A stretch of DNA of 64,000 nt from an uncultured Bacteroidales bacterium. Lineage in GTDB: Bacteria; Bacteroidota; Bacteroidia; Bacteroidales; Bacteroidaceae. The notes under the pieces were generated by a model. It was not told where the DNA came from. It saw only the letters and a list, made by a program, of their open reading frames with translations, and made no database searches. The stretch lies in NCBI GenBank assembly GCA_902760965.1, contig CACWIN010000005.1, forward strand, positions 26,018 to 90,017, in the 5' to 3' direction. Position numbers and translations under genes: made by a program. Positions 1-64,000 of the stretch are shown one piece after another (the stretch's first letter is position 1; the number at the start of each line of letters is the position of its first letter).

Positions 1-442
1 TGTTACCGAATACGTTAGCGGTTGACCAAAGCAGCTTGGCACCGGTCTCTTTCTGCTTCTCCTTGATGTAAGCTACGATAGCCTTCATGTTAGCCTCATA
101 CTCTGCTACGTTCTTGCCCTCTGAGATCAGGTCAACATCGTGGAAGCAGAAATAAGGAATACCAAGCTTCTGCATCAGTTCGAAACCGGCATCTACCTTG
201 TTCTTAGCGGTCTGAAGAGCGTCATCGGCCATCCAGGGGAATGACTTTGTGCCACCACCGAACTGGTCAGCACCCTCTGCGCACAGTGTGTGCCACCATG
301 CCATTGCAAAGCGCAGCCAATCCTTCATGGTCTTGCCCATGATAACCTTGTTCTCGTCATAGTAATGGAAAGCAAACGGATTCTTGCTGTCCTTACCCTC
401 GAATTTGACTTTCTTCAAACCGGGAAAATACTCTTTTGCCAT
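1..442 (-). CDS. xylA: Xylose isomerase, N-terminal part (gene runs off the left edge)
   Basis: Interconverts D-xylose and D-xylulose in the cytoplasm, the first step of xylose use. About 147 residues are visible, beginning MAKEYFPGLKKVKFEGKDSK at the ATG at 442 and reading through the conserved WWHTLCAEGADQFGGGT and PYFCFHDVDL segments; the His of FHD is the catalytic His of the family. The C-terminal two thirds, with most metal ligands, lie outside the window. It sits 131 bp downstream of xylB on the same strand but has its own promoter-like sequence in that gap, so it can be transcribed separately from xylB. Identity is seen directly from family motifs and supported by the xylB neighbour. 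Confidence 0.95.
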   Translation of the reverse strand, partial: MAKEYFPGLKKVKFEGKDSKNPFAFHYYDENKVIMGKTMKDWLRFAMAWWHTLCAEGADQFGGGTKSFPWMADDALQTAKNKVDAGFELMQKLGIPYFCFHDVDLISEGKNVAEYEANMKAIVAYIKEKQKETGAKLLWSTANVFGN

Positions 443-504
443 AATTGATTTTTTATTAATAAAACAATGTATTACTCAAATCTACGCCCTCTTCGCGCGA
501 AAGG

Positions 505-534
505 CAAAGTTACGCTTATAATTCAAATAATCAA
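505..534 (-). promoter_or_regulatory. Promoter of xylA (Bacteroidota type)
   Basis: On the minus strand a TTG (532-534) is followed after 19 nt by TAACTTTG (505-512), matching the Bacteroidota -33/-7 consensus TTTG...TAnnTTTG. The expected start of transcription is about 60 nt upstream of the xylA ATG, leaving an AT-rich leader without a Shine-Dalgarno sequence. Not tested; inferred from consensus and position. Confidence 0.6.
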
Positions 535-573
535 CTATTCGAATGATATTTTTTATACCCTCAGACGCGCTGT

Positions 574-2073
574 TTAAAACTCAGTCAGATACATGTTGAG
601 AATACGCTTCCAACGGGCGTAAGCCTCTTCGTACTGAGGAACGAGTTTCAGGTCAGGCTCTATAACGTTTATCTTTTCGAGTGTAGAGAAAGCATCGTCA
701 TTATTCTTGTAAACACCAGCTCCCATACCGGCACCCTTGGCTGCTCCAACGGAACCGTCGGTATCGTACAGTTCTATGGTTGCACCTGTAATACCGGCCA
801 ATGTCTCGCGGAACACCGGATTCAGGAACATGTTTGCATTTCCTGCATGGATCTTTGATATTTCCATTCCCATCTCGACCATAACATCCATACCGTACTT
901 GAATGAGAATACTATACCCTCCTGAACGGCACGAGCCAGATGATTGCGGTTATGGATATTAAAGTTGAATCCGTGTATGCTGCAGCCCACGTTGCGGTTA
1001 CCCAGCACACGCTCAGCCCCGTTTCCGAACGGAAGTACGGTTACACCGTCACAACCTACAGGAACGCTCTGGGCAATCTTGTTCATATCGCCGTATGAAA
1101 GGCCCTCAAGCATAATGTTACGGCGTGTCCATGCATTCAGGATACCTGTACCGTTAATGCACAGAAGCACACCCAGACGGGTCTTTTTGTTGGTATGGTT
1201 AACGTGGGCAAAAGTGTTTACTCTTGACTGCGGATCAAAGTTTACAGAACCGTTAACGCCATAAACTACGCCCGATGTACCGGCTGTGGCGGCAATTTCA
1301 CCGGGATTGAACACATTAAGTGAAAGAGCATTGTTGGGTTGGTCACCGGCACGGTAAGTCACGGGAATGCCAACTTCCAAACCCAATTCCTTGGCGGCAG
1401 CGACCGATACCCTGCCCTGCTCCGAGAATGTAGGTCTGATTTCGGGAATAAGGGCATCGCTGAATCCGTAATAATCCAAAAGGAATTCGGCAATATCATT
1501 CTCCTTAAAGTTCCACATCATTCCTTCGGACAGACCGGAAACAGTAGTGCAGGTGGTGCCGGTAAGACGCATTGCGATATAATCACCCGGCAGCATTATC
1601 TTGTCAATCTTCTCATACAGTTTGGGCTCGTTTTCCTTTACCCAAGCCAGCTTGGCGGCAGTAAAATTGCCCGGTGAATTAAGAAGGTTTGTAAGGCACT
1701 GTCCCTTTCCAATCTCACGGAATGCCTTGTCACCGTAAGGAACAGCACGGGAATCACACCATATAATGGCAGGACGCAGAGCCTTGCCGTTCTTGTCAAC
1801 GCATACCAGGCCGTGCATCTGATACGAAATACCAATGGCTTCAATGTCGGATCCCTTTGCACCGGACATATCCAGGACCTTGGCGGTCACATTCTTAAGA
1901 TAAGACCACCAGTCATCGGGTTCCTGCTCTGCCCATCCGGGGTTCAGAGCCTTGATAGGAGCTTCGGAATCAGGATAGAAAGCCGATGCCACACTCTTAC
2001 CAGTCTCAATGGAGACAAGGCTAGCCTTCACCGAAGAGCTGCCAATGTCATAGCCTAAAAGATACCTTTTCAT
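574..2073 (-). CDS. xylB: Xylulokinase
   Basis: Phosphorylates D-xylulose to xylulose 5-phosphate with ATP, feeding the pentose phosphate pathway. At 499 residues it has the normal FGGY-kinase length. The N-terminal phosphate-binding loop GYDIGSSSVKASL (about 7-19), the conserved MHGLVCVD and PAIIWCDSRA region (about 87-110), the AGDQPNNALSLNVF segment and the C-terminal GxGxGAGxGAGVYK segment (about 443-456) are all present. It begins 25 bp after the stop of the GH31 gene, without a clear promoter between them, so the two are probably co-transcribed: one releases xylose, the other commits it. XylB versus a close FGGY relative is settled mainly by the adjacent xylA. Confidence 0.93.
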   Translation of the reverse strand: MKRYLLGYDIGSSSVKASLVSIETGKSVASAFYPDSEAPIKALNPGWAEQEPDDWWSYLKNVTAKVLDMSGAKGSDIEAIGISYQMHGLVCVDKNGKALRPAIIWCDSRAVPYGDKAFREIGKGQCLTNLLNSPGNFTAAKLAWVKENEPKLYEKIDKIMLPGDYIAMRLTGTTCTTVSGLSEGMMWNFKENDIAEFLLDYYGFSDALIPEIRPTFSEQGRVSVAAAKELGLEVGIPVTYRAGDQPNNALSLNVFNPGEIAATAGTSGVVYGVNGSVNFDPQSRVNTFAHVNHTNKKTRLGVLLCINGTGILNAWTRRNIMLEGLSYGDMNKIAQSVPVGCDGVTVLPFGNGAERVLGNRNVGCSIHGFNFNIHNRNHLARAVQEGIVFSFKYGMDVMVEMGMEISKIHAGNANMFLNPVFRETLAGITGATIELYDTDGSVGAAKGAGMGAGVYKNNDDAFSTLEKINVIEPDLKLVPQYEEAYARWKRILNMYLTEF

Positions 2074-2098
2074 AATTCTGTATTTTTTGTTGTTATAA

Positions 2099-4945
2099 TT
2101 ATTTCAATACCATGTGGTAATCATATCTCTTGCCATCATAATCAAATGCCGTCTCTATAGTCCTGTCGGGCATATGATAACGTATGTTGATCCTTCTGGT
2201 CCGGATCATTCCGTCAAACTCACCCTGACGCTGACCGAACATAAGCACACAGCTCTGGTCATTTCCCATAAATGAGATAGGAATAAGAGAGTATGCGCCA
2301 TTCTTATATGCGTTTGTAGTTCCGTCATCCTCATAGAGCATAAACATCTTGCCCTCCGAGCCGGAATAGAAATCAACCGTTATTTCATCGGCAGGCTTTT
2401 GGTCAACATAAGTCATATCTGGGCCCGATACTATTATTGAACCTGAAGGTACAAACAACGGGATACGCTCGTATGGAGCATCGGCACTGATGGTCTGGCC
2501 GCCGGCATAGACCGAATCACTGTAATAATCGTACCACTGCCTTCCTTCAGGGAGATAAACATCCCTCGATGTAGCGCCATACTCATATACAGGGCAAACC
2601 ATGAGCGACGGGCCGAACATGAACTGGTCCGAAACCTCACGGGCAACGGCATCCTCGGAATAGTCCATTACAAGGCCGCGCATCATCACCCTACCGTACA
2701 TCCAGGTATGCCCCTCAAGAGAATAGATATACGGCATAAGCCTGTAGCGCATACTGTTGTAATATACAATAGACTGATAAGCCGGATGGTCCTGTGGAGC
2801 TATGTTCCACACCTCACGTAACGGGAACTGGCCATGCGCGCGGTACAGGGGACAGAATGTGCCGAACTGATACCAGCGGGTCTGCAATTCACGCCACTCC
2901 TTAAGGTCAGCATTCTCAATACGGGTACGGTCGTACAACCGCTGGGCATTGGCATAGCGGTTCTCAACGCAGAATCCGCCAATATCCATAGTCCAGTACG
3001 GATTGCCGCATAACGAATAGTTCATGCCGGCAGTAATCTGTGAGCGCATATCCTCCCAGCGGGTTCCTATGTCACCGCTCCATGATGCGGTTGAATAGCG
3101 CTGAAGACCGGCAAATCCGGAACGGGTCAGCTGGAACACGCGCTTATCGGGATCCTCTTTAATAAGTCCCTCGTAAATAGCCTGGGCATTCATAAGCGAG
3201 TATGCCATAAGGTATTCTGTCGAGGAGCCCAGTTCTGTAGGTCCGCAAAGAGCTTTCCAATAATCCATAGGCACGCAGTCACGTATGTTGGGTTCACTGG
3301 CATCCATCCACCAGGCATCAATCCCGTATCCGTAAAGATGCTCCTTGAGCTGATTCCAGAAGAGTTCCCTTGCCCCTGCGGAATATGCATCATAAAATGA
3401 ACCTATATAACCTGGCCCTACCCAATCGCGTATGCTGTCCTGAACGGCACGGGTGTACATCCAGCCATGCGATTCAAACTCCTTGTAATGTTCGGTCGAT
3501 GCATAGAACTTGGGCCATACCGAAATCATAAGATGAGCGTTCATTCCGTGTACACGGTCAACCATAGCCTTGGGATCGGGATACCGGGATTTGTCAAACT
3601 CATGTGAGCCCCATGAATCCTGTTCCCAGTAATTCCAGTCCTGGACTATATTGTCCAATCCTATACCTCGTTTACGGAACTCAGCTACAGTCTGCACAAC
3701 CTCATTCTGGTTCTGATAATGCTCACGGCTCTGCCAGAATCCCATTGCCCATTTGGGCAGCATGGTTGGACTGCCCACGAGTGAATAAAGGCCGCCTATC
3801 ACGCCATCCATATCATCACCCGAAATAAAGTAGTAGTCCGATTCCGGAACCATCTCGTTCCACATGGTCAGCTTATCCTTGAGTTCGGTATCCACAGGAG
3901 AGTATGCCCTGAGTCCACAATACGATGTGGTACCATCGGGACGCCATTCTATACGCAGGTCATACTTTTGTCCCTGCTTCATCTCAAAACTGAACTTATA
4001 GGAATTGGGATTCCAGGCTGTACGCCAACGCTCCTTTACGACCTCCTGACCGCCCAGGAATACGCGGATGTACCCGGCATAATAGAGGATAAAGCTGTAT
4101 TCGCCAGATTCCGGTGCCTCAATTGAGCCCTCATACAACACTCTCTGGCCCAAACGAGGCAAATTCTTGACCGTTTCGGAGTCAACAAAATAAATTGAGT
4201 CCTCCTGCCTGACCTGAGTCCTTCCGCGCATGCTTCCGTAATAAGTGCCGGTAAGACTGCCCTGCTTTCCGTCCTTGTCGTACAGTTTAAAAAGGCGGTT
4301 CAGTTGCTGATATGGCTCAGTATTTCCGAATCGGCCCATGGAATATGAATCCCACAGAATGCCATATCCCAGCGATGATATCACAAACGGGATGCTTATC
4401 TTGGTGTTATACTGGTACAACTCCTCATTCTGACCTTTGTAGTCCCATTGGTCAGACTGATGCTGTCCCAAGCCATACAGGCTTTCATCTTCTTGAGTAT
4501 CAAATCTGTTGACAGTGGAATAGCCGTGTGTTTCATCAACAGTTATAGGACTGAACAATGCAGGCTGTGTCTCATTTGTAATGGTATTTCCGCCGGCATC
4601 GGTAAAACGGACCTTTCCGTCCAACTTGTTTACTATTGCACTGAGAGCTGCGGTCTGCAGTTCCACCTCGTCCTTGTGGTTACGGATTACAAAATCAGTC
4701 TTGGCCGATGCGTCAGGCAGGATAATAAGACTGTTACGGTCATGGAAAGATTTGTCTGGAGTGGCCGATACACGCACCACCTTATCGGACATAACCGAAA
4801 GGCGCACCTTTTGGGGGCCTCCTTCAACCGGTTCGCGAACATTGACCACAACGCCGTCATCCAGCGTTTTATACTCTTTCTCAACGCACGAAACCAGAGC
4901 AAAAAACGCCAGGATAAAAACTGCATATCGTGAACGGTTCTTCAT
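2099..4945 (-). CDS. GH31 alpha-glycosidase lipoprotein with PA14 insert, probable alpha-xylosidase
   Basis: Probably removes alpha-linked xylose from xyloglucan-type oligosaccharides at the cell envelope. The N-terminus is a lipoprotein signal ending in LVSC, so the mature protein is lipid-anchored. A GH31 N-terminal beta domain is followed by a PA14 domain (about 215-345, GTYYGSMRG to GLRAYSP), then the catalytic barrel with nucleophile Asp in WWMDASEPN (about residue 546) and the acid/base Asp in WSGDIGTRWED (about 623). About 948 residues is long for GH31 and is explained by the PA14 insert. I chose the ATG at 4945 over a GTG two codons earlier because MKNRSRY fits a signal peptide better. 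The xylAB context favours alpha-xylosidase; alpha-glucosidase remains possible. Confidence 0.85.
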   Translation of the reverse strand: MKNRSRYAVFILAFFALVSCVEKEYKTLDDGVVVNVREPVEGGPQKVRLSVMSDKVVRVSATPDKSFHDRNSLIILPDASAKTDFVIRNHKDEVELQTAALSAIVNKLDGKVRFTDAGGNTITNETQPALFSPITVDETHGYSTVNRFDTQEDESLYGLGQHQSDQWDYKGQNEELYQYNTKISIPFVISSLGYGILWDSYSMGRFGNTEPYQQLNRLFKLYDKDGKQGSLTGTYYGSMRGRTQVRQEDSIYFVDSETVKNLPRLGQRVLYEGSIEAPESGEYSFILYYAGYIRVFLGGQEVVKERWRTAWNPNSYKFSFEMKQGQKYDLRIEWRPDGTTSYCGLRAYSPVDTELKDKLTMWNEMVPESDYYFISGDDMDGVIGGLYSLVGSPTMLPKWAMGFWQSREHYQNQNEVVQTVAEFRKRGIGLDNIVQDWNYWEQDSWGSHEFDKSRYPDPKAMVDRVHGMNAHLMISVWPKFYASTEHYKEFESHGWMYTRAVQDSIRDWVGPGYIGSFYDAYSAGARELFWNQLKEHLYGYGIDAWWMDASEPNIRDCVPMDYWKALCGPTELGSSTEYLMAYSLMNAQAIYEGLIKEDPDKRVFQLTRSGFAGLQRYSTASWSGDIGTRWEDMRSQITAGMNYSLCGNPYWTMDIGGFCVENRYANAQRLYDRTRIENADLKEWRELQTRWYQFGTFCPLYRAHGQFPLREVWNIAPQDHPAYQSIVYYNSMRYRLMPYIYSLEGHTWMYGRVMMRGLVMDYSEDAVAREVSDQFMFGPSLMVCPVYEYGATSRDVYLPEGRQWYDYYSDSVYAGGQTISADAPYERIPLFVPSGSIIVSGPDMTYVDQKPADEITVDFYSGSEGKMFMLYEDDGTTNAYKNGAYSLIPISFMGNDQSCVLMFGQRQGEFDGMIRTRRINIRYHMPDRTIETAFDYDGKRYDYHMVLK

Positions 4946-4975
4946 ACACACTATCCTATAGTCCCATCAATCCTA

Positions 4976-5003
4976 CAAAATTAACGATTTTTATGTATTA
5001 CAA
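4976..5003 (-). promoter_or_regulatory. Probable promoter of the GH31-xylB unit
   Basis: Minus-strand TAATTTTG (4976-4983) fits the -7 box TAnnTTTG, with a TTG (5001-5003) 17 nt upstream, slightly closer than usual. It lies about 30 nt upstream of the GH31 start and just after the aldolase terminator, consistent with a new transcription unit starting here. Confidence 0.45.
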
Positions 5004-5041
5004 CGTCTTAAACCTTGTTTATTTTATTAAACAAAAAAAAT

Positions 5042-5071
5042 AATGGAGAGAACGCCTTTATTCTCTCCATT
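5042..5071 (-). terminator. Rho-independent terminator of the aldolase gene
   Basis: An 11-bp stem (AATGGAGAGAA paired with TTCTCTCCATT) with a short loop, followed on the minus strand by a run of T (ATTTTTTTTG). It begins about 28 nt past the aldolase stop codon and separates that gene from the GH31 unit. Confidence 0.8.
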
Positions 5072-5098
5072 ATCAATTATGTGTGTTTATGGTGTATC

Positions 5099-5998
5099 TT
5101 ACTTCTGCAGAAGCTTGTCATTTGAACCCAGTACATCAACAATCTTGTGGATGTACATTTTCTTCATGTTCTCGCGTGCGGGTTTCAGGTACTGACGGGG
5201 ATCAAAGTGACTGGGGTTCTCAGCCAGGTACTTACGTACGGCAGCTGTCATAGCCAGACGTGAGTCAGAGTCAATGTTGATCTTGCATACAGCGCTCTTT
5301 GAAGCCTCGCGGAGCTGCTCTTCATTCTTCTCAATCTCATGCAGAACATCGAATGCCAATGGAGGAGGAACCAGCTTGCCGGTCTTGGGGTCACGTGTGC
5401 ACTGCTCGGGCTTGAACTTGTAAGCACCGTGTGAAGTACCTATTGAAATAGCCAGTGAATCGCAACCTGTACGGGTAGCGAAATCGATAACCTCCTCAGG
5501 CTTGGTATAGTGTGAAACCTCACTTGCAACCTCATCCTCAACGCCGGCCAGAACGCCCAGCTCAGCCTCAACGGTAACGTCATACTTGTGAGCGTACTCT
5601 ACAACCTTCTTTGTCAGAGCGATGTTATCCTCATAAGGAAGAGCGGAACCGTCAATCATAACTGATGAGAAGCCCATGTCAATGCAATCCTTGCAAAGCT
5701 CAAAGCTGTCACCGTGATCAAGGTGAAGAACGATCTCAGGATGGGCACAGCCAAGCTCCTTGGCATACTCTACAGCACCCTGTGCCATGTAACGCAGGAT
5801 AGTGGCGTTAGCGTAGTTGCGGGCACCTTTTGATACCTGCATGATAACCGGTGACTTGGTCTCGACTGCAGCCTGTACGATGGCCTGCATCTGCTCCATA
5901 GTGTTGAAATTGAATGCCGGGATAGCATAACCGCCCTTAACGGCTGCGGCGAACATTGCGCGGGTGTTTACAAGACCCAGTTCTTTGTAGCTTACCAT
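5099..5998 (-). CDS. fba: Class II fructose-bisphosphate aldolase with an internal in-frame gap
   Basis: By family, cleaves fructose 1,6-bisphosphate to DHAP and glyceraldehyde 3-phosphate using zinc. The zinc/active-site motif HLDHG (92-96), the GTSHGAYKF motif (His190) and the NIDSDSR substrate motif (241-247) are present. However the protein is 299 residues where this subgroup usually has about 334, and DVLHEIEKN (217-225) runs straight into EEQLREASK. The missing piece is the segment that normally carries the LHGSSSVP-type motif, including the third zinc-ligand His and phosphate-binding residues. No frameshift is seen. As written the enzyme is predicted inactive; a sequencing or assembly deletion is an equally serious explanation. 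A TAATTTCG -7-like box lies at 6051-6058. Confidence 0.85.
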   Translation of the reverse strand: MVSYKELGLVNTRAMFAAAVKGGYAIPAFNFNTMEQMQAIVQAAVETKSPVIMQVSKGARNYANATILRYMAQGAVEYAKELGCAHPEIVLHLDHGDSFELCKDCIDMGFSSVMIDGSALPYEDNIALTKKVVEYAHKYDVTVEAELGVLAGVEDEVASEVSHYTKPEEVIDFATRTGCDSLAISIGTSHGAYKFKPEQCTRDPKTGKLVPPPLAFDVLHEIEKNEEQLREASKSAVCKINIDSDSRLAMTAAVRKYLAENPSHFDPRQYLKPARENMKKMYIHKIVDVLGSNDKLLQK

Positions 5999-6050
5999 AA
6001 TAGTGAAGTTTTATAGTTTAGTTTAATATTAACCTTTCTGGTTTTCGCCG

Positions 6051-6058
6051 CGAAATTA
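6051..6058 (-). promoter_or_regulatory. -7 box upstream of the aldolase gene
   Basis: Minus-strand TAATTTCG fits the Bacteroidota -7 box with one change from TAnnTTTG; the same variant recurs before other genes in the window (15197-15204, 39353-39360). No well-spaced -33 element was found. The rest of the 5999-6185 gap holds no gene that I can see. Confidence 0.4.
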
Positions 6059-6185
6059 CAATCTTATTCTCCTAATTCTGTACAATTAAAGCAGAAAGTT
6101 ATCCACCGTTTCACAAAGTTTAAGTCAATGAGAATTCATTTGCTTACTCCACTATACAAACCGCCCTTAATTGGAGCAGGAAAGA

Positions 6186-7265
6186 TCAGATAACGACGCA
6201 AACCGTACCCGGTTCAGGTTCAGCCAGGGATTCACTCATGCCCTTGACCATCATAAGCGATAGGGAGTCATCGGGCACAGCATCCAGTATACCGTCACCG
6301 GCATTCTCACGGACAAAAGTCATACTGATACGGGAGGTTTTCTCACTATAATCTACAGTAAGTTTCAAAGGACCGTCAAACGGGATGATATGGCACAGCA
6401 TCTCCTCCGTCACATGTTCCATCTTTTCCATACTCCTTAAGCCCACTCCGTACTTACTACAGAATGTACGGATATTTCCCATTAACCCGTATAAATCAAA
6501 ATGGCTGTCGGGAAGAGTAGCCTCAAAGGTTCGTATCCTGTTTACGAATGCCTTGGTTACAGGTTTCTGGGGGTTATCAAATATCTGATCCGGAGTACCC
6601 TCCTCATAGACCACACCGTCATTCAGGAACAGTATCCTTGTGCTCACGTCACGCACAAACTGCATCTCATGACTTACTATACACATGGTCATGCCCTGGC
6701 TTGCCAAATGGCGTATCACAGCCAATACCTCGCTTACCATCGTAGGATCCAGGGCCGATGTGGGTTCGTCAAACAGGATTATCTCCGGCTCCATAGCCAG
6801 GCATCGGGCTATGGCCGCACGCTGTTTCTGCCCGCCTGACAGTTCACATGGCAGACATTCCGCCTTGTCATGCAGACCCACTTTCTCCAAAAGTGCCATA
6901 CCCTGACTTTCAGCCTCCTCGCGACTCTTTCCCAGCAGGCTCATCGGACACATGGTCACATTATCAAGGATAGTCAGATGCTCAAAAAGGTTGAAATTCT
7001 GGAACACCATACCCATACGGCGGCGCACCATGCTGATATCGGTCTTGCGGTTCAGTATATCCGTACCGTCAACCTCTATCATTCCCGATGTAGGCTCCTC
7101 AAGACGGTTCAGGCAGCGCAGGAACGTACTCTTGCCTGTTCCTGACGGGCCTATTACCGATATCACCTCACCCTTATGGATATCACAGTTAATATCACTG
7201 AGCACTGTCAGCTTCTCACCTGACGGTGCAATGAAAACCTTTTTCAAGTGCCTGACCTTAATCAT
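6186..7265 (-). CDS. Amino-acid-type ABC transporter ATPase with extra C-terminal domain
   Basis: Energises import through the two permeases encoded just upstream. Residues 1-240 form a PAAT-family (GlnQ/HisP-like) ATPase: Walker A GPSGTGKST (about 39-47), Q-loop VFQNFNLFEHL, signature LSGGQKQR, Walker B IILFDEPTSALDP, and the switch His in IVSHE. The family normally ends near 240-250 residues; here about 110 more follow. Their last part, DDSLSLMMVKGMSESLAEPEPG, resembles the end of an RsbW-like HATPase fold, though without a clear N-box; this is my inference. The start overlaps the previous gene's stop by 4 nt (ATGA-type), so translation is probably coupled. Substrate cannot be told from sequence. 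Confidence 0.85.
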   Translation of the reverse strand: MIKVRHLKKVFIAPSGEKLTVLSDINCDIHKGEVISVIGPSGTGKSTFLRCLNRLEEPTSGMIEVDGTDILNRKTDISMVRRRMGMVFQNFNLFEHLTILDNVTMCPMSLLGKSREEAESQGMALLEKVGLHDKAECLPCELSGGQKQRAAIARCLAMEPEIILFDEPTSALDPTMVSEVLAVIRHLASQGMTMCIVSHEMQFVRDVSTRILFLNDGVVYEEGTPDQIFDNPQKPVTKAFVNRIRTFEATLPDSHFDLYGLMGNIRTFCSKYGVGLRSMEKMEHVTEEMLCHIIPFDGPLKLTVDYSEKTSRISMTFVRENAGDGILDAVPDDSLSLMMVKGMSESLAEPEPGTVCVVI

Positions 7266-8758
7266 GATTCCCTGATTTTAGGATTAATTCTGCGTTCAAT
7301 TATACCCAGTCCACAGCCCGTCAGCCATGACAGCAACAGATAGACCACAGATACAAGAATAAGTGGAAAGAAAGCATCAAGCGTACGTGAGCGGATAATG
7401 TCGCTTGCCTTGGTAAGGTCAATCACGGCCACATAGCCCACTACCGATGTCATCTTTATGAGAGCAATCACCTCACCCTTGAGCACCGGTATGATCCGGT
7501 TCAGGGCCTGAGGCAGAACAACCTTATAGAATGTCTGAAATTTTCTTAATCCAAGAGCATACCCCGCCTCCCACTGTCCGCGGTCCACTCCCATCATGCC
7601 GGACCGGAATACCTCACTGAAATATGCACCATAATAGAGCCCGAAACTCATCACCGCAACCCAGGTCCCGGTTATTCCGGACGATGCGAATATAACATAA
7701 AACATGAGCATCAGGACTACAAGCAACGGAATTCCGCGCAGAATGTCAATCACGGCCTTTGCCGGAATATGCACTAAACGTCTCCGACTCATACGCAGCC
7801 CACACATCAATATACCGGCCATAACGGCAGCCAGGATGGACAGGACTGATAACTGAATGGTAACCCACAGGCCGTCAGCCATCAGTTTCCAACGTTTCTC
7901 TTCAACCAGATTGTTCCTGAAGCTATCTTTCATGCGTTCCATGAATCCGACACGCGTTCCCGTCTTCCTGTCATCCGCGCTCCGGCATACCGCAGCACCG
8001 CCTCCCTCAATATACGCATCACTGAAAAGCACCTGTCTGGCACGCTCCTCAGTTTTGCGCATATGTGACAGAATAACATCTATCTTCCCTGAGTTCAACG
8101 CCGGAATCAAGGCACTGAAATCATATATCTCATAATCCACCGCATACCCCATCCTCTCACAGAACCTATTGAACAGGTCAACCTCTATGCCGGTAAGACG
8201 GTTATCCTTAAGGAAAAGATACGGATAGGTAATGGTAATTCCAACGCGCAGAGCCCTCTTACCGGATTCTTTCCCATGTCTGGAAACCGAAAACGATGCA
8301 ACGGCCATTGAATCCGATGCCGTTTTCCACTCATCGAGCCAGCTGTCATATTCACCGGATTCCCTGATACCACTCAGATAACCGTTGAATTGACCGCAAA
8401 GCAACGAATCCTCCTTGCGGAATCCGGCAGCGGCCGTTCCCTTGAGTATATTACGGAACCTGATTTCCAGTCCTCGTGATTCCATATTAAGCATCACGGC
8501 CTGAAACTGGTCAATGATACAGAAATCCGCCCTTCGCTTCTCTACGGCGACAAGCAGTTCACCCACACCAAGCCTGATGATATCTATCCCGCTAATCTCC
8601 GAAAGCATAAGGTCATATGAGCTGCCCATTGCCACAGCCACACTATGCCCTTTTAGATCCTCTATTCCGTTTACTCCCGACAAGTCCTTAAACTTGCGCC
8701 CCGTACAGGAACCAAGCAACACGATGACCGCAACCAGAATAAAACGGAACTTTCTCAT
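7262..8758 (-). CDS. ABC transporter substrate-binding domain fused to permease (lobe order permuted)
   Basis: A lipoprotein signal (LLGSC) leads into a binding-protein region (about 25-255) and then a HisM/GlnP-type permease (about 285-498) with the conserved DILRGIPLLV and EAGYALGLRKFQTF (EAA loop) motifs. The binding region reads in the wrong order for type II binding proteins: the part resembling lobe 2 and the C-terminal helix (LKGHSVAVAMGSSYD to GEYDSWLDEW) comes first, and the part resembling lobe 1 (LRVGITITYPYLFLKDNRL to FSDAYIEGGGAAV) comes second and joins the permease. It overlaps its neighbours by 4 nt on each side. Either a circular permutation or the remnant of two tandem binding domains. 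Confidence 0.8.
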   Translation of the reverse strand: MRKFRFILVAVIVLLGSCTGRKFKDLSGVNGIEDLKGHSVAVAMGSSYDLMLSEISGIDIIRLGVGELLVAVEKRRADFCIIDQFQAVMLNMESRGLEIRFRNILKGTAAAGFRKEDSLLCGQFNGYLSGIRESGEYDSWLDEWKTASDSMAVASFSVSRHGKESGKRALRVGITITYPYLFLKDNRLTGIEVDLFNRFCERMGYAVDYEIYDFSALIPALNSGKIDVILSHMRKTEERARQVLFSDAYIEGGGAAVCRSADDRKTGTRVGFMERMKDSFRNNLVEEKRWKLMADGLWVTIQLSVLSILAAVMAGILMCGLRMSRRRLVHIPAKAVIDILRGIPLLVVLMLMFYVIFASSGITGTWVAVMSFGLYYGAYFSEVFRSGMMGVDRGQWEAGYALGLRKFQTFYKVVLPQALNRIIPVLKGEVIALIKMTSVVGYVAVIDLTKASDIIRSRTLDAFFPLILVSVVYLLLSWLTGCGLGIIERRINPKIRES

Positions 8759-9435
8759 ATCTGACGGCTTTTAGGGGTAATACGCCTCTCCAGCAAATCA
8801 AGCAATGCTCCCAGCACCAGTGTCAGCAAAAGATAGACTGCCGCAACGAGCAGCAGCGGAAAGAACGCGTCAAATGTGCGTGAGCGTATCAGGTCACCCG
8901 CCTTGGTCAAGTCAACGACTGCAACATAGCCTATTATGGATGTACTCTTGACCAGTGTTATCATCTGGCCTTTATAAACCGGTATTATCTTTTTCAGTGC
9001 CTGCGGCATGATCACCTTCATGAATGTACGCCACGGGTTTAACCCCAGGGCAAGACCTGCTTCCCACTGTCCACGGTTCACGCCCTCAATGCCTGACCGG
9101 AATATCTCACAGAAATAGGCGCTGAAATAGAGCGTAAAACAGACAATGGCAATCCATAATGGTGAAAGCGCGACATCTGCCAGGATTACATAAAAAAGCA
9201 GGAGTAGCAATACCAGCAGCGGGATAGCACGCATCAAATCCACATACAGCCTTACGCACCCCCTGGCCCAATTACGGGAATTCATCCGTATTGCACATAG
9301 AATTCCGCCCAATAAGGTTGCAAACAGGATAGCCCATAGCGAGACCTTGACGGTATTAAGCAGCCCGTCGGCCATCATCAGCCAACGGTCCTCATACAGA
9401 AGATTTGAATAGATACTCTCGCTAAGTCCCTGCAT
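8755..9435 (-). CDS. Amino-acid-type ABC transporter permease
   Basis: Integral membrane subunit of the same transporter, 226 residues with about five hydrophobic segments. It carries the RAIPLLVLLLLLFYVI segment and the EAA loop EAGLALGLNPWRTFMKV. It is clearly paralogous along its whole length to the permease half of the next gene (both start with a ...RW..MADGL motif and end with LERRI.P), so the pair probably forms a heterodimer that arose by duplication. First gene of the operon 9435 to 6186; no stand-alone binding protein precedes it, so the fused one must serve both. Confidence 0.88.
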   Translation of the reverse strand: MQGLSESIYSNLLYEDRWLMMADGLLNTVKVSLWAILFATLLGGILCAIRMNSRNWARGCVRLYVDLMRAIPLLVLLLLLFYVILADVALSPLWIAIVCFTLYFSAYFCEIFRSGIEGVNRGQWEAGLALGLNPWRTFMKVIMPQALKKIIPVYKGQMITLVKSTSIIGYVAVVDLTKAGDLIRSRTFDAFFPLLLVAAVYLLLTLVLGALLDLLERRITPKSRQI

Positions 9436-9511
9436 ATAATAAATCCGGTTCCGCTAATTTACCCATTTAATTGTTTGATTGTATATATAGTGCAAAAACT
9501 CCCGCAAACAT

Positions 9512-9542
9512 TTTGCCATTACAACAAATAGTGATACCTTTG
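9512..9542 (+). promoter_or_regulatory. Promoter of rpmE
   Basis: TTTG (9512-9515), 19 nt, TACCTTTG (9535-9542): a good Bacteroidota promoter. It leaves a leader of roughly 70 nt before the rpmE ATG that includes a GC-rich stretch (about 9566-9590), long enough for ribosomal-protein feedback control, though no known leader motif was recognised. Confidence 0.65.
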
Positions 9543-9620
9543 CGCGCTGAAACCCCCATAATCATGTTTCGCCTATATTCCGGCGGACGCTAAATGGAGA
9601 AATTAAAAACAAAATAAGTT

Positions 9621-9878
9621 ATGAAAAAAGGTATTCATCCTGAAAATTATCGTCCTGTAGTATTCAAGGACATGTCAAACGGTGACTGCTTCCTGTCACG
9701 TTCAACTTGCGCAACCAAGGAGACCATTGAGTTCGAGGGTCAGACCTACCCCGTAATCAAGATAGAAATCTCCAACACTTCTCACCCGTTCTTTACCGGT
9801 AAGTCAAAGCTGGTAGATACCGCAGGACGCGTGGACAAGTTCATGAGCCGCTACGCAAAGAGCCGCGGAGGAAAGTAA
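9621..9878 (+). CDS. rpmE2: 50S ribosomal protein L31, type B (zinc-independent)
   Basis: Component of the large ribosomal subunit. The 85-residue protein starts [17 protein letters not shown] and has the type B signature [21 protein letters not shown]. It lacks the CxxC zinc-binding pairs of type A L31, which makes it the form that does not need zinc; whether a type A paralogue exists elsewhere cannot be seen here. Own promoter upstream and terminator directly downstream: a monocistronic gene. Confidence 0.96.
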
Positions 9879-9899
9879 ATTCCACTATAACAATAATGA

Positions 9900-9927
9900 A
9901 AAAGCCGGTTTTGACCGGCTTTTTTAT
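9900..9927 (+). terminator. Terminator of rpmE
   Basis: Stem AAAAGCCGGT/ACCGGCTTTT with a TTTG loop, followed by T-rich sequence, 22 nt after the rpmE stop codon. A strong rho-independent terminator; the A run on the other side may also help end transcription from the minus strand. Confidence 0.85.
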
Positions 9928-9981
9928 TTGGCTATTGGCTGTTAGCTATTGGCTATTGGCTGTTAGCTGTTGGCTATTGGC
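9928..9981. repeat. Intergenic TTGGCTATTGGCTGTTAGCT-type repeat
   Basis: About four imperfect copies of an 11-13 nt unit (GGCTATT, GGCTGTTAGCTATT, GGCTATTGGCTGTTAGCTG, TTGGCTATTGGCG) run from the rpmE terminator into the end of the DUF3256 gene (stop at 9974). The reverse complement of the same motif appears at 38432-38461. Function unknown. Confidence 0.7.
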
Positions 9982-10606
9982 GTTTGAAACGCTTACCGGT
10001 CCAGGTATAGCGCAGTGGTTCGGGCTTGAACCATGAGCGGTATCTGTCGGCATCCTCACCCAAATAATCCAATGATGTGTAGCTGAACTCCAGACCATTG
10101 TCAGTCCAGGTTACAGACTGCAGCCTGAGGATTGACTCGGTTTTGAGCACACCAAGCGAATCGCTTTTCAGAGCCTCTTTGGTAAGATAATCCTCAAATT
10201 GAGGCATTTCAATCAGACTTTTGCCGTCAGCAGGAGTCCAGTCCTCGTTGTAAAAAGACAAACGCGAGTCTCTGAAACGGGCAGTGACCGTATTGATAAC
10301 GCATATCAGATTACCGCCTTTTTTAAGTGGGAACAGCACCATTTCCGTACTGCCGGACTGCGATGTCATGACAGCAACCGACCGGTCCGAGAAAGAGGTC
10401 ATGACACTCTCTCCACCCAACTTATTGCTGACCCTGGGCAACATTTCGCTGTCCATATAGTCAAGAAAATCCATACGTTCGCTTTTGGTCAGAGCCGGCA
10501 TTATGGAATCAGGCATATTGATAAACAGCGTGCGTATATCCTGCGCCTGAACCATGCCAAGCAGCATGACACACATACATATTATGGCAATAGGTCTTTT
10601 AATCAT
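9974..10606 (-). CDS. Secreted DUF3256 family protein
   Basis: A 210-residue protein with an N-terminal signal peptide (about 1-21, cleavage after VQAQ) and no other membrane segment, so probably periplasmic. The motif [29 protein letters not shown] near the N-terminus and the pattern of the rest fit DUF3256, a Bacteroidales family without known activity. Its start overlaps the truA stop by 4 nt, so it is translated as the last gene of the truA unit. Its own stop lies inside the intergenic repeat. Confidence 0.8.
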
Positions 10607-11352
10607 ATCTGGAAGATATTATCGGGATATTCTATCTTGTACAGGAACAAACCCTGGGCAGGCGCCGAATCACCTGCGCTGCAGCGGTCCTTACTCTCAA
10701 TTATCTCATTAAAGCCCTGGACAGTCAGTTTATGACGCCCAACATCCATAAGCGTACCGACTATGGCGCGTACCATATTCCTTAAGAATCTGTCGGCCGT
10801 TATGGTAAACACCCATCTGCCGTCATCCAATGGTTCCCAGACTGCCTTGGAAACGTGGCAGTTGTTGGTTTTGGTGTCAGTATGGAGTTTACTGAAACTG
10901 GTAAAATCAACCGTCTGCATAAGCAGTTGGGCAGCCTTGTTCATCAGTTCAAAATCTGGTTTGTTAGGCAAGAACCATGAATAGTCGCGGTTAAACGCAC
11001 TCTTGTTCAAGGTTACATAGTATTTATATGTCCTGGCTACGGCATCAAAACGGGCATGCGCGTCCGGTTTTACGGGAACAATGTCATGGACGGCTATATC
11101 GGCAGGCAGGATCCCGTTAAGTTTGTTCAGCATCCATGCGCAGTCTTGCGGTTCGTCCAGATCAAAATGAGCCACCATCTGAGCCGCATGGACTCCGGCA
11201 TCGGTACGTCCGGCTCCGGTCACACTCACCTCCTTGCGCAGAAACAATGCCAATGACTCCTCAAGGCACTGTTGGACCGAAGGCGAATGCGGCTGTATCT
11301 GCCATCCGCTGTATGCGGTTCCGTCAAACTCCAGATAAATAAAGTACCTCAT
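10603..11352 (-). CDS. truA: tRNA pseudouridine synthase A
   Basis: Converts uridines 38-40 of the tRNA anticodon stem-loop to pseudouridine. The catalytic Asp lies in [10 protein letters not shown] (about 46-55), which is the family signature, and [14 protein letters not shown] is the conserved C-terminal RNA-binding motif. At 249 residues it is full length. Overlaps rsmE by one base (TAATG-type junction at 11352) and DUF3256 by four, showing tight coupling in a translation/RNA-maturation operon. Confidence 0.95.
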
Positions 11353-12056
11353 TACTCACATTGTCCTGCCAGGTTCATGATATGCACAGCCACAAGCGCT
11401 GCTGTTTCGGTACGCAAACGCGAAGGCCCCAGCGATACAGGAACAAAACCGGCTTTCAACGCCATATCTATTTCTGCCGGGCTGAAATCGCCCTCGGGGC
11501 CAATAAGAACAAGAGTATCCCGCCCCGGGACAACTTTGTCCCTAAGGTTCATTTTGTTTCCAGGTTCACAGTGCGCGATAAACTTGTCACCCTTAAAATC
11601 CTTTTCAATAAAGCTCCTGAACGGAACCATTCCATTCAAAACCGGAAGAGTGGCTTTCTGCGACTGTTTCATGGCCGATACGGCTATCTTCTCAATACGT
11701 TCCGGCTTTATCACCTCACGTTCGGAATGGTCAGTCTTGAGAAACGTTATCTCATCGACCCCTATTTCAACTGCCTTTTCCACAAACCATTCGTTGCGTT
11801 CCATCAGTTTGGTAGGCGCCACAGCTATATGAATACGCCCGTTCCAGAGAGGAGCCTGCTCTTTGGTATTCTCAATATGGACCATACAACGCTTGCCCGA
11901 TACGGCGCTTATCACGGCATCGTAAAAACAGCCTTTTCCATCGGTAAGACATATACGGTCGCCCTCTTTCATCCGCAGCACGCGTATGCAATGCCCGGCC
12001 TCCTCTTGAGGAAGCTCCATATCCGGCTTTATGTCAGGTGAATAGAACAGCCACAT
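11352..12056 (-). CDS. rsmE: 16S rRNA (uracil1498-N3)-methyltransferase
   Basis: Methylates U1498 of 16S rRNA using AdoMet. A 234-residue SPOUT protein: N-terminal PUA-like part (MWLFYSPDI to about 70) and a trefoil-knot methyltransferase with [18 protein letters not shown] and the knot motif [14 protein letters not shown] near the C-terminus. Six bp separate it from the bifunctional nuclease gene upstream, and it overlaps truA downstream by one base, so the three are one operon. Confidence 0.94.
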
Positions 12057-12062
12057 ATTTTA

Positions 12063-12644
12063 TCAGATAAGATCGGAATCAGTTTCATCATTACGGCTGC
12101 GGCTGTTGATTTCATCCCTGAGCCTTGCCGCAAATTCATAGTTCTCATTAGCTACAGCCTGAGCCATTGCCTCCTTAAGGACCTTGGTGCTGGCAGTGGC
12201 TATAGGTAGCGAATAGGCTCCGTTCGATTCCAGACGTACACAGTTGCGTTCCAACAGGTCCTCATCTATATAAACCGGTATACCTGTCCTTACTGCCAGG
12301 GCAAGTGCATCCGATGTACGGCTGTCAACATACGATACGTTTCCGTCACGCTCAATATATATATAAGAAAAGAATATACCTCCTTTGATCCTGTAAATGT
12401 CCACCTCAACCAAAGTGCCGTCAAATGACTTGAGCGTATTTATATAAAGGTCATAAATACCGGGTCTTGGCATTTTGTGATTATACAGGCTTACAGCTAT
12501 GGCCTGAGCCTCAAGCGGGCCCACCAGCACAGGCAGGCAGCGGGTTCCGCCCTTTTCCCTGAGCAGCGTTACCAGTGCAAAATCCGATGGCAGACGGTTA
12601 AGTATCTCCCCCACCACAAGTTCTATCTTCTTATTCTCTCCCAT
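12063..12644 (-). CDS. Bifunctional nuclease family protein (DUF151) with UVR motif
   Basis: Residues 1-135 match the bifunctional nuclease domain (VGEILNRLPSDFALVTLLRE, LPVLVGPLEAQAIAV, SRTSDALALAVRTGIPVYI); the C-terminal about 40 residues (KEAMAQAVANENYEFAARLRDEI) are a UVR motif like the one in UvrB/UvrC. Role probably in nucleic-acid processing, unproven. I start it at the ATG at 12644, not six codons earlier, because a TATATTTG -7 box (12652-12659) covers the upstream codons. This gives an almost leaderless message. First gene of the rsmE-truA operon. Confidence 0.82.
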   Translation of the reverse strand: MGENKKIELVVGEILNRLPSDFALVTLLREKGGTRCLPVLVGPLEAQAIAVSLYNHKMPRPGIYDLYINTLKSFDGTLVEVDIYRIKGGIFFSYIYIERDGNVSYVDSRTSDALALAVRTGIPVYIDEDLLERNCVRLESNGAYSLPIATASTKVLKEAMAQAVANENYEFAARLRDEINSRSRNDETDSDLI

Positions 12645-12651
12645 ACTTCCG

Positions 12652-12659
12652 CAAATATA
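12652..12659 (-). promoter_or_regulatory. -7 box of the bifunctional nuclease operon
   Basis: Minus-strand TATATTTG, a perfect TAnnTTTG, only 7 nt upstream of the ATG at 12644. Transcription would begin within a few bases of the start codon. No -33 element at the usual spacing, so it may be weak or need help; the type A unit upstream (12715-12789) could supply a second, longer transcript. Confidence 0.45.
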
Positions 12660-12711
12660 CAAAAAAGGTATTTATATAGCTCTGATTACACATTTGGAGA
12701 CAAAACCTATG

Positions 12712-12789
12712 AATGCAGAAACCGAGTTGTCTCGCGACAACTCGGCTTCAAATTAAATCTAATACCATGAAAAACACATGACAAAGATA
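12712..12789 (-). ncRNA. Type A small-RNA or leader candidate, copy 1
   Basis: On the minus strand: TATCTTTG -7 box (12782-12789), then TTTTTCATGGTATTAGATTT, AATTTGAAG, then a perfect 10-bp hairpin CCGAGTTGTC/GACAACTCGG with a 4-nt loop (12722-12745), then TTTCTG. The unlike-stemmed copy at 49468-49550 shares the -7 box, the 20-nt core and the position of the hairpin. The short T run makes this a poor terminator, so it may continue as the leader of the bifunctional nuclease gene 77 nt on. A tiny frame MVLDLI* begins inside the core. The rest of 12663-12853 shows no gene. Confidence 0.5.
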
Positions 12790-12853
12790 TGTCTTTAATT
12801 CATATACAGTTAACACTTACGATAAAAAATTTAACAATTAACATTTTTTCACA

Positions 12854-14035
12854 TTATTCCACCTGTAAAACCAGGCCCTTAAGGTATTCCCCTTCGGGAT
12901 GAAAAATGTTAATGGGATGATCTGCCGGCTGGTGCAACTGATAAAGAATCTTCACACTTCGGCCAGCCTGGGCGGCCGCTGTGAATACAGCCATGCGGAA
13001 CTGATCCTTGGTAACCACCTGGGAACAGGAAAAAGTAAACAGTATGCCGCCTGGCTGGATCTTTTCCATTGCTTTCTGATTCAACCGGCGGTATCCAATA
13101 AGGGCATGTTTGAGAGCATCCTTATGTTTTGCAAATGCGGGAGGATCCAGTATGATAAGGTCATATATGGAATCCATGCGGTCCAGATACTTGAATGCAT
13201 CTTCGGCAAAAGCCGCATGACGGTTGTCACCCGGGAAATTATCCTCCACTCCGCCGGTGGTCAGTTCTATGGCGCGTGCGGAACTGTCAACAGAGTGAAC
13301 CAGTTTTGCTCCGCCTCGTAAAGCCGCAAGCGAAAATCCGCCCGTATAACAGAACATGTTCAGGACCGAACGTCCCTTGGAATATCTCTCAAGCAATGCA
13401 CGGTTTTCACGCTGATCAATGAACAGGCCCGTTTTCTGGCCGCTTATCCAGTCAACCGGCATCTTCATTCCGTATTCAAGAGGAGTATCATTGCCCGGCC
13501 CACCTATTATATATCCGTTGCCACGGTCAATATCGGCTTTGAAGGGCAGTGTAGTCTCGGATTTGTAATAGATTCCGGTTACGGATTTGCCCATTACCTT
13601 CTGCAAGGCATTGGCAATAGTCATCCGGTCGCAGTGCATGCCTACGGAATGAGCCTGCATTACTGCGGTATGTCCGTAAACATCAATTACAAGTCCGGGC
13701 AGATTATCGCCCTCGCCATGTACCAGACGGAATATGTTATGGTCCTTACGGTCTGTCAGTCCAAGAGAACGGCGCAGTTCATATGCAACGGTGAGGCGTT
13801 TAAACCAGAAGTTTTCATCAATGGGTTCCTGCTTGAAAGAGAGCACCCTTACAGCTATGCTTCCCACCTGGATATGCCCTACTGCAATCCACTTGCCCTC
13901 ATGGGTATATACATCAACAACATCTCCCTCTTCGGGATCTCCCTCAATGGAGGCAATAGCCCCGGAAAATATCCATGGATGAAAACGCAGGAGCGATTCC
14001 TCCTTACCTCTTTTAAGTATTACTCTCTTCTGCAT
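12854..14035 (-). CDS. rlmI: RlmI-like 23S rRNA cytosine-C5 methyltransferase
   Basis: A class I AdoMet-dependent methyltransferase, likely modifying C1962 of 23S rRNA. The N-terminal 75 residues form a PUA domain (LKRGKEESLLRFHPWIFSGAI); the Rossmann part holds SVLNMFCYTGGFSLAAL (AdoMet motif I), the acidic end of strand 2 (VHSVDSS), and LIILDPPAFAKHK, the motif IV DPP. The catalytic Cys is in FTFSCSQVV. Full length at 393 residues. Its start overlaps the end of the RNase D-like gene by 23 nt. Substrate base inferred from family; other RlmI/RlmK-type targets possible. Confidence 0.88.
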   Translation of the reverse strand: MQKRVILKRGKEESLLRFHPWIFSGAIASIEGDPEEGDVVDVYTHEGKWIAVGHIQVGSIAVRVLSFKQEPIDENFWFKRLTVAYELRRSLGLTDRKDHNIFRLVHGEGDNLPGLVIDVYGHTAVMQAHSVGMHCDRMTIANALQKVMGKSVTGIYYKSETTLPFKADIDRGNGYIIGGPGNDTPLEYGMKMPVDWISGQKTGLFIDQRENRALLERYSKGRSVLNMFCYTGGFSLAALRGGAKLVHSVDSSARAIELTTGGVEDNFPGDNRHAAFAEDAFKYLDRMDSIYDLIILDPPAFAKHKDALKHALIGYRRLNQKAMEKIQPGGILFTFSCSQVVTKDQFRMAVFTAAAQAGRSVKILYQLHQPADHPINIFHPEGEYLKGLVLQVE

Positions 14036-14645
14036 ATTTCCTTACTATTCTGTATTCTCCGGATTTTTTCAGTTCAATGATATAATTATAGATCCTCAGG
14101 CATGCCCAGGCATCGATAGCTGCATACTGACGCTGGCTCTCAGTCAGGCTTTCTATCTCCCAATTGCTCAGTTGCTGGTTCTTTGATATCCTTTCATCGA
14201 ACAAAAGGCCATATAGTTTCTGCAACCCCCTCTCTTCGATTCCCATTTCGCCGCACAGCTCCTGTAGTTCCACAAAACCTGCCGGTTCAAAGACACGGCG
14301 GCTTGACAGGGAATGAAAATCATCCTTAATGGAAATTCCCACCTTTATGATGGCCGGATTTGAAAGAAAATCCGCAACACAATCCGGAATACCAATCTTG
14401 TTTAGACGAAACAGATACCCATAACTGCCGGTAGATATCTGAAGCAGTGCAATCTTATGTGCCACACCCTTTGTAAACGAAGGTCTGGTTTCGGTATCAA
14501 AACCCACCACTCTCTCCTTAGAGAGTATTTCAATGGCCTTTTGAGCCTTTTCCTCGGTATCAATCTCCTCAATTATGCCGTCAAACACCACCCTGGGTTT
14601 GTTAGCAAGCTCAGACTTGTCAATCTTGTTTGGCAGTTCAATCAT
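14013..14645 (-). CDS. 3'-5' exonuclease, RNase D-like (DEDD family)
   Basis: A stand-alone DnaQ-like exonuclease of 210 residues. The DEDDy motifs are visible: VVGFDTETRPSF (Exo I, about 46-57), a central ...VGISIKDDFHSL (Exo II) and YAAIDAWACLRIY (Exo III, with Y and D). It lacks the HRDC domains of full RNase D, so tRNA trimming versus DNA exonuclease activity cannot be decided. It overlaps the DUF5063 gene by 8 nt upstream and rlmI by 23 nt downstream. Confidence 0.87.
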   Translation of the reverse strand: MIELPNKIDKSELANKPRVVFDGIIEEIDTEEKAQKAIEILSKERVVGFDTETRPSFTKGVAHKIALLQISTGSYGYLFRLNKIGIPDCVADFLSNPAIIKVGISIKDDFHSLSSRRVFEPAGFVELQELCGEMGIEERGLQKLYGLLFDERISKNQQLSNWEIESLTESQRQYAAIDAWACLRIYNYIIELKKSGEYRIVRKYAEESNT

Positions 14646-15177
14646 AAAAGGCTGTTTCGTCAGGGTTCTGATATGAATTATATCTTACATTATGGATTGC
14701 ACGCAGGGTATTGGCAAGTGTCTGTCCCCAATATGTACGGAATCCGTCGGTGCATACGGCCAAGGCTTCGGTCATAACCTCATCCAAACCGCTGCGGTAG
14801 GACTGCACATAATTCCGGAGGGCCTGATATATATCGGCCAGATCCTCCGAGATGCACTTGCGCACAGGAGTGTCGCTGTATTTCATATCCTCAACAAACA
14901 CCTCCAGATAATCATCGTTACCACCCAGTTTGTTCATTAGCATGGCGCGTATCTCGTCATAGTCGGCCTGGGTTACGTATTCTTCCAGATAGAGACCTTC
15001 GGGTTCAACCTCAGGAAGCATGGCTGCCTTAAGATAAACCAGAGGCAAAAGTTTGGAAAGCACATCCACCACCCTTTCCGGCTCCTTGTCATAGAGCTGT
15101 TCCAAAAAGGCGCAGTACTCGGCCGCCACCGTAGTAAACTCAACCGTATTTTTATTGAATGCTGCCGATGTTTCCAT
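14638..15177 (-). CDS. DUF5063 family protein
   Basis: A 179-residue, soluble, acidic and mostly helical protein; the pattern EYCAFLEQLYDKEPERVVDVLSKLLPLVYLKA and the closing WGQTLANTLRAIHNVRY are recognisable as DUF5063, of unknown activity. Leads the minus-strand operon DUF5063 - exonuclease - rlmI with overlapping ends. A TAATTTCG -7-like box lies at 15197-15204, back to back with the ftsK promoter. Confidence 0.75.
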   Translation of the reverse strand: METSAAFNKNTVEFTTVAAEYCAFLEQLYDKEPERVVDVLSKLLPLVYLKAAMLPEVEPEGLYLEEYVTQADYDEIRAMLMNKLGGNDDYLEVFVEDMKYSDTPVRKCISEDLADIYQALRNYVQSYRSGLDEVMTEALAVCTDGFRTYWGQTLANTLRAIHNVRYNSYQNPDETAFYD

Positions 15178-15196
15178 AAACTATCCGTTTCAACCG

Positions 15197-15255
15197 CGAA
15201 ATTACTCCTTTTTCCGCTATAACCCGCCCTTTTTGCTCTTTTATTATTAACTTTG
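15197..15255. promoter_or_regulatory. Divergent promoter region DUF5063 / ftsK
   Basis: The 102-bp gap holds two opposed -7 boxes: TAATTTCG on the minus strand (15197-15204, for DUF5063) and TAACTTTG on the plus strand (15248-15255, for ftsK, 25 nt before its ATG). No well-spaced -33 elements were seen for either. Confidence 0.45.
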
Positions 15256-15279
15256 TAACCTATAATCGCAACTAGTGGC

Positions 15280-17706
15280 ATGGGACTCAAAAAGAAAGAT
15301 GAAAAACCCCGCACAGGGACCCAAAAACCGGAAAGAAAGTTCAATCTGAGCAGTATTTCCGATACTTTCCGTAACGAGACATTTCTGTTTGTAAGCGGAT
15401 CGTTCCTGGCTGTCATTGCAGTATTTGCAGTGATAGCTTACATTTCGTTCCTGTTTACAGGAGGAACTGACCAGAGTGCAGTCCTGAGCGGCACTCAGGA
15501 AATAGAAAACAGCACCGGATTGCTTGGTGCACGCTTTTCGGAGGCTATCGTAAACGGGTGGTTTGGTTTTTCTTCCATTCTTATACCTGTATTCCTGACT
15601 GTTTGCGGCCTGAACATGACCCGTATCACGCATTTCAAACTGTTCCGTTGGTTTGTAAGCTGCACATTCCTTATGATCTGGTGTTCCGTATTCCTGCAGC
15701 TAGTACTCTCACCAATAATGCAGAACTCCTTCATCATACCCGGCGGTTCCCATGGAATGAACCTGACCAATACATTGAAAGGCTACATAGGCATACCCGG
15801 ACTGATCCTGGTACTGATACTCACTATGGTGATTTATTGCGTATACCTTACCAAACGCACCATCCAGATAATCCGTGACAGTGCCGAAGGACTTAAGCGC
15901 GGAATGCGCCGTAAAGAGAACAAGGCCACTGACAGTGAAAGTTCCGGCATAAGCAGCATATCCGATGACCCGCAACAGGATATTTACCAAACCTCATACG
16001 ACAGCATGGATAATGTAAGCCATGAGGAGGTAACCGCCTATGAATCCCCAGTCATCCCGGAGTCTGCCCCTGCGGAACCCAAGACCAGACCCTCCAAGAG
16101 CGACAAAGAGGAGTCAGTTCATGATGATGAAGTTGAGATGACCATATCCACAGGCACCCAGGTGCAGAAAGCCGAAGGAAACATCCAGGAACCATATGAT
16201 CCGCGTCTGGACCTTTCGCACTACAAGTTCCCCACCCTGGATCTGCTCAAACATTATGACAATGACACTCCAGCCATTGACAAAGATGAACAGGAGGCCA
16301 ACAAGCATCGCATAATAAAAGTGCTGCAGGATTTTGGCATTGAGATTGAAACTATAAATGCCACCGTTGGCCCGACCATCACCCTTTATGAGATAACTCC
16401 CGCCGCCGGCGTACGCATATCCAAGATCCGCAACCTTGAAGCCGATATTGCCCTTAGCCTGGCTGCATTGGGCATACGTATCATTGCGCCTATTCCCGGC
16501 AAAGGCACCATCGGTATAGAGGTGCCTAACGCCAAGCCGGTAATGGTATCTATGGAATCCATCCTTAACAGCAGAAAATTTGCCGAGAGCAAGATGGAAC
16601 TCCCGGTAGCTTTGGGCCGTACCATTACCAATGAGGTATTCATGTTTGACCTGGCCAAAATGCCGCACCTGCTTGTTGCAGGCGCCACCGGTCAAGGTAA
16701 ATCAGTTGGTCTGAATGCAATCATTACCTCCCTGCTCTACAAAAAGCATCCCGCAGAGCTCAAGTTGGTCATGGTTGATCCCAAGATGGTGGAATTCAGC
16801 ATATATGCCCCCATCGTAAAGCATTTCCTTGCCAAGATGCCCGATGAGACCGACGCCATAATAACCGATACCACAAAGGTTATCCACACGTTAAAGTCCC
16901 TCTGCATAGAGATGGACAGTCGCTACGAGCTGCTTAAGGATGCAAATGTCCGTTCCGTGATAGAATACAACAATCTGTTCAAGGACCGCAAACTCAATCC
17001 GGAGAAAGGCCATAGATATATGCCTTACATTGTGGTGGTGATTGACGAGTTCGGCGACCTTATCATGACCGCCGGCAAGGATATTGAGATGCCTATCGCC
17101 CGCATAGCCCAGAAAGCCAGGGCTGTGGGTATCCATATGATAATTGCTACACAGCGTCCTACAACAAACATAATTACCGGTACCATCAAGGCCAATTTCC
17201 CGGCACGTATGGCATTCCGCGTAAGTTCCATGATAGACTCACGCACTATACTTGACCGTCCGGGAGCTAACCAGCTCATTGGCCGCGGTGACCTGCTGTT
17301 CCTGTCAGGCAGCGACCCGGTACGCGTCCAGTGCGCGTTTGTGGACACCCCTGAGGTTAACGCCATATGCCAGTATATAAGCCATCAGCAAGGTTATACC
17401 GAGGCTTATCCGTTACCTGAATATGTTGACGAGAACGAGGGAGGACCTATTGAAAGCGGTGTTGAGATGGGTAAGTTTGACCCCATGTTTGCCGAGGCAG
17501 CACGTCTGGTGGTAGTAAACCAGTCAGGTTCAACTTCGCTCATACAGCGCAAATTCTCAATAGGTTACAACCGAGCCGGCCGTCTAATGGACCAGTTGGA
17601 GGCCACAGGCATAGTTGGCAAGGCCGACGGCAGCAAACCGCGTCCGGTACTGGTAACCGATGAGGTTCAGTTGGACAGAATTCTTGAAACCTATAATCTG
17701 CTCTGA
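15280..17706 (+). CDS. ftsK: DNA translocase FtsK
   Basis: Pumps chromosomal DNA through the septum and helps dimer resolution at division. Four N-terminal membrane segments (about 32-190) anchor it, followed by a short Ser/Glu-rich linker (about 200-310) and the alpha-beta motor with Walker A GATGQGKSV (about 469-477), Walker B IVVVIDEFGDL (about 586-596), and the winged-helix gamma domain (LIQRKFSIGYNRAGRLMDQLE, about 755-775) that reads KOPS sites. 808 residues; the linker is short compared with E. coli FtsK, as usual in Bacteroidota. First gene of a plus-strand run. Confidence 0.96.
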   Translation: MGLKKKDEKPRTGTQKPERKFNLSSISDTFRNETFLFVSGSFLAVIAVFAVIAYISFLFTGGTDQSAVLSGTQEIENSTGLLGARFSEAIVNGWFGFSSILIPVFLTVCGLNMTRITHFKLFRWFVSCTFLMIWCSVFLQLVLSPIMQNSFIIPGGSHGMNLTNTLKGYIGIPGLILVLILTMVIYCVYLTKRTIQIIRDSAEGLKRGMRRKENKATDSESSGISSISDDPQQDIYQTSYDSMDNVSHEEVTAYESPVIPESAPAEPKTRPSKSDKEESVHDDEVEMTISTGTQVQKAEGNIQEPYDPRLDLSHYKFPTLDLLKHYDNDTPAIDKDEQEANKHRIIKVLQDFGIEIETINATVGPTITLYEITPAAGVRISKIRNLEADIALSLAALGIRIIAPIPGKGTIGIEVPNAKPVMVSMESILNSRKFAESKMELPVALGRTITNEVFMFDLAKMPHLLVAGATGQGKSVGLNAIITSLLYKKHPAELKLVMVDPKMVEFSIYAPIVKHFLAKMPDETDAIITDTTKVIHTLKSLCIEMDSRYELLKDANVRSVIEYNNLFKDRKLNPEKGHRYMPYIVVVIDEFGDLIMTAGKDIEMPIARIAQKARAVGIHMIIATQRPTTNIITGTIKANFPARMAFRVSSMIDSRTILDRPGANQLIGRGDLLFLSGSDPVRVQCAFVDTPEVNAICQYISHQQGYTEAYPLPEYVDENEGGPIESGVEMGKFDPMFAEAARLVVVNQSGSTSLIQRKFSIGYNRAGRLMDQLEATGIVGKADGSKPRPVLVTDEVQLDRILETYNLL

Positions 17707-17710
17707 CACA

Positions 17711-18343
17711 ATGCGCAAAACAGCAGTTACCATACTGTCGCTGATCTGCCTTATGCCGGCATGGGCTCAGAACAATGCCGAACAACTGTTGCAGAAAACC
17801 GTTTCCAAGCTTGAAAAAGACGGAGGCATTTTCATGGCAATGGATGTTAAGACCCGTTTTGAGGAAAGCACCGACATAATTGACATGGAACTCAGCATTA
17901 AGGACGGATGCTTTTTTGTCAGGGAGGATGACAACAGCATGTGGTTTGACGGCAACACGCTGTGGCGCGGCAATGATTTCGGTTCGGGAATCGAAGAGAT
18001 TTACATAACGGAGCCCACCAAAGATGAAAAAGCCCGTTATGACATTATAGGCCTGCTGGGCAAGCACCAGGGATTCAGTGTAACCGGCAACGGAACCGAC
18101 ACTTTTACTCTTACCGCATCCACTCCGGAGCGCAGTGTGGAGGGAATCCAAAAAATAACGGTAAAGGTTGATCCCAAGACCGTACAGGTCAAGTCATTGG
18201 AGATTGAGTTTGACCAGCAGCTTGGAAGCATCTCGGCATCCGTTCTTATAACCCAGTACAAGCCGGGGCAAAAGTTTGACAAAAAGACTTTCACATGCCC
18301 TGTCAAGGATTACAAGGACGCAGAGATAATTGATTTGAGATAA
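17711..18343 (+). CDS. LolA-like periplasmic lipoprotein carrier family protein
   Basis: A secreted protein of 210 residues with signal peptide MRKTAVTILSLICLMPAWAQ. The rest is beta-rich with the LolA-like layout (LLQKTVSKLEKDGGIFMAMDV, then DGCFFVREDDNSMWFDGNTLW and a late IQKITVKVDPKTVQVKSLEIEF), which suggests a carrier of lipoproteins across the periplasm. An in-frame start 51 nt upstream exists but lies inside ftsK and spoils the signal peptide; the ATG at 17711 follows the ftsK stop by 4 nt. ftsK-lolA adjacency is common in bacteria and supports the call. Confidence 0.82.
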   Translation: MRKTAVTILSLICLMPAWAQNNAEQLLQKTVSKLEKDGGIFMAMDVKTRFEESTDIIDMELSIKDGCFFVREDDNSMWFDGNTLWRGNDFGSGIEEIYITEPTKDEKARYDIIGLLGKHQGFSVTGNGTDTFTLTASTPERSVEGIQKITVKVDPKTVQVKSLEIEFDQQLGSISASVLITQYKPGQKFDKKTFTCPVKDYKDAEIIDLR

Positions 18344-18359
18344 AAGAAGACAGACATAT

Positions 18360-19289
18360 ATGGAAAGAGTAAAATGCCTCATCATCGGATCCGGGCCCGC
18401 CGGGTTCACTGCAGCAATCTATGCCTCACGTGCCAATCTTGCTCCCGTTCTCTATGAAGGGCAGCAATCAGGCGGACAGCTTATAACCACCACTGTAGTT
18501 GAGAATTTTCCCGGCTACCCCGAAGGTGTAAGCGGATATGACATGATGGAAGACTTGCGTTCCCAGGCTGCAAGGTTTGGAGCCACTATCCGCATGGGTA
18601 TAGTAACGGCCGTTGATTTTGGATCGGCTCCTTACACCGTGACAATCGATGACGGCTCTCAGCTCCAGGCTGATACCGTAATAATATCAACAGGCGCCAC
18701 AGCCAAGTACCTTGGTCTGGAGGATGAAAAGAAATATGCCGGACGCGGAGTCAGCGCGTGCGCCACTTGTGACGGTTTCTTTTTCCGCAAAAAAGTGGTG
18801 GCTGTTGTAGGTGGAGGCGACACAGCCTGTGAGGAGGCCGCATATCTGTCCACCCTGGCCCAGAAAGTATATCTGATAGTCCGCAAAAACTATCTGCGTG
18901 CCAGCGACATAATGCAGAAACGCGTTCTTGACAACCCCAAGATAGAGGTACTGTTCAGCCATAATGCCGAAGGACTTACCGGCGAAGCCAAGGTTCAGGG
19001 AGTCAAGCTGGTAAAAGACCTGGGGCTGCCTACCGAGGAGCATTATGAACTCCCTATTGACGGCTTTTTCCTTGCAATTGGCCACAAGCCCAATTCGGAT
19101 GTGTTCAAGCCATGGATTGAGACCGATGAAAACGGCTACATCAAGACCCAAGGTGCAAGACCTTTGACCAATATCCCAGGTGTATTTGCTGCCGGTGATG
19201 TGGCTGACCCAAATTACCGTCAGGCCATATGCGCAGCAGCAAGCGGTTGCAAAGCTGCAATGGAAGCAGAACGTTACTTGAATAAATAA
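18360..19289 (+). CDS. trxB: Thioredoxin reductase
   Basis: NADPH-dependent FAD enzyme that reduces thioredoxin in the cytoplasm. 309 residues, with FAD-binding GSGPAGFTAAIYASRA (about 9-24), redox-active ACATCDG (Cys-Ala-Thr-Cys, about 136-142), NADPH-binding GGGDTACEEA (about 154-163), and the C-terminal FAD motif GVFAAGDVAD. All catalytic parts are intact. It is 16 bp after the lolA-like gene and 11 bp before metF. Confidence 0.95.
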   Translation: MERVKCLIIGSGPAGFTAAIYASRANLAPVLYEGQQSGGQLITTTVVENFPGYPEGVSGYDMMEDLRSQAARFGATIRMGIVTAVDFGSAPYTVTIDDGSQLQADTVIISTGATAKYLGLEDEKKYAGRGVSACATCDGFFFRKKVVAVVGGGDTACEEAAYLSTLAQKVYLIVRKNYLRASDIMQKRVLDNPKIEVLFSHNAEGLTGEAKVQGVKLVKDLGLPTEEHYELPIDGFFLAIGHKPNSDVFKPWIETDENGYIKTQGARPLTNIPGVFAAGDVADPNYRQAICAAASGCKAAMEAERYLNK

Positions 19290-19300
19290 AAACTACAATA

Positions 19301-20185
19301 ATGAAGATTTCGGAGATTCTGGCCAGGAAAAAGACTTTATCGTTTGAGATATTTCCGCCCAAGAGAGAGGAAGAGACATTTACCCTGATTGACAAAACCA
19401 TCAAGCAGTTGGCAAGCTATTCACCAGACTACATGAGTGTAACTTATGGAGCACTGGGCAATACCCTTTCCAACACGGCTATGATAGCCCGCACCATCAA
19501 GGAGAACACAAATGCGGAGCCTTTGGCACACCTCACCTGCGTGGCGTCAACCCGCGACAAGGTAGACAGCGTATGCAACGAACTACAAAGTTACGGAGTA
19601 CAGAATGTCCTTACTCTGCGAGGTGATATCCCAAAGGATACAACAACCCCCATATTCTCAGACTTTAAGCATGCCAGCGACCTGGCAGAATACATAAAGG
19701 GCAAGTATAACGGACAGTTCGGACTGGCCGGTGCATGCTATCCCGAAAAGCACCCCGAGGCCGCCAGCATTGCCACCGACATTGAGTTCATGAAAGTAAA
19801 GCAGGATGCCGGCATGGAGTTCTTTGACAGCCAGCTGTTCTTTGACAACGAGGTATTTTACCACTTCCTTCTCAAGGCTCGCAAGGCTGGCATTACCGCA
19901 CCCATCATTCCGGGTATCATGCCTGTAACAAGTTACTCTCAGATAGACCGTATGATGCAGGTAACAGGTTGTAAGGTACCTCTCAAACTGCTCAACCAGT
20001 TTGACCGCTACAAGGATGACAAAGCCGCCATTGAGGAGATTGGCCTTATCTTTACAAGCTATCAGATACTTGACCTTATGGCCAACGACGTTGACGGAAT
20101 CCACATCTACTCCATGAACAAGAGCGGATTCATAAGCAAGCTTATGGACAACATAGGCTATGTAGCATCCGGATTCTTTAAATAA
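19301..20185 (+). CDS. metF: 5,10-methylenetetrahydrofolate reductase
   Basis: Reduces methylene-THF to methyl-THF, the methyl donor for methionine synthesis. The 294-residue length matches E. coli MetF. Family signatures are SFEIFPPKREEE (about 14-25, with the catalytic Glu), VTYGALG, LTLRGDIPKD, QLFFD and GIMPVTSYSQI. It lies 18 bp upstream of the methionine synthase gene, so enzyme and consumer of methyl-THF are co-transcribed. No cobalamin or SAM riboswitch was recognised before this unit. Confidence 0.95.
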   Translation: MKISEILARKKTLSFEIFPPKREEETFTLIDKTIKQLASYSPDYMSVTYGALGNTLSNTAMIARTIKENTNAEPLAHLTCVASTRDKVDSVCNELQSYGVQNVLTLRGDIPKDTTTPIFSDFKHASDLAEYIKGKYNGQFGLAGACYPEKHPEAASIATDIEFMKVKQDAGMEFFDSQLFFDNEVFYHFLLKARKAGITAPIIPGIMPVTSYSQIDRMMQVTGCKVPLKLLNQFDRYKDDKAAIEEIGLIFTSYQILDLMANDVDGIHIYSMNKSGFISKLMDNIGYVASGFFK

Positions 20186-20203
20186 CCACGGATTAACATC
20201 AGA

Positions 20204-22558
20204 ATGATTATAGACAAGATACAGATATTTGACGGAGCGCAGGGTACTGTGCTGGCCGATGCCCATCCCCATGAACCAGGTGATGAAGGCAAGCCCAAGC
20301 ACAACGGCGTTGCCGTGCTCAACCTTACCAACCCGGCACGTGTCCAGAAAATGCACACAGACTATCTGGAGGCCGGAGCACAATACATTACCTGTAACTC
20401 ATTTGAACTGAACCCTGCCAAGTGGCAGTCAAAAGAATACACATGGCAGGAGATAGCCGATGCAGCCATCAAAAATGCCCGCACAGCCGTAGGCAACCGC
20501 GCTATGGTGATGTTTGACGTCTCCACATCGGGCCAACTCATGGAGCCCGTAGGTCCGTTCACCTTTGAGCAGGCCTATGACAATTTCCGTCAGGTTGCCG
20601 AATACACAAGGGAACGTGTTGACGGTTTCCTCTTGGAGACATTCAGCGACCTTTACGAACTGCGTGCCGCCATCCTTGCCATACGCGATGTCTGCAACAA
20701 GCCCATATTCGCAACCATGACTTTTGATGAGCAGGCCCGCACGCTTACAGGTTCCACACCTGAGATAGTTGCCTTGACTCTTTCATCACTTGGTGTCGAT
20801 GCGCTTGGAGTGAACTGCTCAACCAACCCGGCAGGCGTCATTGAGGTGGTCCGCCGCATGAAACCCTTCGCCAACTGCCCCATCCTGGCTCAGCCCAACA
20901 AGGGTCTGCCCGAGATGCGCAACGGTGAGGTTGTATACAACTGGTCCGATGAACAGTTTGCCGATGCCGCCAAGGACCTTATTGAGGCCGGTGCCGACAT
21001 CATTGGCGGATGTTGCGGTTCATCGCCTTCTACCATCAAGGCTATCTCAAAATACAAGGGTCTCCCCGCTCCCGGTATCTCAAAACCGGACGGTGCCTAT
21101 ATATGTTCATCGACCGTACTGCTTAAACTTGACAAGGGTCTTATATGCGGTGAGCGTCTGAACCCCACCGGCAAGAAAAAGCTCAAGGCTGCCCTTGCCG
21201 AGGGCAATTTTGAGTACCTGCAGCACGAAGCTCTGTCGCAGAAAGATGCCGGAGCCGATTTCCTTGACCTTAACTGCGGTGTACCCAACTCCGATGAAAA
21301 AGCGCTTTTGTGCCAGGCCGTACGTAAGGTACAGGAGGTTTGTGACCTTCCGCTTCAGCTTGACTCTTCAAACCCCGAAGCCATACAAGAAGCCATACGC
21401 CTGTACAACGGCGTACCCATGATCAACTCCGTAAACGGAAGTGAGGAATCCATGTCACGCCTGCTACCCATCATAGCCCGCTATCAATGCCCCTCTGTGA
21501 CACTTCCGCTCGATGAGCGCGGAGTGCCTGAAACCACAGAGTCACGAATAGAGATTGCAAAAGGAATCATTACCCGTGCCGAGAGCATGGGCATAGACCG
21601 CCGCCTTTTGGTATTTGACGGACTTGTCATGGCCATATCGTCAAATCAGCAGTACGCCAAGATAACCATCAATACTCTATCGGAACTAAAGAAACTTGGC
21701 GTGCTGACCACCGTAGGTCTGTCAAACGTATCGTTCGGCCTACCGGAACGCGGCACATTGAACCGCAACTTCCTGGCAATGGCATTCATGGGCGGACTGG
21801 ATATGCCTATCATGAACCCGCTTGACCATGATACTGTGGCAACCGTACGTGCCAGCATGGCACTCACAGGCAATGATCCCGGCTGTTCAGGATTCATATA
21901 CTTCAACACCCAGACACAGGAGGAACAGACCGTTGACAACCTGTTCAACGCCGTTGCACAAGGCCTCAAGGACCGTGTCAAGGAGTGTCTGGAACGTGAG
22001 CTCCCCGAGTTGGGCAAGGATCGTGTAATAAATGAGATACTCATACCTGCCTTGGGTGATGTAGGCGCCAAGTTTGCCCGCAATGAGGTATTTATGCCTC
22101 AGCTTATCCGTTCGGCCGAGGCCGCCAAGCTGGCATTTGCCGTCATATCCGAGCAGTTCAGTACCAAGGGTGATGATGAACCCGCCAAGGGACATCTGGT
22201 AATTGCAACCGTCAAAGGCGATGTTCACGACATAGGCAAGAACATTGTTAAAGTAGTGGTACAGAGCCACGGATTCACAGTAACTGACCTGGGCAAGGAT
22301 GTACCCAAGGAGACAGTTCTTGAGGCCGCTCTGAATGAAAAGCCAAATGCCGTAGGTCTGAGTGCCCTTATGACCACCACCGTGGATTCCATGAAGGAGA
22401 CCATAGAACATCTGCGCGCCAACGGCATCACCTGCCCCATCATTGTGGGCGGAGCGGTCATGACGCCCGATATTGCAAGTGCCATTGGTGCCACATACTA
22501 CTCAAAGGATGCTCTTGAGACGGCACATCTCATGCAGGATATCTGTGGTAAAAAATGA
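20204..22558 (+). CDS. metH: Cobalamin-dependent methionine synthase lacking the reactivation domain
   Basis: Transfers the methyl group of methyl-THF to homocysteine through cobalamin. Domains in order: homocysteine-binding barrel (1-285, zinc ligands in GVNCS and GGCCGSSP), pterin-binding barrel (about 305-575, GERLNPTGKKKL), the B12 cap helices (about 610-690) and the B12 Rossmann domain (about 690-784) with GDVHDIGKNIV carrying the axial His. The protein stops there: the about 330-residue AdoMet/flavodoxin-binding activation domain of classical MetH is absent and is not encoded next door. The enzyme would need a reactivation partner elsewhere. Its stop overlaps the MFS start by 4 nt. Confidence 0.93.
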   Translation: MIIDKIQIFDGAQGTVLADAHPHEPGDEGKPKHNGVAVLNLTNPARVQKMHTDYLEAGAQYITCNSFELNPAKWQSKEYTWQEIADAAIKNARTAVGNRAMVMFDVSTSGQLMEPVGPFTFEQAYDNFRQVAEYTRERVDGFLLETFSDLYELRAAILAIRDVCNKPIFATMTFDEQARTLTGSTPEIVALTLSSLGVDALGVNCSTNPAGVIEVVRRMKPFANCPILAQPNKGLPEMRNGEVVYNWSDEQFADAAKDLIEAGADIIGGCCGSSPSTIKAISKYKGLPAPGISKPDGAYICSSTVLLKLDKGLICGERLNPTGKKKLKAALAEGNFEYLQHEALSQKDAGADFLDLNCGVPNSDEKALLCQAVRKVQEVCDLPLQLDSSNPEAIQEAIRLYNGVPMINSVNGSEESMSRLLPIIARYQCPSVTLPLDERGVPETTESRIEIAKGIITRAESMGIDRRLLVFDGLVMAISSNQQYAKITINTLSELKKLGVLTTVGLSNVSFGLPERGTLNRNFLAMAFMGGLDMPIMNPLDHDTVATVRASMALTGNDPGCSGFIYFNTQTQEEQTVDNLFNAVAQGLKDRVKECLERELPELGKDRVINEILIPALGDVGAKFARNEVFMPQLIRSAEAAKLAFAVISEQFSTKGDDEPAKGHLVIATVKGDVHDIGKNIVKVVVQSHGFTVTDLGKDVPKETVLEAALNEKPNAVGLSALMTTTVDSMKETIEHLRANGITCPIIVGGAVMTPDIASAIGATYYSKDALETAHLMQDICGKK

Positions 22559-23736
22559 CTGAAGAGAGACTTTGGAACGCCAACTACATTAAGATATGGA
22601 CCGTGAATTTTCTGGTCCATTTCTCTTTTATGCTCATAGTTCCCCTGCTCCCTCTATACCTCAACGAAACATTCGGCGCAACAAAAGACACCATAGGCCT
22701 GGTATTGACAGGTTACGCCATTATGGCCCTTACCATACGTCCTTTCAGCGGATACATGGTTGACAGTTTTCCCCGCAAGACGGTCCTGATAATATGCGGA
22801 GTCCTGTTCTTCGGCATCTTTGTAGGGTATCTGGCAGCCGGTTCACTGGCTGCGTTCGCCGTATTCCGCACGCTGCACGGTGCGCCGTTCGGCGCCACTA
22901 CCGTAGCTGCCAGCACCGTAGCCATCGATGTAGTTCCGTCATCCCGCCGTGGTGAGGCAATTGGTTACTACGGACTAAGCAACAACCTGGCTATGGCATT
23001 GGGACCGGCTCTTGCAATTGCATTGCTTGAGGCTTTCAGCGGCAATTACAAAGCCTTGTTCTGGGTTTCGCTTGCCGCATCGTTCATCGGATTGCTGTTG
23101 GAGATATCCATCCACCCGCCTAAACGTGACTTTGTCCCCGAAAAAAAGGTACTCTCACTGGACCGTTTCTTTCTGCTTGACGGTTGGCGTGAAGCCATAG
23201 GGATAACCTGTTTTGCTTTCAGTTACGGAGTACTTTCCACATATGTTGCCATATACGGCAAAGAAGAACTTGGGATTACAAGCGGCACGGGACTGTTCTT
23301 TGGATTATGCGCCATTGGCCTGATACTGTCAAGACTGACCGGCGCACATGCGCTTCGCGAAGGCAAAGTGTCACGCAACGCCTCTATGGGTATGTGTGTA
23401 TCATTCTTTGGATACCTGCTGTTTGCAGCCCTGCACAATCCCATAGGCTATTATGGAGCTGCATTGATAATAGGTCTAGGCAACGGACACATGTACCCTG
23501 CTTTCCAGACAATGTTCATTAATCTGGCCGAAAACTCGCAGCGCGGTACCGCTAACTCGTCCATCCTTACTTCGTGGGATGCCGGTGTTGGTCTGGGAGT
23601 ACTTATTGGAGGATTATTCAGTGAATTCTGGGGATACCACAGCGCATTCTGGACAGCCTGGCTGGTAAACGCATTTGGAGTAACCTTTTACTTTCTACGC
23701 ATCAGGTCTCACTTTGAGTCCAATAAACTCAGGTGA
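22555..23736 (+). CDS. MFS transporter
   Basis: A 393-residue major facilitator with about 12 membrane segments. The motif A-like loop GYMVDSFPRKTVL (about 65-77) and the motif C-like segment GLSNNLAMALGPALAIAL are visible. Starts inside the metH stop codon (ATGA), implying translational coupling with metF-metH, but the substrate is unknown; an amino acid or drug exporter would fit the fold. The 3' end overlaps the convergent uvrA gene by 8 nt. Confidence 0.85.
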   Translation: MTEERLWNANYIKIWTVNFLVHFSFMLIVPLLPLYLNETFGATKDTIGLVLTGYAIMALTIRPFSGYMVDSFPRKTVLIICGVLFFGIFVGYLAAGSLAAFAVFRTLHGAPFGATTVAASTVAIDVVPSSRRGEAIGYYGLSNNLAMALGPALAIALLEAFSGNYKALFWVSLAASFIGLLLEISIHPPKRDFVPEKKVLSLDRFFLLDGWREAIGITCFAFSYGVLSTYVAIYGKEELGITSGTGLFFGLCAIGLILSRLTGAHALREGKVSRNASMGMCVSFFGYLLFAALHNPIGYYGAALIIGLGNGHMYPAFQTMFINLAENSQRGTANSSILTSWDAGVGLGVLIGGLFSEFWGYHSAFWTAWLVNAFGVTFYFLRIRSHFESNKLR

Positions 23737-26587
23737 GTTCCCTGGCAAGAAAACGGGAAGTGTAACCCTTTCCGGAGGCTGCCACCTGCTCGGGAGTGCC
23801 TTGGGCAACTATCATACCGCCGCCGCGTCCGCCTTCGGGACCTATGTCAATAATCCAGTCGGCCTGCTTTATGACATCCATGTTGTGTTCAATGACAATC
23901 ACGGTATTGCCCTTGTCAACCAAGCGGTTAAGTACATTCATCAGCACGCGTATATCTTCAAAATGAAGACCGGTGGTAGGTTCATCCAGAATGTACAGTG
24001 TACGGCCGGTATCACGTTTTGAAAGTTCCGTTGCCAGTTTTACGCGCTGGCTCTCGCCGCCTGATATGGTAGTGGACGGCTGACCCAGTTTAAGATAACC
24101 AAGGCCCACATCCTGCAGAACCTTTATCTTGTTGAGTATTGTGGGAACGTTCTCAAAGAATTCCACAGCCATATTGATGGTCATGTCCAGCACATCGGCA
24201 ATGGACTTGCCCTTATAGCGGACCTCAAGTGTCTCACGGTTGTATCGTTTGCCGTGACAAACCTCACAGGGCACCATAACATCGGGCAGGAAATTCATCT
24301 CTATGGTCTTGTAGCCGTTGCCGCCGCATGCCTCGCATCGTCCGCCGGACACGTTGAACGAGAAACGTCCCGGCCTGTAGGCACGCATCCTGGACTCCGG
24401 CAGTTCTACGAACAACTGGCGTATGTCACTGAACACACCCGTATAGGTTGCCGGATTTGAACGCGGAGTACGTCCTATTGGCGACTGGTCCACATCAACC
24501 ACCTTGTCAATATTCTCAAGGCCCTCAACCGAGTCATATTCCAGAGGTTCTTTGAGTGAACGGTATATACGCTGTGACAATATGGGCTGAAGGGTTTCGT
24601 TCACCAATGTTGACTTGCCGCTACCGGAAACGCCTGTCACACATACAAGTTTCCCCAACGGGAACTCCACATCAATACCTTTCAGGTTATTGCCACGGCA
24701 ACCGTGCAGGACAATACTCTGTCCGTTCCCTACCCTGCGTTCCGACAGATTGCCCGATGCCGTATCCAGTTTGCCGTTAAGGTAACCGGCTGTCAATGTA
24801 TCGGTTGCCAAAAGTTGCGGTACAGTGCCTTGGAACACCACCTCACCGCCTTTGCGTCCGGCACGCGGGCCAAGGTCTATTATCCAGTCGGCAGCCAGCA
24901 TCATATCGCGGTCATGTTCAACCACAAGCACGGTATTGCCTCCGTCACGCAACTGCTTAAGGGATTCAATAAGACGTACATTGTCACGCTGATGCAAGCC
25001 TATACTGGGCTCGTCAAGGATATAGAGAACATTTACAAGTTTTGAGCCTATCTGGGTAGCCAGACGTATACGCTGTTCCTCACCACCCGACAAGGATTCT
25101 GCAGGACGGTTAAGGGACAGGTAATCCAAACCTACATCCAGCATAAAACTGAGTCTGGTACGTATCTCCTTGAGTATCTCCGTGGCTATGGTACGCTGAC
25201 GGTCACTAAGGCGGGGCTCCACATTGCAGGTCCAGTCATACAGGTCCTGGATATCCATCGATGCCAACTCGTATATATTCTTGCCGTCAATGCGGAAATT
25301 CAGCGCTTCGCGGTTCAGACGGGCGCCTCCGCACTCCGGGCATACGCGCGTAACCGCAAACTGGTCCGCCCATTTCTGTTCGGCCGCCGAAAGGTCCGTC
25401 TGCTGCTGGAGCGAACGGACATACTTTACAACGCCCTCATACTCCATGAACACGGCATCGGCCTCACTGTTTATACCGGTAATCTGTACCTTGATACGCT
25501 CGTCGCTTCCGTTAAGCAGTTCATCAATGACATCGTTGGTCATTTCTGATATAGGCGTATCAAGCGTATAGTCATATTTGTTGAGCAGAGCTGTTATCTG
25601 CCTGAATATAAGCGTATTCTTAAACGGTCCCAGAGGTGCTATGGCTCCCTTCTTTACTGACAGGGAACGGTCCGGCAACACCTTGTCCTCATCGACCGAT
25701 GTTACATATCCCAGACCCTTGCACTTGGGACAGAAACCCTGAGGTGAGTTGAACGAAAAGTTGTGAGGAGCCGGATCATGGTATGATATACCGGTAGTGG
25801 GGCACATAAGCCTTTTGCTGTAGTGGCGCAGCACACCCTGCTCCTGTCTTCCCGGAATAGTCTCCTGAGGCATGGAAAGCACCATCATAAGTCCGTCGCC
25901 CTGCTTCATGGCCAATGATACGCTGTCGGTCAGACGATGACGATATTTCTCATTCACCACCAGTTTCTCAATCACCACCTCTATGTCATGGTTGCGGTAT
26001 CGGTCCAGTTTCATACCGGGCTTGACCTCACGCATCTCACCGTCAACACGCACGTTTATATATCCCTTTCGGCGAATGCTCTCAAACAGTTCCTTGTAGT
26101 GTCCCTTACGGTTACGTACCAAAGGAGCAAGAACGTAAATACGCTGGCCGTCATAATCGGTTGTGATAAGGTTTACAATCTGCTCCTCGGTAAACTTTAC
26201 CATTTTTTCGCCGGTCAGATAAGAAAAAGCCTCGCCTGCCCTGGCAAACAAAAGACGCAGATAGTCATACACCTCGGTCACTGTTCCTACGGTTGAACGC
26301 GGATTCCGGTTGGTGGTTTTCTGTTCTATCGATATAACGGGACTCAGTCCGGTTATGCGGTCCACGTCAGGACGCTGAAGGTTGCCAAGAAAGTTCCGGG
26401 CATATGCCGAGAAAGTCTCTATGTAACGACGCTGTCCCTCGGCATAGATGGTATCAAAAGCCAACGATGACTTGCCGCTGCCGCTTAGTCCGGTAACAAC
26501 GGTAAGAGATTTGTGCGGAATCTCCACATCTATGTTCTTCAGGTTATTGGACCTGGCACCCGTTACAACAATCTTTGTCTTATCCAT
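23729..26587 (-). CDS. uvrA: Excinuclease ABC subunit A
   Basis: Damage-recognition ATPase of nucleotide excision repair. 952 residues with two ABC modules: Walker [13 protein letters not shown] (about 33-44) and [12 protein letters not shown] (about 642-653), signatures LSGGEEQRI and [12 protein letters not shown], and Walker [16 protein letters not shown] and [15 protein letters not shown]. The second zinc finger ([10 protein letters not shown] ... CEVCHGKRY) is complete; the first has CPTTG where the classical protein has CPxC, so it lacks a Cys, while its second pair (CPKCKG) is present. uvrB lies 10 kb away. Six bp upstream ends at the CHU_C gene's stop. Confidence 0.96.
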
Positions 26588-26593
26588 TGCAAA

Positions 26594-27376
26594 TCAATTC
26601 CCCTCCCCAAGTCCTTTCAGCACGTTTATATCACCTTTTTCCTGGAATGTCCTGCCGCCGGCTCCGGTAGCCTTTACATTAATGAAATATACGCCGTCAT
26701 TCACAACGCTGCCATTATGCTTGCCGTCCCATATCTGGAATGTGTAACCTCCGTCGTTCTCCGCTTCGGCATCGGTCGGAAGAATATCTTCCATCTTGCC
26801 CGACAATGTCGTGATTGTCTGCCCCCAGCGGTTGAATATGGCAATGTCCATCCTTACAATGGAACGTACATATATCTTATACACGTCATTTATGCCGTCA
26901 CCATTAGGCGAAAAGGCGTTAAACAGACGTATCTCCGAGTCATCGATCGTAAAGTACATGGACTGGACATCGGCTCCCGGAACAGTAGCCGTGGCATCCT
27001 TTTCCCTGTATGACCAGGCAAAATCCACCTTATACTTGCCGTAGTCGGAGAATTCAAATTCAGTTTCGTTTTCGGTACGCTGAAGATAATTCTCATATTC
27101 AGGCGACTCTGCCTCCATACGCTTTATTGTCCACTGCGGAAACATTACATAATCCTTGCCGTCATCGGTTGTTAGTGACGATATGAAATATCCCCTTAAG
27201 GGAACATTAAGCTTTCCTGTTGCATTATCGCCGGGAGAAAGTACTGTTGAATCGCCCGAAACCGAAACCAGAATAACCTTGACCTGCACCTGAGGAGTGC
27301 CGGCACAAGCCTTATAACGTGCTGTCAGCAACATAATGACAGCCCAAAAACATATCTTTACCAAGCGTCCGTTCAT
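26594..27376 (-). CDS. Secreted protein with gliding-motility-type C-terminal domain (CHU_C)
   Basis: 260 residues with a signal peptide (MNGRLVKICFWAVIMLLTAR, cleaved near CAG/TPQ). The middle is beta-rich; the end is a CHU_C domain, with FSPNGDGINDVYKIY (about 168-182), IAIFNRWGQTI and the closing VKATGAGGRTFQEKGDINVLK. Such tails are usual on surface or type IX secreted proteins of Bacteroidota. The ATG at 27376 is chosen because GGAGAA lies 9 nt before it and the signal peptide begins there. It is transcribed toward uvrA with a 6-bp gap, and away from the LysM gene. Confidence 0.82.
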   Translation of the reverse strand: MNGRLVKICFWAVIMLLTARYKACAGTPQVQVKVILVSVSGDSTVLSPGDNATGKLNVPLRGYFISSLTTDDGKDYVMFPQWTIKRMEAESPEYENYLQRTENETEFEFSDYGKYKVDFAWSYREKDATATVPGADVQSMYFTIDDSEIRLFNAFSPNGDGINDVYKIYVRSIVRMDIAIFNRWGQTITTLSGKMEDILPTDAEAENDGGYTFQIWDGKHNGSVVNDGVYFINVKATGAGGRTFQEKGDINVLKGLGEGN

Positions 27377-27492
27377 AACATATTCTCCTTTCCCCGTTTC
27401 AAACCGCAAAAGTACTAAAATAATTGTCTGATTCTAACTTATGCAGCAGTTATAGATACCATATATATAAACGTAGATTGAACGCTTTTTTG

Positions 27493-27500
27493 TACTTTTG
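27493..27500 (+). promoter_or_regulatory. -7 box upstream of the LysM protein gene
   Basis: TACTTTTG, a perfect TAnnTTTG, 16 nt upstream of the ATG at 27517; the leader would be about 10 nt. It also overlaps longer alternative reading of the gene, which argues for the 27517 start. No -33 box at normal spacing. Confidence 0.45.
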
Positions 27501-27516
27501 CGCCAATGAAAGTTTT

Positions 27517-29340
27517 ATGGACATGAGTAATCTCAAAAAAACCATATCGGTGGTATTGGTGACCCTGCTGTTCTCCGTTCAGGCCAGCGCTCAGGAATAC
27601 TTTATGCACACCGTTTCAAAAGGACAGGGACTATATTCCATTTCAAGGATGTACGGAGTGACCGAGGATGAAATCATAAAACTCAATCCCGGCAGCGAGA
27701 AAGTGATCAAAGCCGGCGAGCAGCTTAAGATCCCCAACAGACAGCAACCCAGCACCGGACATTTCCATACCATCCAGAAAGGCGAGACGCTTTACCGCCT
27801 CTCTGTGGAGAACAGGGTCTCCGTTAAGGAGATTTGCGATGCCAACCCCGGACTGTCGGCCGATAACTTCAAGATAGGACAGGTAATTACCATTCCCGCT
27901 GTGTCCGACGAAGACCCCCTGGCATCAACTTTTGAATCGGCCGGAGCGCAAGTATCAATCAAGACCATCAAGGATGTTGAATTGCTTGCACAGGACACCT
28001 CAAAATACAAACTTGTCCACACCGTAGCCCGCAGGGAAACAATATACAAGCTGTGCCGCATGTATGACATTTCCCAGACCGAATTCCTGGATGCCAACCC
28101 GGAATACCGTTACACCAAACTGCGCCGCGGGGCACAGGTAAACATTCCTTATTCCGCAAAGGAACTTGAAGAGCGCAACAGCAAGCGGCAGGCTGCCATT
28201 TCCAGGATAGAATCAATTCCTAACCAGGAGCTGTTCAAGATGAACGAGTCCAGACAGGTTCCCACCAGGAACTATGTGAATGCGGCCCTTATCCTCCCTC
28301 TTTCGCTCGAGGATTCCGCCACGACTGACCAAAAGAAGATGATTGAGTTCTATCAGGGAATGTTGCTGGCTCTTGACAAGCTCAAGAACGAACGGATATC
28401 CGTAAACCTTAAACTGATAGACTCAAAGGACGAGAAACACTCTCTTGCCCAGCTGTTTGAAAGCGGACAGCTTGACAGCATGGATGTGGTTTTCGGCCCA
28501 AAATGGAACAACCATATCAAGCAGGCCGCAGCATGGTCAACAAAGAACCATATTCCATTGGTACTGCCCTTGAATTCAAATGCCGATGACGTTTGGAACA
28601 ATCCTTATGTATATCAGCTAAATACCCCTCAGTCATATTTTTATGACGAGATTTACGACCATTTCTTCAAGCAGTTCACCAACCCCAACATAATTCTTCT
28701 TGATGCCGATGAATTCAAGCGGAACGATTTTATAGACGGTCTTAAAAGGAAACTTGACGAACGCAGCATTTCATACACCACAGTGCCTGTTGACACTGCG
28801 GCACAACCGTTGCTTGACCTGCTTGTTGCCGGAAAACAGAACATTTTTATAATAAACTCCGAATCAAGCGGACCGCTCACGTCCATGCTTCCCGTTCTGC
28901 AGATTATCAACAGGACCAAGGACCCCGATATTGAGACACATCTGTTCGGCTATCCCGAATATCAGATCTATGCATCGGACCATCTGGATGAGATGTACGA
29001 GGTTGACACATGGTTCTACAGTTGGTTCTACACCAACAATATGCTTCAGGAATCAATTGACTTTGGAACATCTTTCCGCAGGGCATTCAGCCGCCAGATG
29101 CTTATGAGCTACCCAAGTTTTGCATCATACGGATATGATACGGGTTATTACTTCCTTAAGGCCATATCCAAATACGGCAAGGATTTTGACCAGCATCTGA
29201 ATAGTTTTGAAACAAGACCCGTTCAGATGGGATTCAAGCTTGAGCGTGTAAACAACTGGGGCGGATTCATAAACCGCAAAGTATTCTTTGTACACTTCTC
29301 CAACGACTATAAAGTCCAAAAGATTGACTTTGATAAATGA
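27517..29340 (+). CDS. LysM-repeat protein with periplasmic-binding-protein-like domain
   Basis: 607 residues: signal peptide ending SVQASAQ (about residue 26), three LysM modules (HTVSKGQGLYSISRMYGVTE, HTIQKGETLYRLSVENRVSV, HTVARRETIYKLCRMYDISQ, between about 28 and 215) that bind peptidoglycan, and a C-terminal region (about 265-600) resembling type I periplasmic binding proteins (AALILPLSLEDS, VFGPKWNNHIKQAAAW, HLFGYPEYQIY). A cell-wall-anchored sensor or assembly factor is likely, not a transporter component: no ABC genes are near. A 4-nt overlap couples it to the outer-membrane barrel downstream. Confidence 0.8.
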   Translation: MDMSNLKKTISVVLVTLLFSVQASAQEYFMHTVSKGQGLYSISRMYGVTEDEIIKLNPGSEKVIKAGEQLKIPNRQQPSTGHFHTIQKGETLYRLSVENRVSVKEICDANPGLSADNFKIGQVITIPAVSDEDPLASTFESAGAQVSIKTIKDVELLAQDTSKYKLVHTVARRETIYKLCRMYDISQTEFLDANPEYRYTKLRRGAQVNIPYSAKELEERNSKRQAAISRIESIPNQELFKMNESRQVPTRNYVNAALILPLSLEDSATTDQKKMIEFYQGMLLALDKLKNERISVNLKLIDSKDEKHSLAQLFESGQLDSMDVVFGPKWNNHIKQAAAWSTKNHIPLVLPLNSNADDVWNNPYVYQLNTPQSYFYDEIYDHFFKQFTNPNIILLDADEFKRNDFIDGLKRKLDERSISYTTVPVDTAAQPLLDLLVAGKQNIFIINSESSGPLTSMLPVLQIINRTKDPDIETHLFGYPEYQIYASDHLDEMYEVDTWFYSWFYTNNMLQESIDFGTSFRRAFSRQMLMSYPSFASYGYDTGYYFLKAISKYGKDFDQHLNSFETRPVQMGFKLERVNNWGGFINRKVFFVHFSNDYKVQKIDFDK

Positions 29341-30029
29341 AACGTCTGCTCATCACATTCTTATCAATAGCACTGGCCTTTACAGCTGCAACAGCTCAGG
29401 TAGGTGATTCACGCAACAGACTCTCCGTTGGCTTTAGCGGCGGCATGGGAACCAGCAGAATATCATTTATCCCCACAATCAAGCAAACAACCAGTCTGGG
29501 CCCCACATTCGGAGTCAGCGTACGCCATATTTCGGAAAAGTATTTCTTTCTGATTTGCGGCACCCAGGTTGAATGCAACTTTGCCTCACGCGGCTGGACC
29601 GAATTGATTGATGACGGTTCGGGCAACGAATACACCCGTGTTGCAAACTATATAGAGGTGCCGTTTCTGGCACATCTGGGATTTGGACGTGAATACCGCG
29701 GATTTCACGGATACATAAACCTGGGACCTCAGGTTGGATATCTTCTCAATGAAAAGGAGATATACGGCGGAAAGGAGCCGTGGGATATCAGCAATCGTCC
29801 CAACCAGGTAACAGAACAATACGGCAAGGATATAGAAAACAAACTTGACTACGGTATAACCGGCAGCGTTGGACTGGAAATCCTTACCGGATCAGGTAAT
29901 TTTGGAATAGAGGGCCGATACTATTTTGGACTCGGCAACATATACGGCATTACCAAGAAGGATTATTTTGCCCGATGCGCAAACAGTACAATCTCTGTTC
30001 GCCTCACCTACTCCTTTACGCTATTCTAG
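29337..30029 (+). CDS. Outer-membrane beta-barrel protein (PorT-like)
   Basis: 230 residues with a signal peptide (MKRLLITFLSIALAFTAATAQ) and alternating amphipathic strands typical of an 8-10-strand barrel, ending RLTYSFTLF with the C-terminal Phe used by the BAM complex. Best read as an outer-membrane beta-barrel of the PorT-like family; the PorT role in type IX secretion is not shown. Coupled (ATGA) with the LysM protein, suggesting that both span the peptidoglycan-outer membrane interface. Convergent with the DUF4293 gene, overlapping by 4 nt. Confidence 0.75.
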   Translation: MKRLLITFLSIALAFTAATAQVGDSRNRLSVGFSGGMGTSRISFIPTIKQTTSLGPTFGVSVRHISEKYFFLICGTQVECNFASRGWTELIDDGSGNEYTRVANYIEVPFLAHLGFGREYRGFHGYINLGPQVGYLLNEKEIYGGKEPWDISNRPNQVTEQYGKDIENKLDYGITGSVGLEILTGSGNFGIEGRYYFGLGNIYGITKKDYFARCANSTISVRLTYSFTLF

Positions 30030-30499
30030 TCTCTAAGACGGAATCCGCTGGCACGGGCAATGATCTGGGCCTCAGCCTTTGACACACCGTGAATGGTCAT
30101 ATATTCCAGAATAAGGCCGATAAGCGGAAACGAAGCCCCTATCTCGGGACCGAACGATGCCTCACCCTTCATTAGCAGCACATACGCCACAAGCAGGATG
30201 TAGTAGCCCACGGTAAGCAGCATCATGAATACCAGCAGTCTTTTCTGGAGTACAAAATTCCTGAAACCGGAAAGCAGCAGTTCAAACACTCCCACTCCAA
30301 GAATGACTATCAGGATAACACCCAGACCCCACATGGCACCGCAGCTGTCACCCTCAATAAAGTTCAGACGGAAATTGGTGAGTTGTGCCGATGCACCCTG
30401 CGCATCGACCAGCTGTCCAAGCGGAAGAAGAAGGCCGGCAAACATCAGTACACAGATGAGAGCCAGCCATACTTGATGGAGGTAGAATTCTATCTTCAT
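30026..30499 (-). CDS. DUF4293 family membrane protein
   Basis: 157 residues, four predicted membrane helices (about 9-29, 58-78, 86-106, 124-140) and a short cytoplasmic tail GVSKAEAQIIARASGFRLRD that matches the conserved end of DUF4293 proteins. Function unknown. In Bacteroidota this gene usually follows rpoZ and bamD as it does here, 27 bp after rpoZ. Confidence 0.75.
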   Translation of the reverse strand: MKIEFYLHQVWLALICVLMFAGLLLPLGQLVDAQGASAQLTNFRLNFIEGDSCGAMWGLGVILIVILGVGVFELLLSGFRNFVLQKRLLVFMMLLTVGYYILLVAYVLLMKGEASFGPEIGASFPLIGLILEYMTIHGVSKAEAQIIARASGFRLRD

Positions 30500-30526
30500 A
30501 AAAAAGCATCCAGCCTTTTGCCGGAA

Positions 30527-30859
30527 TCAGAAATTCTCTTTATCCTTGGCAGGATTGCGGAAATAGATCTTACCCTCCTCAAACTCCTGAGCAGCAATCA
30601 ATGTAGGTTTGGGAAGACGCTCATAATAGCGTGAAATCTCAATCTGCTCCCTGTTCTCAAACATCTCCTCAAGATTATCGGTTGTTGAACTGAACTCCTC
30701 AAGTTTTGATTTGAGCTCATTCTTCATTTCAACGGAGATCTGATTGGCACGTTTGCCCATGATTACAACACTCTCATAAATGTTGTTGGTGTCCTTTACA
30801 AAATCGACCAGGTCACGGGTTACGGTGTTGGTCGGAGCATTTGTCTTCTTGAAATCCAT
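30527..30859 (-). CDS. rpoZ: RNA polymerase omega/Rpb6-like subunit
   Basis: 110 residues, matching the Bacteroidota omega-like protein: TRDLVDFVKDTNNIYESVVIMGKRANQISVEMKNEL is the Rpb6/omega core with the R-A-N-Q-I segment that touches the beta-prime subunit, followed by a Bacteroidota-specific tail ending in EEGKIYFRNPAKDKE. Supports RNA polymerase assembly. It begins one base after the bamD stop (30861), so the two are translated together. Confidence 0.88.
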   Translation of the reverse strand: MDFKKTNAPTNTVTRDLVDFVKDTNNIYESVVIMGKRANQISVEMKNELKSKLEEFSSTTDNLEEMFENREQIEISRYYERLPKPTLIAAQEFEEGKIYFRNPAKDKENF

Positions 30860-30860
30860 G

Positions 30861-31697
30861 TTACTCTTCTTCTATTATTTGATTCTTGTTTCCTAAATTC
30901 TTTGTGGAGATACGCAAAATCTTTTCGGCCTCCTTAATATGTGAACTTTCAGGAAATTCATTCTTGAAAGCGTAATATTCATCAATTGCATCCCTGTATC
31001 GGTCATCCCTCTTGTCAATCACACTCTCCTGAGCCATTTGGAATTTGGCCTTCAGCACCAAAAAGGAAAGATCCTCACGATACTTTGTATACGGGTAATC
31101 CCTGAGAGCGTTCTGGGCAACTATTATGCATGACCTGTAATTGTTGCCCATGTAATTACCCATATTGAAATACAGTTCTGCAGAGCGCTTTTCCTTTTCA
31201 ACCAGACGGTCATACATAGTGTATATCATCTGTTCGGCCTCCGGACGGTACTTGCTGTCGGGATATGTCTCAACAAAGCGCTGCAACTGCAGGATTGCAT
31301 TACCGGTACTGGTAGCGTCAAGCCTGGGATCGGGAGTATCAAGGAACAGGCTCTTTCCGGACCAGAACAGACAATTCTCCGAATATGTACTGTGCGGGAA
31401 AGACCTGTAACATGCCATGTAATACTGCGATGCTGACAGATAATCGTTAATATTATAGTAGCATGTTGCCAGCAGATACATAGACTCCTCGGCCTGAGCG
31501 GTTCCACGCTGATAAGCAACGCACTCCTCAAGAACTGAACTGCACGTTGTAAAGCGGCCTTCGGCGAACTGTGCTTTTGCAAGGCTGTATTTGGTATTGT
31601 AATCCGATGCCTTCAGGATCTTGTTATAGCCCGAACAGCCCGTCAATACAGCCACCGCCACAGTCAGAATGCCTATTTTCAATGCAGTCTTGTTCAT
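30861..31697 (-). CDS. bamD: Outer-membrane protein assembly factor BamD
   Basis: Lipoprotein of the BAM complex. A signal peptide ends in the lipobox LTGC, then SGYNKILKASDYNTKYSLAKAQF opens a series of five TPR-like helical repeats (to about 265) with typical YNINDYLSASQYYMACYRSFP and YPDSKYRPEAEQMI motifs. 278 residues is the usual size. The start is the ATG at 31697; an in-frame TTG five codons earlier sits next to the TAATTTTG -7 box (31717-31724). Heads the bamD-rpoZ-DUF4293 operon. Confidence 0.9.
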   Translation of the reverse strand: MNKTALKIGILTVAVAVLTGCSGYNKILKASDYNTKYSLAKAQFAEGRFTTCSSVLEECVAYQRGTAQAEESMYLLATCYYNINDYLSASQYYMACYRSFPHSTYSENCLFWSGKSLFLDTPDPRLDATSTGNAILQLQRFVETYPDSKYRPEAEQMIYTMYDRLVEKEKRSAELYFNMGNYMGNNYRSCIIVAQNALRDYPYTKYREDLSFLVLKAKFQMAQESVIDKRDDRYRDAIDEYYAFKNEFPESSHIKEAEKILRISTKNLGNKNQIIEEE

Positions 31698-31768
31698 CAA
31701 ACCGTTTTTCAACCCGCAAAATTACTCTTTTTGGGTGAATAGAACAAGTAAGGAGCAGTTATTTAATA

Positions 31769-33394
31769 TTATTTACGTATGCGCAGGATATCGCCGTTGT
31801 CACGTACAACATTCTCTTTCCATTTGTCGGAATAGTCTTCCCATATAGGATATTCGGGAATCCGGTCATCATAACCATTGGTCACAAATGATCCGTCCTT
31901 ATTCTGGCGCTTAATATTTCCGTCAATATATTTTACCAACAAATACTTATCAAGGTCCTGCCATCTCCTAAACAGGGCGACGGCATTGTCAACACCAAAT
32001 GACGACAAAGTCTGCTCTGGCTCCAGGTCACTCATTGAATCCACCTTAAGGATCATATCGTTTTCATATTCGTCTATAATGTCGCGCACCTCGGCTCCTA
32101 TCTTGTCATAACGCAGGTACGCAAACTGAGCTATGCGGCTCACAATCCAGAACATTGATGTCTCGGAATACTCCAAAAGCGAGCCATTATCCTCCTTAAG
32201 ACATTCAGGAACGCTGTTTGTACAACTAAAGAAAGGCATAAGAGGTGATGTGCCGGCATCGTCAACGCCAAACCAGAAAACTCCGTACTTACGGCCGGGA
32301 CGAGATTGTGCCACATACCACCAGCCGGTCTGCTGAGTTGCTATAGCACGCTCATTCAAATACTCCCAACCCTGATATTCATACTCCATGGGACGCCAGC
32401 GGTAAGGCAGATGACTGCCGCCGGCACCTATGTCGGTTGTCATGTCCAAGGGGGTACCTTCATAATGGTCACGCATCATGTCTGCCAGATCTTTTGTTGA
32501 AATTTTTCTGTTTGGTTCAACATAGAGCGGCATATGTTTTTTAAGGTCATAACCCATGGCGTAATCCAGATATTCATCCATTCCGTCGGCAAAACGGTTA
32601 AAATATGACCACACTCTTGCCTCACATTCGCGGGCACCGCCAAAATCCAAAGGATTGTAAACGTCGCAAAAACTGAACTCCTGGTCCTTTCCGCTAAAGA
32701 TTCCCTGCTCACGGGCATGTTTGATCACATCCTTAGCATATAGACAGTTGTCCGGATCATTAAAGTCAATGGTGGTTATACGGGACTGGTTGGCGTGTCC
32801 TGATATGCAGCCGTCGGGAATACGTTTGGCAACCCACACTGCACCCTTGTTCACATTACGTCCCTTCCTGTCAAACTTAGGATTCTTGCCTATTATGTCC
32901 ATAATCCAGATCTCATTGGGATCACAGAGAGTGAAAGACTCACCTTCGGAAGCGTAACCGTACGCCTGCATCAGGTTGTCAATCAACAGGATCGCCTCCC
33001 TTGCAGTCTTACAGCGCTGCAGAGCGATATGCATCAGCGAACCGTAATCCAATATGGCGGTGGTATCCACAAATTCAAGTCCGCCGAATGTTGTTTCACC
33101 AATGACCAGCTGATGCTCGTTCATATTACCTATCACAGAGTATACATGAGCAGCCTGGGGAATCTCTCCCAGACGTTTTCCCGAATCCCCGTCACGGATC
33201 TCCATCATTGTTCCGGCAGGATAATCAGCAGCCGGCGTATAACGAAGGGCACCGTAAAGCTGGTGTGAATCGGCCGCATATGTACACATGTTGGAACCGT
33301 TGGCCGATGCCCCCTTAGTCACAATCAGATTGGTGCAGGCGTACGCGCCGGCTGTGACTAGCGCTGCTGCAAGAGTTAGAATCAGTTTCTTCAT
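31769..33394 (-). CDS. C69 family dipeptidase, secreted
   Basis: Hydrolyses dipeptides in the periplasm. An N-terminal signal peptide (MKKLILTLAAALVTAGAYA) is followed at once by CTNLIVTKGASANGS, where the first Cys is the N-terminal nucleophile of the family (Ntn hydrolase). Later conserved parts include YAADSHQLYGALRYTPA and IMDIIGKNPKF. 541 residues is full length. Single gene; the 57 bp before bamD (31712-31768) contain the bamD promoter, and the 103 bp upstream contain a long inverted repeat. Confidence 0.9.
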   Translation of the reverse strand: MKKLILTLAAALVTAGAYACTNLIVTKGASANGSNMCTYAADSHQLYGALRYTPAADYPAGTMMEIRDGDSGKRLGEIPQAAHVYSVIGNMNEHQLVIGETTFGGLEFVDTTAILDYGSLMHIALQRCKTAREAILLIDNLMQAYGYASEGESFTLCDPNEIWIMDIIGKNPKFDRKGRNVNKGAVWVAKRIPDGCISGHANQSRITTIDFNDPDNCLYAKDVIKHAREQGIFSGKDQEFSFCDVYNPLDFGGARECEARVWSYFNRFADGMDEYLDYAMGYDLKKHMPLYVEPNRKISTKDLADMMRDHYEGTPLDMTTDIGAGGSHLPYRWRPMEYEYQGWEYLNERAIATQQTGWWYVAQSRPGRKYGVFWFGVDDAGTSPLMPFFSCTNSVPECLKEDNGSLLEYSETSMFWIVSRIAQFAYLRYDKIGAEVRDIIDEYENDMILKVDSMSDLEPEQTLSSFGVDNAVALFRRWQDLDKYLLVKYIDGNIKRQNKDGSFVTNGYDDRIPEYPIWEDYSDKWKENVVRDNGDILRIRK

Positions 33395-33417
33395 TATTAT
33401 TATTTTTTCATAACTAT

Positions 33418-33471
33418 GGCATTGGCATTGGCTTCCATGCGGTGCGTAACTTTAAAGCCAACGCCAATGCC
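33418..33471. repeat. Inverted repeat with GGCATTGGCATTGGCTT arms
   Basis: A 17-nt arm (33418-33434) is matched by AAGCCAACGCCAATGCC (33455-33471) with a single mismatch, forming a hairpin with a 20-nt loop. It is built from TTGGC-like units, as are the repeats at 9928 and 38432. It lies between the C_GCAxxG gene's stop and the C69 dipeptidase start and could end transcription of the former. Confidence 0.6.
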
Positions 33472-33497
33472 AAAGCCAACGTATAACTTGGTTGGGA

Positions 33498-33947
33498 TCA
33501 GCCAAGTCTCCTCGCTATAATCCCCGCTGCAATGGAGCAAAGCTCCCCGCAAGGACGTTTCTTATAGTATTCCGGAGTACGGTCAGACGGAACCGGGGTA
33601 CCCTCTGGTTTGCTAAGCCCCAAAAGCTCACGGCAAATAATGCTGCCGTTCATCTGCTTGAACTCATTTGCCATTTCCTGCACCAGAGCATAGTTTGCAG
33701 TCTTGGCAGCCTTGTCGGTAACATCATTTGCAGGAATCATTGCACCGGCCACCATTGTCATGGCCGATACAGTACCGCAAACCTCACGCATCCGGCCCAT
33801 TCCACCGCCGAATCCGCTGGTCAGCCGGGCTACCTCATCCTCAGGTAGTCCAATCACATCGGCAAACGTCATGGCAACCGCCTGACAGCAGTTGTAACCG
33901 GCCTTGAACAGTTCTCCGGCCTTTTTTTCTCTTTCCTCTACAGTCAT
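33498..33947 (-). CDS. C_GCAxxG_C_C family protein
   Basis: 149 residues, cysteine-rich, soluble. The family's Cys pattern is visible: GYNCCQAV (about 17-24), GGGMGRMREVCGTVSAM (about 47-63) and RPCGELCSIAAGI (131-143). Proteins of this family are small, often near redox genes, and their activity is unknown; a metal or thiol role is a guess. A longer reading frame continues upstream to 34352 but overlaps the next gene and lacks family similarity; the ATG at 33947 matches the family start. Confidence 0.8.
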   Translation of the reverse strand: MTVEEREKKAGELFKAGYNCCQAVAMTFADVIGLPEDEVARLTSGFGGGMGRMREVCGTVSAMTMVAGAMIPANDVTDKAAKTANYALVQEMANEFKQMNGSIICRELLGLSKPEGTPVPSDRTPEYYKKRPCGELCSIAAGIIARRLG

Positions 33948-33981
33948 ATAAATACGAGTAAAATTAATGCAATAAAAGCAG

Positions 33982-35325
33982 TTATGGACAAACGGGCCTA
34001 ACGGTAAACCCAAAGAAGCGTTGATTGTAGTATGGATGGTAGTGAATCGAAATAAAATCGAGACTCCTCGCCATATCCGGTTCATCTGTATCGAGCGTAC
34101 TAGTCCAGTATACAGCATTATTGCCAACTGCTTCAAGATCAGCTCTGAAACGCCAACCGGCAGCAGGGAGAAAGATGGAATGCCCCTTATAATCAGGCTT
34201 CTTACTAGTAATAAGATAGCCGTTAATTCCGTTCTGAGTCTTCCAAGTCCAAGAGCAATTGTTGGTATCACACAACTCTTCCATATCTGAACGAGTAGGC
34301 ATATGCCAACTACCACCCCATTTAACATAGGCCACATCATCATTCTGTTCAAGCGTAGTCTTGTTGTCTACAGTACCATAAGCTTCCCAATAGTTATACT
34401 TAGTCAAACTATCGAATGAATTGTTGCAGAACGTGTAAGTGGACCAGTGATAATAAGACTTGGTTTCTGTTTCACCCCAGGCATAATAATCACCGTATTT
34501 CCACGGGTATGATGCACCAACATTACAAGAAGCCCACTTGACACTAAGGCCTAAATCTACCATCTCAGGCCCATTCCACCCAAACTTGAATGATTTGACA
34601 TCGCCATAATTACTTATTTTATCCAACTTGAAGAATGTACGATAGTAATAGATTGTATCATAATCATATTCAAACTGATAAAGTGTACAAATGACCGAAT
34701 CATTTTCCAAATTATCTGACGTTTTATCGGGATTGAGAATGAAAGTAGAATTAGGTTCAAAACTATCACTTTTTGAGCATTCAACACCATAATAACCATA
34801 ATGGTAATATCCATCTAAGTCCTTGACAATATTTCCCTTGTTATTTATTAATCCCTTAAAAGTCACTCCACCGGCATCATTAAGAACTGCATCTAACGTT
34901 GTTACGGTTGGTGGGGACCATTCGAATGTAAAGGATTTAATATCACTATAAATAGCTTTTCCTTTGTAAAAACAACATACTCTATAATAGTATTCTTCTC
35001 CGGGATGTATACCAAATACTATTGTTGAAAATGTATCTTCTGAACAACTCATGTCAAGCTTCTTTTTATTGGGAGGCAGAAAACCAAAAACAGATAAAGT
35101 AGAATCTGTTGAAAAAGCCATACCATATTCAAAATTTCCATCAATGTCCTTAAGACCACTTATCTGACCAGATAATGTAGCAAAAAGATATGGGCCCTTG
35201 ACTGCACTAAGTGTGACAGCTTGTATACTACTCTCCTTTTGTTTCTCATCATCTGAATTATCACAAGACAGGATAATTAATAAAAGAGCAATGATTACCG
35301 ATATATAATCAATAACACGTTTCAT
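33982..35325 (-). CDS. FISUMP-like lipoprotein of unknown function
   Basis: 447 residues with a lipoprotein signal (LLLIILSCDNSDDEKQ). The N-terminal 250 residues look like two or three fibronectin-like or Ig-like repeats (VTLSAVKGPYLFATLSG; VTTLDAVLNDAGGVTFKGL), and the C-terminal 190 residues carry the FISUMP-like pattern VDLGLSVKWASCNVGASYPW, YYAWGETETK and GYLITSKKPDYKGHSIFLP. Probably a surface-exposed, lipid-anchored protein. Its bases are clearly richer in A and T than those of its flanks, suggesting more recent arrival. No terminator was identified after it. Confidence 0.7.
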   Translation of the reverse strand: MKRVIDYISVIIALLLIILSCDNSDDEKQKESSIQAVTLSAVKGPYLFATLSGQISGLKDIDGNFEYGMAFSTDSTLSVFGFLPPNKKKLDMSCSEDTFSTIVFGIHPGEEYYYRVCCFYKGKAIYSDIKSFTFEWSPPTVTTLDAVLNDAGGVTFKGLINNKGNIVKDLDGYYHYGYYGVECSKSDSFEPNSTFILNPDKTSDNLENDSVICTLYQFEYDYDTIYYYRTFFKLDKISNYGDVKSFKFGWNGPEMVDLGLSVKWASCNVGASYPWKYGDYYAWGETETKSYYHWSTYTFCNNSFDSLTKYNYWEAYGTVDNKTTLEQNDDVAYVKWGGSWHMPTRSDMEELCDTNNCSWTWKTQNGINGYLITSKKPDYKGHSIFLPAAGWRFRADLEAVGNNAVYWTSTLDTDEPDMARSLDFISIHYHPYYNQRFFGFTVRPVCP

Positions 35326-35400
35326 AACTATTTGTTTGAATCATACAAAGTTAAGACAAACCATTCTAATAGCATTCCATACTTAGACTTTTTTATTCAT

Positions 35401-35431
35401 TTTGTTTTGTTGGTGAAATACTCTATTTTTG
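35401..35431 (+). promoter_or_regulatory. Promoter of the AbiE-type pair
   Basis: TTTG (35401-35404), 19 nt, TATTTTTG (35424-35431), about 20 nt before the ATG at 35451. Good consensus match and spacing. Confidence 0.55.
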
Positions 35432-35450
35432 TAAGATAAACAATAAGTCG

Positions 35451-35756
35451 ATGTCAGCAGAGTCCTACATAGAGAAATTATCCGATGTCCTGTTCTGGGA
35501 TATGGACAAATCGCTTGTGGATGTGGAAGCACATTCTGCAGGTCTCATACAACGCGTTTTGGAGTACGGAACGCTCCAAGACTGGCGGCTCACGCGCGAT
35601 TTCTTTGGAATGGATCGTATTGTAAGCGATTGCAAACAATTGCGCACACTTGATCCTATGGCTTTGTCATTCGTCTGTGCTATGTCCGATACCAATAAAG
35701 AAGATTACCGATGCTATCAATTCAAGCAATCACGCCCAACGCTCTGGAACTCCTGA
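35451..35756 (+). CDS. DUF6922-like small protein, probable antitoxin partner of AbiEii-like toxin
   Basis: 101 residues without signal or membrane segment. The sequence MSAESYIEKLSDVLFWDMDKS resembles DUF6922-type proteins that commonly precede AbiEii-like genes in Bacteroidota; the later part QRVLEYGTLQDWRLTRDFFGM could be a helical DNA-binding region. Its end overlaps the toxin-like gene by 46 nt in another frame, a strong sign of coupled translation. Antitoxin role is inferred from arrangement only. Confidence 0.6.
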   Translation: MSAESYIEKLSDVLFWDMDKSLVDVEAHSAGLIQRVLEYGTLQDWRLTRDFFGMDRIVSDCKQLRTLDPMALSFVCAMSDTNKEDYRCYQFKQSRPTLWNS

Positions 35757-36328
35757 AAACATTGTCGGCAAGACCGGAACTGAATGAATTGAGGTTGGTT
35801 GGAGGAACCAGCCTTGCTCTGCAGTACGGGCACAGGCAATCTGTGGATTTGGATTTCTTCGGTCATCTTAACACTGATCAGGATAAACTAATTGCTATCC
35901 TAAAAGATATAGGTTCTCTTATTGTAACTAATAAGACCCCTAATATTCTGCAAACTATTATCAATAACGTCAAGATCGACTTTGTAGAATACGGCTTTTA
36001 CAAATGGATTGACGAGCCAGTGATAGAAGATGGCTTTTTTCTAGCATCGGACAAAGATATTGCAGCAATGAAAATCAACGCGATTATCGGTCGTGGTTCA
36101 AAAAAGGATTTCATTGACCTGTATGTTTTGCTCCAACATTACAGTCTATCTGATATTCTATGTTTTTACAAACTCAAATATCCGGAATACTCAGAGTATA
36201 GAGCTCTTTTAAGTCTGACATATTTTGAAGATGCCGAGATGCAGGATATGCCAAAAATGTTTATTAATGATTCATGGGATACCATAAAACGGACTATTAT
36301 TGAATCTGTAAAAAGTTATCAGGAATAG
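35711..36328 (+). CDS. AbiEii/AbiGii-type nucleotidyltransferase toxin-like protein
   Basis: 205 residues. The nucleotidyltransferase core is visible: LRLVGGTSLALQYGHRQSVDLDFF (about 28-51), with GGTSLA and the metal-binding DLD, and DIAAMKINAIIGRGSKKDFIDLYVLL (about 116-141), the conserved helix with K and D typical of AbiEii. Family members transfer nucleotides to tRNA or inhibit growth and can limit phage. Together with the small gene before it this looks like a toxin-antitoxin or abortive-infection pair. AT-rich like the FISUMP gene; ends 9 bp before uvrB. Confidence 0.78.
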   Translation: MLSIQAITPNALELLKTLSARPELNELRLVGGTSLALQYGHRQSVDLDFFGHLNTDQDKLIAILKDIGSLIVTNKTPNILQTIINNVKIDFVEYGFYKWIDEPVIEDGFFLASDKDIAAMKINAIIGRGSKKDFIDLYVLLQHYSLSDILCFYKLKYPEYSEYRALLSLTYFEDAEMQDMPKMFINDSWDTIKRTIIESVKSYQE

Positions 36329-36337
36329 TATCTTCCG

Positions 36338-38347
36338 ATGGAATTCAAACTCGTTTCACCGTTCAAGCCCACCGGCGACCAGCCTCAGGCCATACAGCAG
36401 CTCACTGAAGGGTTGCTTAACGGTGCTCATGCCCAGACCCTGCTGGGCGTAACCGGATCAGGCAAGACATTCACCATAGCCAACGTAATCAAGAACCTGG
36501 GCCGCCCCACTCTGGTGCTCAGCCATAACAAGACCCTGGCAGCGCAGCTATACAGTGAGTTCAAGGCATTCTTTCCCCAAAACGCCGTTGAATACTACGT
36601 TTCTTATTATGACTACTACCAGCCCGAGGCCTATCTGCCTGCTACAGATACATATATAGAGAAGGACCTGGCCATCAATGATGAGATTGACAAACTGCGT
36701 CTGTCGGCCACATCGGCCCTACTGTCAGGGCGCAATGACGTAATAGTGGTTTCATCCGTGTCATGCATCTACGGCATGGGTAACCCGGCTGATTTCTACA
36801 ACAACGTAATTGAATTGCGCAAGGGTGACCATCTGGACCGCAATGTTTTGCTGCGCAAGCTTGTAGATTCCCTGTACACACGTAATGACATAGAGTTGGG
36901 ACGCGGCTGTTTCCGTGTAAAGGGTGAGAATGTTGACATCAACCTGGCATATAATGACACCGCCGTCCGCATCCAGTTCTGGGATGATGAGGTTGACTCG
37001 ATTGAGGAGTTTGACGTTCTTACCGGCGAGCGCATAGAGACCTATGATTTTTACCGCATATACCCCGCAAACCTGTTCATGACCACAAAAGAGAGTCAGG
37101 AACGGGCAATCAGAGCCATTCAGGATGACCTGGTGGAACGTGTGGAGTATTTCCAGGAAATAGGCAAACCTCTGGAAGCGAAGAGACTCAAGGAGCGTGT
37201 TGAATATGACATTGAAATGATACGTGAACTTGGGCACTGCAGCGGCATTGAGAACTACTCACGGTATTTTGACGGCCGTCAGCCCGGTTCACGCCCTTAC
37301 TGTCTGCTGGACTTTTTTCCAAAAGACTTTCTGCTGGTCATTGACGAGAGCCACGTGAGCGTACCACAGTTGCACGCCATGTACGGAGGCGACCGTGCCC
37401 GAAAGATAAATCTGGTGGAATACGGATTCCGACTGCCGGCTGCTCTTGACAACCGTCCCCTAAAATTTGAGGAATTCAAGGAGCTGACCGGCCAGACAAT
37501 CTACGTAAGCGCCACTCCGGCCGATTATGAGCTGGCCGAAAGCGAGGGAGTAGTTGTTGACCAGGTAATCCGCCCCACCGGCCTGCTTGACCCCGAAATA
37601 GAGGTACGTCCCAGCAAGAATCAGATAGACGACCTGCTTGAGGAGATTGCAGTCCGTGCCGAACGCGACGAAAGGGTTCTGGTAACGACCCTCACAAAGC
37701 GTATGGCCGAAGAACTCAACGAATATCTGCTTAAGAACGGGGTTCGTGCCAATTACATACACAGCGACGTTGACACGCTGGAACGCATTCAGATTATGAC
37801 CGACCTGCGCAAAGGTCTATACGATGTTCTGGTAGGCGTAAACCTTCTGCGTGAAGGACTGGACTTGCCGGAGGTATCGCTGGTAGCCATAATCGATGCC
37901 GACAAGGAGGGTTTCCTGCGTGACCACCGTTCACTTACCCAGACAGCAGGCCGTGCAGCCCGTAACGTAAACGGCAAGGTAATCCTTTATGCCGACAAGA
38001 TAACGGAGAGCATGCGCCTTACCATAGCCGAGACTACCCGTCGGCGCGAAAAACAGATGCGTTACAATGAGGAGCACCATATAACTCCCAAACAGATTGA
38101 AAAGGCGCTCAACACCTCACTTCTGGTACCTGCCAGTCAGGATGCCGAACCCAAGCCGTACGTCATTGAAGACCGCACAAGGTCAGTAGCCGACCCGGTC
38201 ATTGCATCCATGACGCCGCAGCAGCTTGACAAGGCCATTGCCCGCACCCGCCGCCTCATGAACGAAGCCGCCTCACGCATGGACTTCATGGAGGCCGCCC
38301 AATACCGCGACGAAATGTTCAAACTTGAAAATCTCAGGTTTTCCTGA
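36338..38347 (+). CDS. uvrB: Excinuclease ABC subunit B
   Basis: Helicase-like subunit that verifies DNA damage and loads UvrC. 669 residues: Walker A GVTGSGKTFT (about 39-48), the beta-hairpin YYDYYQPEAYLP (about 91-102), DESHVSVPQL (Walker B, DESH), motif V-VI GVNLLREGLDLPEVSLV and QTAGRAARNVNGKVI, and a C-terminal UVR domain (DKAIARTRRLMNEAASRMDFMEAAQYRDEM) for UvrC binding. The start gives the standard FKLVSPFKPTGDQPQAI. Terminal codons lie inside an inverted repeat that probably ends the transcript. Confidence 0.97.
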   Translation: MEFKLVSPFKPTGDQPQAIQQLTEGLLNGAHAQTLLGVTGSGKTFTIANVIKNLGRPTLVLSHNKTLAAQLYSEFKAFFPQNAVEYYVSYYDYYQPEAYLPATDTYIEKDLAINDEIDKLRLSATSALLSGRNDVIVVSSVSCIYGMGNPADFYNNVIELRKGDHLDRNVLLRKLVDSLYTRNDIELGRGCFRVKGENVDINLAYNDTAVRIQFWDDEVDSIEEFDVLTGERIETYDFYRIYPANLFMTTKESQERAIRAIQDDLVERVEYFQEIGKPLEAKRLKERVEYDIEMIRELGHCSGIENYSRYFDGRQPGSRPYCLLDFFPKDFLLVIDESHVSVPQLHAMYGGDRARKINLVEYGFRLPAALDNRPLKFEEFKELTGQTIYVSATPADYELAESEGVVVDQVIRPTGLLDPEIEVRPSKNQIDDLLEEIAVRAERDERVLVTTLTKRMAEELNEYLLKNGVRANYIHSDVDTLERIQIMTDLRKGLYDVLVGVNLLREGLDLPEVSLVAIIDADKEGFLRDHRSLTQTAGRAARNVNGKVILYADKITESMRLTIAETTRRREKQMRYNEEHHITPKQIEKALNTSLLVPASQDAEPKPYVIEDRTRSVADPVIASMTPQQLDKAIARTRRLMNEAASRMDFMEAAQYRDEMFKLENLRFS

Positions 38348-38357
38348 GATTTTCAAG
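38324..38357 (+). terminator. Terminator hairpin spanning the uvrB stop codon
   Basis: A perfect 15-bp stem, CTTGAAAATCTCAGG (38324-38338) with CCTGAGATTTTCAAG (38343-38357) and a TTTT loop; the uvrB TGA lies in the 3' arm. Followed by T-rich sequence (GGCTTTTTC). Confidence 0.6.
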
Positions 38358-38360
38358 ACT

Positions 38361-38461
38361 TTGGCTTTTTCGGGGCTAAAGCCCCTACTTTGGCTGTTGG
38401 CTTTCGGGCCCATGGCCCGCTCTAATCGTATTGAGCCAATAGCTAACAGCCAATAGCCAAC
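38361..38461. repeat. REP-like intergenic palindromes and TTGGCTATT-type motif
   Basis: Three small pieces: hairpin GGGGCTAAAGCCCC (38372-38385), hairpin CGGGCCCATGGCCCG (38405-38419), and an inverse copy of the 9928 repeat (38432-38461, GAGCCAATAGCTAACAGCCA and on). Read on the minus strand, both hairpins are followed by AAAGCC/AAAAAGCC, and the flank AACAGCCAAAGTAGG precedes the first, matching the 40322 repeat. A scattered, structured repeat family between convergent genes. Confidence 0.6.
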
Positions 38462-38467
38462 GTAAAA

Positions 38468-38500
38468 CAAAACGGTGGTCAACTGAAGACCACCGTTTTG
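38468..38500. terminator. Bidirectional terminator between uvrB region and purU
   Basis: A 13-bp stem CAAAACGGTGGTC (38468-38480) with GACCACCGTTTTG (38488-38500), flanked by T-rich sequence on both strands. The purU stop codon lies within it. Confidence 0.8.
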
Positions 38501-39330
38501 TTTTTGTAGACCAGGATCTTGTGGTCAATATGCTTTTGGACGGCGTGGGACAGGACAATCTTTTCAAGGTCCTTTCCCTTGTTGACCAAGTCCGATGGCA
38601 TATCCTTGTGTGAAATGCGTACCACGTCCTGACAGATAATGGGACCGGCATCAAGCTCAGCAGTTACGTAATGGCTGGTTGCGCCGATAATCTTTACGCC
38701 ACGGTCAAACGCAGCCTGATAAGGCTTGGCGCCCACGAATGCAGGCAGGAATGAGTGATGTATATTGATGATCTTATTGGGATATGCGGCAATCATACGG
38801 TCGCCTATAATCTGCATGTAACGGGCCAGAACAATAAAATCAATGTTGTTCTCCTTAAGCAGCTCCAGCATTGCAGTCTCCTGTTCCAGCTTGTTCTCCT
38901 TGGTAATTGGATATACATAATAGGGAATACCGAACATATCGGCCACATGTTTCATATCAGGATGATTGCTGACAATGAGCGGTATCTCAACGTTCCATTC
39001 GCCTGCGCTGTAACGTGCCAGCAGGTCAAAAAGACAGTGTGACATCTTGGATACGAATATGGCCATACGTGGTTTGGTATCACTGTAGTAAAGGCGGAAA
39101 TTCATATCATATTTCTTGGCATACAGAGTACCAAAGTAATCGGCAATCTTATCTTTAGGAATCAGGAAATTGTCAATGTTCCACTCAATACGCATGTTGA
39201 ACACATTCTCAACGTGGTCAACGAACTGAGCCAGATAAACCACGTTACCGCGGTTCTCTGTAATGAAATTGGTTATATCAGCAATGATTCCCGGTCTGTC
39301 GGGGCAGTGTAATAATAGTGTTACGGTCAT
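38479..39330 (-). CDS. purU: Formyltetrahydrofolate deformylase
   Basis: Hydrolyses 10-formyl-THF to formate and THF. An N-terminal ACT domain (VTLLLHCPDRPGIIADITNF, about 2-75) and a formyltransferase-like catalytic domain (FIVLARYMQII, then NIHHSFLPAFVGAKPYQAAF with the catalytic Asn-His and, later, GATSHYVTAELDAGPII, with the Asp). 283 residues. I use the ATG at 39330 because it opens the family's core; a TTG six codons earlier is the only longer start. A TAATTTCG -7 box lies at 39353-39360. Confidence 0.93.
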   Translation of the reverse strand: MTVTLLLHCPDRPGIIADITNFITENRGNVVYLAQFVDHVENVFNMRIEWNIDNFLIPKDKIADYFGTLYAKKYDMNFRLYYSDTKPRMAIFVSKMSHCLFDLLARYSAGEWNVEIPLIVSNHPDMKHVADMFGIPYYVYPITKENKLEQETAMLELLKENNIDFIVLARYMQIIGDRMIAAYPNKIINIHHSFLPAFVGAKPYQAAFDRGVKIIGATSHYVTAELDAGPIICQDVVRISHKDMPSDLVNKGKDLEKIVLSHAVQKHIDHKILVYKNKTVVFS

Positions 39331-39352
39331 AACATGATTGTTTTTCAAGGCG

Positions 39353-39441
39353 CGAAATTACACAAAAAGGACACAAAAAGAATCATTTGTGCCATGAAAA
39401 CGCTCTTTAGAGTATCAAATGATAAAAAATCATTATCTTTA
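39353..39441. promoter_or_regulatory. Divergent promoter region purU / SDR
   Basis: Minus-strand TAATTTCG (39353-39360) for purU and plus-strand TATCTTTA (39434-39441) for the SDR gene, 21 nt before its ATG. The latter differs from TAnnTTTG in the last base. Confidence 0.4.
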
Positions 39442-39462
39442 CAGCATATAAAGACTGTTCAG

Positions 39463-40323
39463 ATGAATAACAGACAATATTTTCAGGATAAAGTTGCAAT
39501 AGTTACAGGCGCAAGCTCAGGAATAGGACTAGCAACTGCCACCTTGCTTGCCAAATACAAATCTAAGGTAGTCCTTGCAGCCAGATCCCTGGACAAACTT
39601 GAGTCTCTCAGCCAGGAGTTGTCCCAGTACACCCAGGTCCTGTGTGTAAAGACCGATGTCTCGGTCCAGGACGATTGCAGGAATCTTATAGAACAAACCG
39701 TAAAAACTTTTGGCCGGATTGACATACTCATAAACAATGCCGGAATCTCCATGCGCGCCATGTTCAAGGATCTGGACCTGGATGTGATACGCCGTTTGAT
39801 GGATGTCAATTTCTGGGGTACGGTATATTGCACAAAATATGCCCTGCCCTATCTGCTGGAATCAAAGGGTTCTGTCGTAGGCGTGATATCAACTGCCGGA
39901 TACAAGGGACTGCCCGGCCGCACAGGCTACTCGGCCTCCAAGTTTGCCATTAACGGATTCCTGGATACACTAAGGTCTGAACATCTGTATGACGGACTTC
40001 ACGTAATGATTTATGCACCCGGATTTACGGCCTCAAACATACGCAAGACCGCACTTATGGCCGATGGATCGCAACAGGGCGAGACCCCTCGCGAGGAAGG
40101 CAAGATGATGACATCGGAGAAAGTGGGAATGATAATGCTCAACCACATACGCAAACGTTCCCGCAGAGCCACCCTTACGTTTACCGGCAAGCTGCTGCTT
40201 GTACTGACCAGACTCTTTCCAACCATAACCGACCATATGGAATACTGGTACATGGCACGTGAACCGGACTCGCCATTCAAGCGCCGCTCCGAAATCCTGA
40301 AAGAAAGAAAAGCCAAAAGCTAA
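39463..40323 (+). CDS. Short-chain dehydrogenase/reductase
   Basis: 286 residues with a classical SDR fold: VTGASSGIGLATA (cofactor loop, about 14-26), NNAG (about 93-96), and the catalytic triad Ser in GVISTAGYKG, Tyr and Lys in YSASKFAINGF. NADP(H) preference is suggested by the AARSLDK segment. Substrate unknown; a lipid or steroid-type ketoreductase is possible. The ATG at 39463 is used because it begins just before the cofactor loop and follows the -7 box; a longer frame upstream overlaps the purU promoter. Confidence 0.85.
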   Translation: MNNRQYFQDKVAIVTGASSGIGLATATLLAKYKSKVVLAARSLDKLESLSQELSQYTQVLCVKTDVSVQDDCRNLIEQTVKTFGRIDILINNAGISMRAMFKDLDLDVIRRLMDVNFWGTVYCTKYALPYLLESKGSVVGVISTAGYKGLPGRTGYSASKFAINGFLDTLRSEHLYDGLHVMIYAPGFTASNIRKTALMADGSQQGETPREEGKMMTSEKVGMIMLNHIRKRSRRATLTFTGKLLLVLTRLFPTITDHMEYWYMAREPDSPFKRRSEILKERKAKS

Positions 40324-40384
40324 AGTAGGAGCGTCAGCTCCGTAACAGCCAAAGTAGGAGCGTCAGCTCCGTAACAGCCAAAGT
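40322..40384. repeat. Tandem 29-nt repeat with GGAGCGTCAGCTCC palindrome
   Basis: Two identical 29-nt units (40322-40350 and 40351-40379) plus five bases of a third. Each contains GGAGCGTCAGCTCC, a 5-bp stem with a 4-nt loop, followed by GTAACAGCCAAAGTA. The flank AACAGCCAAAGTAGG recurs on the minus strand at 38380-38395 with a different stem (GGGGCTTTAGCCCC). It sits between two convergent stops (SDR and DUF3078). Confidence 0.75.
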
Positions 40385-40388
40385 ATTC

Positions 40389-41741
40389 CTACCAGGCGTA
40401 ATTAAAGTTGAGCGTCAGGAATTCCTTGAACTGATCGTAACCCATAAGGTTACCCTCTTTGTCGTTCTTGCGCTTTACGCTGTCGTCAAAACGCCAATGG
40501 CAAAAGAACTGAAGTGACAGATACTTGGACAGTTTATAGTCAATGGTGTTCTCTATGTTGGCCTCAACTGATTCAAAACTGGAATAAAACTGGGCCTTGC
40601 AGGTCCACGTAAGGTCCTCAAAGAATTTCCACTTTATGTTTCCGTCAAACCGGGAACCCATTGTGTATTTGAATCTTTCACCCTGGTCAATACCAAAATT
40701 GGTTGCAATACTGTCCACGCTCACGTATCGGCAGTTATAGGAGAACGGTGACAACTGGACCGAGAGGGTTATGTTCTTATTCTTGAACTTGGGCTTGTAA
40801 TCCAAACCAATGGATATGTTACCGTAAGCCGGAGCAAAGAACTTGGATTTCAGTTTGGTAGTCACTTTTGTATCAAACACCGGCATAAACTGGGTATAAC
40901 CCTGGAACTGGGCCGAATAATACCAGCTTTCCCATGCTTTCAGTCCGTATTTTGAAGTAAAGCGGATTAGGTCATCGTTGGTACGGAACGCCTTTTCGCC
41001 GTTAATCTCGGTGGTATAGTAACCAAGTTTAAGCTCCAGCTTGTTGTCAAACGTTGTTTGCTTTTTGGCATAATTGGCCTCCAGGTTTATCTGCCCAAGG
41101 ATAGAGTGATTGCTCTCACCACCCTTGTACCAGTTCTCGGAATAGTAACTCTGGGTGTATTTGCACTGGAAATTGCCGAAAGTCTTCCAGTAACGCTGTT
41201 TTTTCCGGTCAAAATCCAATAAATCTTCTTTTCCCGGACGGCGTACCGATGTAATTTGCGGCCTTAATTCAATACCTCTTGCCAGATCATCGGATATGGG
41301 TATTATTCCGGGAACGCCCATAAGTTCCTGCTCGGTCATTTTCACCAGCTCAGGATGCTCCAGATACAGCCTGACCAAAGTCTCATCAATCATCCTGGCC
41401 AAAGTCATATCCACAACCTCTGGAACCGAATCCAAAGGAAGAAGGTCGTCATCATAGTCCTTATCAAATGATTCAACAGGGGTTATGGCATCGGCCACAG
41501 CGGAACGATACAGGACAATAGGCATGAACAACTTATAGTACAACGGATTGTCCGATATATCCTCGTACGAAATGACTGATTGGTCCATAAAAACCATTGG
41601 AACGGAATCCAGTTCCGATGCAAGTTCCTGAAGAATAGCAAGGCTGTCAGGGAATGACAAAGAATCACGGTCAGATACGGTCTGACCAATGGCAGCAATT
41701 GACATGGAAACTGACAGCAAAAGCGTTACTAGCTTTTTCAT
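40389..41741 (-). CDS. DUF3078 family, secreted outer-membrane-like protein
   Basis: 450 residues with a signal peptide (MKKLVTLLLSVSMSIAAIGQ). The first 170 residues are acidic and low-similarity; the rest consists of amphipathic strands with the DUF3078 pattern YTQSYYSENWYKGGESNHS, ANYAKKQTTFDNKLELKLGY and WESWYYSAQFQGYTQF, ending NFNYAW with an aromatic residue, as in outer-membrane barrels. Function unknown. Start at 41741 fits the signal peptide. Two possible -7 boxes lie at 41772-41779 (TATTTTTG) and 41794-41801 (TAGATTTG). Confidence 0.75.
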   Translation of the reverse strand: MKKLVTLLLSVSMSIAAIGQTVSDRDSLSFPDSLAILQELASELDSVPMVFMDQSVISYEDISDNPLYYKLFMPIVLYRSAVADAITPVESFDKDYDDDLLPLDSVPEVVDMTLARMIDETLVRLYLEHPELVKMTEQELMGVPGIIPISDDLARGIELRPQITSVRRPGKEDLLDFDRKKQRYWKTFGNFQCKYTQSYYSENWYKGGESNHSILGQINLEANYAKKQTTFDNKLELKLGYYTTEINGEKAFRTNDDLIRFTSKYGLKAWESWYYSAQFQGYTQFMPVFDTKVTTKLKSKFFAPAYGNISIGLDYKPKFKNKNITLSVQLSPFSYNCRYVSVDSIATNFGIDQGERFKYTMGSRFDGNIKWKFFEDLTWTCKAQFYSSFESVEANIENTIDYKLSKYLSLQFFCHWRFDDSVKRKNDKEGNLMGYDQFKEFLTLNFNYAW

Positions 41742-41852
41742 AAGTCTTCGGGGCACATGCTTCATGTGATGCAAAAATACAACAAAAACCGTTCAAATCT
41801 ATAAAAGTGCTAATAAGTTAGGCTTTTTGCCTCCCTCTTTCCCTATTTTACC

Positions 41853-41860
41853 TATCTTTG
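41853..41860 (+). promoter_or_regulatory. -7 box of yidC
   Basis: TATCTTTG, a perfect TAnnTTTG, 28 nt before the GTG at 41888. It covers an in-frame TTG (41858), which therefore cannot be the real start codon. Confidence 0.55.
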
Positions 41861-41887
41861 CACTCCGAAATTTTATTAGATAAAAAA

Positions 41888-43786
41888 GTGGATAGAAGAA
41901 CAATCTTAGGAGTACTGCTCATCAGCGTAGTGTTGGTATTGACGTTGCTGTGGTCCGGCAACAACCAGAAGAAAAACGCCGAAAAAACATCAAAGTACGA
42001 GCAGAGTATAGAATCCCAAAACGCTAAATCAGAGGATTCCGAACAGTTTGCACAAGAGACCGCAAATGACATGACAGCTTATTTACAGGATTCGCTGTCA
42101 CCCTTGTTTCCTGCCATGAACGGAACCCAGACCACCACAGTACTTGATAACGGACTGGTCAAGATTGGAATTTCGTCAAAAGGCGCAGCCCCCTACTCGG
42201 CCCAACTTAGCGGCTATAAGAACCAGCAGGGAGAGGATGTAATCCTGTTCAGTCAGGACGAGATAAGCCTTAATTTCAAGATTGACGGCAAAAACCAGAA
42301 TATCCAAAGCAAGAACCTGTATTTTGAGCCCATCAAGAACGGAGCAAATTCCGTTACAATGCGCCTTAACACCAACGGATACGGTTATCTTGATTTCAAT
42401 TACACCCTTATTCCGGACAGCTACATGCTTAATCTGGATATCAAGGCAACAGGTATGGACAATTTCTTTTCGTCTGACCTGAACACTCTTGCTGTTGACT
42501 GGATACAGAACCTGCGCCAGCAGGAAAAGGGTTTTGAATTTGAACAGCGCTATACTACCCTGACCTACAAACGTAATGACAAGGCCAAGGCCAAAGTCCT
42601 TTCAGTATCGCCCGCCACACAAAAATCCACAAAAGCCAGTTCCAAGACAATTCAGGAGCAGTTGGACTGGGTTGCATATAAGAACCAGTTCTTTTCATGC
42701 ATAATGATTGCTCCCGATACATACCAGGGTGGTACACAGTTGTCAGGCGTATCATACGCCAAAGGCAAGGGATACATGAAAAAGCTCATGGCCAAGACCC
42801 ATACCGGTTTTGACCCCAGCGGAAACGAGCCCACTCAGTTCCAGTTCTATTTTGGTCCCAACGATTACAAGATTCTCCGTCAGAGCAGCAAACTGGTACA
42901 CGGCAACCACAAAGTAAGACTTAACCGAGTGATAGATCTTGGTTGGCCGGTAGTCCGCGAGGTAAACCGTTTCCTTATCATTCCTCTGTTCAATCTGCTC
43001 TCCAAGTGGAATCTCAATATGGGTCTGGTAATCCTGCTTATGACCATAATCGTAAAGATGCTGGTTATGCCCGCTCAGATCAAGTCATATATGTCATCGG
43101 CCAAGATGCGTGCTCTCAAGCCCTACATTGACGAGGTCAACGCCAAATATCCCAAACCCGAGGATGCAATGAAAAAGCAGCAGGAAACCATGGCCGTATA
43201 CAGCAAGTACGGCGTAAGCCCAATGGGCGGTTGCCTGCCTTCACTCATACAGATGCCTGTATGGATGGCTTTCTTCTTCTTTGTGCCTAATGCAATTGAA
43301 CTGCGTCAGCAGAGTTTCCTGTGGGCTACTGACCTGACAGGCTTTGACGACCTGATAAGTTGGAGCAACAACATTCCTCTGATAGGTAACCATCTCAGCA
43401 TATTCTGCCTGCTGTTCTGCGTCACCAACATAATCAACACCATCTACTCCATGCAACAGCAGCAGATGGCTCCCGGACAGGAGGACAGCATGAAGATGAT
43501 GCGCTGGATGATGTACATTATGCCGGTTATATTCTTCTTCTCGTTCAATAACTACTCATCAGGTCTGTGCTACTACTACTTTGTATCCGGTCTGATTGGT
43601 ATCATAACAATGGTATGGCTGCGCAGGTCAACCGACGAAAAAGCCATCCTTGCTAAACTGGAAGCCGATTACGAAGCCAGCCGCAACGACCCCACCAAGC
43701 GCAAGCAAGGCGGAAACAGCATGATGGCCCGTTTGGAAGCTCTTCAGAAAGAGCAGGAACGTTTGCAGAAACAACAGCGCAAATAG
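41888..43786 (+). CDS. yidC: Membrane protein insertase YidC
   Basis: Inserts and folds inner-membrane proteins, alone or with Sec. 632 residues from the GTG at 41888 (VDRRTILGVLL); upstream in-frame codons overlap the promoter. First a membrane anchor (about 5-24), a large periplasmic beta-super-sandwich domain (about 65-360), then the Oxa1 core of five helices (about 365-590: IIPLFNLLSKWNLNMGLVILLMTIIVKMLV; GCLPSLIQMPVWMAFFF; PVIFFFSFNNYSSGLCYYYFVSG) and a Gln/Lys-rich tail (LQKEQERLQKQQRK) for ribosome contact. Ends one base before the convergent S9 gene's stop. Confidence 0.95.
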   Translation: MDRRTILGVLLISVVLVLTLLWSGNNQKKNAEKTSKYEQSIESQNAKSEDSEQFAQETANDMTAYLQDSLSPLFPAMNGTQTTTVLDNGLVKIGISSKGAAPYSAQLSGYKNQQGEDVILFSQDEISLNFKIDGKNQNIQSKNLYFEPIKNGANSVTMRLNTNGYGYLDFNYTLIPDSYMLNLDIKATGMDNFFSSDLNTLAVDWIQNLRQQEKGFEFEQRYTTLTYKRNDKAKAKVLSVSPATQKSTKASSKTIQEQLDWVAYKNQFFSCIMIAPDTYQGGTQLSGVSYAKGKGYMKKLMAKTHTGFDPSGNEPTQFQFYFGPNDYKILRQSSKLVHGNHKVRLNRVIDLGWPVVREVNRFLIIPLFNLLSKWNLNMGLVILLMTIIVKMLVMPAQIKSYMSSAKMRALKPYIDEVNAKYPKPEDAMKKQQETMAVYSKYGVSPMGGCLPSLIQMPVWMAFFFFVPNAIELRQQSFLWATDLTGFDDLISWSNNIPLIGNHLSIFCLLFCVTNIINTIYSMQQQQMAPGQEDSMKMMRWMMYIMPVIFFFSFNNYSSGLCYYYFVSGLIGIITMVWLRRSTDEKAILAKLEADYEASRNDPTKRKQGGNSMMARLEALQKEQERLQKQQRK

Positions 43787-43787
43787 T

Positions 43788-45902
43788 TTATTTCAACCAT
43801 TTGTCAAGCCAGTTAAAGTAGGTCCTTTGCCAAAGAATTCCGTTCTGAGGCTTAAGGACCCAATGGTTTTCGTCGGGGAACAGCAGCAACTCCGCAGGTA
43901 CTCCGCGTAGTCTGGCTGCCTGGAATGCCGATACCGCCTGCGAATACAGGATACGGTAATCCTTCTCACCGTGTATACATAAAATAGGTGTATCCCATTT
44001 GTCGGCAAACAGATGGGGAGATGTTGCATATGTTCTTTTGGTAACCTCGTTCTTTTCCCAGTACGGTCCGCCCAGATCCCACTGCGGGAACCACATCTCC
44101 TCGGTCTCCAGATACTGTTGTTCCAGATTGAATATGCCGTCATGAGCTATAAAGCATTTAAAGCGCCCTTGGTGGTGTCCGGCCAGCCAATAGACCGAAT
44201 AACCTCCAAAACTGGCACCTACACAGCCCAGACGGTCCTTGTCAACATAAGGTTCTTTGCTTATGTCATCAATAGCCGACAAAAGGTCTGTCATGCACTG
44301 CCCTCCATAATCGCCGCTTATCTGTTCCAGCCATTTCTTTCCGAAACCAGGTAATCCCCTGCGGTTTGGAGCCACAATGATATACCCCTGGTCGGCCATA
44401 ATCCTGAAATTCCAACGATAACTCCAGAACTGCGATACCATATTCTGAGGTCCACCCTCACAGAACAAAAGTGTAGGATACTTTTTGGATTCATCAAAGT
44501 TTGGCGGGAACACCACCCACGTAAGCATATCCTTACCGTCCGATGTCTTTACGGCACGGGCCTCCACCTTGATATTGTCCAGTTGGCTGAAAATATGGTC
44601 ATTCTCATGTGATATCTTTTGAGCAAGACCGCGTCTTGTATCAACAAGGTATATCTCGGATGCAAATCTCATGGATGCACGGGTAACAATAAGATTGTTA
44701 TTGCCTCCACAAGCCAGCGAAGAGTAATCACAGGCATCATTGTTTACGGTCAGCACATTGCCGTTAAGATCGACCGAGAACAAGGACATGCGTCCCTGCC
44801 ACGAGCCTATAAAGTAAAGATAGTCCTTGTTCTGAGCCCAGATAAAATCATCCACATTACTCTCAAAACTATCGGATACCGACCATTTGCGGTTGTTGCT
44901 CAAGTCCATAACGTACAGGCGGTTAATGTCGCTCTCATATCCGTCACGTTCCATGCTCTGCCATGCAATGTAACTGCCGTCGGAGCTGAACTTAGGATTG
45001 GTGTCATATCCCATATTCATGTCTTGCGTTCCCTCCATCTTGCACAGATTCACGGTCTTACCGTTTTCAAGATAATACAGGTATATGTCCGAATCCGTAC
45101 TCTTGGCATATTCAAGTCCTGTCTTTTTACGGCAGGTATAGGCAACGCTCTTTCCGTCAGGACTCCAGTCAAACTGCTCTGTGCCTCCAAACGGAAGCAT
45201 GGGGCTCTCATAAGGTTCTCCTTTCAGGATATCGGTCAGTTCCTTATCGGTCTTCTTTCCGTCAAACGATGCTATGAACGGATGGGGAATCATGGTACTC
45301 CAGCTGTCCCAGTGGCGGAACATAAGGTCATCGGCAATCATTCCGGTTGCCTTAGGCAGGTCATCATACTGTGTTTCCTTAACCAGCGGATTGGGAACGC
45401 TCATAACCATCAGTACATGACTCATATCCGGCGAAAACAGGAAACCCTCCACATCACGGTCATAGTATGACAGCTGTTTTCTGTGCTTGCCTTCAATATC
45501 CATTGACCATATCTGCTGCACACCGTCCTTAACTGACAGAAACGCTATACGATTGTCGTCAATCCATGCCGGACTATGTTCCGATACAGCCGTCCCGGTC
45601 AGTAACCTGACATTTCCGCCATCGGCATTCATCACATAAATTACAGTGTGACTGGCGTTTTCCTTTACGCTGTAATATGTAACCTGATAAGCAACCCTGG
45701 CACCGTCGGGCGAAACCGCCACTTGGCCTATCCTTCCCATTGACCAAAGAGCCTCAGGAGTGAGCCTGCCGTTCTCAATACGGATATCACTCCTGCCAAT
45801 GTTTACCTTACTGTCATCTTTTTTAACCATAGTCATTATCAAAGCTGTAACTGCAGCTACTGCAATCACTATACCGAATGCAGTATAACGTCTCTTGTCC
45901 AT
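43788..45902 (-). CDS. S9 family peptidase (prolyl oligopeptidase type)
   Basis: 704 residues. An N-terminal membrane segment (TAFGIVIAVAAVTALIMTMV, about 7-26) anchors or exports it. A seven-bladed propeller-like WD/PD40 region follows (about 50-430: GQVAVSPDGARVAYQV, LFSPDMSHVLMVM, FDWSPDGKSVAYTC). The alpha/beta-hydrolase domain ends the protein with the catalytic Ser in GASFGGYS (about 560), Asp in HGEKDYRIL and His in PDENHWV. Dipeptidyl or oligopeptidase activity in the periplasm is expected. Single gene between convergent yidC and divergent dsbD. Confidence 0.9.
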   Translation of the reverse strand: MDKRRYTAFGIVIAVAAVTALIMTMVKKDDSKVNIGRSDIRIENGRLTPEALWSMGRIGQVAVSPDGARVAYQVTYYSVKENASHTVIYVMNADGGNVRLLTGTAVSEHSPAWIDDNRIAFLSVKDGVQQIWSMDIEGKHRKQLSYYDRDVEGFLFSPDMSHVLMVMSVPNPLVKETQYDDLPKATGMIADDLMFRHWDSWSTMIPHPFIASFDGKKTDKELTDILKGEPYESPMLPFGGTEQFDWSPDGKSVAYTCRKKTGLEYAKSTDSDIYLYYLENGKTVNLCKMEGTQDMNMGYDTNPKFSSDGSYIAWQSMERDGYESDINRLYVMDLSNNRKWSVSDSFESNVDDFIWAQNKDYLYFIGSWQGRMSLFSVDLNGNVLTVNNDACDYSSLACGGNNNLIVTRASMRFASEIYLVDTRRGLAQKISHENDHIFSQLDNIKVEARAVKTSDGKDMLTWVVFPPNFDESKKYPTLLFCEGGPQNMVSQFWSYRWNFRIMADQGYIIVAPNRRGLPGFGKKWLEQISGDYGGQCMTDLLSAIDDISKEPYVDKDRLGCVGASFGGYSVYWLAGHHQGRFKCFIAHDGIFNLEQQYLETEEMWFPQWDLGGPYWEKNEVTKRTYATSPHLFADKWDTPILCIHGEKDYRILYSQAVSAFQAARLRGVPAELLLFPDENHWVLKPQNGILWQRTYFNWLDKWLK

Positions 45903-45969
45903 CTTATTGATTAATCATTACAAATGCGAATATATCACTTAATATTGACATTATGCTAAGGCATATTTG

Positions 45970-45977
45970 TTATCTTC
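45970..45977 (+). promoter_or_regulatory. -7 box of dsbD-like gene
   Basis: TATCTTCG, one mismatch to TAnnTTTG, 16 nt before the ATG at 45994, giving a very short leader; supports this start over an in-frame TTG at 45967. Confidence 0.4.
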
Positions 45978-45993
45978 GCGGAAAATACACAAA

Positions 45994-47892
45994 ATGACAC
46001 TACTTATCCTGATTATATCATTCCTGGTTTCGGTACCCTTTGGACCGGCCTCAAATCCAGCCTCGGCAACATGCAGCATGGAATATGCGGCAAAAGACAC
46101 CATAAGACTGGTTTTTGATGTCAACATTTCCCAGGGATGGCACGTATATTCAACCAATTTACCGTCCGGCGGGCCTAACAGCACCCAAATAATGTTTGAT
46201 TCCATATACGGACTCAAACCGGTTGATGACCTTAAGTTCTCCGGCACAGAGACGGAACAGTTTGACCCTGTCTTTGGCATCAACATAAGGTTTTTTGAGC
46301 GTAAGGTCCGTTTTTATCAGGATCTGCATATCACATCACCCTACTGGTCCGCCCAAGGATACCTTTCTTATTCAATATGCAATGACAGCCAATGTCTGCC
46401 GCCCCAAAAGGTAGAATTCAGCTACGGCAGTTCATCGGTCACACCCCCACCCGCCCCAAATGAACAATCGGGCCTGACGGACCTGTCTCAGCTAAAGGAC
46501 TATTCTCCGGATACCTGGGCTCCCGTAAGCATCAATGCCACGAATATGGACAGGACAAGCCTGTGGGGACTGTTCCTGACAAGTTTTCTTGGCGGATTGC
46601 TGGCTCTTTTGACTCCTTGCGTCTGGCCTATCATTCCAATGACAGTGAGTTTCTTTATAAAACGCTCATCCAACAGGAAAAAGGCCGTCCTTGATGCATT
46701 TGCATATGGCCTGTCCATCATTGCCGTATACGTCGCAATAGGTTTGGGCATAACCCTGATATTCGGAGCGAACGCGCTTAATGCGCTATCCACCAACGCT
46801 ATAGTCAATATCCTTTTCTTTCTGATACTAGTCTTTTTTGCCCTTTCTTTCTTTGGAGTTTTCCAGATTACGCTTCCTGCCGGTTGGAGCACGGGAACGG
46901 AGCGAAAGGCCTCCGGGTCCGGATTTTGGGGAATCTTCTTTATGGCCCTCACCCTGACCATAGTGTCGTTTTCCTGCACCGGCCCCATAATAGGATTCCT
47001 TTTGGTCGATGCCGCATCGTCCGGCAGTATCATTGCCCCGATTGTAGGCATGGCAGGATTCTCCATGGCAATGGCTATACCTTTTGCTTTGTTCGCCATG
47101 TTTCCCGGCTGGTTGCAGCCCTTGCCCAAATCCGGAAGTTGGATGGATAAGGTAAAAGTAACGCTGGGATTTGTTGAACTTGCATTCTCGCTCAAATTCC
47201 TGTCGGTAGCCGATATGGCTTACGGTTGGGGGATATTACCCAGAGACCTGTTCATCCTGCTTTGGATCATAATGGCGATTCTTTTAGGCCTATACCTCAT
47301 AGGACTTACAGGGAAAAGGCAAAACGGCAACAAAAGACGCTTCAGCATAGCGGGCACTGTAACAGGAATAGCGTCACTTGCATTTGCAGCATGGCTTGTT
47401 CCCGGATTATGGGGAGCACCCCTTAAAGCAATAAGCGCTTTTACGCCCCCTGTTTCCACACAAATAATCGGACATAACCTTATCTCGGTTGAGCCACAGT
47501 ATACCGATTACAACCAGGCGCTCAAAGCATCGGAACAGAGCGGCAAACCTGTGCTGATTGATTTTACGGGTTATGGCTGCGTGAATTGCCGCAAAATGGA
47601 GGCATCGGTCTGGACTGACCGGCGGGTAGCGGAGATCATTAACGGGCAATATATCCTGACATCGCTGTTTGTTGATGACAAGACTCCTATTAAAGAAAAC
47701 GTATGGGTAACGGAGAACGGTACAAAGGTTAAGATCCGGACCGTTGGTGACAAGTGGAGCCTGTTGCAACGCTATAAGTTTGGCGCCAACGCACAGCCCT
47801 TCTACGTAATTGTGGATTCCAAAGGAAACCTCCAGTCCGGCCCCTACACCTTTGACCCGAACGTTGAGAACTTCCTGAACTTCCTGAAATAG
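45994..47892 (+). CDS. dsbD: DsbD-type thiol:disulfide interchange protein
   Basis: Moves reducing power from the cytoplasm to periplasmic proteins. 632 residues: signal sequence, an N-terminal DsbD-alpha-like domain with the Cys pair in SICNDSQCLPP, then eight membrane helices with the paired Cys in LLTPCVWPIIPMT and VSFSCTGPIIGFLL, then a C-terminal thioredoxin domain with GYGCVNCRKME (Cys-Val-Asn-Cys; about 520-530). All six cysteines of the relay are present. The first domain sits directly behind the signal, as usual for Bacteroidota. Ends against the convergent flavin reductase gene. Confidence 0.92.
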   Translation: MTLLILIISFLVSVPFGPASNPASATCSMEYAAKDTIRLVFDVNISQGWHVYSTNLPSGGPNSTQIMFDSIYGLKPVDDLKFSGTETEQFDPVFGINIRFFERKVRFYQDLHITSPYWSAQGYLSYSICNDSQCLPPQKVEFSYGSSSVTPPPAPNEQSGLTDLSQLKDYSPDTWAPVSINATNMDRTSLWGLFLTSFLGGLLALLTPCVWPIIPMTVSFFIKRSSNRKKAVLDAFAYGLSIIAVYVAIGLGITLIFGANALNALSTNAIVNILFFLILVFFALSFFGVFQITLPAGWSTGTERKASGSGFWGIFFMALTLTIVSFSCTGPIIGFLLVDAASSGSIIAPIVGMAGFSMAMAIPFALFAMFPGWLQPLPKSGSWMDKVKVTLGFVELAFSLKFLSVADMAYGWGILPRDLFILLWIIMAILLGLYLIGLTGKRQNGNKRRFSIAGTVTGIASLAFAAWLVPGLWGAPLKAISAFTPPVSTQIIGHNLISVEPQYTDYNQALKASEQSGKPVLIDFTGYGCVNCRKMEASVWTDRRVAEIINGQYILTSLFVDDKTPIKENVWVTENGTKVKIRTVGDKWSLLQRYKFGANAQPFYVIVDSKGNLQSGPYTFDPNVENFLNFLK

Positions 47893-48477
47893 TTAAGCTT
47901 TTTCCCGCTTGATGACTTTCTTTTTGCGGACAGACCAGCCGAAGAAGCCCGTTGGGTTGGATACATCAAAGTATTCGCCATGAGTGTAGGCAATCAGATC
48001 CATTGCAGCCATATCCAGTTTGTCGTTCTCGTCAATGTACTTTTCATCGACCAGCACGTTCACCACCTCGGCCAGGAACATGTCGTGTGAGCCCAAAGGC
48101 TTGATATCAACAACCTTGCACTCAATTGAAACGGGCGATTCCTGAACAGTAGGTGCCGATACAATCTCAGCCTTGCCCGGAGTAATACCGGCCTCTTTGA
48201 ATTTGTCACAGTCACGGCCTGAACGTACGCCGCAAAAATCGGTAGCTCTGGCCAGTTGCTTTGTAGTAAGGTTTATTACAAAACAACCGTTGCGCTTTAT
48301 TATGTCATACGAATGGCGTTCCGGACGGATTGACACATAGCACATTGGAGGATTACTGCATACGGTTCCAGTCCACGAAACGGTAAGAACGTTATATTCC
48401 TGAGGTGTTGCTCCGCAGCTTACCAGCACTGCGGGCAAGGGATAGATCATTGTCCCTGGCTTAAAACTCTTTTTCAT
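47893..48477 (-). CDS. Flavin reductase family protein
   Basis: 194 residues, no signal. FMN-binding split-barrel protein: MIYPLPAVLVSCG, VLTVSWTGTVCSNPPMCYVSIRPERHSY, FVINLTT and the typical SIECKVVDIKPLGSHDMFLAEVVNV. It probably reduces free or bound flavin with NAD(P)H for a partner enzyme; the partner cannot be told. The start overlaps the rluA-family stop by 4 nt, so it is translated with that gene. Confidence 0.85.
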   Translation of the reverse strand: MKKSFKPGTMIYPLPAVLVSCGATPQEYNVLTVSWTGTVCSNPPMCYVSIRPERHSYDIIKRNGCFVINLTTKQLARATDFCGVRSGRDCDKFKEAGITPGKAEIVSAPTVQESPVSIECKVVDIKPLGSHDMFLAEVVNVLVDEKYIDENDKLDMAAMDLIAYTHGEYFDVSNPTGFFGWSVRKKKVIKREKA

Positions 48478-49388
48478 TTTTCGGGCTGTGTTAATTTTCG
48501 GAATACAGACGGTGTAGGCAGCGTAAAACGCATCAGTTCTCCTGTAACCGGATGTATGAATGAAAGACGGTAATTATGAAGCATAAGTCTGCGTACGGGG
48601 TTTGTCTCGGCTCCATATTTCATGTCGCCGGCAATAGGACAACCCATCTCGGACATATGCACTCTTATCTGGTTCTTTTTACCGGTAAATATCTCAACGT
48701 CAACAAGAGCATATCTGCCACGTGTCTGAATTACCTTATAATGCGTTACGGCAAGACGTCCAACGGTCTCATCGTTGGTAGAATGTACTCTAAGGTGTTC
48801 ATTCTGGGTAAGCAGGCTCTCAATTGTATCTTCAGGACGGGCCGGGATATTCTCGGTAACGCACACATAACGCCTTTCCTTTACATAAAAATCCCAGTTA
48901 GACCTCAATTCCATCATAAGGCTCTCGTCTTTGGCAAAGACAAGTATCCCCGACGTATACTGGTCAAGCCTGTGGCAAACATAAATTTCTGCATCGGGAT
49001 TATCGTGACGGACATAATCCCTTACAATATGAAAAGCATTCTTTTCACGGGCAGTGTCATTTGCGACAGACAGGAGTCCCGATGCTTTTTCTATCACCAC
49101 AAACCATTTGTCCTCATATATGACCTTTACCTGGGGATTGTTGAATTTATAGAAAGAACGCCCAAAATTTACCTGAACTATATCACCTGGTGATAAGGGA
49201 GTATCAAACTGTGTGACGGCAGATCCTTTAATGGCAATGTGTTTGTATTTGAGCATTGACTTAACCTCGGATTTACTCAAACCAGACAAAGATGAAAAAA
49301 GGAAAGGAAGCAATGTTACCTCCTCTTTCACTTCAAAATTCTTGATATTATCGGCTGTAAGCCTCCTGTTACCCTGATTACGGACCAT
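48474..49388 (-). CDS. RluA-family pseudouridine synthase
   Basis: 304 residues with an N-terminal S4 RNA-binding domain (LSKSEVKSMLKYKHIAIKGS, about 36-55) and an RluA-type catalytic domain: VVIEKASGLLSV, the motif CHRLDQYTSGILVFAKD with the catalytic Asp (about 144), and LVDVEIFTGKKNQIRVHMSEMGCPIAGDMKYG. Modifies uridines in rRNA or tRNA; exact site not assignable. The TAATTTTG -7 box of its own promoter lies at 49417-49424. Confidence 0.9.
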   Translation of the reverse strand: MVRNQGNRRLTADNIKNFEVKEEVTLLPFLFSSLSGLSKSEVKSMLKYKHIAIKGSAVTQFDTPLSPGDIVQVNFGRSFYKFNNPQVKVIYEDKWFVVIEKASGLLSVANDTAREKNAFHIVRDYVRHDNPDAEIYVCHRLDQYTSGILVFAKDESLMMELRSNWDFYVKERRYVCVTENIPARPEDTIESLLTQNEHLRVHSTNDETVGRLAVTHYKVIQTRGRYALVDVEIFTGKKNQIRVHMSEMGCPIAGDMKYGAETNPVRRLMLHNYRLSFIHPVTGELMRFTLPTPSVFRKLTQPEK

Positions 49389-49444
49389 TTAAAGACTTGA
49401 TTTTTCAATACGGGAACAAAATTATGAAAAAAAGTTCGTATCTC

Positions 49445-49550
49445 TTGGATATATTCAAACTGGATGTTATCTTTGCTCCGTGTTTTTCATGGTATTAGAT
49501 TTTATTTCAAGGTGAGCGGAACTGTGAAGTCCCGCTCACCTGCTTTTTTT
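49445..49550 (+). ncRNA. Type A small-RNA candidate, copy 2
   Basis: A complete stand-alone unit: TTG (49445-49447), 20 nt, TATCTTTG (49468-49475), then TTTTTCATGGTATTAGATTT, TTATTTCAAG, and a terminator hairpin AGGTGAGCGG/CCGCTCACCT (49510-49541) with GCTTTTTTT. Transcript of about 70 nt. Compared with copy 1 (12712-12789) the core and its position are the same but the stem sequence differs completely and still pairs, a mark of selected RNA structure. It lies between the divergent rluA gene and the next unit, so it belongs to no protein gene. Whether the nine-codon frame MVLDFISR* is used is open. Confidence 0.6.
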
Positions 49551-49698
49551 ACGTATTTTAGTTCTTTTTGTATGTAACATATACAATTCAGCATATAATC
49601 GAAACATCAATAAACAATATTTTATGGCCATTTCGTAAAAAATGAACGTTTTTCGCTACTTTTTTGAAAAAAATAGTAGATAATTAAAAAATTGACCA

Positions 49699-49821
49699 TA
49701 TATTTGTAGTGCAAACAAGGAGAGAAGATTGGTTGTGAAACCGGTTCATCTAAATTTCAATTATTGGAAAAGGACTATTGAGAACGAGAGACACGCTGTG
49801 TAAGCGAGTCTCTTGTTTTTT
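49699..49821 (+). ncRNA. Type B small-RNA candidate, copy 1
   Basis: TATATTTG -7 box (49699-49706), then GCAAACAAGGAGAGAAGATT, a small hairpin GGTT-GTGA-AACC, about 45 nt of A/T-rich sequence and a terminator stem AGAGAC.CGCT/AGCG.GTCTCT (49787-49813) with TGTTTTTT. Predicted transcript about 110 nt. The same 20-nt opening and an unlike but pairing GGTT...AACC hairpin occur at 52472-52577. No open reading frame of note. Lies downstream of the convergent receiver gene (stop at 49869). The remaining 49551-49690 is AT-rich and I see nothing in it. Confidence 0.6.
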
Positions 49822-49868
49822 ATATATGTTCCAAATTGATTGGGATTTCTGCCATTCAGGGCCTTAGG

Positions 49869-50309
49869 TCACCCTTTGGCATCGGCCTCCATAGCACGTA
49901 TTAGTTCTATCTGGCCTAAAACACTTTTTAAGAGTTTGTCGGTAGCTATTGGCTTTACCACAAAGTCATCGGCACCCAGATTAAGGGCACGCACAATATT
50001 ATCGTTGGTACTCAAAGCCGACATAACTATAATTCTTGACTGAGACAATTGAGGATCGGAACGTAACCTGCGTAGCACCTCATAACCGTCAATGACCGGC
50101 AGCATCAGTTCCAGCAACAGTAAAGACGGTTTTTCACTTAAAGCCTTATCAAGTACCTCCTGACCGTTAACGGCTGTAATAACCTCCAGATTCAAACGGC
50201 TCAACACTTTCTTGGCATATATCAGGCCAAAAGGTATATCATCGGCCACCAGGACTTTAATTCCTTTGGTTTCCGTTCCCAACAATTGGGTTTTATCCAT
50301 CTCTGCCAT
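49869..50309 (-). CDS. Stand-alone receiver-domain protein with Glu at the phosphoacceptor site
   Basis: 146 residues, only a CheY-like receiver domain and short ends. The acidic pair VLVADDIPFG (Asp23-Asp24), the Thr/Ser region IIVMSALS and the Lys of DFVVKPI are present, but at the phosphoacceptor position the sequence reads LLLLELMLP with Glu67 (codon GAA) instead of Asp. Such a change often mimics or abolishes phosphorylation. No output domain. It begins 4 bp after the membrane AraC gene, so the two are one operon, and it is not beside a kinase. Confidence 0.85.
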   Translation of the reverse strand: MAEMDKTQLLGTETKGIKVLVADDIPFGLIYAKKVLSRLNLEVITAVNGQEVLDKALSEKPSLLLLELMLPVIDGYEVLRRLRSDPQLSQSRIIVMSALSTNDNIVRALNLGADDFVVKPIATDKLLKSVLGQIELIRAMEADAKG

Positions 50310-50313
50310 CTTA

Positions 50314-51639
50314 TCAGGAATTAGTCTTGTTACGATGCATCAGTTCAGTATAACGGTCCATCCATATTTTAGGAGTGATACCTGTCATCTTTCTGAAAAC
50401 GGCATTGAATGCAGGGGCACTTGGATAACCGCAGGCATTGGCTATCTCTTTCTGGGTAGCATCAGGATGATTCAGAATATACTGCTCAGCATAGTTCACG
50501 CGGAGCATACTTATATAGTTCAGGAACGTCATCCCGTATGTTTCGCCAACATAATCCGCCAGGAACCCTTTCTTTACGCCCAGTTTTTCGGCCACATCAA
50601 AAAGTGATACACCCTGCTCCAGGAACATCCTGTCATATAGAACGCATTTTTCAAAGTTCTGTTCCAGCAACGCAAGCTCATCGGAGGTTCCTTCCTGCGA
50701 CTGCATGTTCAACGGCTGAGGCGACCAGGACGCGCCATAGATGCTGGACTGCATCACCATATCGGCATGCTGCTGCACAACAACGTTATCAGAACTGTTC
50801 CCTGCCGGTTCAACTCTTGGTTCATCCTGGATATACACCGGCACACGGAAACGCAACCTGTCCAACAGACCCCCGACAGACTGACGGCTATCCGGACCTA
50901 CGGATCCCACCAATGCTATCAGACTCAATACGACACAAGCCAACACACACATTGCCAACACCACCCAGACATTTCCGGTAGCATTACCCTTGCCAAAAAC
51001 CACCAGAATGACCAAAAGCATGATCATCACGAACGATGTTGAGTACTGAACCACATGGGTACTTGCCTGCCCTCCCCTCAGATAGAACATAAACAGATCC
51101 TTAAGGGAGCGGTCACCGCCTATGAATACCGATGTCATCCTAATGACAAAGTATATAAAGCCTGTAATGACAAAAGATTTATATACATAATTGATACACG
51201 CAAGGAAAACTAAAAGGCTACGGTCAGGAGACGAAGTAAACGGAGGTACCCCCAACAGAATGTTGTTAAGCACGTTCAGGGCATTCACATATCCTGCAAC
51301 GAACGTAGTCTCCATACACATCATGATGTGGACAAACGGAAGCGTGCAACATATGTTGAACATCACGTCATGCCTCTTTATCTTTGAAAAATGGTCAAGG
51401 TACGCTATAAGGATAGGAATGATGGTGAGCGAGACAAACTGGGTCAAGCAATAAAAATGCAGTATATACCTTTGGCCAAAATCATTATAGGAAAGGAATA
51501 TCATGAACAGGTAAAGGGAACATACAACAAAGAAAAACTCCAGTCTTCGGTGTAACGGCGACGATGGAGACATCAGCAGGTATCCCAAATACCAGAACAT
51601 GCTGATTAGGCACGGCAAAAGGATGAAATATTGCTGCAT
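50314..51639 (-). CDS. Membrane-bound AraC-family transcriptional regulator
   Basis: 441 residues. About seven hydrophobic helices fill the first 240 residues (FILLPCLISMFWYLGYLLM; FVVCSLYLFMIFL; LTIIPILIAYL; and on to VLAMCVLACVVLSLIALV), then a linker, then a C-terminal AraC-type double helix-turn-helix (about 335-432) with SLFDVAEKLGVKKGFLADYV and TQKEIANACGYPSAPAFNAVFRKMTGITP. A membrane sensor that binds DNA directly is implied. No ligand-binding cupin domain. A TATCTTTG -7 box lies at 51668-51675. Targets unknown; the neighbouring small-RNA units are possible. Confidence 0.8.
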   Translation of the reverse strand: MQQYFILLPCLISMFWYLGYLLMSPSSPLHRRLEFFFVVCSLYLFMIFLSYNDFGQRYILHFYCLTQFVSLTIIPILIAYLDHFSKIKRHDVMFNICCTLPFVHIMMCMETTFVAGYVNALNVLNNILLGVPPFTSSPDRSLLVFLACINYVYKSFVITGFIYFVIRMTSVFIGGDRSLKDLFMFYLRGGQASTHVVQYSTSFVMIMLLVILVVFGKGNATGNVWVVLAMCVLACVVLSLIALVGSVGPDSRQSVGGLLDRLRFRVPVYIQDEPRVEPAGNSSDNVVVQQHADMVMQSSIYGASWSPQPLNMQSQEGTSDELALLEQNFEKCVLYDRMFLEQGVSLFDVAEKLGVKKGFLADYVGETYGMTFLNYISMLRVNYAEQYILNHPDATQKEIANACGYPSAPAFNAVFRKMTGITPKIWMDRYTELMHRNKTNS

Positions 51640-51794
51640 CTATGCTGTAATGAACAAGTTACAACTGCAAAGATATCCAATTTGATTGGCATTAAAAAAT
51701 AATTTTAATAATTAAATTAATAATCGCATGTTCAAAAAAACATACAAACTTGAATAACATATGCCGGAAAAGAAAAAGATTGATTCATTTATAT

Positions 51795-51802
51795 TATCTT
51801 TG
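51795..51802 (+). promoter_or_regulatory. -7 box of the tyrosine phosphatase gene
   Basis: TATCTTTG, perfect match, 19 nt before the ATG at 51822. It lies back to back with the AraC gene's -7 box (51668-51675) in a 182-bp divergent gap. Confidence 0.5.
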
Positions 51803-51821
51803 CGCCAAAATAGTCCAATTC

Positions 51822-52313
51822 ATGCAATCCTCAATCAACAAGGTCATTAGCATACTGTTTGTATGTCACGGAAACATCTGCCGTTCCCCTATGGCCGAGT
51901 TCATGTTCAAGGATATGGTACAGTCCAAAGGATTGGAGCACAGATTCTACACAGAATCGGCCGCTGTATCAACCGAGGAGATTGGCAATTCCATTTACCC
52001 TCCCGCCAAACGTTGCCTGACTGCGCACGGCATTCCATTTGACAAAAGCAAAACGGCCAGACAGATCACCCGTTCGGATTACAACCGGTTTGACATTATC
52101 ATTTGCATGGACCGGATGAATCTGAGATGGTTAAAATACATCATTCCTGATGACCCGGAGCAAAAAGTCAAGCTTATGATGTCATACGCCGGATTAGACC
52201 GCGATGTGGCCGATCCGTGGTATACCGGTGATTTTGAAACAACCTACCGTGACCTTGACCAGTCACTGGAAGCATTGCTTAACCAACTATTACAGAAAAC
52301 ATCCATTGAGTGA
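51822..52313 (+). CDS. Low-molecular-weight protein tyrosine phosphatase
   Basis: 163 residues. The CX5R active-site loop is SILFVCHGNICRSPMAEF (about 10-27) with the catalytic Cys and Arg, and the general-acid Asp lies in VADPWY (about 130). This small cytoplasmic phosphatase probably acts on tyrosine kinases of capsule or polysaccharide export or on other proteins. A longer frame upstream (from 51750) overlaps the promoter; the ATG at 51822 is preferred. Confidence 0.9.
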   Translation: MQSSINKVISILFVCHGNICRSPMAEFMFKDMVQSKGLEHRFYTESAAVSTEEIGNSIYPPAKRCLTAHGIPFDKSKTARQITRSDYNRFDIIICMDRMNLRWLKYIIPDDPEQKVKLMMSYAGLDRDVADPWYTGDFETTYRDLDQSLEALLNQLLQKTSIE

Positions 52314-52354
52314 GTAATAAAATCCTTTTCCATTAATCATTTAAACCAATAATT

Positions 52355-52426
52355 ATGCATACCGTATTGATAGTTGTAGGTATAATCGCAGCATGGTTCA
52401 TATTTAGGGCAGCAGGCGAAGATTGA
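52355..52426 (+). CDS. Possible 23-residue single-pass membrane peptide
   Basis: The frame MHTVLIVVGIIAAWFIFRAA, then GED and stop, has one hydrophobic helix and a charged end. It follows the phosphatase stop by 41 nt on the same strand and precedes the type B unit by about 45 nt. It has no Shine-Dalgarno sequence (normal here) and no promoter of its own. Such peptides are often missed; this one may also be chance. Confidence 0.35.
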   Translation: MHTVLIVVGIIAAWFIFRAAGED

Positions 52427-52449
52427 AACCTTTTTTAAGGATAGTTATA

Positions 52450-52577
52450 TTGCTATCTTGATGATTTGATGTATTTTTGCCCCCGCAAACAAGGAGAGAA
52501 GATTTGGTTGGTTTCTGTAACCAATATCCGAATTTTCGGGAGGCAGGATAGCTGGGACAGCTGTCCTGACTTTTTTT
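52450..52577 (+). ncRNA. Type B small-RNA candidate, copy 2
   Basis: Full promoter: TTG (52450-52452), 19 nt, TATTTTTG (52472-52479). Transcript begins near 52485 with GCAAACAAGGAGAGAAGATT, then GGTTGGTTTCTGTAACC folding into a hairpin, a second small hairpin CCGAATTTTCGG, and a perfect 11-bp terminator stem (52544-52568) with ACTTTTTTT. About 90 nt. The 20-nt opening is identical to copy 1 (49699-49821), while loops and terminators differ. No reading frame. A stand-alone gene between the small peptide and tRNA-Arg, which is on the other strand. Confidence 0.65.
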
Positions 52578-52607
52578 GGAGGCATATTAATACCGAATAA
52601 AATTTAA

Positions 52608-52641
52608 GGTGTCCATAGAACAATGTTCCGGACACCTTTTT
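52608..52641. terminator. Bidirectional terminator after tRNA-Arg
   Basis: Stem GGTGTCC (52608-52614) with GGACACC (52630-52636); T run TTTTT on the plus strand and a T-rich run on the minus strand. It ends the tRNA-Arg transcript on the minus strand and may back up the type B terminator. Confidence 0.55.
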
Positions 52642-52647
52642 ATGTCG

Positions 52648-52721
52648 TGATTCCGTTGGGATTCGAACCCAAGACCCACAGCTTAGAAGGCTGTTGCTCT
52701 ATCCAGCTGAGCTACGGAACC
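52648..52721 (-). tRNA. tRNA-Arg (anticodon UCU)
   Basis: 74 nt on the minus strand: acceptor GGTTCCG paired with CGGAATC, D arm GCTCAGCTGGATAGAGC, anticodon loop CTTCTAA with TCT, T arm TTGGGTTCGAATCCCAA. CCA is not encoded. A TAAATTTG -7 box lies at 52770-52777, about 50 nt upstream. No integrase or attachment site next to it was found. Confidence 0.95.
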
Positions 52722-52859
52722 GAACCTGAAGGTGAGGTCAACGATGTTAACCAACCTGTTTTGCGACCGCAAATTTAGCAAAACTTCCGTTCAAAAAAGA
52801 CAAAGCGGCACAGAAAAATGCATTAAACCATGCATAATAAAAAAAATAGACGTCACACG

Positions 52860-52891
52860 TTTGGTAATATACGTCAGTAAACCTATATTTG
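52860..52891 (+). promoter_or_regulatory. Promoter of the CD225/dispanin gene
   Basis: TTTG (52860-52863), 20 nt, TATATTTG (52884-52891): an ideal Bacteroidota promoter, about 40 nt before the ATG at 52931. Confidence 0.65.
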
Positions 52892-52930
52892 CATTATACA
52901 TAAACTTTTAAAACTAAAACAATAGTCATT

Positions 52931-53293
52931 ATGGAAGAGACAACCGGTTACTCAAAAGATGAAAGAGAAAAGTCAAAGACTACCTCCTTTGTTTTGCCAC
53001 CTCACAACAATCTGATGGTTTGGTCAATACTTATTACCATATTCTGCTGCCTTGTAGGCGGAATAATAGCCATCATCTATTCATCAAACTCAAACAGTGC
53101 ATACAACAGTGCAATTATAGCATCGGACGATTATGCCAAGCAGTCACTCTATTATGAGTCCGAAAAGAACAACAAGACCGCCAAGACATGGATCATTATA
53201 AGCGTAGTAGTAGGCGTTCTTTCCGTCATAGCATCAGTCCTGTTTTTTGCTTGCGGTGCTGCAGCTTCAATGGCTGCATTCCCTAAATTCTGA
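52931..53293 (+). CDS. CD225/dispanin family small membrane protein
   Basis: 120 residues with two hydrophobic helices. The first, PPHNNLMVWSILITIFCCLV followed by GGIIAIIYSS, is the CD225/dispanin signature, and a charged loop of about 25 residues (YESEKNNKTAKTW) leads to the second (WIIISVVVGVLSVIASVLFF). Bacterial members are of unknown function and often accompany DUF2752 genes, as here, 12 bp downstream. Confidence 0.83.
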   Translation: MEETTGYSKDEREKSKTTSFVLPPHNNLMVWSILITIFCCLVGGIIAIIYSSNSNSAYNSAIIASDDYAKQSLYYESEKNNKTAKTWIIISVVVGVLSVIASVLFFACGAAASMAAFPKF

Positions 53294-53305
53294 AATTTGC
53301 AGTAA

Positions 53306-53680
53306 ATGAATAAAAGAAAGGTGGCAATAACTCTGACTGTTATTGCCATCTTTCTTTTTGTACTCATTTACGGGCTGCTTGATCCCGCCACGGTTCCGTT
53401 TCCAAGATGTCCTTTCAATCTCATTACAGGCTTAAAATGCCCGGGGTGCGGTTCTCAGCGTGCCCTGCACCAGTTGTTGCACCTTAACATTGCACAGGCC
53501 TTTAGCTACAACGCATGCATGGTAGCTTTTGTTCCTGTCATTGCATTCCTTGCATTTGCACGCATCATGCGTTCAAGATTTCCGCGCCTGTATGCAGCAA
53601 GCCACAACACTGTCTTTTCGTGGACTTTGCTGGCAATCATCCTGTTATGGTTTCTGATTAGAAATATTTTTGGCTGGTGA
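53306..53680 (+). CDS. DUF2752 family membrane protein
   Basis: 124 residues with three hydrophobic segments. The signature is PRCPFNLITGLKCPGCGSQRALHQLL (about 34-59), whose Cys residues and CPGCG are typical of DUF2752. No known activity. Co-transcribed with the dispanin gene. Its 3' end overlaps the convergent AbgT-like gene by 36 nt. Confidence 0.83.
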   Translation: MNKRKVAITLTVIAIFLFVLIYGLLDPATVPFPRCPFNLITGLKCPGCGSQRALHQLLHLNIAQAFSYNACMVAFVPVIAFLAFARIMRSRFPRLYAASHNTVFSWTLLAIILLWFLIRNIFGW

Positions 53681-54397
53681 ACCGTACAGCATCAGGATAA
53701 CAGGGAGCGGTATCCAATAGATTATAAAAGCAAAATACTTTAATGACTGTAAGTTCAAGCCCACAAACTGATACAGATTGGTATATTCCAGGGTTTGGAT
53801 AAGCTGCGAGGCTATCAGCATTGTAATTATGAAATGAGACATGGGAACAGCCATGAACGCAAACGCATTCATGCAGTCTTTCAGACTGCGAATGGTATCT
53901 GACAGCAAACCGTAAACCAGCGACGGAATTGAAACAGCCATCAGCAACAGGAATACACAGCCGTCATATAATGGGCTGCCTGACAGTTTTCCGGTCACGC
54001 TCAGCAACAGATTGCTTCCGACAAACAATCCCAGTACAACAACCACCAGACATATTACCAGAGCGGCAAAACCTGCATACAACGATGTCTGCTCCTTGGG
54101 AGACAGGCTCTTAAAATGTCGCACAGCGTTAAACAAACCGCAACTCTTTGCCAATCCAATAGTCATAAAGAGCATAACGGCATTTCCTACAGGCGCATTC
54201 TTAAGACAGTCCGATGCGGCTCTGACAGCCCATCTTACGCCCGATATCCCCAGGACGCTTCGGATAGACAGATCCCCATTACCTCCGGAATGCTTTATTT
54301 CTATTATGCTGCCTATCCATGAAATGATTATTACCAGAATAAGCAGTATGAAATAAAGCACTGCGGGATGCAGCAGCCACCTGGAACGTTTATTCAT
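53645..54397 (-). CDS. AbgT-like membrane protein, half length
   Basis: 250 residues with about six membrane helices. The stretch LSIRSVLGISGVRWAVRAASDCLKNAPVGNAVMLFMTIGLAKSCGL strongly recalls the N-terminal half of AbgT p-aminobenzoyl-glutamate transporters, which are about 500 residues. The C-terminal transport half is absent, so transport is doubtful; it may be a repurposed membrane protein. The start overlaps the response regulator's stop by 8 nt, suggesting that it is translated with the signalling genes upstream. Confidence 0.6.
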   Translation of the reverse strand: MNKRSRWLLHPAVLYFILLILVIIISWIGSIIEIKHSGGNGDLSIRSVLGISGVRWAVRAASDCLKNAPVGNAVMLFMTIGLAKSCGLFNAVRHFKSLSPKEQTSLYAGFAALVICLVVVVLGLFVGSNLLLSVTGKLSGSPLYDGCVFLLLMAVSIPSLVYGLLSDTIRSLKDCMNAFAFMAVPMSHFIITMLIASQLIQTLEYTNLYQFVGLNLQSLKYFAFIIYWIPLPVILMLYGSPAKNISNQKP

Positions 54398-55109
54398 CGG
54401 CTATAAGGTTTGACGGGTCAATAATGTGCAGTTCAATTGCACGGACAACCAGACGGGTTACGTTCACTCCACGCTGTTCTCCCTCTGGGAACAGCCTTGA
54501 TATCAGGTCCGCCTGACGTTTTTCGAGCGACTTGCTGCTGAAAGGCATAGTACGCAACTCACTGATCATATCTTTGGTATATCCCAAAGCAAGATGCCTC
54601 AAGAAACGTTCGTCATATTCGTCTATCTCATACTCTATGCTTGCACGGCGCTGGTTGCCTTCGTCTGTAACGGCCTTCTTGAAACGCTCCACCAGTTTTT
54701 CAAGCACGGGCTGATTGAATACGTAATGCTTGCCTGCCATAACATCCATAACCTCACTGCGGGTAAGCAGCTCGCCTGTCTTTAAGACAATACCATGAGC
54801 GCCCGCATCCAGGACATCGGTCCAGAGTTTTTCGTTCAGGATCTCGCCCGTAAACACAAGCACCTTTACCCCACCTTTCCTGGTAAGTTTGCGGCATATG
54901 TCAACGCCAACGGTAGTAGAGCCACCCAGCCCAAGGTCAAGAAGGACCAGATCAGGTTCAGCACCGTCATCCATAAGTTTCCAAAAGTCCCTTTCGGTCT
55001 GAGCAGTCCCTATCACATCTATCTCAGGGATATCATTCCTGATGATAGACAACGTGCCTTTAAGCTCAAGCGATACATCTTCGACTACAATAGTCTTAAT
55101 CTTTTCCAT
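54390..55109 (-). CDS. LuxR-type response regulator
   Basis: 239 residues. Receiver domain (about 1-130) with acidic VVEDVS, phosphoacceptor Asp in LVLLDLGLGG, Thr in VLVFTGEI, and Lys in GIVLKTGELL. The C-terminal part (about 165-235) fits a LuxR-type helix-turn-helix: FLRHLALGYTKDMISELRTMPFSSKSLEKRQADLISRLF. It begins 12 bp after the sensor kinase gene and is its evident partner. Targets unknown. Confidence 0.88.
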   Translation of the reverse strand: MEKIKTIVVEDVSLELKGTLSIIRNDIPEIDVIGTAQTERDFWKLMDDGAEPDLVLLDLGLGGSTTVGVDICRKLTRKGGVKVLVFTGEILNEKLWTDVLDAGAHGIVLKTGELLTRSEVMDVMAGKHYVFNQPVLEKLVERFKKAVTDEGNQRRASIEYEIDEYDERFLRHLALGYTKDMISELRTMPFSSKSLEKRQADLISRLFPEGEQRGVNVTRLVVRAIELHIIDPSNLIADE

Positions 55110-55121
55110 ATCTTAATATCA

Positions 55122-58100
55122 TTAATCTGCTTTGGGTACTGTAAACCAGATGACCACGCCTCCAGGTTCACTTTCCGCATTTATGCGGCATCCCGGATGT
55201 CCAAACGCCTCATCATGTTCACGTATTATCTGACGGCACACAACATATGCCATATCGTCCTTGTTCATCAATGGAGTAAACAGTTCGTCAAGAATATCTT
55301 CGGCCCATGATTCACATTTACGATGAAGTTCAAACCTGACAAAATCGCCATCGGCTACAGCGCAAACGGTCATATCCCCACCCTGAGCCATGCCTTTGTC
55401 CGCAAGGCTCTCAACAAGATATTCAAGCATTACACGGTCGGCCCATACATTAAAGCCGCATTCTTTAATATTCACCTTTCCTGTATAACCTGTTCTGGCG
55501 CTCACCTTGTTTATATATAAAGAGAGGCTGTCCAATATCCCGTTTACAGGAATCAGTTCCCTGTGAACAAGTTGTCCGGTTGTCTGAGACAAGGCATACT
55601 GGCTTAACATACCGAACATCTCGCGGTAATAATTAACCAGTTCCTCCATATCGGACACTTGAGTACTGGAACGCTCGGCAACAGCGGTTGACTTGATATC
55701 CTGAGCCATCTGCATTATCCTGTTGGGATACCATACGGTCTCATGCTTAAGTGTAGAAAGGCAGTTGTCAAGGATAAGATTGCTCACATGCAGCCTATTC
55801 TCCTCATAATGAATCCTCTGCGACTCTTCACGGATCTGTTCAATATCGCGGAATCCGGACTCGAATCTTATCACACAGCTATACAAGGCTGTAGCCAGGT
55901 AACTTGCTATCATTCCCTTTACTATATTCCAGGATTCGTCAGCCTCATGTTCAAGCCTGAATCCTACAGCACCTACCGCATGTTCCCCGTCATCAAGGAC
56001 AACCTTAAGCGGCAGAGCCCTGCACAGGCCGTCCAGTGATGTCTGTTCCTGTGAACTGTCCATACACAAACGGACTCTGTCTGCCAGCAACTCGTCAGGT
56101 TCGCCCTGATAACGGGTTGCGGTAATTATGCGTCCTTCGTTGTTCAGGGATATGATAAGCTGACGCATATCAATAAGGTGCTCCAGGTCATTAAAGATTC
56201 CCTCAGCAAGATTGCGTACCACATTATCTGCATTGAACTGGTCAAGATCATTAACGGCCAGTATTTGTGATATCCGGTTAATTATTCTCTGAGCCTGCTG
56301 CAAATCGCTCCTGAACCTCATCCAATGCCTCAGGTGGGCCATATATCTTACAAGCAGGATCAAAATGAATATCAACACAAACACCATTACGGCAATGGAC
56401 AGATTACTGTTGGTACGCTGTAGGTCACGGCAATCCTCCTCAATTTTCCACTCCCCAAAATAGAGCTTGAACAACTTGAGATAGGCATCGTCGTTGTAAC
56501 GGTAAACATCCCAGTCGCGCATGGCAAGGGCCGATACGGCAATCTCATTCCTTAGCCACAGAACAGTCTCGTAATCGGTGGCAAATCCGTCCTGAAGCCA
56601 ATAGGTTTCAGCCGGAACCAGCGTATCGGTAACTGTAAGCAGCATATCGTTTGAGCCTCCGTTCAACAGATAATCCCTGTTCAGAGCATCAAAGGCCGAA
56701 TCGGCATAAAGCAAAGCATCCTCAAAACGGCCCTCGGTATTGCACAGATATGTCTGGTTTGCATAGTTGTAAGCAGTTACAAGCAGGCTGTCCCCTATTC
56801 CGGCCGCATCCTGAGCGCCGGCATTTGCACCAAGCCCAATCAAGAGCAGTAATGACAGAATACGTTTTACGCCCTTGGGCAGACGGAACGAAAAACGGCT
56901 TCCTTTTCCAAGAGTGCTCTCAACATTAAAACTGCAAACCTTAAAAATTTCATCGGACTTGCGGTATTTCTCAATAATACCCTTGCAGTTCATAAGACCA
57001 AATCCGCTGCCCTTACCCTGACGCTGTCCGGCCCCTATCTTGTCGGGCGAGAATACTCTCTCGTCACGTATCAGATGAACATCCTCCTCACTCAAGCCCA
57101 CCCCGGTGTCCAAGACTGCAATCTCCACATAATCATCATCCTGCAAGGCCTGAATTGTAACCTTGCCGCCACCGGGAGTAAACTTGCATGCATTATTGGC
57201 AAGAGTGTTTATCATGAACAGAGTCAAAACACGGTCCGCACGTACAACAGCATCGGTTTTGCATACATCCAATTGAACACCTTTCAGAGTAAAGCTACGG
57301 CTTCCGCGACTCACTATGTCAAACAGGGACTGCAACGGAAAACTTTCAATATTCAATGCCACAACGCCCTGACGTATGCGGATCCATTGAGACAGAAGGT
57401 CATTGTACTGGTTTATGCGTTCGGCCAATTCGCGTATATATTCAAGACTCTGCTCGTATTGGACACTGTCAGCCTTCATTTGGGAAAGATGACGTATCTC
57501 GGAACGCATTCGGTCAATATACGGCAAGCACTCCGCAACCACCTGACAGCAGGTCTTGCGGGCCAGATTCTCACGTTTATTGTTCCGGGCATGCATCTGG
57601 TACAGATAATGCTGTTTTTCGGCCTGCTTTAACAGGTCTGCCTGCCCTATCAGTTCATCGGAATTCCTCAATGCTGCCTTAAGGTACGGGGCAACCGTAT
57701 TCAAAACCGCACGGCTGTCACGATCGGCATGTTTAGCTCCCCATGACACAGAGACTTGAGCCGTATCATCAATCGTAACAGACTCAGCGCCTGTTAGTTC
57801 CTTAAGCTCCGGAGCCGCCGTACGGTTAAGCCACTCAATAATGTCACTACCGGCCGGAACAGGCTTTAAGATATTCTCGCACAGACCAACAGTCTTTTGT
57901 ATCATCTCTGCGTATTTCCTGTTGGCAGCGGCAATGCGTTTATGGAATAAAAGAATAAAGACAATAAGCAATACTATGGCAGCGGCAACAGCGTATAGCA
58001 TTACCGTAAGCCTGCGGTTGGAACGCTCCAGCAGAATGGTGCGCGCCTCATACCTGCGGTCCAGGCGTATGTTCTTCTGTATTTCCAGATAAACCGTCCT

Positions 58101-59309
58101 GTTATAGTCCGATGCAAGCTTGTCGTCCAGTCCGGAATACGCCAGACTCATCTGCTCACGCAATGACGCCATACATTCCGGTACTACGCCATGAGGTATA
58201 GCATCCATCCACATTTCCTCCACAATGACTCCGTCACTGCGATAGTTCTCCAACGGTTCAAGAGCATACCGCCCTGCACCGTTCAGGCGGAAATTGTCAT
58301 TCAGCATATCCAGCGCCGTGCCCAATGCTCCCAACGCTTCCCTATACATTCCGCGCTTTATATAACACGAGGCCAACAGGCGTTCATTCTCTATTATCTC
58401 ATACTGCCCTCCGTATGATGCCGAAAGATGCAATGCCTTAAGAGCCAACTGGGTAGGCAGCAGTTCCGGCTGTACGTCCGATGCATTCAGACGTGACAGC
58501 ATATCACCGCTTACCCCTGACAGCATGTTCTCAACACCATATTCCAGCAGCAGAGAACAGATAGCGCTTATGCTTAAAGCCTGCATCCTGACATTGTTGT
58601 AACGGGTAGCGCTCCGCAGACAATTATCCAGACTGCGCAGCCTTTGCGATGCCATATCATCAGGTCCATATGCCTCCAGACCAATACCCAGTCCGTGCAT
58701 ATACGTGTACATAAGATACCGGTCATGATCCTGACGCAGCAGATTATCCGGCACCACGTACGACATTTCCTGGCCCGCCTGCCCCAATTGCTCCAGTTCA
58801 AACCAATATCGGGCCGATTCCATACGGAACGACCTCTCCAATGACAACAGTCTGTCTTTTTGGTAATCGTCAAGCGCAGCAACCTCCTCGTTAAGAGCCA
58901 TCAGGTTCAAAAGAATGCTGTTGCGGTATTCATAAAATGATACGTTGTCCGATGTACGCTGGCAGATACGCATCAGCCCTATCTGTGATGCAACTATCTC
59001 CAAGGTGTTGTTGGTTATTGAAGGAACTGAACTGTACAGTTCCCACGCATGCATATAGTCCATCTTAAGGAACGATATACGTGCCAATGTATTGACAGCC
59101 TTAGCCCGTTCGTCAGAATGGCGGCGGGAAACATTCATGGCAAACTGAGCATACTGCTCGGCCGAATCCAGATTGTTCCAGAGATATGAAATGGCCTTCT
59201 CGTTCAGGTCAAACGCTGTCAACCCTGAACCAGGTGCCATGTTCTGCCTGCAAGCCGCAAGGCAAATCACCGCACAAAAAAACAGATATTTAAATCTTGC
59301 CGGTCTCAC
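55122..59309 (-). CDS. Fused double sensor kinase (DUF5112/DUF5113-type)
   Basis: 1395 residues. Lipoprotein-like signal (LAACRQN), a TPR-like periplasmic sensor (to about 430), a membrane helix (435-456), then a cytoplasmic kinase part with intact ATP-site motifs NACKFTPGGG (about 705), DTGVGLSEED and KGSGFGLMNCKGI, but a helical region where the phosphoacceptor should lie reads LARKTCCQVV with no His. A second signal-like helix (about 816-832, ending NAGAQ) opens a second sensor, a helix (971-989), a GAF-like part, a typical H-box LKHETVWYPNRI (His near 1188) and a degenerate ATPase domain without N-box. Two kinases joined, each keeping what the other lost. Starts with GTG, overlapping the upstream stop (GTGA). 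Confidence 0.82.
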   Translation of the reverse strand: MRPARFKYLFFCAVICLAACRQNMAPGSGLTAFDLNEKAISYLWNNLDSAEQYAQFAMNVSRRHSDERAKAVNTLARISFLKMDYMHAWELYSSVPSITNNTLEIVASQIGLMRICQRTSDNVSFYEYRNSILLNLMALNEEVAALDDYQKDRLLSLERSFRMESARYWFELEQLGQAGQEMSYVVPDNLLRQDHDRYLMYTYMHGLGIGLEAYGPDDMASQRLRSLDNCLRSATRYNNVRMQALSISAICSLLLEYGVENMLSGVSGDMLSRLNASDVQPELLPTQLALKALHLSASYGGQYEIIENERLLASCYIKRGMYREALGALGTALDMLNDNFRLNGAGRYALEPLENYRSDGVIVEEMWMDAIPHGVVPECMASLREQMSLAYSGLDDKLASDYNRTVYLEIQKNIRLDRRYEARTILLERSNRRLTVMLYAVAAAIVLLIVFILLFHKRIAAANRKYAEMIQKTVGLCENILKPVPAGSDIIEWLNRTAAPELKELTGAESVTIDDTAQVSVSWGAKHADRDSRAVLNTVAPYLKAALRNSDELIGQADLLKQAEKQHYLYQMHARNNKRENLARKTCCQVVAECLPYIDRMRSEIRHLSQMKADSVQYEQSLEYIRELAERINQYNDLLSQWIRIRQGVVALNIESFPLQSLFDIVSRGSRSFTLKGVQLDVCKTDAVVRADRVLTLFMINTLANNACKFTPGGGKVTIQALQDDDYVEIAVLDTGVGLSEEDVHLIRDERVFSPDKIGAGQRQGKGSGFGLMNCKGIIEKYRKSDEIFKVCSFNVESTLGKGSRFSFRLPKGVKRILSLLLLIGLGANAGAQDAAGIGDSLLVTAYNYANQTYLCNTEGRFEDALLYADSAFDALNRDYLLNGGSNDMLLTVTDTLVPAETYWLQDGFATDYETVLWLRNEIAVSALAMRDWDVYRYNDDAYLKLFKLYFGEWKIEEDCRDLQRTNSNLSIAVMVFVLIFILILLVRYMAHLRHWMRFRSDLQQAQRIINRISQILAVNDLDQFNADNVVRNLAEGIFNDLEHLIDMRQLIISLNNEGRIITATRYQGEPDELLADRVRLCMDSSQEQTSLDGLCRALPLKVVLDDGEHAVGAVGFRLEHEADESWNIVKGMIASYLATALYSCVIRFESGFRDIEQIREESQRIHYEENRLHVSNLILDNCLSTLKHETVWYPNRIMQMAQDIKSTAVAERSSTQVSDMEELVNYYREMFGMLSQYALSQTTGQLVHRELIPVNGILDSLSLYINKVSARTGYTGKVNIKECGFNVWADRVMLEYLVESLADKGMAQGGDMTVCAVADGDFVRFELHRKCESWAEDILDELFTPLMNKDDMAYVVCRQIIREHDEAFGHPGCRINAESEPGGVVIWFTVPKAD

Positions 59310-60109
59310 TTTCTCTTTTTTCGGCGTGATGGCTTATCCTTTTTGTTTTTCTTTCCCTTATCAGCAACTACCGGATCATCAGGAATGATAGTCAGCATAC
59401 ATGCCGCCTCCAAACCGTATTCGGTATATGCAGTAATCAATACATCCTTTCTTTGGGTTACCTTTTGTGTGGCTTTAGCCGAACAACAAAAATCGTCAAC
59501 AACACTCAACACGACTGCCGAATCGGCCGAATGCCATCCCACAAACATCCCTTTTTCCAACCCGCGAATCCTAAGGTTGGCGGCATCACCGGTTTTGAGC
59601 GTGGTTTTATCAGCACTTACCAGCATCAGCATAGGTCCTGTAGGCAAACCTTGGACACTCTGTCCAAGTTCAAGGCCGTCAATATCCGTTATTGACTCCT
59701 GGTCATCAGGGACCAGCCATTCCAGACCGTTAACGGTGACATTCTGAATATAATTCCTGTCACACATTGACGGCTGTAGGCTGAACCTTACACATCCGCA
59801 ACTGTTCACATCACAATCGGACAGAATCATACCGTCACCACTCCCGGCCAGATACAGGACGCTGTTGCCGCTCTCAAAACGGCAATTCCTGAATACAGCC
59901 CCGTAAGAATGATTCAGCACTATGCTGTCAGTAACAAAAGTACAATGGTCAAACAATACCGGCCATGACACATTAACCGTTCCGTTGAATGTCCTGTTAC
60001 TGAAACTGTTCAGAACAGGCAGGACCTGGGCAGACATAGTCTCTGCAACACCCATTCCAAATACCGCAAGCAGCAGATACGCTTTCTGTAACAGCCTTGA
60101 TATTGCCAT
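59306..60109 (-). CDS. Secreted beta-helix-like protein with basic tail
   Basis: 267 residues. A signal peptide (MAISRLLQKAYLLLAVFGMG to about MSAQ) precedes repeats that resemble right-handed beta-helix rungs (FDHCTFVTDSIVLNHSYGAVFRNCRF, GDGMILSDCDVNSCG), then an Ig-like part and a highly basic C-terminus (KGKKNKKDKPSRRKKRK). No known family recognised. It precedes the double sensor kinase by an overlapping stop/start, so it may sense or present a ligand to it. The ATG at 60109 follows a TACATTTG -7 box (60117-60124) with virtually no leader; the longer frame upstream is therefore rejected. Confidence 0.6.
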   Translation of the reverse strand: MAISRLLQKAYLLLAVFGMGVAETMSAQVLPVLNSFSNRTFNGTVNVSWPVLFDHCTFVTDSIVLNHSYGAVFRNCRFESGNSVLYLAGSGDGMILSDCDVNSCGCVRFSLQPSMCDRNYIQNVTVNGLEWLVPDDQESITDIDGLELGQSVQGLPTGPMLMLVSADKTTLKTGDAANLRIRGLEKGMFVGWHSADSAVVLSVVDDFCCSAKATQKVTQRKDVLITAYTEYGLEAACMLTIIPDDPVVADKGKKNKKDKPSRRKKRK

Positions 60110-60116
60110 AACAATA

Positions 60117-60124
60117 CAAATGTA
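60117..60124 (-). promoter_or_regulatory. -7 box of the beta-helix/kinase/regulator operon
   Basis: Minus-strand TACATTTG, perfect TAnnTTTG, 7 nt upstream of the ATG at 60109, so the message would be nearly leaderless. It would drive beta-helix protein, double kinase, response regulator and AbgT-like gene. Confidence 0.5.
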
Positions 60125-60168
60125 TTCCTTTTTTCCGTACCTTAGCCCCATTCAAATTGAAAAATGAT

Positions 60169-60852
60169 ATGGAGGTTACTCCTATAGCTACAATCAGGAC
60201 GGGATTTCCATCCAAGTTCGGCATTCCCAGACAGAGCGGGCTTGTGCCTGAGCTGAAAGGCACCATAGTATTTGAGCCGGAATTCCGTAACGCGGATGCA
60301 CTGCGGGGTCTTGAGGGTTTCAGCCATATCTGGCTCATATGGGAATTCTCGGAGGCTGTCCGGACTGATTGGTCCCCAACCGTGCGCCCTCCCAGACTTG
60401 GAGGCAACACACGTCTTGGAGTGTTTGCCACCAGGTCACCGTTCCGTCCCAATCCCATAGGTCTTTCGTGCGTCAGGCTGGACTCCATTGAACTCAACAC
60501 CCCTCAGGGCCCCATACTGCATGTCAGCGGAGCCGATCTTATGGACGGCACACCCATTTATGACATAAAACCATACATACCGTACACAGACTGTCAGCCC
60601 GATGCTACGGCCGGATTCACCGGAACGGTAAGCATGCATAAGTTAAACATTACTATTCCCCCTGAGATTGAGTCAAAAATAAAACCCGGAACGCTCAAAG
60701 CACTCCGGGGTATTCTTGCCGAGGATCCAAGACCACGTTACCAGGATGATCCGGAACGCATATACGGTTTTGATTTTGACGGCTATTCCGTAAAGTTCAA
60801 GGTTCCTGACCCTGACACGCTTATTGTTACGGAGATAAAGCGTATCAGGTAA
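60169..60852 (+). CDS. trmO: tRNA N6-threonylcarbamoyladenosine methyltransferase (TrmO/TsaA)
   Basis: Adds a methyl group to t6A37 of tRNA-Thr using AdoMet. 227 residues with the TrmO signatures SHIWLIWEFSEA, GVFATRSPFRPNPIGLSCVRL, and DGTPIYDIKPYIPYTDC. The start ATG at 60169 is preferred over a TTG 12 nt earlier. The C-terminal domain (YGFDFDGYSVKFKV) is also present. Divergent from the beta-helix gene, ending 5 bp before the convergent DUF1573 stop. Confidence 0.9.
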   Translation: MEVTPIATIRTGFPSKFGIPRQSGLVPELKGTIVFEPEFRNADALRGLEGFSHIWLIWEFSEAVRTDWSPTVRPPRLGGNTRLGVFATRSPFRPNPIGLSCVRLDSIELNTPQGPILHVSGADLMDGTPIYDIKPYIPYTDCQPDATAGFTGTVSMHKLNITIPPEIESKIKPGTLKALRGILAEDPRPRYQDDPERIYGFDFDGYSVKFKVPDPDTLIVTEIKRIR

Positions 60853-60857
60853 CAGGA

Positions 60858-61304
60858 TTACTTCTGGTCTTCGGGCTTAACCCTGTCGGCCACCAGCTCC
60901 TCAACCATCTCACCAGTAATATAAAGGTAAGCGGAATTAACCTTGCAATTGGTTGTAAGCGAGATTGTCTTTCTCATCTTGCCTACCCTGCGTGTTGAGC
61001 CGTTGTACGTAACTTTTATTGAATCCTTCATGCCGGGCATGACGGCTGTCTTTGGAAATTCCGGAACAGTACATCCGCACGATGAACTTGCAGACAGAAT
61101 CATAAGCTCCTTGTCACCTGTATTCTTAAATACAAACCAGCACGTCTTGTCACCATGTGCCCTGTCAAAAAGGCCAAAATCCTGGGTAGTCTTTTCAAAG
61201 GTTATCTCAGGGTATTTTTCGTCCTCTTCATTAAGGCCATTCTTAGCCAACACCGGCAATACCGATGCCAATGCAAACAAAACAATTGTAAGTTTTTTGT
61301 TCAT
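60858..61304 (-). CDS. DUF1573 family secreted protein
   Basis: 148 residues with signal peptide (MNKKLTIVLFALASVLPVLA). The Ig-like DUF1573 domain shows FVFKNTGDKELMILSASSSCGCTVPEFPKTAVMPG, with the conserved S-CGC, and closing VGKMRKTISLTTN. Likely periplasmic; often linked to surface assembly but function not known. A single gene with the convergent trmO next to it; its promoter must lie within 61305-61415, where no clean box was seen. Confidence 0.85.
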   Translation of the reverse strand: MNKKLTIVLFALASVLPVLAKNGLNEEDEKYPEITFEKTTQDFGLFDRAHGDKTCWFVFKNTGDKELMILSASSSCGCTVPEFPKTAVMPGMKDSIKVTYNGSTRRVGKMRKTISLTTNCKVNSAYLYITGEMVEELVADRVKPEDQK

Positions 61305-61391
61305 ATCAAACCTGTTTTATGTGTTATTCGGTCGCTAAAATATGAAAAAAAATTCATTCAGCACCTTATCGGACTGTTTAAGTGGCTTTTC

Positions 61392-61423
61392 TTTGTAAAA
61401 TCAAAAAAACAGCACTATATTTG
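61392..61423 (+). promoter_or_regulatory. Promoter of the DUF4301 gene
   Basis: TTTG (61392-61395), 20 nt, TATATTTG (61416-61423), 30 nt before the ATG at 61453. A full-consensus Bacteroidota promoter. Confidence 0.65.
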
Positions 61424-61452
61424 ATACCAATAAGGACTTATTATTAATACAT

Positions 61453-62979
61453 ATGTTTGACGAGAAAGATCTTGAACAGTTTAAAGCCAAGGGAACCAGT
61501 GCTGAAAAAGTAAGTGCACAGTTGGAGTTGATAAAGAACGGATTCCCCTATCTGGAGTTGGATTCTGCCGCCTCAATAGGCAACGGAATTCTGGCGGTTG
61601 ATGAAAGTCAGTGCAGCAAATACATCAAGACATGGGATACTTACTGCAGCAGTGAGCATACCATCACCAAGTTTGTACCCGCATCGGGCGCTGCCAGCCG
61701 CATGTTCAAGGATCTGTTCGCTTTTCTGGATGCCGATTACTCGGTTCCCACCACCAAGTTTGAAAAAACATTCTTTGAAGGGATCGAAAAGTTTGCATTC
61801 TACAAGGACCTGGATGCTGCCTGCATTGCAAATGAGCAAAAGTCAATCAAGGACCTGATTGCCCAAGGCAATTACAAGGCTGTGGTTTCAAACCTTCTTG
61901 GTTCAAAGGGGCTCAATTACGGAGCACTGCCCAAAGGCCTGCTCAAATTCCATAAATACAGCAACACGGCACGCACCCCGTTTGAGGAGCATATGGCCGA
62001 GGGTTCAATGTATGCATCGGGTAACAACGGAATAGTAAACATCCATTTTACCGTATCGCCTGAACATTGGCCGCTGTTCAAGAAACTGGCTGCCAGTTGC
62101 AGCAAGAGCTTTACCAAACGTTTCGGCACCGGTTACAACATATCTTTCTCGGAGCAAAAGCCCAGTACCGACACCGTTGCCGCAGCTGCCGACGGTACAG
62201 CATTCCGCAATGATGACGGCTCCATCCTGTTCCGTCCCGGAGGTCATGGCGCACTCATTGAGAATCTTAATGAACTGGATACCGACATTGTGTTCATTAA
62301 GAATATAGATAATGTGGTACCGGATCACCTTAAGTCCGATACCATAACATACAAAAAACTGTTGGCCGGAATCCTGGTCGATGCCCAAAGCAAGGTATTT
62401 GATTATCTGCATATCCTTGACAGCGGCAAATACACCCCCGCCCAGCTAAAAAAGATTTCAAAATTTGTAGCCGATTCACTGTGCTGCCGCAAGAAAGACC
62501 TTGACAAGCTTGACAGCAAGCAACTTGCAGACTGGCTCCGCAGCAAGCTGGACCGCCCCATCCGCGTATGCGGCATGGTAAAGAACGTAGGCGAGCCCGG
62601 TGGCGGCCCGTTCCTGGCATACAACGCCGACGGTACCGTATCGCTCCAGATTCTTGAAAGCTCGCAGATTGACCTGAATGACGCCCGTAAAAAGGAGATG
62701 TTCACCAAAGGCACCCACTTTAACCCAGTTGACCTGGTTTGCGCAGTACGCAACTACAAGGGTAAAAAGTTCAACCTGCCCGATTACGTTGACAAATCAA
62801 CCGGCTTTATATCAAGCAAATCCAAGAACGGTCGCGAGCTTAAGGCCCTGGAACTTCCCGGTCTGTGGAACGGTGCCATGAGTGACTGGAACACCATCTT
62901 TGTTGAGGTTCCGCTAAGCACCTTCAACCCCGTAAAGACGGTTAATGACCTTTTGCGTCCTCAGCACCAGCCAGCTTAA
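61453..62979 (+). CDS. DUF4301 family protein
   Basis: 508 residues, cytoplasmic, no membrane segment. The family pattern is clear in PASGAASRMFKDLFAFLD (about 75-92) and RPGGHGALIENLNELDTDIVFIKNIDNV (about 262-289), the latter recalling nucleotidyltransferase-like (UTP-sugar pyrophosphorylase-type) folds, an inference only. Function unknown. Full length. The 3' end overlaps the convergent secreted-protein gene by 4 nt. Confidence 0.85.
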   Translation: MFDEKDLEQFKAKGTSAEKVSAQLELIKNGFPYLELDSAASIGNGILAVDESQCSKYIKTWDTYCSSEHTITKFVPASGAASRMFKDLFAFLDADYSVPTTKFEKTFFEGIEKFAFYKDLDAACIANEQKSIKDLIAQGNYKAVVSNLLGSKGLNYGALPKGLLKFHKYSNTARTPFEEHMAEGSMYASGNNGIVNIHFTVSPEHWPLFKKLAASCSKSFTKRFGTGYNISFSEQKPSTDTVAAAADGTAFRNDDGSILFRPGGHGALIENLNELDTDIVFIKNIDNVVPDHLKSDTITYKKLLAGILVDAQSKVFDYLHILDSGKYTPAQLKKISKFVADSLCCRKKDLDKLDSKQLADWLRSKLDRPIRVCGMVKNVGEPGGGPFLAYNADGTVSLQILESSQIDLNDARKKEMFTKGTHFNPVDLVCAVRNYKGKKFNLPDYVDKSTGFISSKSKNGRELKALELPGLWNGAMSDWNTIFVEVPLSTFNPVKTVNDLLRPQHQPA

Positions 62980-63761
62980 TAAAACAGCTTCTTTTCAGTG
63001 CTGACCGTACCGTCACTGTAGCGTGTCACTACCAATATCAGGCCAGATGGCGAATCCGTTGTCTGGCCTGTAATATTGTAGTACTTTGTTTCCAAGACTT
63101 GAACGGGTTGAGTTTCTTTTTCTTCAACCAAGGTAGGATTTAATAATACCACTTGCATATACATATTAGGTTGGATGTATGTGAAACATCCAATCTCATA
63201 GAGTGTACGTGACATTTCAAATATGTCAGTTGTCTTAGAGAGTCCAAACATGCCTTCCTTCTTAGAATTGTAAGGATTGGGAGTATTGACCAAACCATAC
63301 ACATCTGCTATGCTGTCCATCTGATTCTGGCTGTACCCATTCCTGATTCCGTAAGCTATCTCGTTGAATATGCACATTTCAATCTCATCAAGCTTAATGG
63401 GATCTCCATTGAGGTATTGTTCATAGCTAACTCTCTCTGCGTATATCCTGCGTGCAACCAATATTGAATTGTTGTTTAGTAATTTTGAAACCACAGGGTC
63501 TATCAATGAATCAACAACTATTACCTTGCAAATGTCATCGCCTACCCAACCTTCAATCTGATAGTTTCCATTGAACTCATCTTCAAAAAATGAAATCAGA
63601 TAATCCTGTGTTACATCAGTACTTTTCTTGACAAAGAATCTATCAGGTATCACAACATAATCCTGATATAACGGGGAGATTATTTCTGTATGACCAATTA
63701 AAGGAAATAACAGCAATGCTATTGTCATTGACCTTTTCAGATTAAATATCATTCGTTTCAT
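62976..63761 (-). CDS. Secreted protein with T9SS-like C-terminal tail, unknown function
   Basis: 261 residues. Signal peptide (about 1-26), then IISPLYQDYVVIPDRFFVKKSTD and a body without recognised domain. The last 40 residues, YYNITGQTTDSPSGLILVVTRYSDGTVSTEKKL, match the pattern of type A type-IX sorting tails (YxxxGQ...P.GlY.v....dG....kk). The part with FVK and TD resembles peptidase prodomains, so it may be a degenerate relative. AT-richer than neighbours. Its promoter (-7 TATATTTG at 63833-63840) abuts the hexanucleotide repeat. Confidence 0.6.
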   Translation of the reverse strand: MKRMIFNLKRSMTIALLLFPLIGHTEIISPLYQDYVVIPDRFFVKKSTDVTQDYLISFFEDEFNGNYQIEGWVGDDICKVIVVDSLIDPVVSKLLNNNSILVARRIYAERVSYEQYLNGDPIKLDEIEMCIFNEIAYGIRNGYSQNQMDSIADVYGLVNTPNPYNSKKEGMFGLSKTTDIFEMSRTLYEIGCFTYIQPNMYMQVVLLNPTLVEEKETQPVQVLETKYYNITGQTTDSPSGLILVVTRYSDGTVSTEKKLFY

Positions 63762-63832
63762 AACATGTCGGATTTAGGCATCAATAATATGTGTTTTGCT
63801 TTTCTTTGTGAGCAAAATCATTATCTATTAGG

Positions 63833-63840
63833 CAAATATA
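63833..63840 (-). promoter_or_regulatory. -7 box next to the hexanucleotide repeat
   Basis: Minus-strand TATATTTG, perfect TAnnTTTG, about 72 nt before the ATG at 63761. The repeat begins 5 nt upstream; on this strand it reads TTTTTG, so TTTG elements sit 16 or 22 nt away, on either side of the usual 19-20. Confidence 0.45.
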
Positions 63841-63844
63841 TAAA

Positions 63845-63886
63845 CAAAAACAAAAACAAAAACAAAAACAAAAACAAAAACAAAAA
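63845..63886. repeat. Hexanucleotide microsatellite (CAAAAA)7
   Basis: Seven perfect copies of CAAAAA, 42 nt, flanked by AAA and by CTTTTTTTT. It lies in the 186-bp divergent gap between the secreted-protein gene and the gene running off the right edge. Such arrays change length by slippage. Its reading as a Phe-Cys repeat in an open frame on the minus strand is a by-product. Confidence 0.9.
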
Positions 63887-63947
63887 CTTTTTTTTATAAT
63901 TGCAACTTGAAGAGTAAAAGGATGGTATTCATAAAACAGTACCAAAT

Positions 63948-64000
63948 ATGAAAAAAAGTATTGTTTATTACACATTAGCTTTGGCATTAATGCCATTGAC
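63948..64000 (+). CDS. Signal-peptide-containing protein, start only (runs off the right edge)
   Basis: Eighteen codons are visible: MKKSIVYYTLALALMPLT, a typical Sec signal peptide start, after a short A-rich leader. The rest lies beyond the window, so identity is unknown. A TATAATTG (63893-63900) is a weak -7 candidate. It is divergent from the other secreted-protein gene, sharing the repeat-containing gap. Confidence 0.6.
   Translation, partial: MKKSIVYYTLALALMPL

Follow-up and report, generated by a model that had tools for sequence, protein, structure and literature searches.

A modular family of predicted small RNAs found so far in one genus of Bacteroidaceae

Introduction

Does the intergenic DNA between a phosphatase gene and a tRNA-Arg gene in an uncultured member of the Bacteroidaceae encode a small RNA of its own, and if so, what might that RNA do? 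This DNA lies in a window of 64,000 nucleotides (the whole stretch that was analysed) from a 2.32-Mb draft genome of 93 contigs that is 81% complete. A sequence-only reading of the window had proposed that this site (copy 2) and another nearby (copy 1) belong to one small-RNA family, type B.

The available part of a report on the small RNA FopS describes the Bacteroidota as a group without homologs of the classical RNA chaperones (PMC11697453). The same part presents FopS (RF04319) as paralogous sRNAs of Bacteroides, with several copies, a sigma-ABfr promoter, a conserved unpaired 5' end, and a Rho-independent terminator; the RRM protein RbpB as the partner of FopS in Bacteroides; and BTnc020/054/075/172/213/266 as a second paralogous sRNA family, with six members, in B. 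thetaiotaomicron (PMC11697453). GibS (RF04182), in the accessible part of its own report, has a conserved unpaired 5' seed and a PM2 promoter (PMC7366714).

Results

Copy 2 reads as a self-contained small-RNA gene

Copy 2 reads as a free-standing gene for a structured small RNA, with its own terminator and a putative promoter of the housekeeping type of the Bacteroidota (Table 1). The sigma-ABfr promoter consensus is TTTG / TAnnTTTG. The promoter that had been proposed, TTG followed after 19 nt by TATTTTTG, is indeed present, and five bases separate TATTTTTG from the predicted start of the RNA, GCAAACAAGGAGAGAAGATT. (A sigma-70 scan of 49400-52800, which does not cover this type of promoter, gave 9 sites versus 8.5 expected.) We infer that copy 2 is transcribed.

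The minimum free energy of copy 2 is -36.8 kcal/mol, versus -20.3 ± 3.1 for shuffled sequences (z = -5.3; 0/200 shuffles equal). The fold contains the two hairpins, and the 11-bp terminator with seven T, that the sequence-only reading described. Across 49400-52800, there are 5 terminator-like sites versus 2.7 expected, and only the terminator of copy 2 has 11 pairs. The claim of a self-contained unit of about 90 nt holds up except for the length, which is closer to 93 nt: as far as the sequence goes, copy 2 has the promoter and the intrinsic terminator of an intergenic sRNA, and the compensatory changes described below point to a selected RNA structure as well. The neighboring gene is tRNA-Arg, as claimed. 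The gap that separates the phosphatase gene from copy 2 also contains, at 52355-52426, a 23-codon open reading frame for a hydrophobic peptide, MHTVLIVVGIIAAWFIFRAAGED.

Table 1. Features of the two small-RNA loci and their surroundings (positions in the window)
Feature	Position	Strand	Details
Putative promoter of copy 2	52450-52479	+	TTG 52450-52452, 19-nt spacer, TATTTTTG 52472-52479; sigma-ABfr type
Predicted small RNA, copy 2 (subtype B2, ~93 nt)	52485-52577	+	fold, covariation, R1 model
M1 in copy 2 (unpaired 5' element)	52485-52497	+	GCAAACAAGGA plus GA
Stem-loop I of copy 2	52498-52537	+	arms 52498-52507 / 52528-52537
Predicted intrinsic terminator of copy 2	52544-52577	+	11-bp stem 52544-52554/52558-52568, GGA loop, T7 52571-52577
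-7 box of copy 1	49699-49706	+	TATATTTG
Predicted small RNA, copy 1 (subtype B1)	49711-49824	+	M1, GUGA-loop hairpin, M2, terminator; 3' end approximate
M2 element	49755-49775	+	TTTCAATTATTGGAAAAGGAC; common to B1 and B3, nearly unchanged in B4
FopS-like small RNA 5' of copy 1	49480-49552	+	RF04319 41.5 bits, below gathering score of 56; -7 box 49468-49475
Low-molecular-weight protein tyrosine phosphatase, upstream of copy 2	51822-52313	+	PF01451 8.8e-35; start codon inferred
Response-regulator receiver protein, between the copies	49869-50309	-	PF00072
AraC-type regulator, between the copies	50314-51639	-	PF12833
RNA pseudouridine synthase, flanking the FopS-like RNA and copy 1	48474-49388	-	PF00849
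tRNA-Arg (TCT)	52647-52721	-	

Copies 1 and 2 belong to a modular family

Both copies open with the same 20 nt, as had been reported: GCAAACAAGGAGAGAAGATT is found exactly at 52485-52504 and 49711-49730. Just 0.02 sites are expected at up to 3 mismatches, and no shuffle (0/100) had two. Type B does appear to be a genuine paralogous family, with the likeness between these two copies lying mainly in their identical first 20 nt; little else in them is alike. Conservation in close relatives, which had been named as a check, was also found.

Members start with GCAAACAAGGA, and their bodies differ. B1 members consist of M1, a GUGA-loop hairpin, M2, and a terminator. B3 members have M1, the GUGA-loop hairpin, and M2, and end in a different hairpin with a weak run of T. 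In B4, M1 is joined straight to M2, while B2 members have M1, a stem of ~10 bp, and a terminator, and lack M2.

To find members, we used models built from six B2 sequences (R1) or from 17 B1/B3 cores (R2). R1 scores copy 2, which is one of its own 6 building sequences, at 102.3 bits. Among 37 genomes of one Bacteroidaceae genus, R1 matches 28 at E ≤ 0.05, unrelated terminators included, and R2 matches 27 at E ≤ 0.01. On inspection, we judged seven weak R1 matches, plus three more (L371-L373), to be unrelated terminators. We count 28/37 genomes with at least one member, namely the 27 matched by R2 and G001, whose B2 copy lacks a T run. Neither model gave a convincing member in the other 9/37, two of which are 96 and 98% complete. 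M1 is present in 55/57 of the matches found by the models; it is changed in L284 and cut off in L280.

We also searched for the 5' element itself. The exact 16-mer ACAAGGAGAGAAGATT is in 16/37 genomes of the genus, including the window's own, and among 24 genomes from other families, one (G042) has a one-mismatch chance site. For the 11-mer GCAAACAA[GA]GA, we examined 133 distinct sites, of which 66 have TTTG or TAnnTTYG 3-6 nt upstream. These 66 comprise 59 members and 7 unrelated sites, and the 67 unboxed sites include one member (L277, with a variant box). The 59 boxed members, classified by pattern and then by eye, are 26 B1, 16 B2, 12 B3, 2 B4, and 3 with the 5' element and hairpin only. 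Altogether the family has about 59 distinct member sequences, with 1 to 6 copies per carrier genome. Two sequences are unusual. At about 2000-2084 of L280, a B2-type terminator abuts a B3 hairpin, an arrangement that would result if two members had recombined. L374 (G020:C30:48404-48472) is a decayed copy that keeps an M2-like body and has lost M1 and the promoter box.

The family has so far been found only in this genus. When R2 was run against 399 genomes of the family Bacteroidaceae (at least 33 of them from the genus), with stricter filters that lose weak matches, it hit 24 genomes from the genus and, outside it, G550 alone (E = 0.007). This was the sole weak match in about 366 genomes from other genera; it lacks a promoter and has a different body, so we judged it to be chance. 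We also searched 247 genomes of the order for the 20-mer, allowing up to 3 mismatches; every match outside the genus has 2 or more. All six two-mismatch sites outside the genus were read and none has a promoter. There were roughly 100 three-mismatch sites, of which a minority were inspected; the out-of-genus matches that were inspected lack the promoter or belong to another gene, and we judged them to be chance. The reversed control of the 20-mer also matches, about half as often. More broadly, in a collection of 84,980 species, a promoter with the 15-mer GCAAACAAGGAGAGA was found in 51 stretches: 42 contain members (counting L157), and the other nine are the start of tRNA-Ser (three), Prevotella (two), and four others. 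In L119 and L167 (Prevotella), the promoter and GCAAACAAGGAGAGA alone are followed by unrelated, repeat-rich sequence.

Compensatory changes indicate selection on the RNA

Comparison of its members gives good support for type B as a genuine RNA family. In the alignment of 16 B2 sequences, which was fitted to the model and therefore leans towards the structure, 90.3% of cells pair. In the same 16 sequences, 15 pairs (47 cells) changed on both sides, versus 6.8 pairs and 13.1 cells in shuffles (0/500 equal) and no more than 4 pairs and 7 cells in slid controls. In the hairpin of B1 and B3 (24 distinct rows), 4 pairs changed on both sides versus 0.8 ± 0.8 in shuffles (1/500); further pair types in these rows were not above shuffles (449/500). 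Some members have swapped the whole lower stem: GGGGC/GCCCC, AAGGC/GCCUU, or GCGGAG/CUCCGC. Because of these compensatory changes in B2 and in the B1/B3 hairpin, we think that selection acts on the RNA. RNAalifold found no structure in an alignment of mixed subtypes; we think that the mixing is the cause.

The promoter is conserved along with the RNA. The promoter box is in neither model, yet TAnnTTYG lies 3-6 nt upstream of 39/41 and 16/16 matches, or 55/57 overall, versus 276 of 127,600 window positions (0.2%). On average, B1 sequences are 96.9% identical in the core, 50.3% in the upstream flank, and 31.5% in the downstream flank (25 sequences, sampled as 100 pairs; of the 26, only the diverged G035 one was left out). 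M1 is nearly invariant, and it is unpaired in the B2 folds that we made. In the B1 folds (copy 1, L004, L006, and L011), M1 is partly paired in the minimum-energy structure. We folded 12 relatives; the G001 copy, which lacks a T run, did not outdo its shuffles (z = -0.9).

Copy 1 and a FopS-like RNA share a conserved locus

Copy 1 also folds well (z = -4.3; 1/200 shuffles equal). We considered whether it is instead a coding sequence (by eye, 22 codons from a GTG start), and rejected this: in several species, 1- and 2-nt indels inside the otherwise invariant B1 core shift the frame, so the core is not coding.

A FopS-like RNA was found at all of the B1 loci scanned (20/20; 38-45 bits with RF04319, all below the gathering score of 56). 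It is on the same strand as B1, 126-268 nt to its 5' side (19 loci measured). Across the 23 B1 loci compared, some of them in truncated stretches, the flanks include the AraC-type regulator gene in 20 and the pseudouridine-synthase gene in 16. Of 12 genomes that lack a good match to B1, ten yielded a close homolog of the pseudouridine synthase when we looked for it. In nine of these ten, the stretch has neither the FopS-like RNA nor B1, and the adjoining sequence appears by eye to be coding; the tenth (G035) has the FopS-like RNA and a diverged B1.

This FopS-like RNA, with its own promoter, adjoins every scanned B1 even though the RRM_1 domain was found in only 5/37 genomes of the genus. RRM_1 was not found in the other 32, including the window's own (81% complete); most of these genomes are incomplete drafts. 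We asked if B1 might be a sponge for the FopS-like RNA and discarded the idea, as pairing between them was not beyond shuffles (16 to 178/200 equal, 19 loci).

The sequence-only reading suggested that the two copies arose by duplication or that the genes between them were inserted there. We found no support for this: copy 1 is a B1 member at a site common to many species, and copy 2 is a B2 member with a different body. As the copies differ in subtype, they are unlikely to stem from a recent local duplication. In the named loci that we compared, the order phosphatase then B2 occurs in this genome and in one other species, G008. In L147, L156, and L160, the phosphatase is near B1, and no second copy lies within the sequence stretch examined.

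Type B compared with known small-RNA families

Type-B RNAs resemble FopS in having several copies, a sigma-ABfr promoter, an unpaired 5' end, and a terminator, and in being found in Bacteroidaceae, at least as FopS appears in the available part of its report (PMC11697453). Unlike FopS, they have a conserved stem-loop and interchangeable modules, and RRM_1 was not found in most carriers. Neither copy 1 nor copy 2 matches the FopS model at E ≤ 5, the same goes at E ≤ 0.5 for the members at a further 20 + 13 loci, and the 5' end of type B is GCAAACAAGGA instead of the FopS 5' seed R1 (GUGUUUUUCAU..UUAGAU). The FopS-like RNA is a separate neighbor of copy 1 and not a type-B member.

GibS has an unpaired conserved 5' end as type B does, but by the accessible part of its report it has a PM2 promoter and an unrelated 5' sequence (PMC7366714); also, no type-B member matched the RF04182 model. 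The BTnc family, like type B a paralogous sRNA family, would differ in its placement beside transposases and invertases, as reported with FopS (PMC11697453).

In the stretches scanned, no family in Rfam 15 matches a type-B member. In the full-text literature, a 13-mer of the 5' end turned up only in papers with titles on unrelated subjects (most subscription papers and preprints are outside that coverage), and the literature we found on paralogous or multicopy Bacteroides sRNAs is the FopS work. We class type B as a family that is new, within a kind of RNA that is known.

Discussion

What might copy 2 do? We favor a trans-acting, post-transcriptional regulatory RNA with a mode of action like that of FopS, at a probability of about 0.5. 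M1, the nearly invariant, unpaired 5' end, would serve as the surface for contacts, with a stabilizing body formed by the stem-loop and terminator. The copies at several loci would differ in how they are regulated, in dose, and in M2, a second conserved element that B1, B3, and B4 carry. Because GibS and FopS have a conserved unpaired 5' end, M1 might be a base-pairing seed, and its partners would presumably be mRNAs.

We searched for such partners in 348 start regions (about one fifth of this genome). Neither M1 nor M2 paired better than dinucleotide shuffles did (36/40 and 26/40 equal), and the FopS 5' motif did modestly better in the same test (4/40 equal). An earlier screen of 251 start regions looked promising (0/60 shuffles equal for M1 and 1/60 for M2), and we set it aside: for M1 and M2 alike, the top match was a family member read in antisense. 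In four genomes, there are 53 exact complements of the M1 core versus 34 for the reversed control. We examined 30 of the 53; no start-region site recurred in two genomes, and 8 were the other strand of family members themselves. One orthologous pair of sites (L318 and L324) is on the antisense strand within a coding gene and was rejected. We also rejected a Shine-Dalgarno decoy, as some members lack GGAG (GGAAGAG, AAAGAA).

The negative pairing test on the 348 regions would fit another explanation, which is that the RNAs soak up an RNA-binding protein or the ribosome with unpaired purine elements beside hairpins: M1 (ACAAGGA) and the tail of M2 (AAAAGGAC). These two elements have a common core, AAGGA, that is kept while the bodies change. 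CsrB/RsmZ-type titrating RNAs have unpaired GGA-type motifs next to hairpins, as type B does, and ACAAGGA within M1 is the core of the CsrA consensus. But type B has just one or two such motifs, and CsrA was found in 0/37 genomes of the genus, so we dismissed titration of CsrA. RRM_1 was found in only 5/37, no candidate protein emerged, and copy 2 lacks M2. We consider titration unlikely, if worth keeping in mind.

On a more speculative note, the family might be a modular system of RNA tags: the 11-nt M1, with or without the GNRA-loop hairpin, would be reused on sRNA bodies and on an mRNA leader and be read by an RNA-binding factor that replaces RbpB, while copy 1 and the FopS-like RNA would form a linked two-RNA cassette. 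We think the odds are clearly against this.

The genomic settings of other members bear on whether the RNAs are cis-acting, that is, terminated 5' leaders or attenuators of adjoining genes. A hexapeptide acetyltransferase gene follows B3 in 6/14 B3-type loci (for one of the 14, L127, there are 499 nt only to inspect). Its start is 163-164 nt from B3 in 5/14 loci, and the 5' part of the sixth locus is cut off. Also, at one locus in each of two species (at 5807 on the minus strand of L128, and in L328), an esterase gene has M1 and the hairpin directly before it as its 5' leader. However, the sites of B2 and B3 vary and so do their downstream genes, in place of the constant downstream gene of a riboswitch or leader; next after copy 2 comes a tRNA gene on the opposite strand, and next after copy 1 a regulator gene that is transcribed towards it. 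It is therefore doubtful that leaders explain the family.

A phage-type lysozyme gene (PF00959) is in the flank of B2 or B3 copies at five loci (L123, L151, L154, L158, and L162). Most of these have small neighbors as well, a coiled-coil protein of ~103 amino acids and a protein of 177-188 amino acids. This neighborhood might be a lysis module that has become domesticated.

Multiple copies at sites that differ from species to species, the B2-terminator/B3-body junction in L280, and the decay of L374 without M1 are what one might see if type B were a piece of DNA copied around the genome (as a promoter cassette or mobile repeat) whose RNA has no function. The compensatory changes argue against this, as they point to selection on the RNA. 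Nor do phages seem to spread it: copy 2 has no match in phage records, and exact M2 is absent from viral contigs. (We found 77 viral stretches with the 15-mer GCAAACAAGGAGAGA; none has the TTTG spacing, and we took them to be chance.) A functionless element seems improbable. Finally, although copy 2 is on the same strand as the phosphatase gene and about 170 nt past its stop codon, it is very improbable that it is just a terminator in the 3' UTR of that mRNA, as it has its own -7 box, and other B2 members adjoin other genes and still keep the promoter and M1.

The Bacteroidota small-RNA families that we found described in the literature are from Bacteroides. A trans-acting regulatory RNA remains our preferred reading of copy 2. 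Type B is a further family, strongly supported by comparison of relatives from the rumen and the horse gut, and linked at one locus to a FopS-like RNA. Most genomes of the carrier genus lack a detectable RRM_1 domain, which raises a testable question: how might such RNAs act without RbpB?
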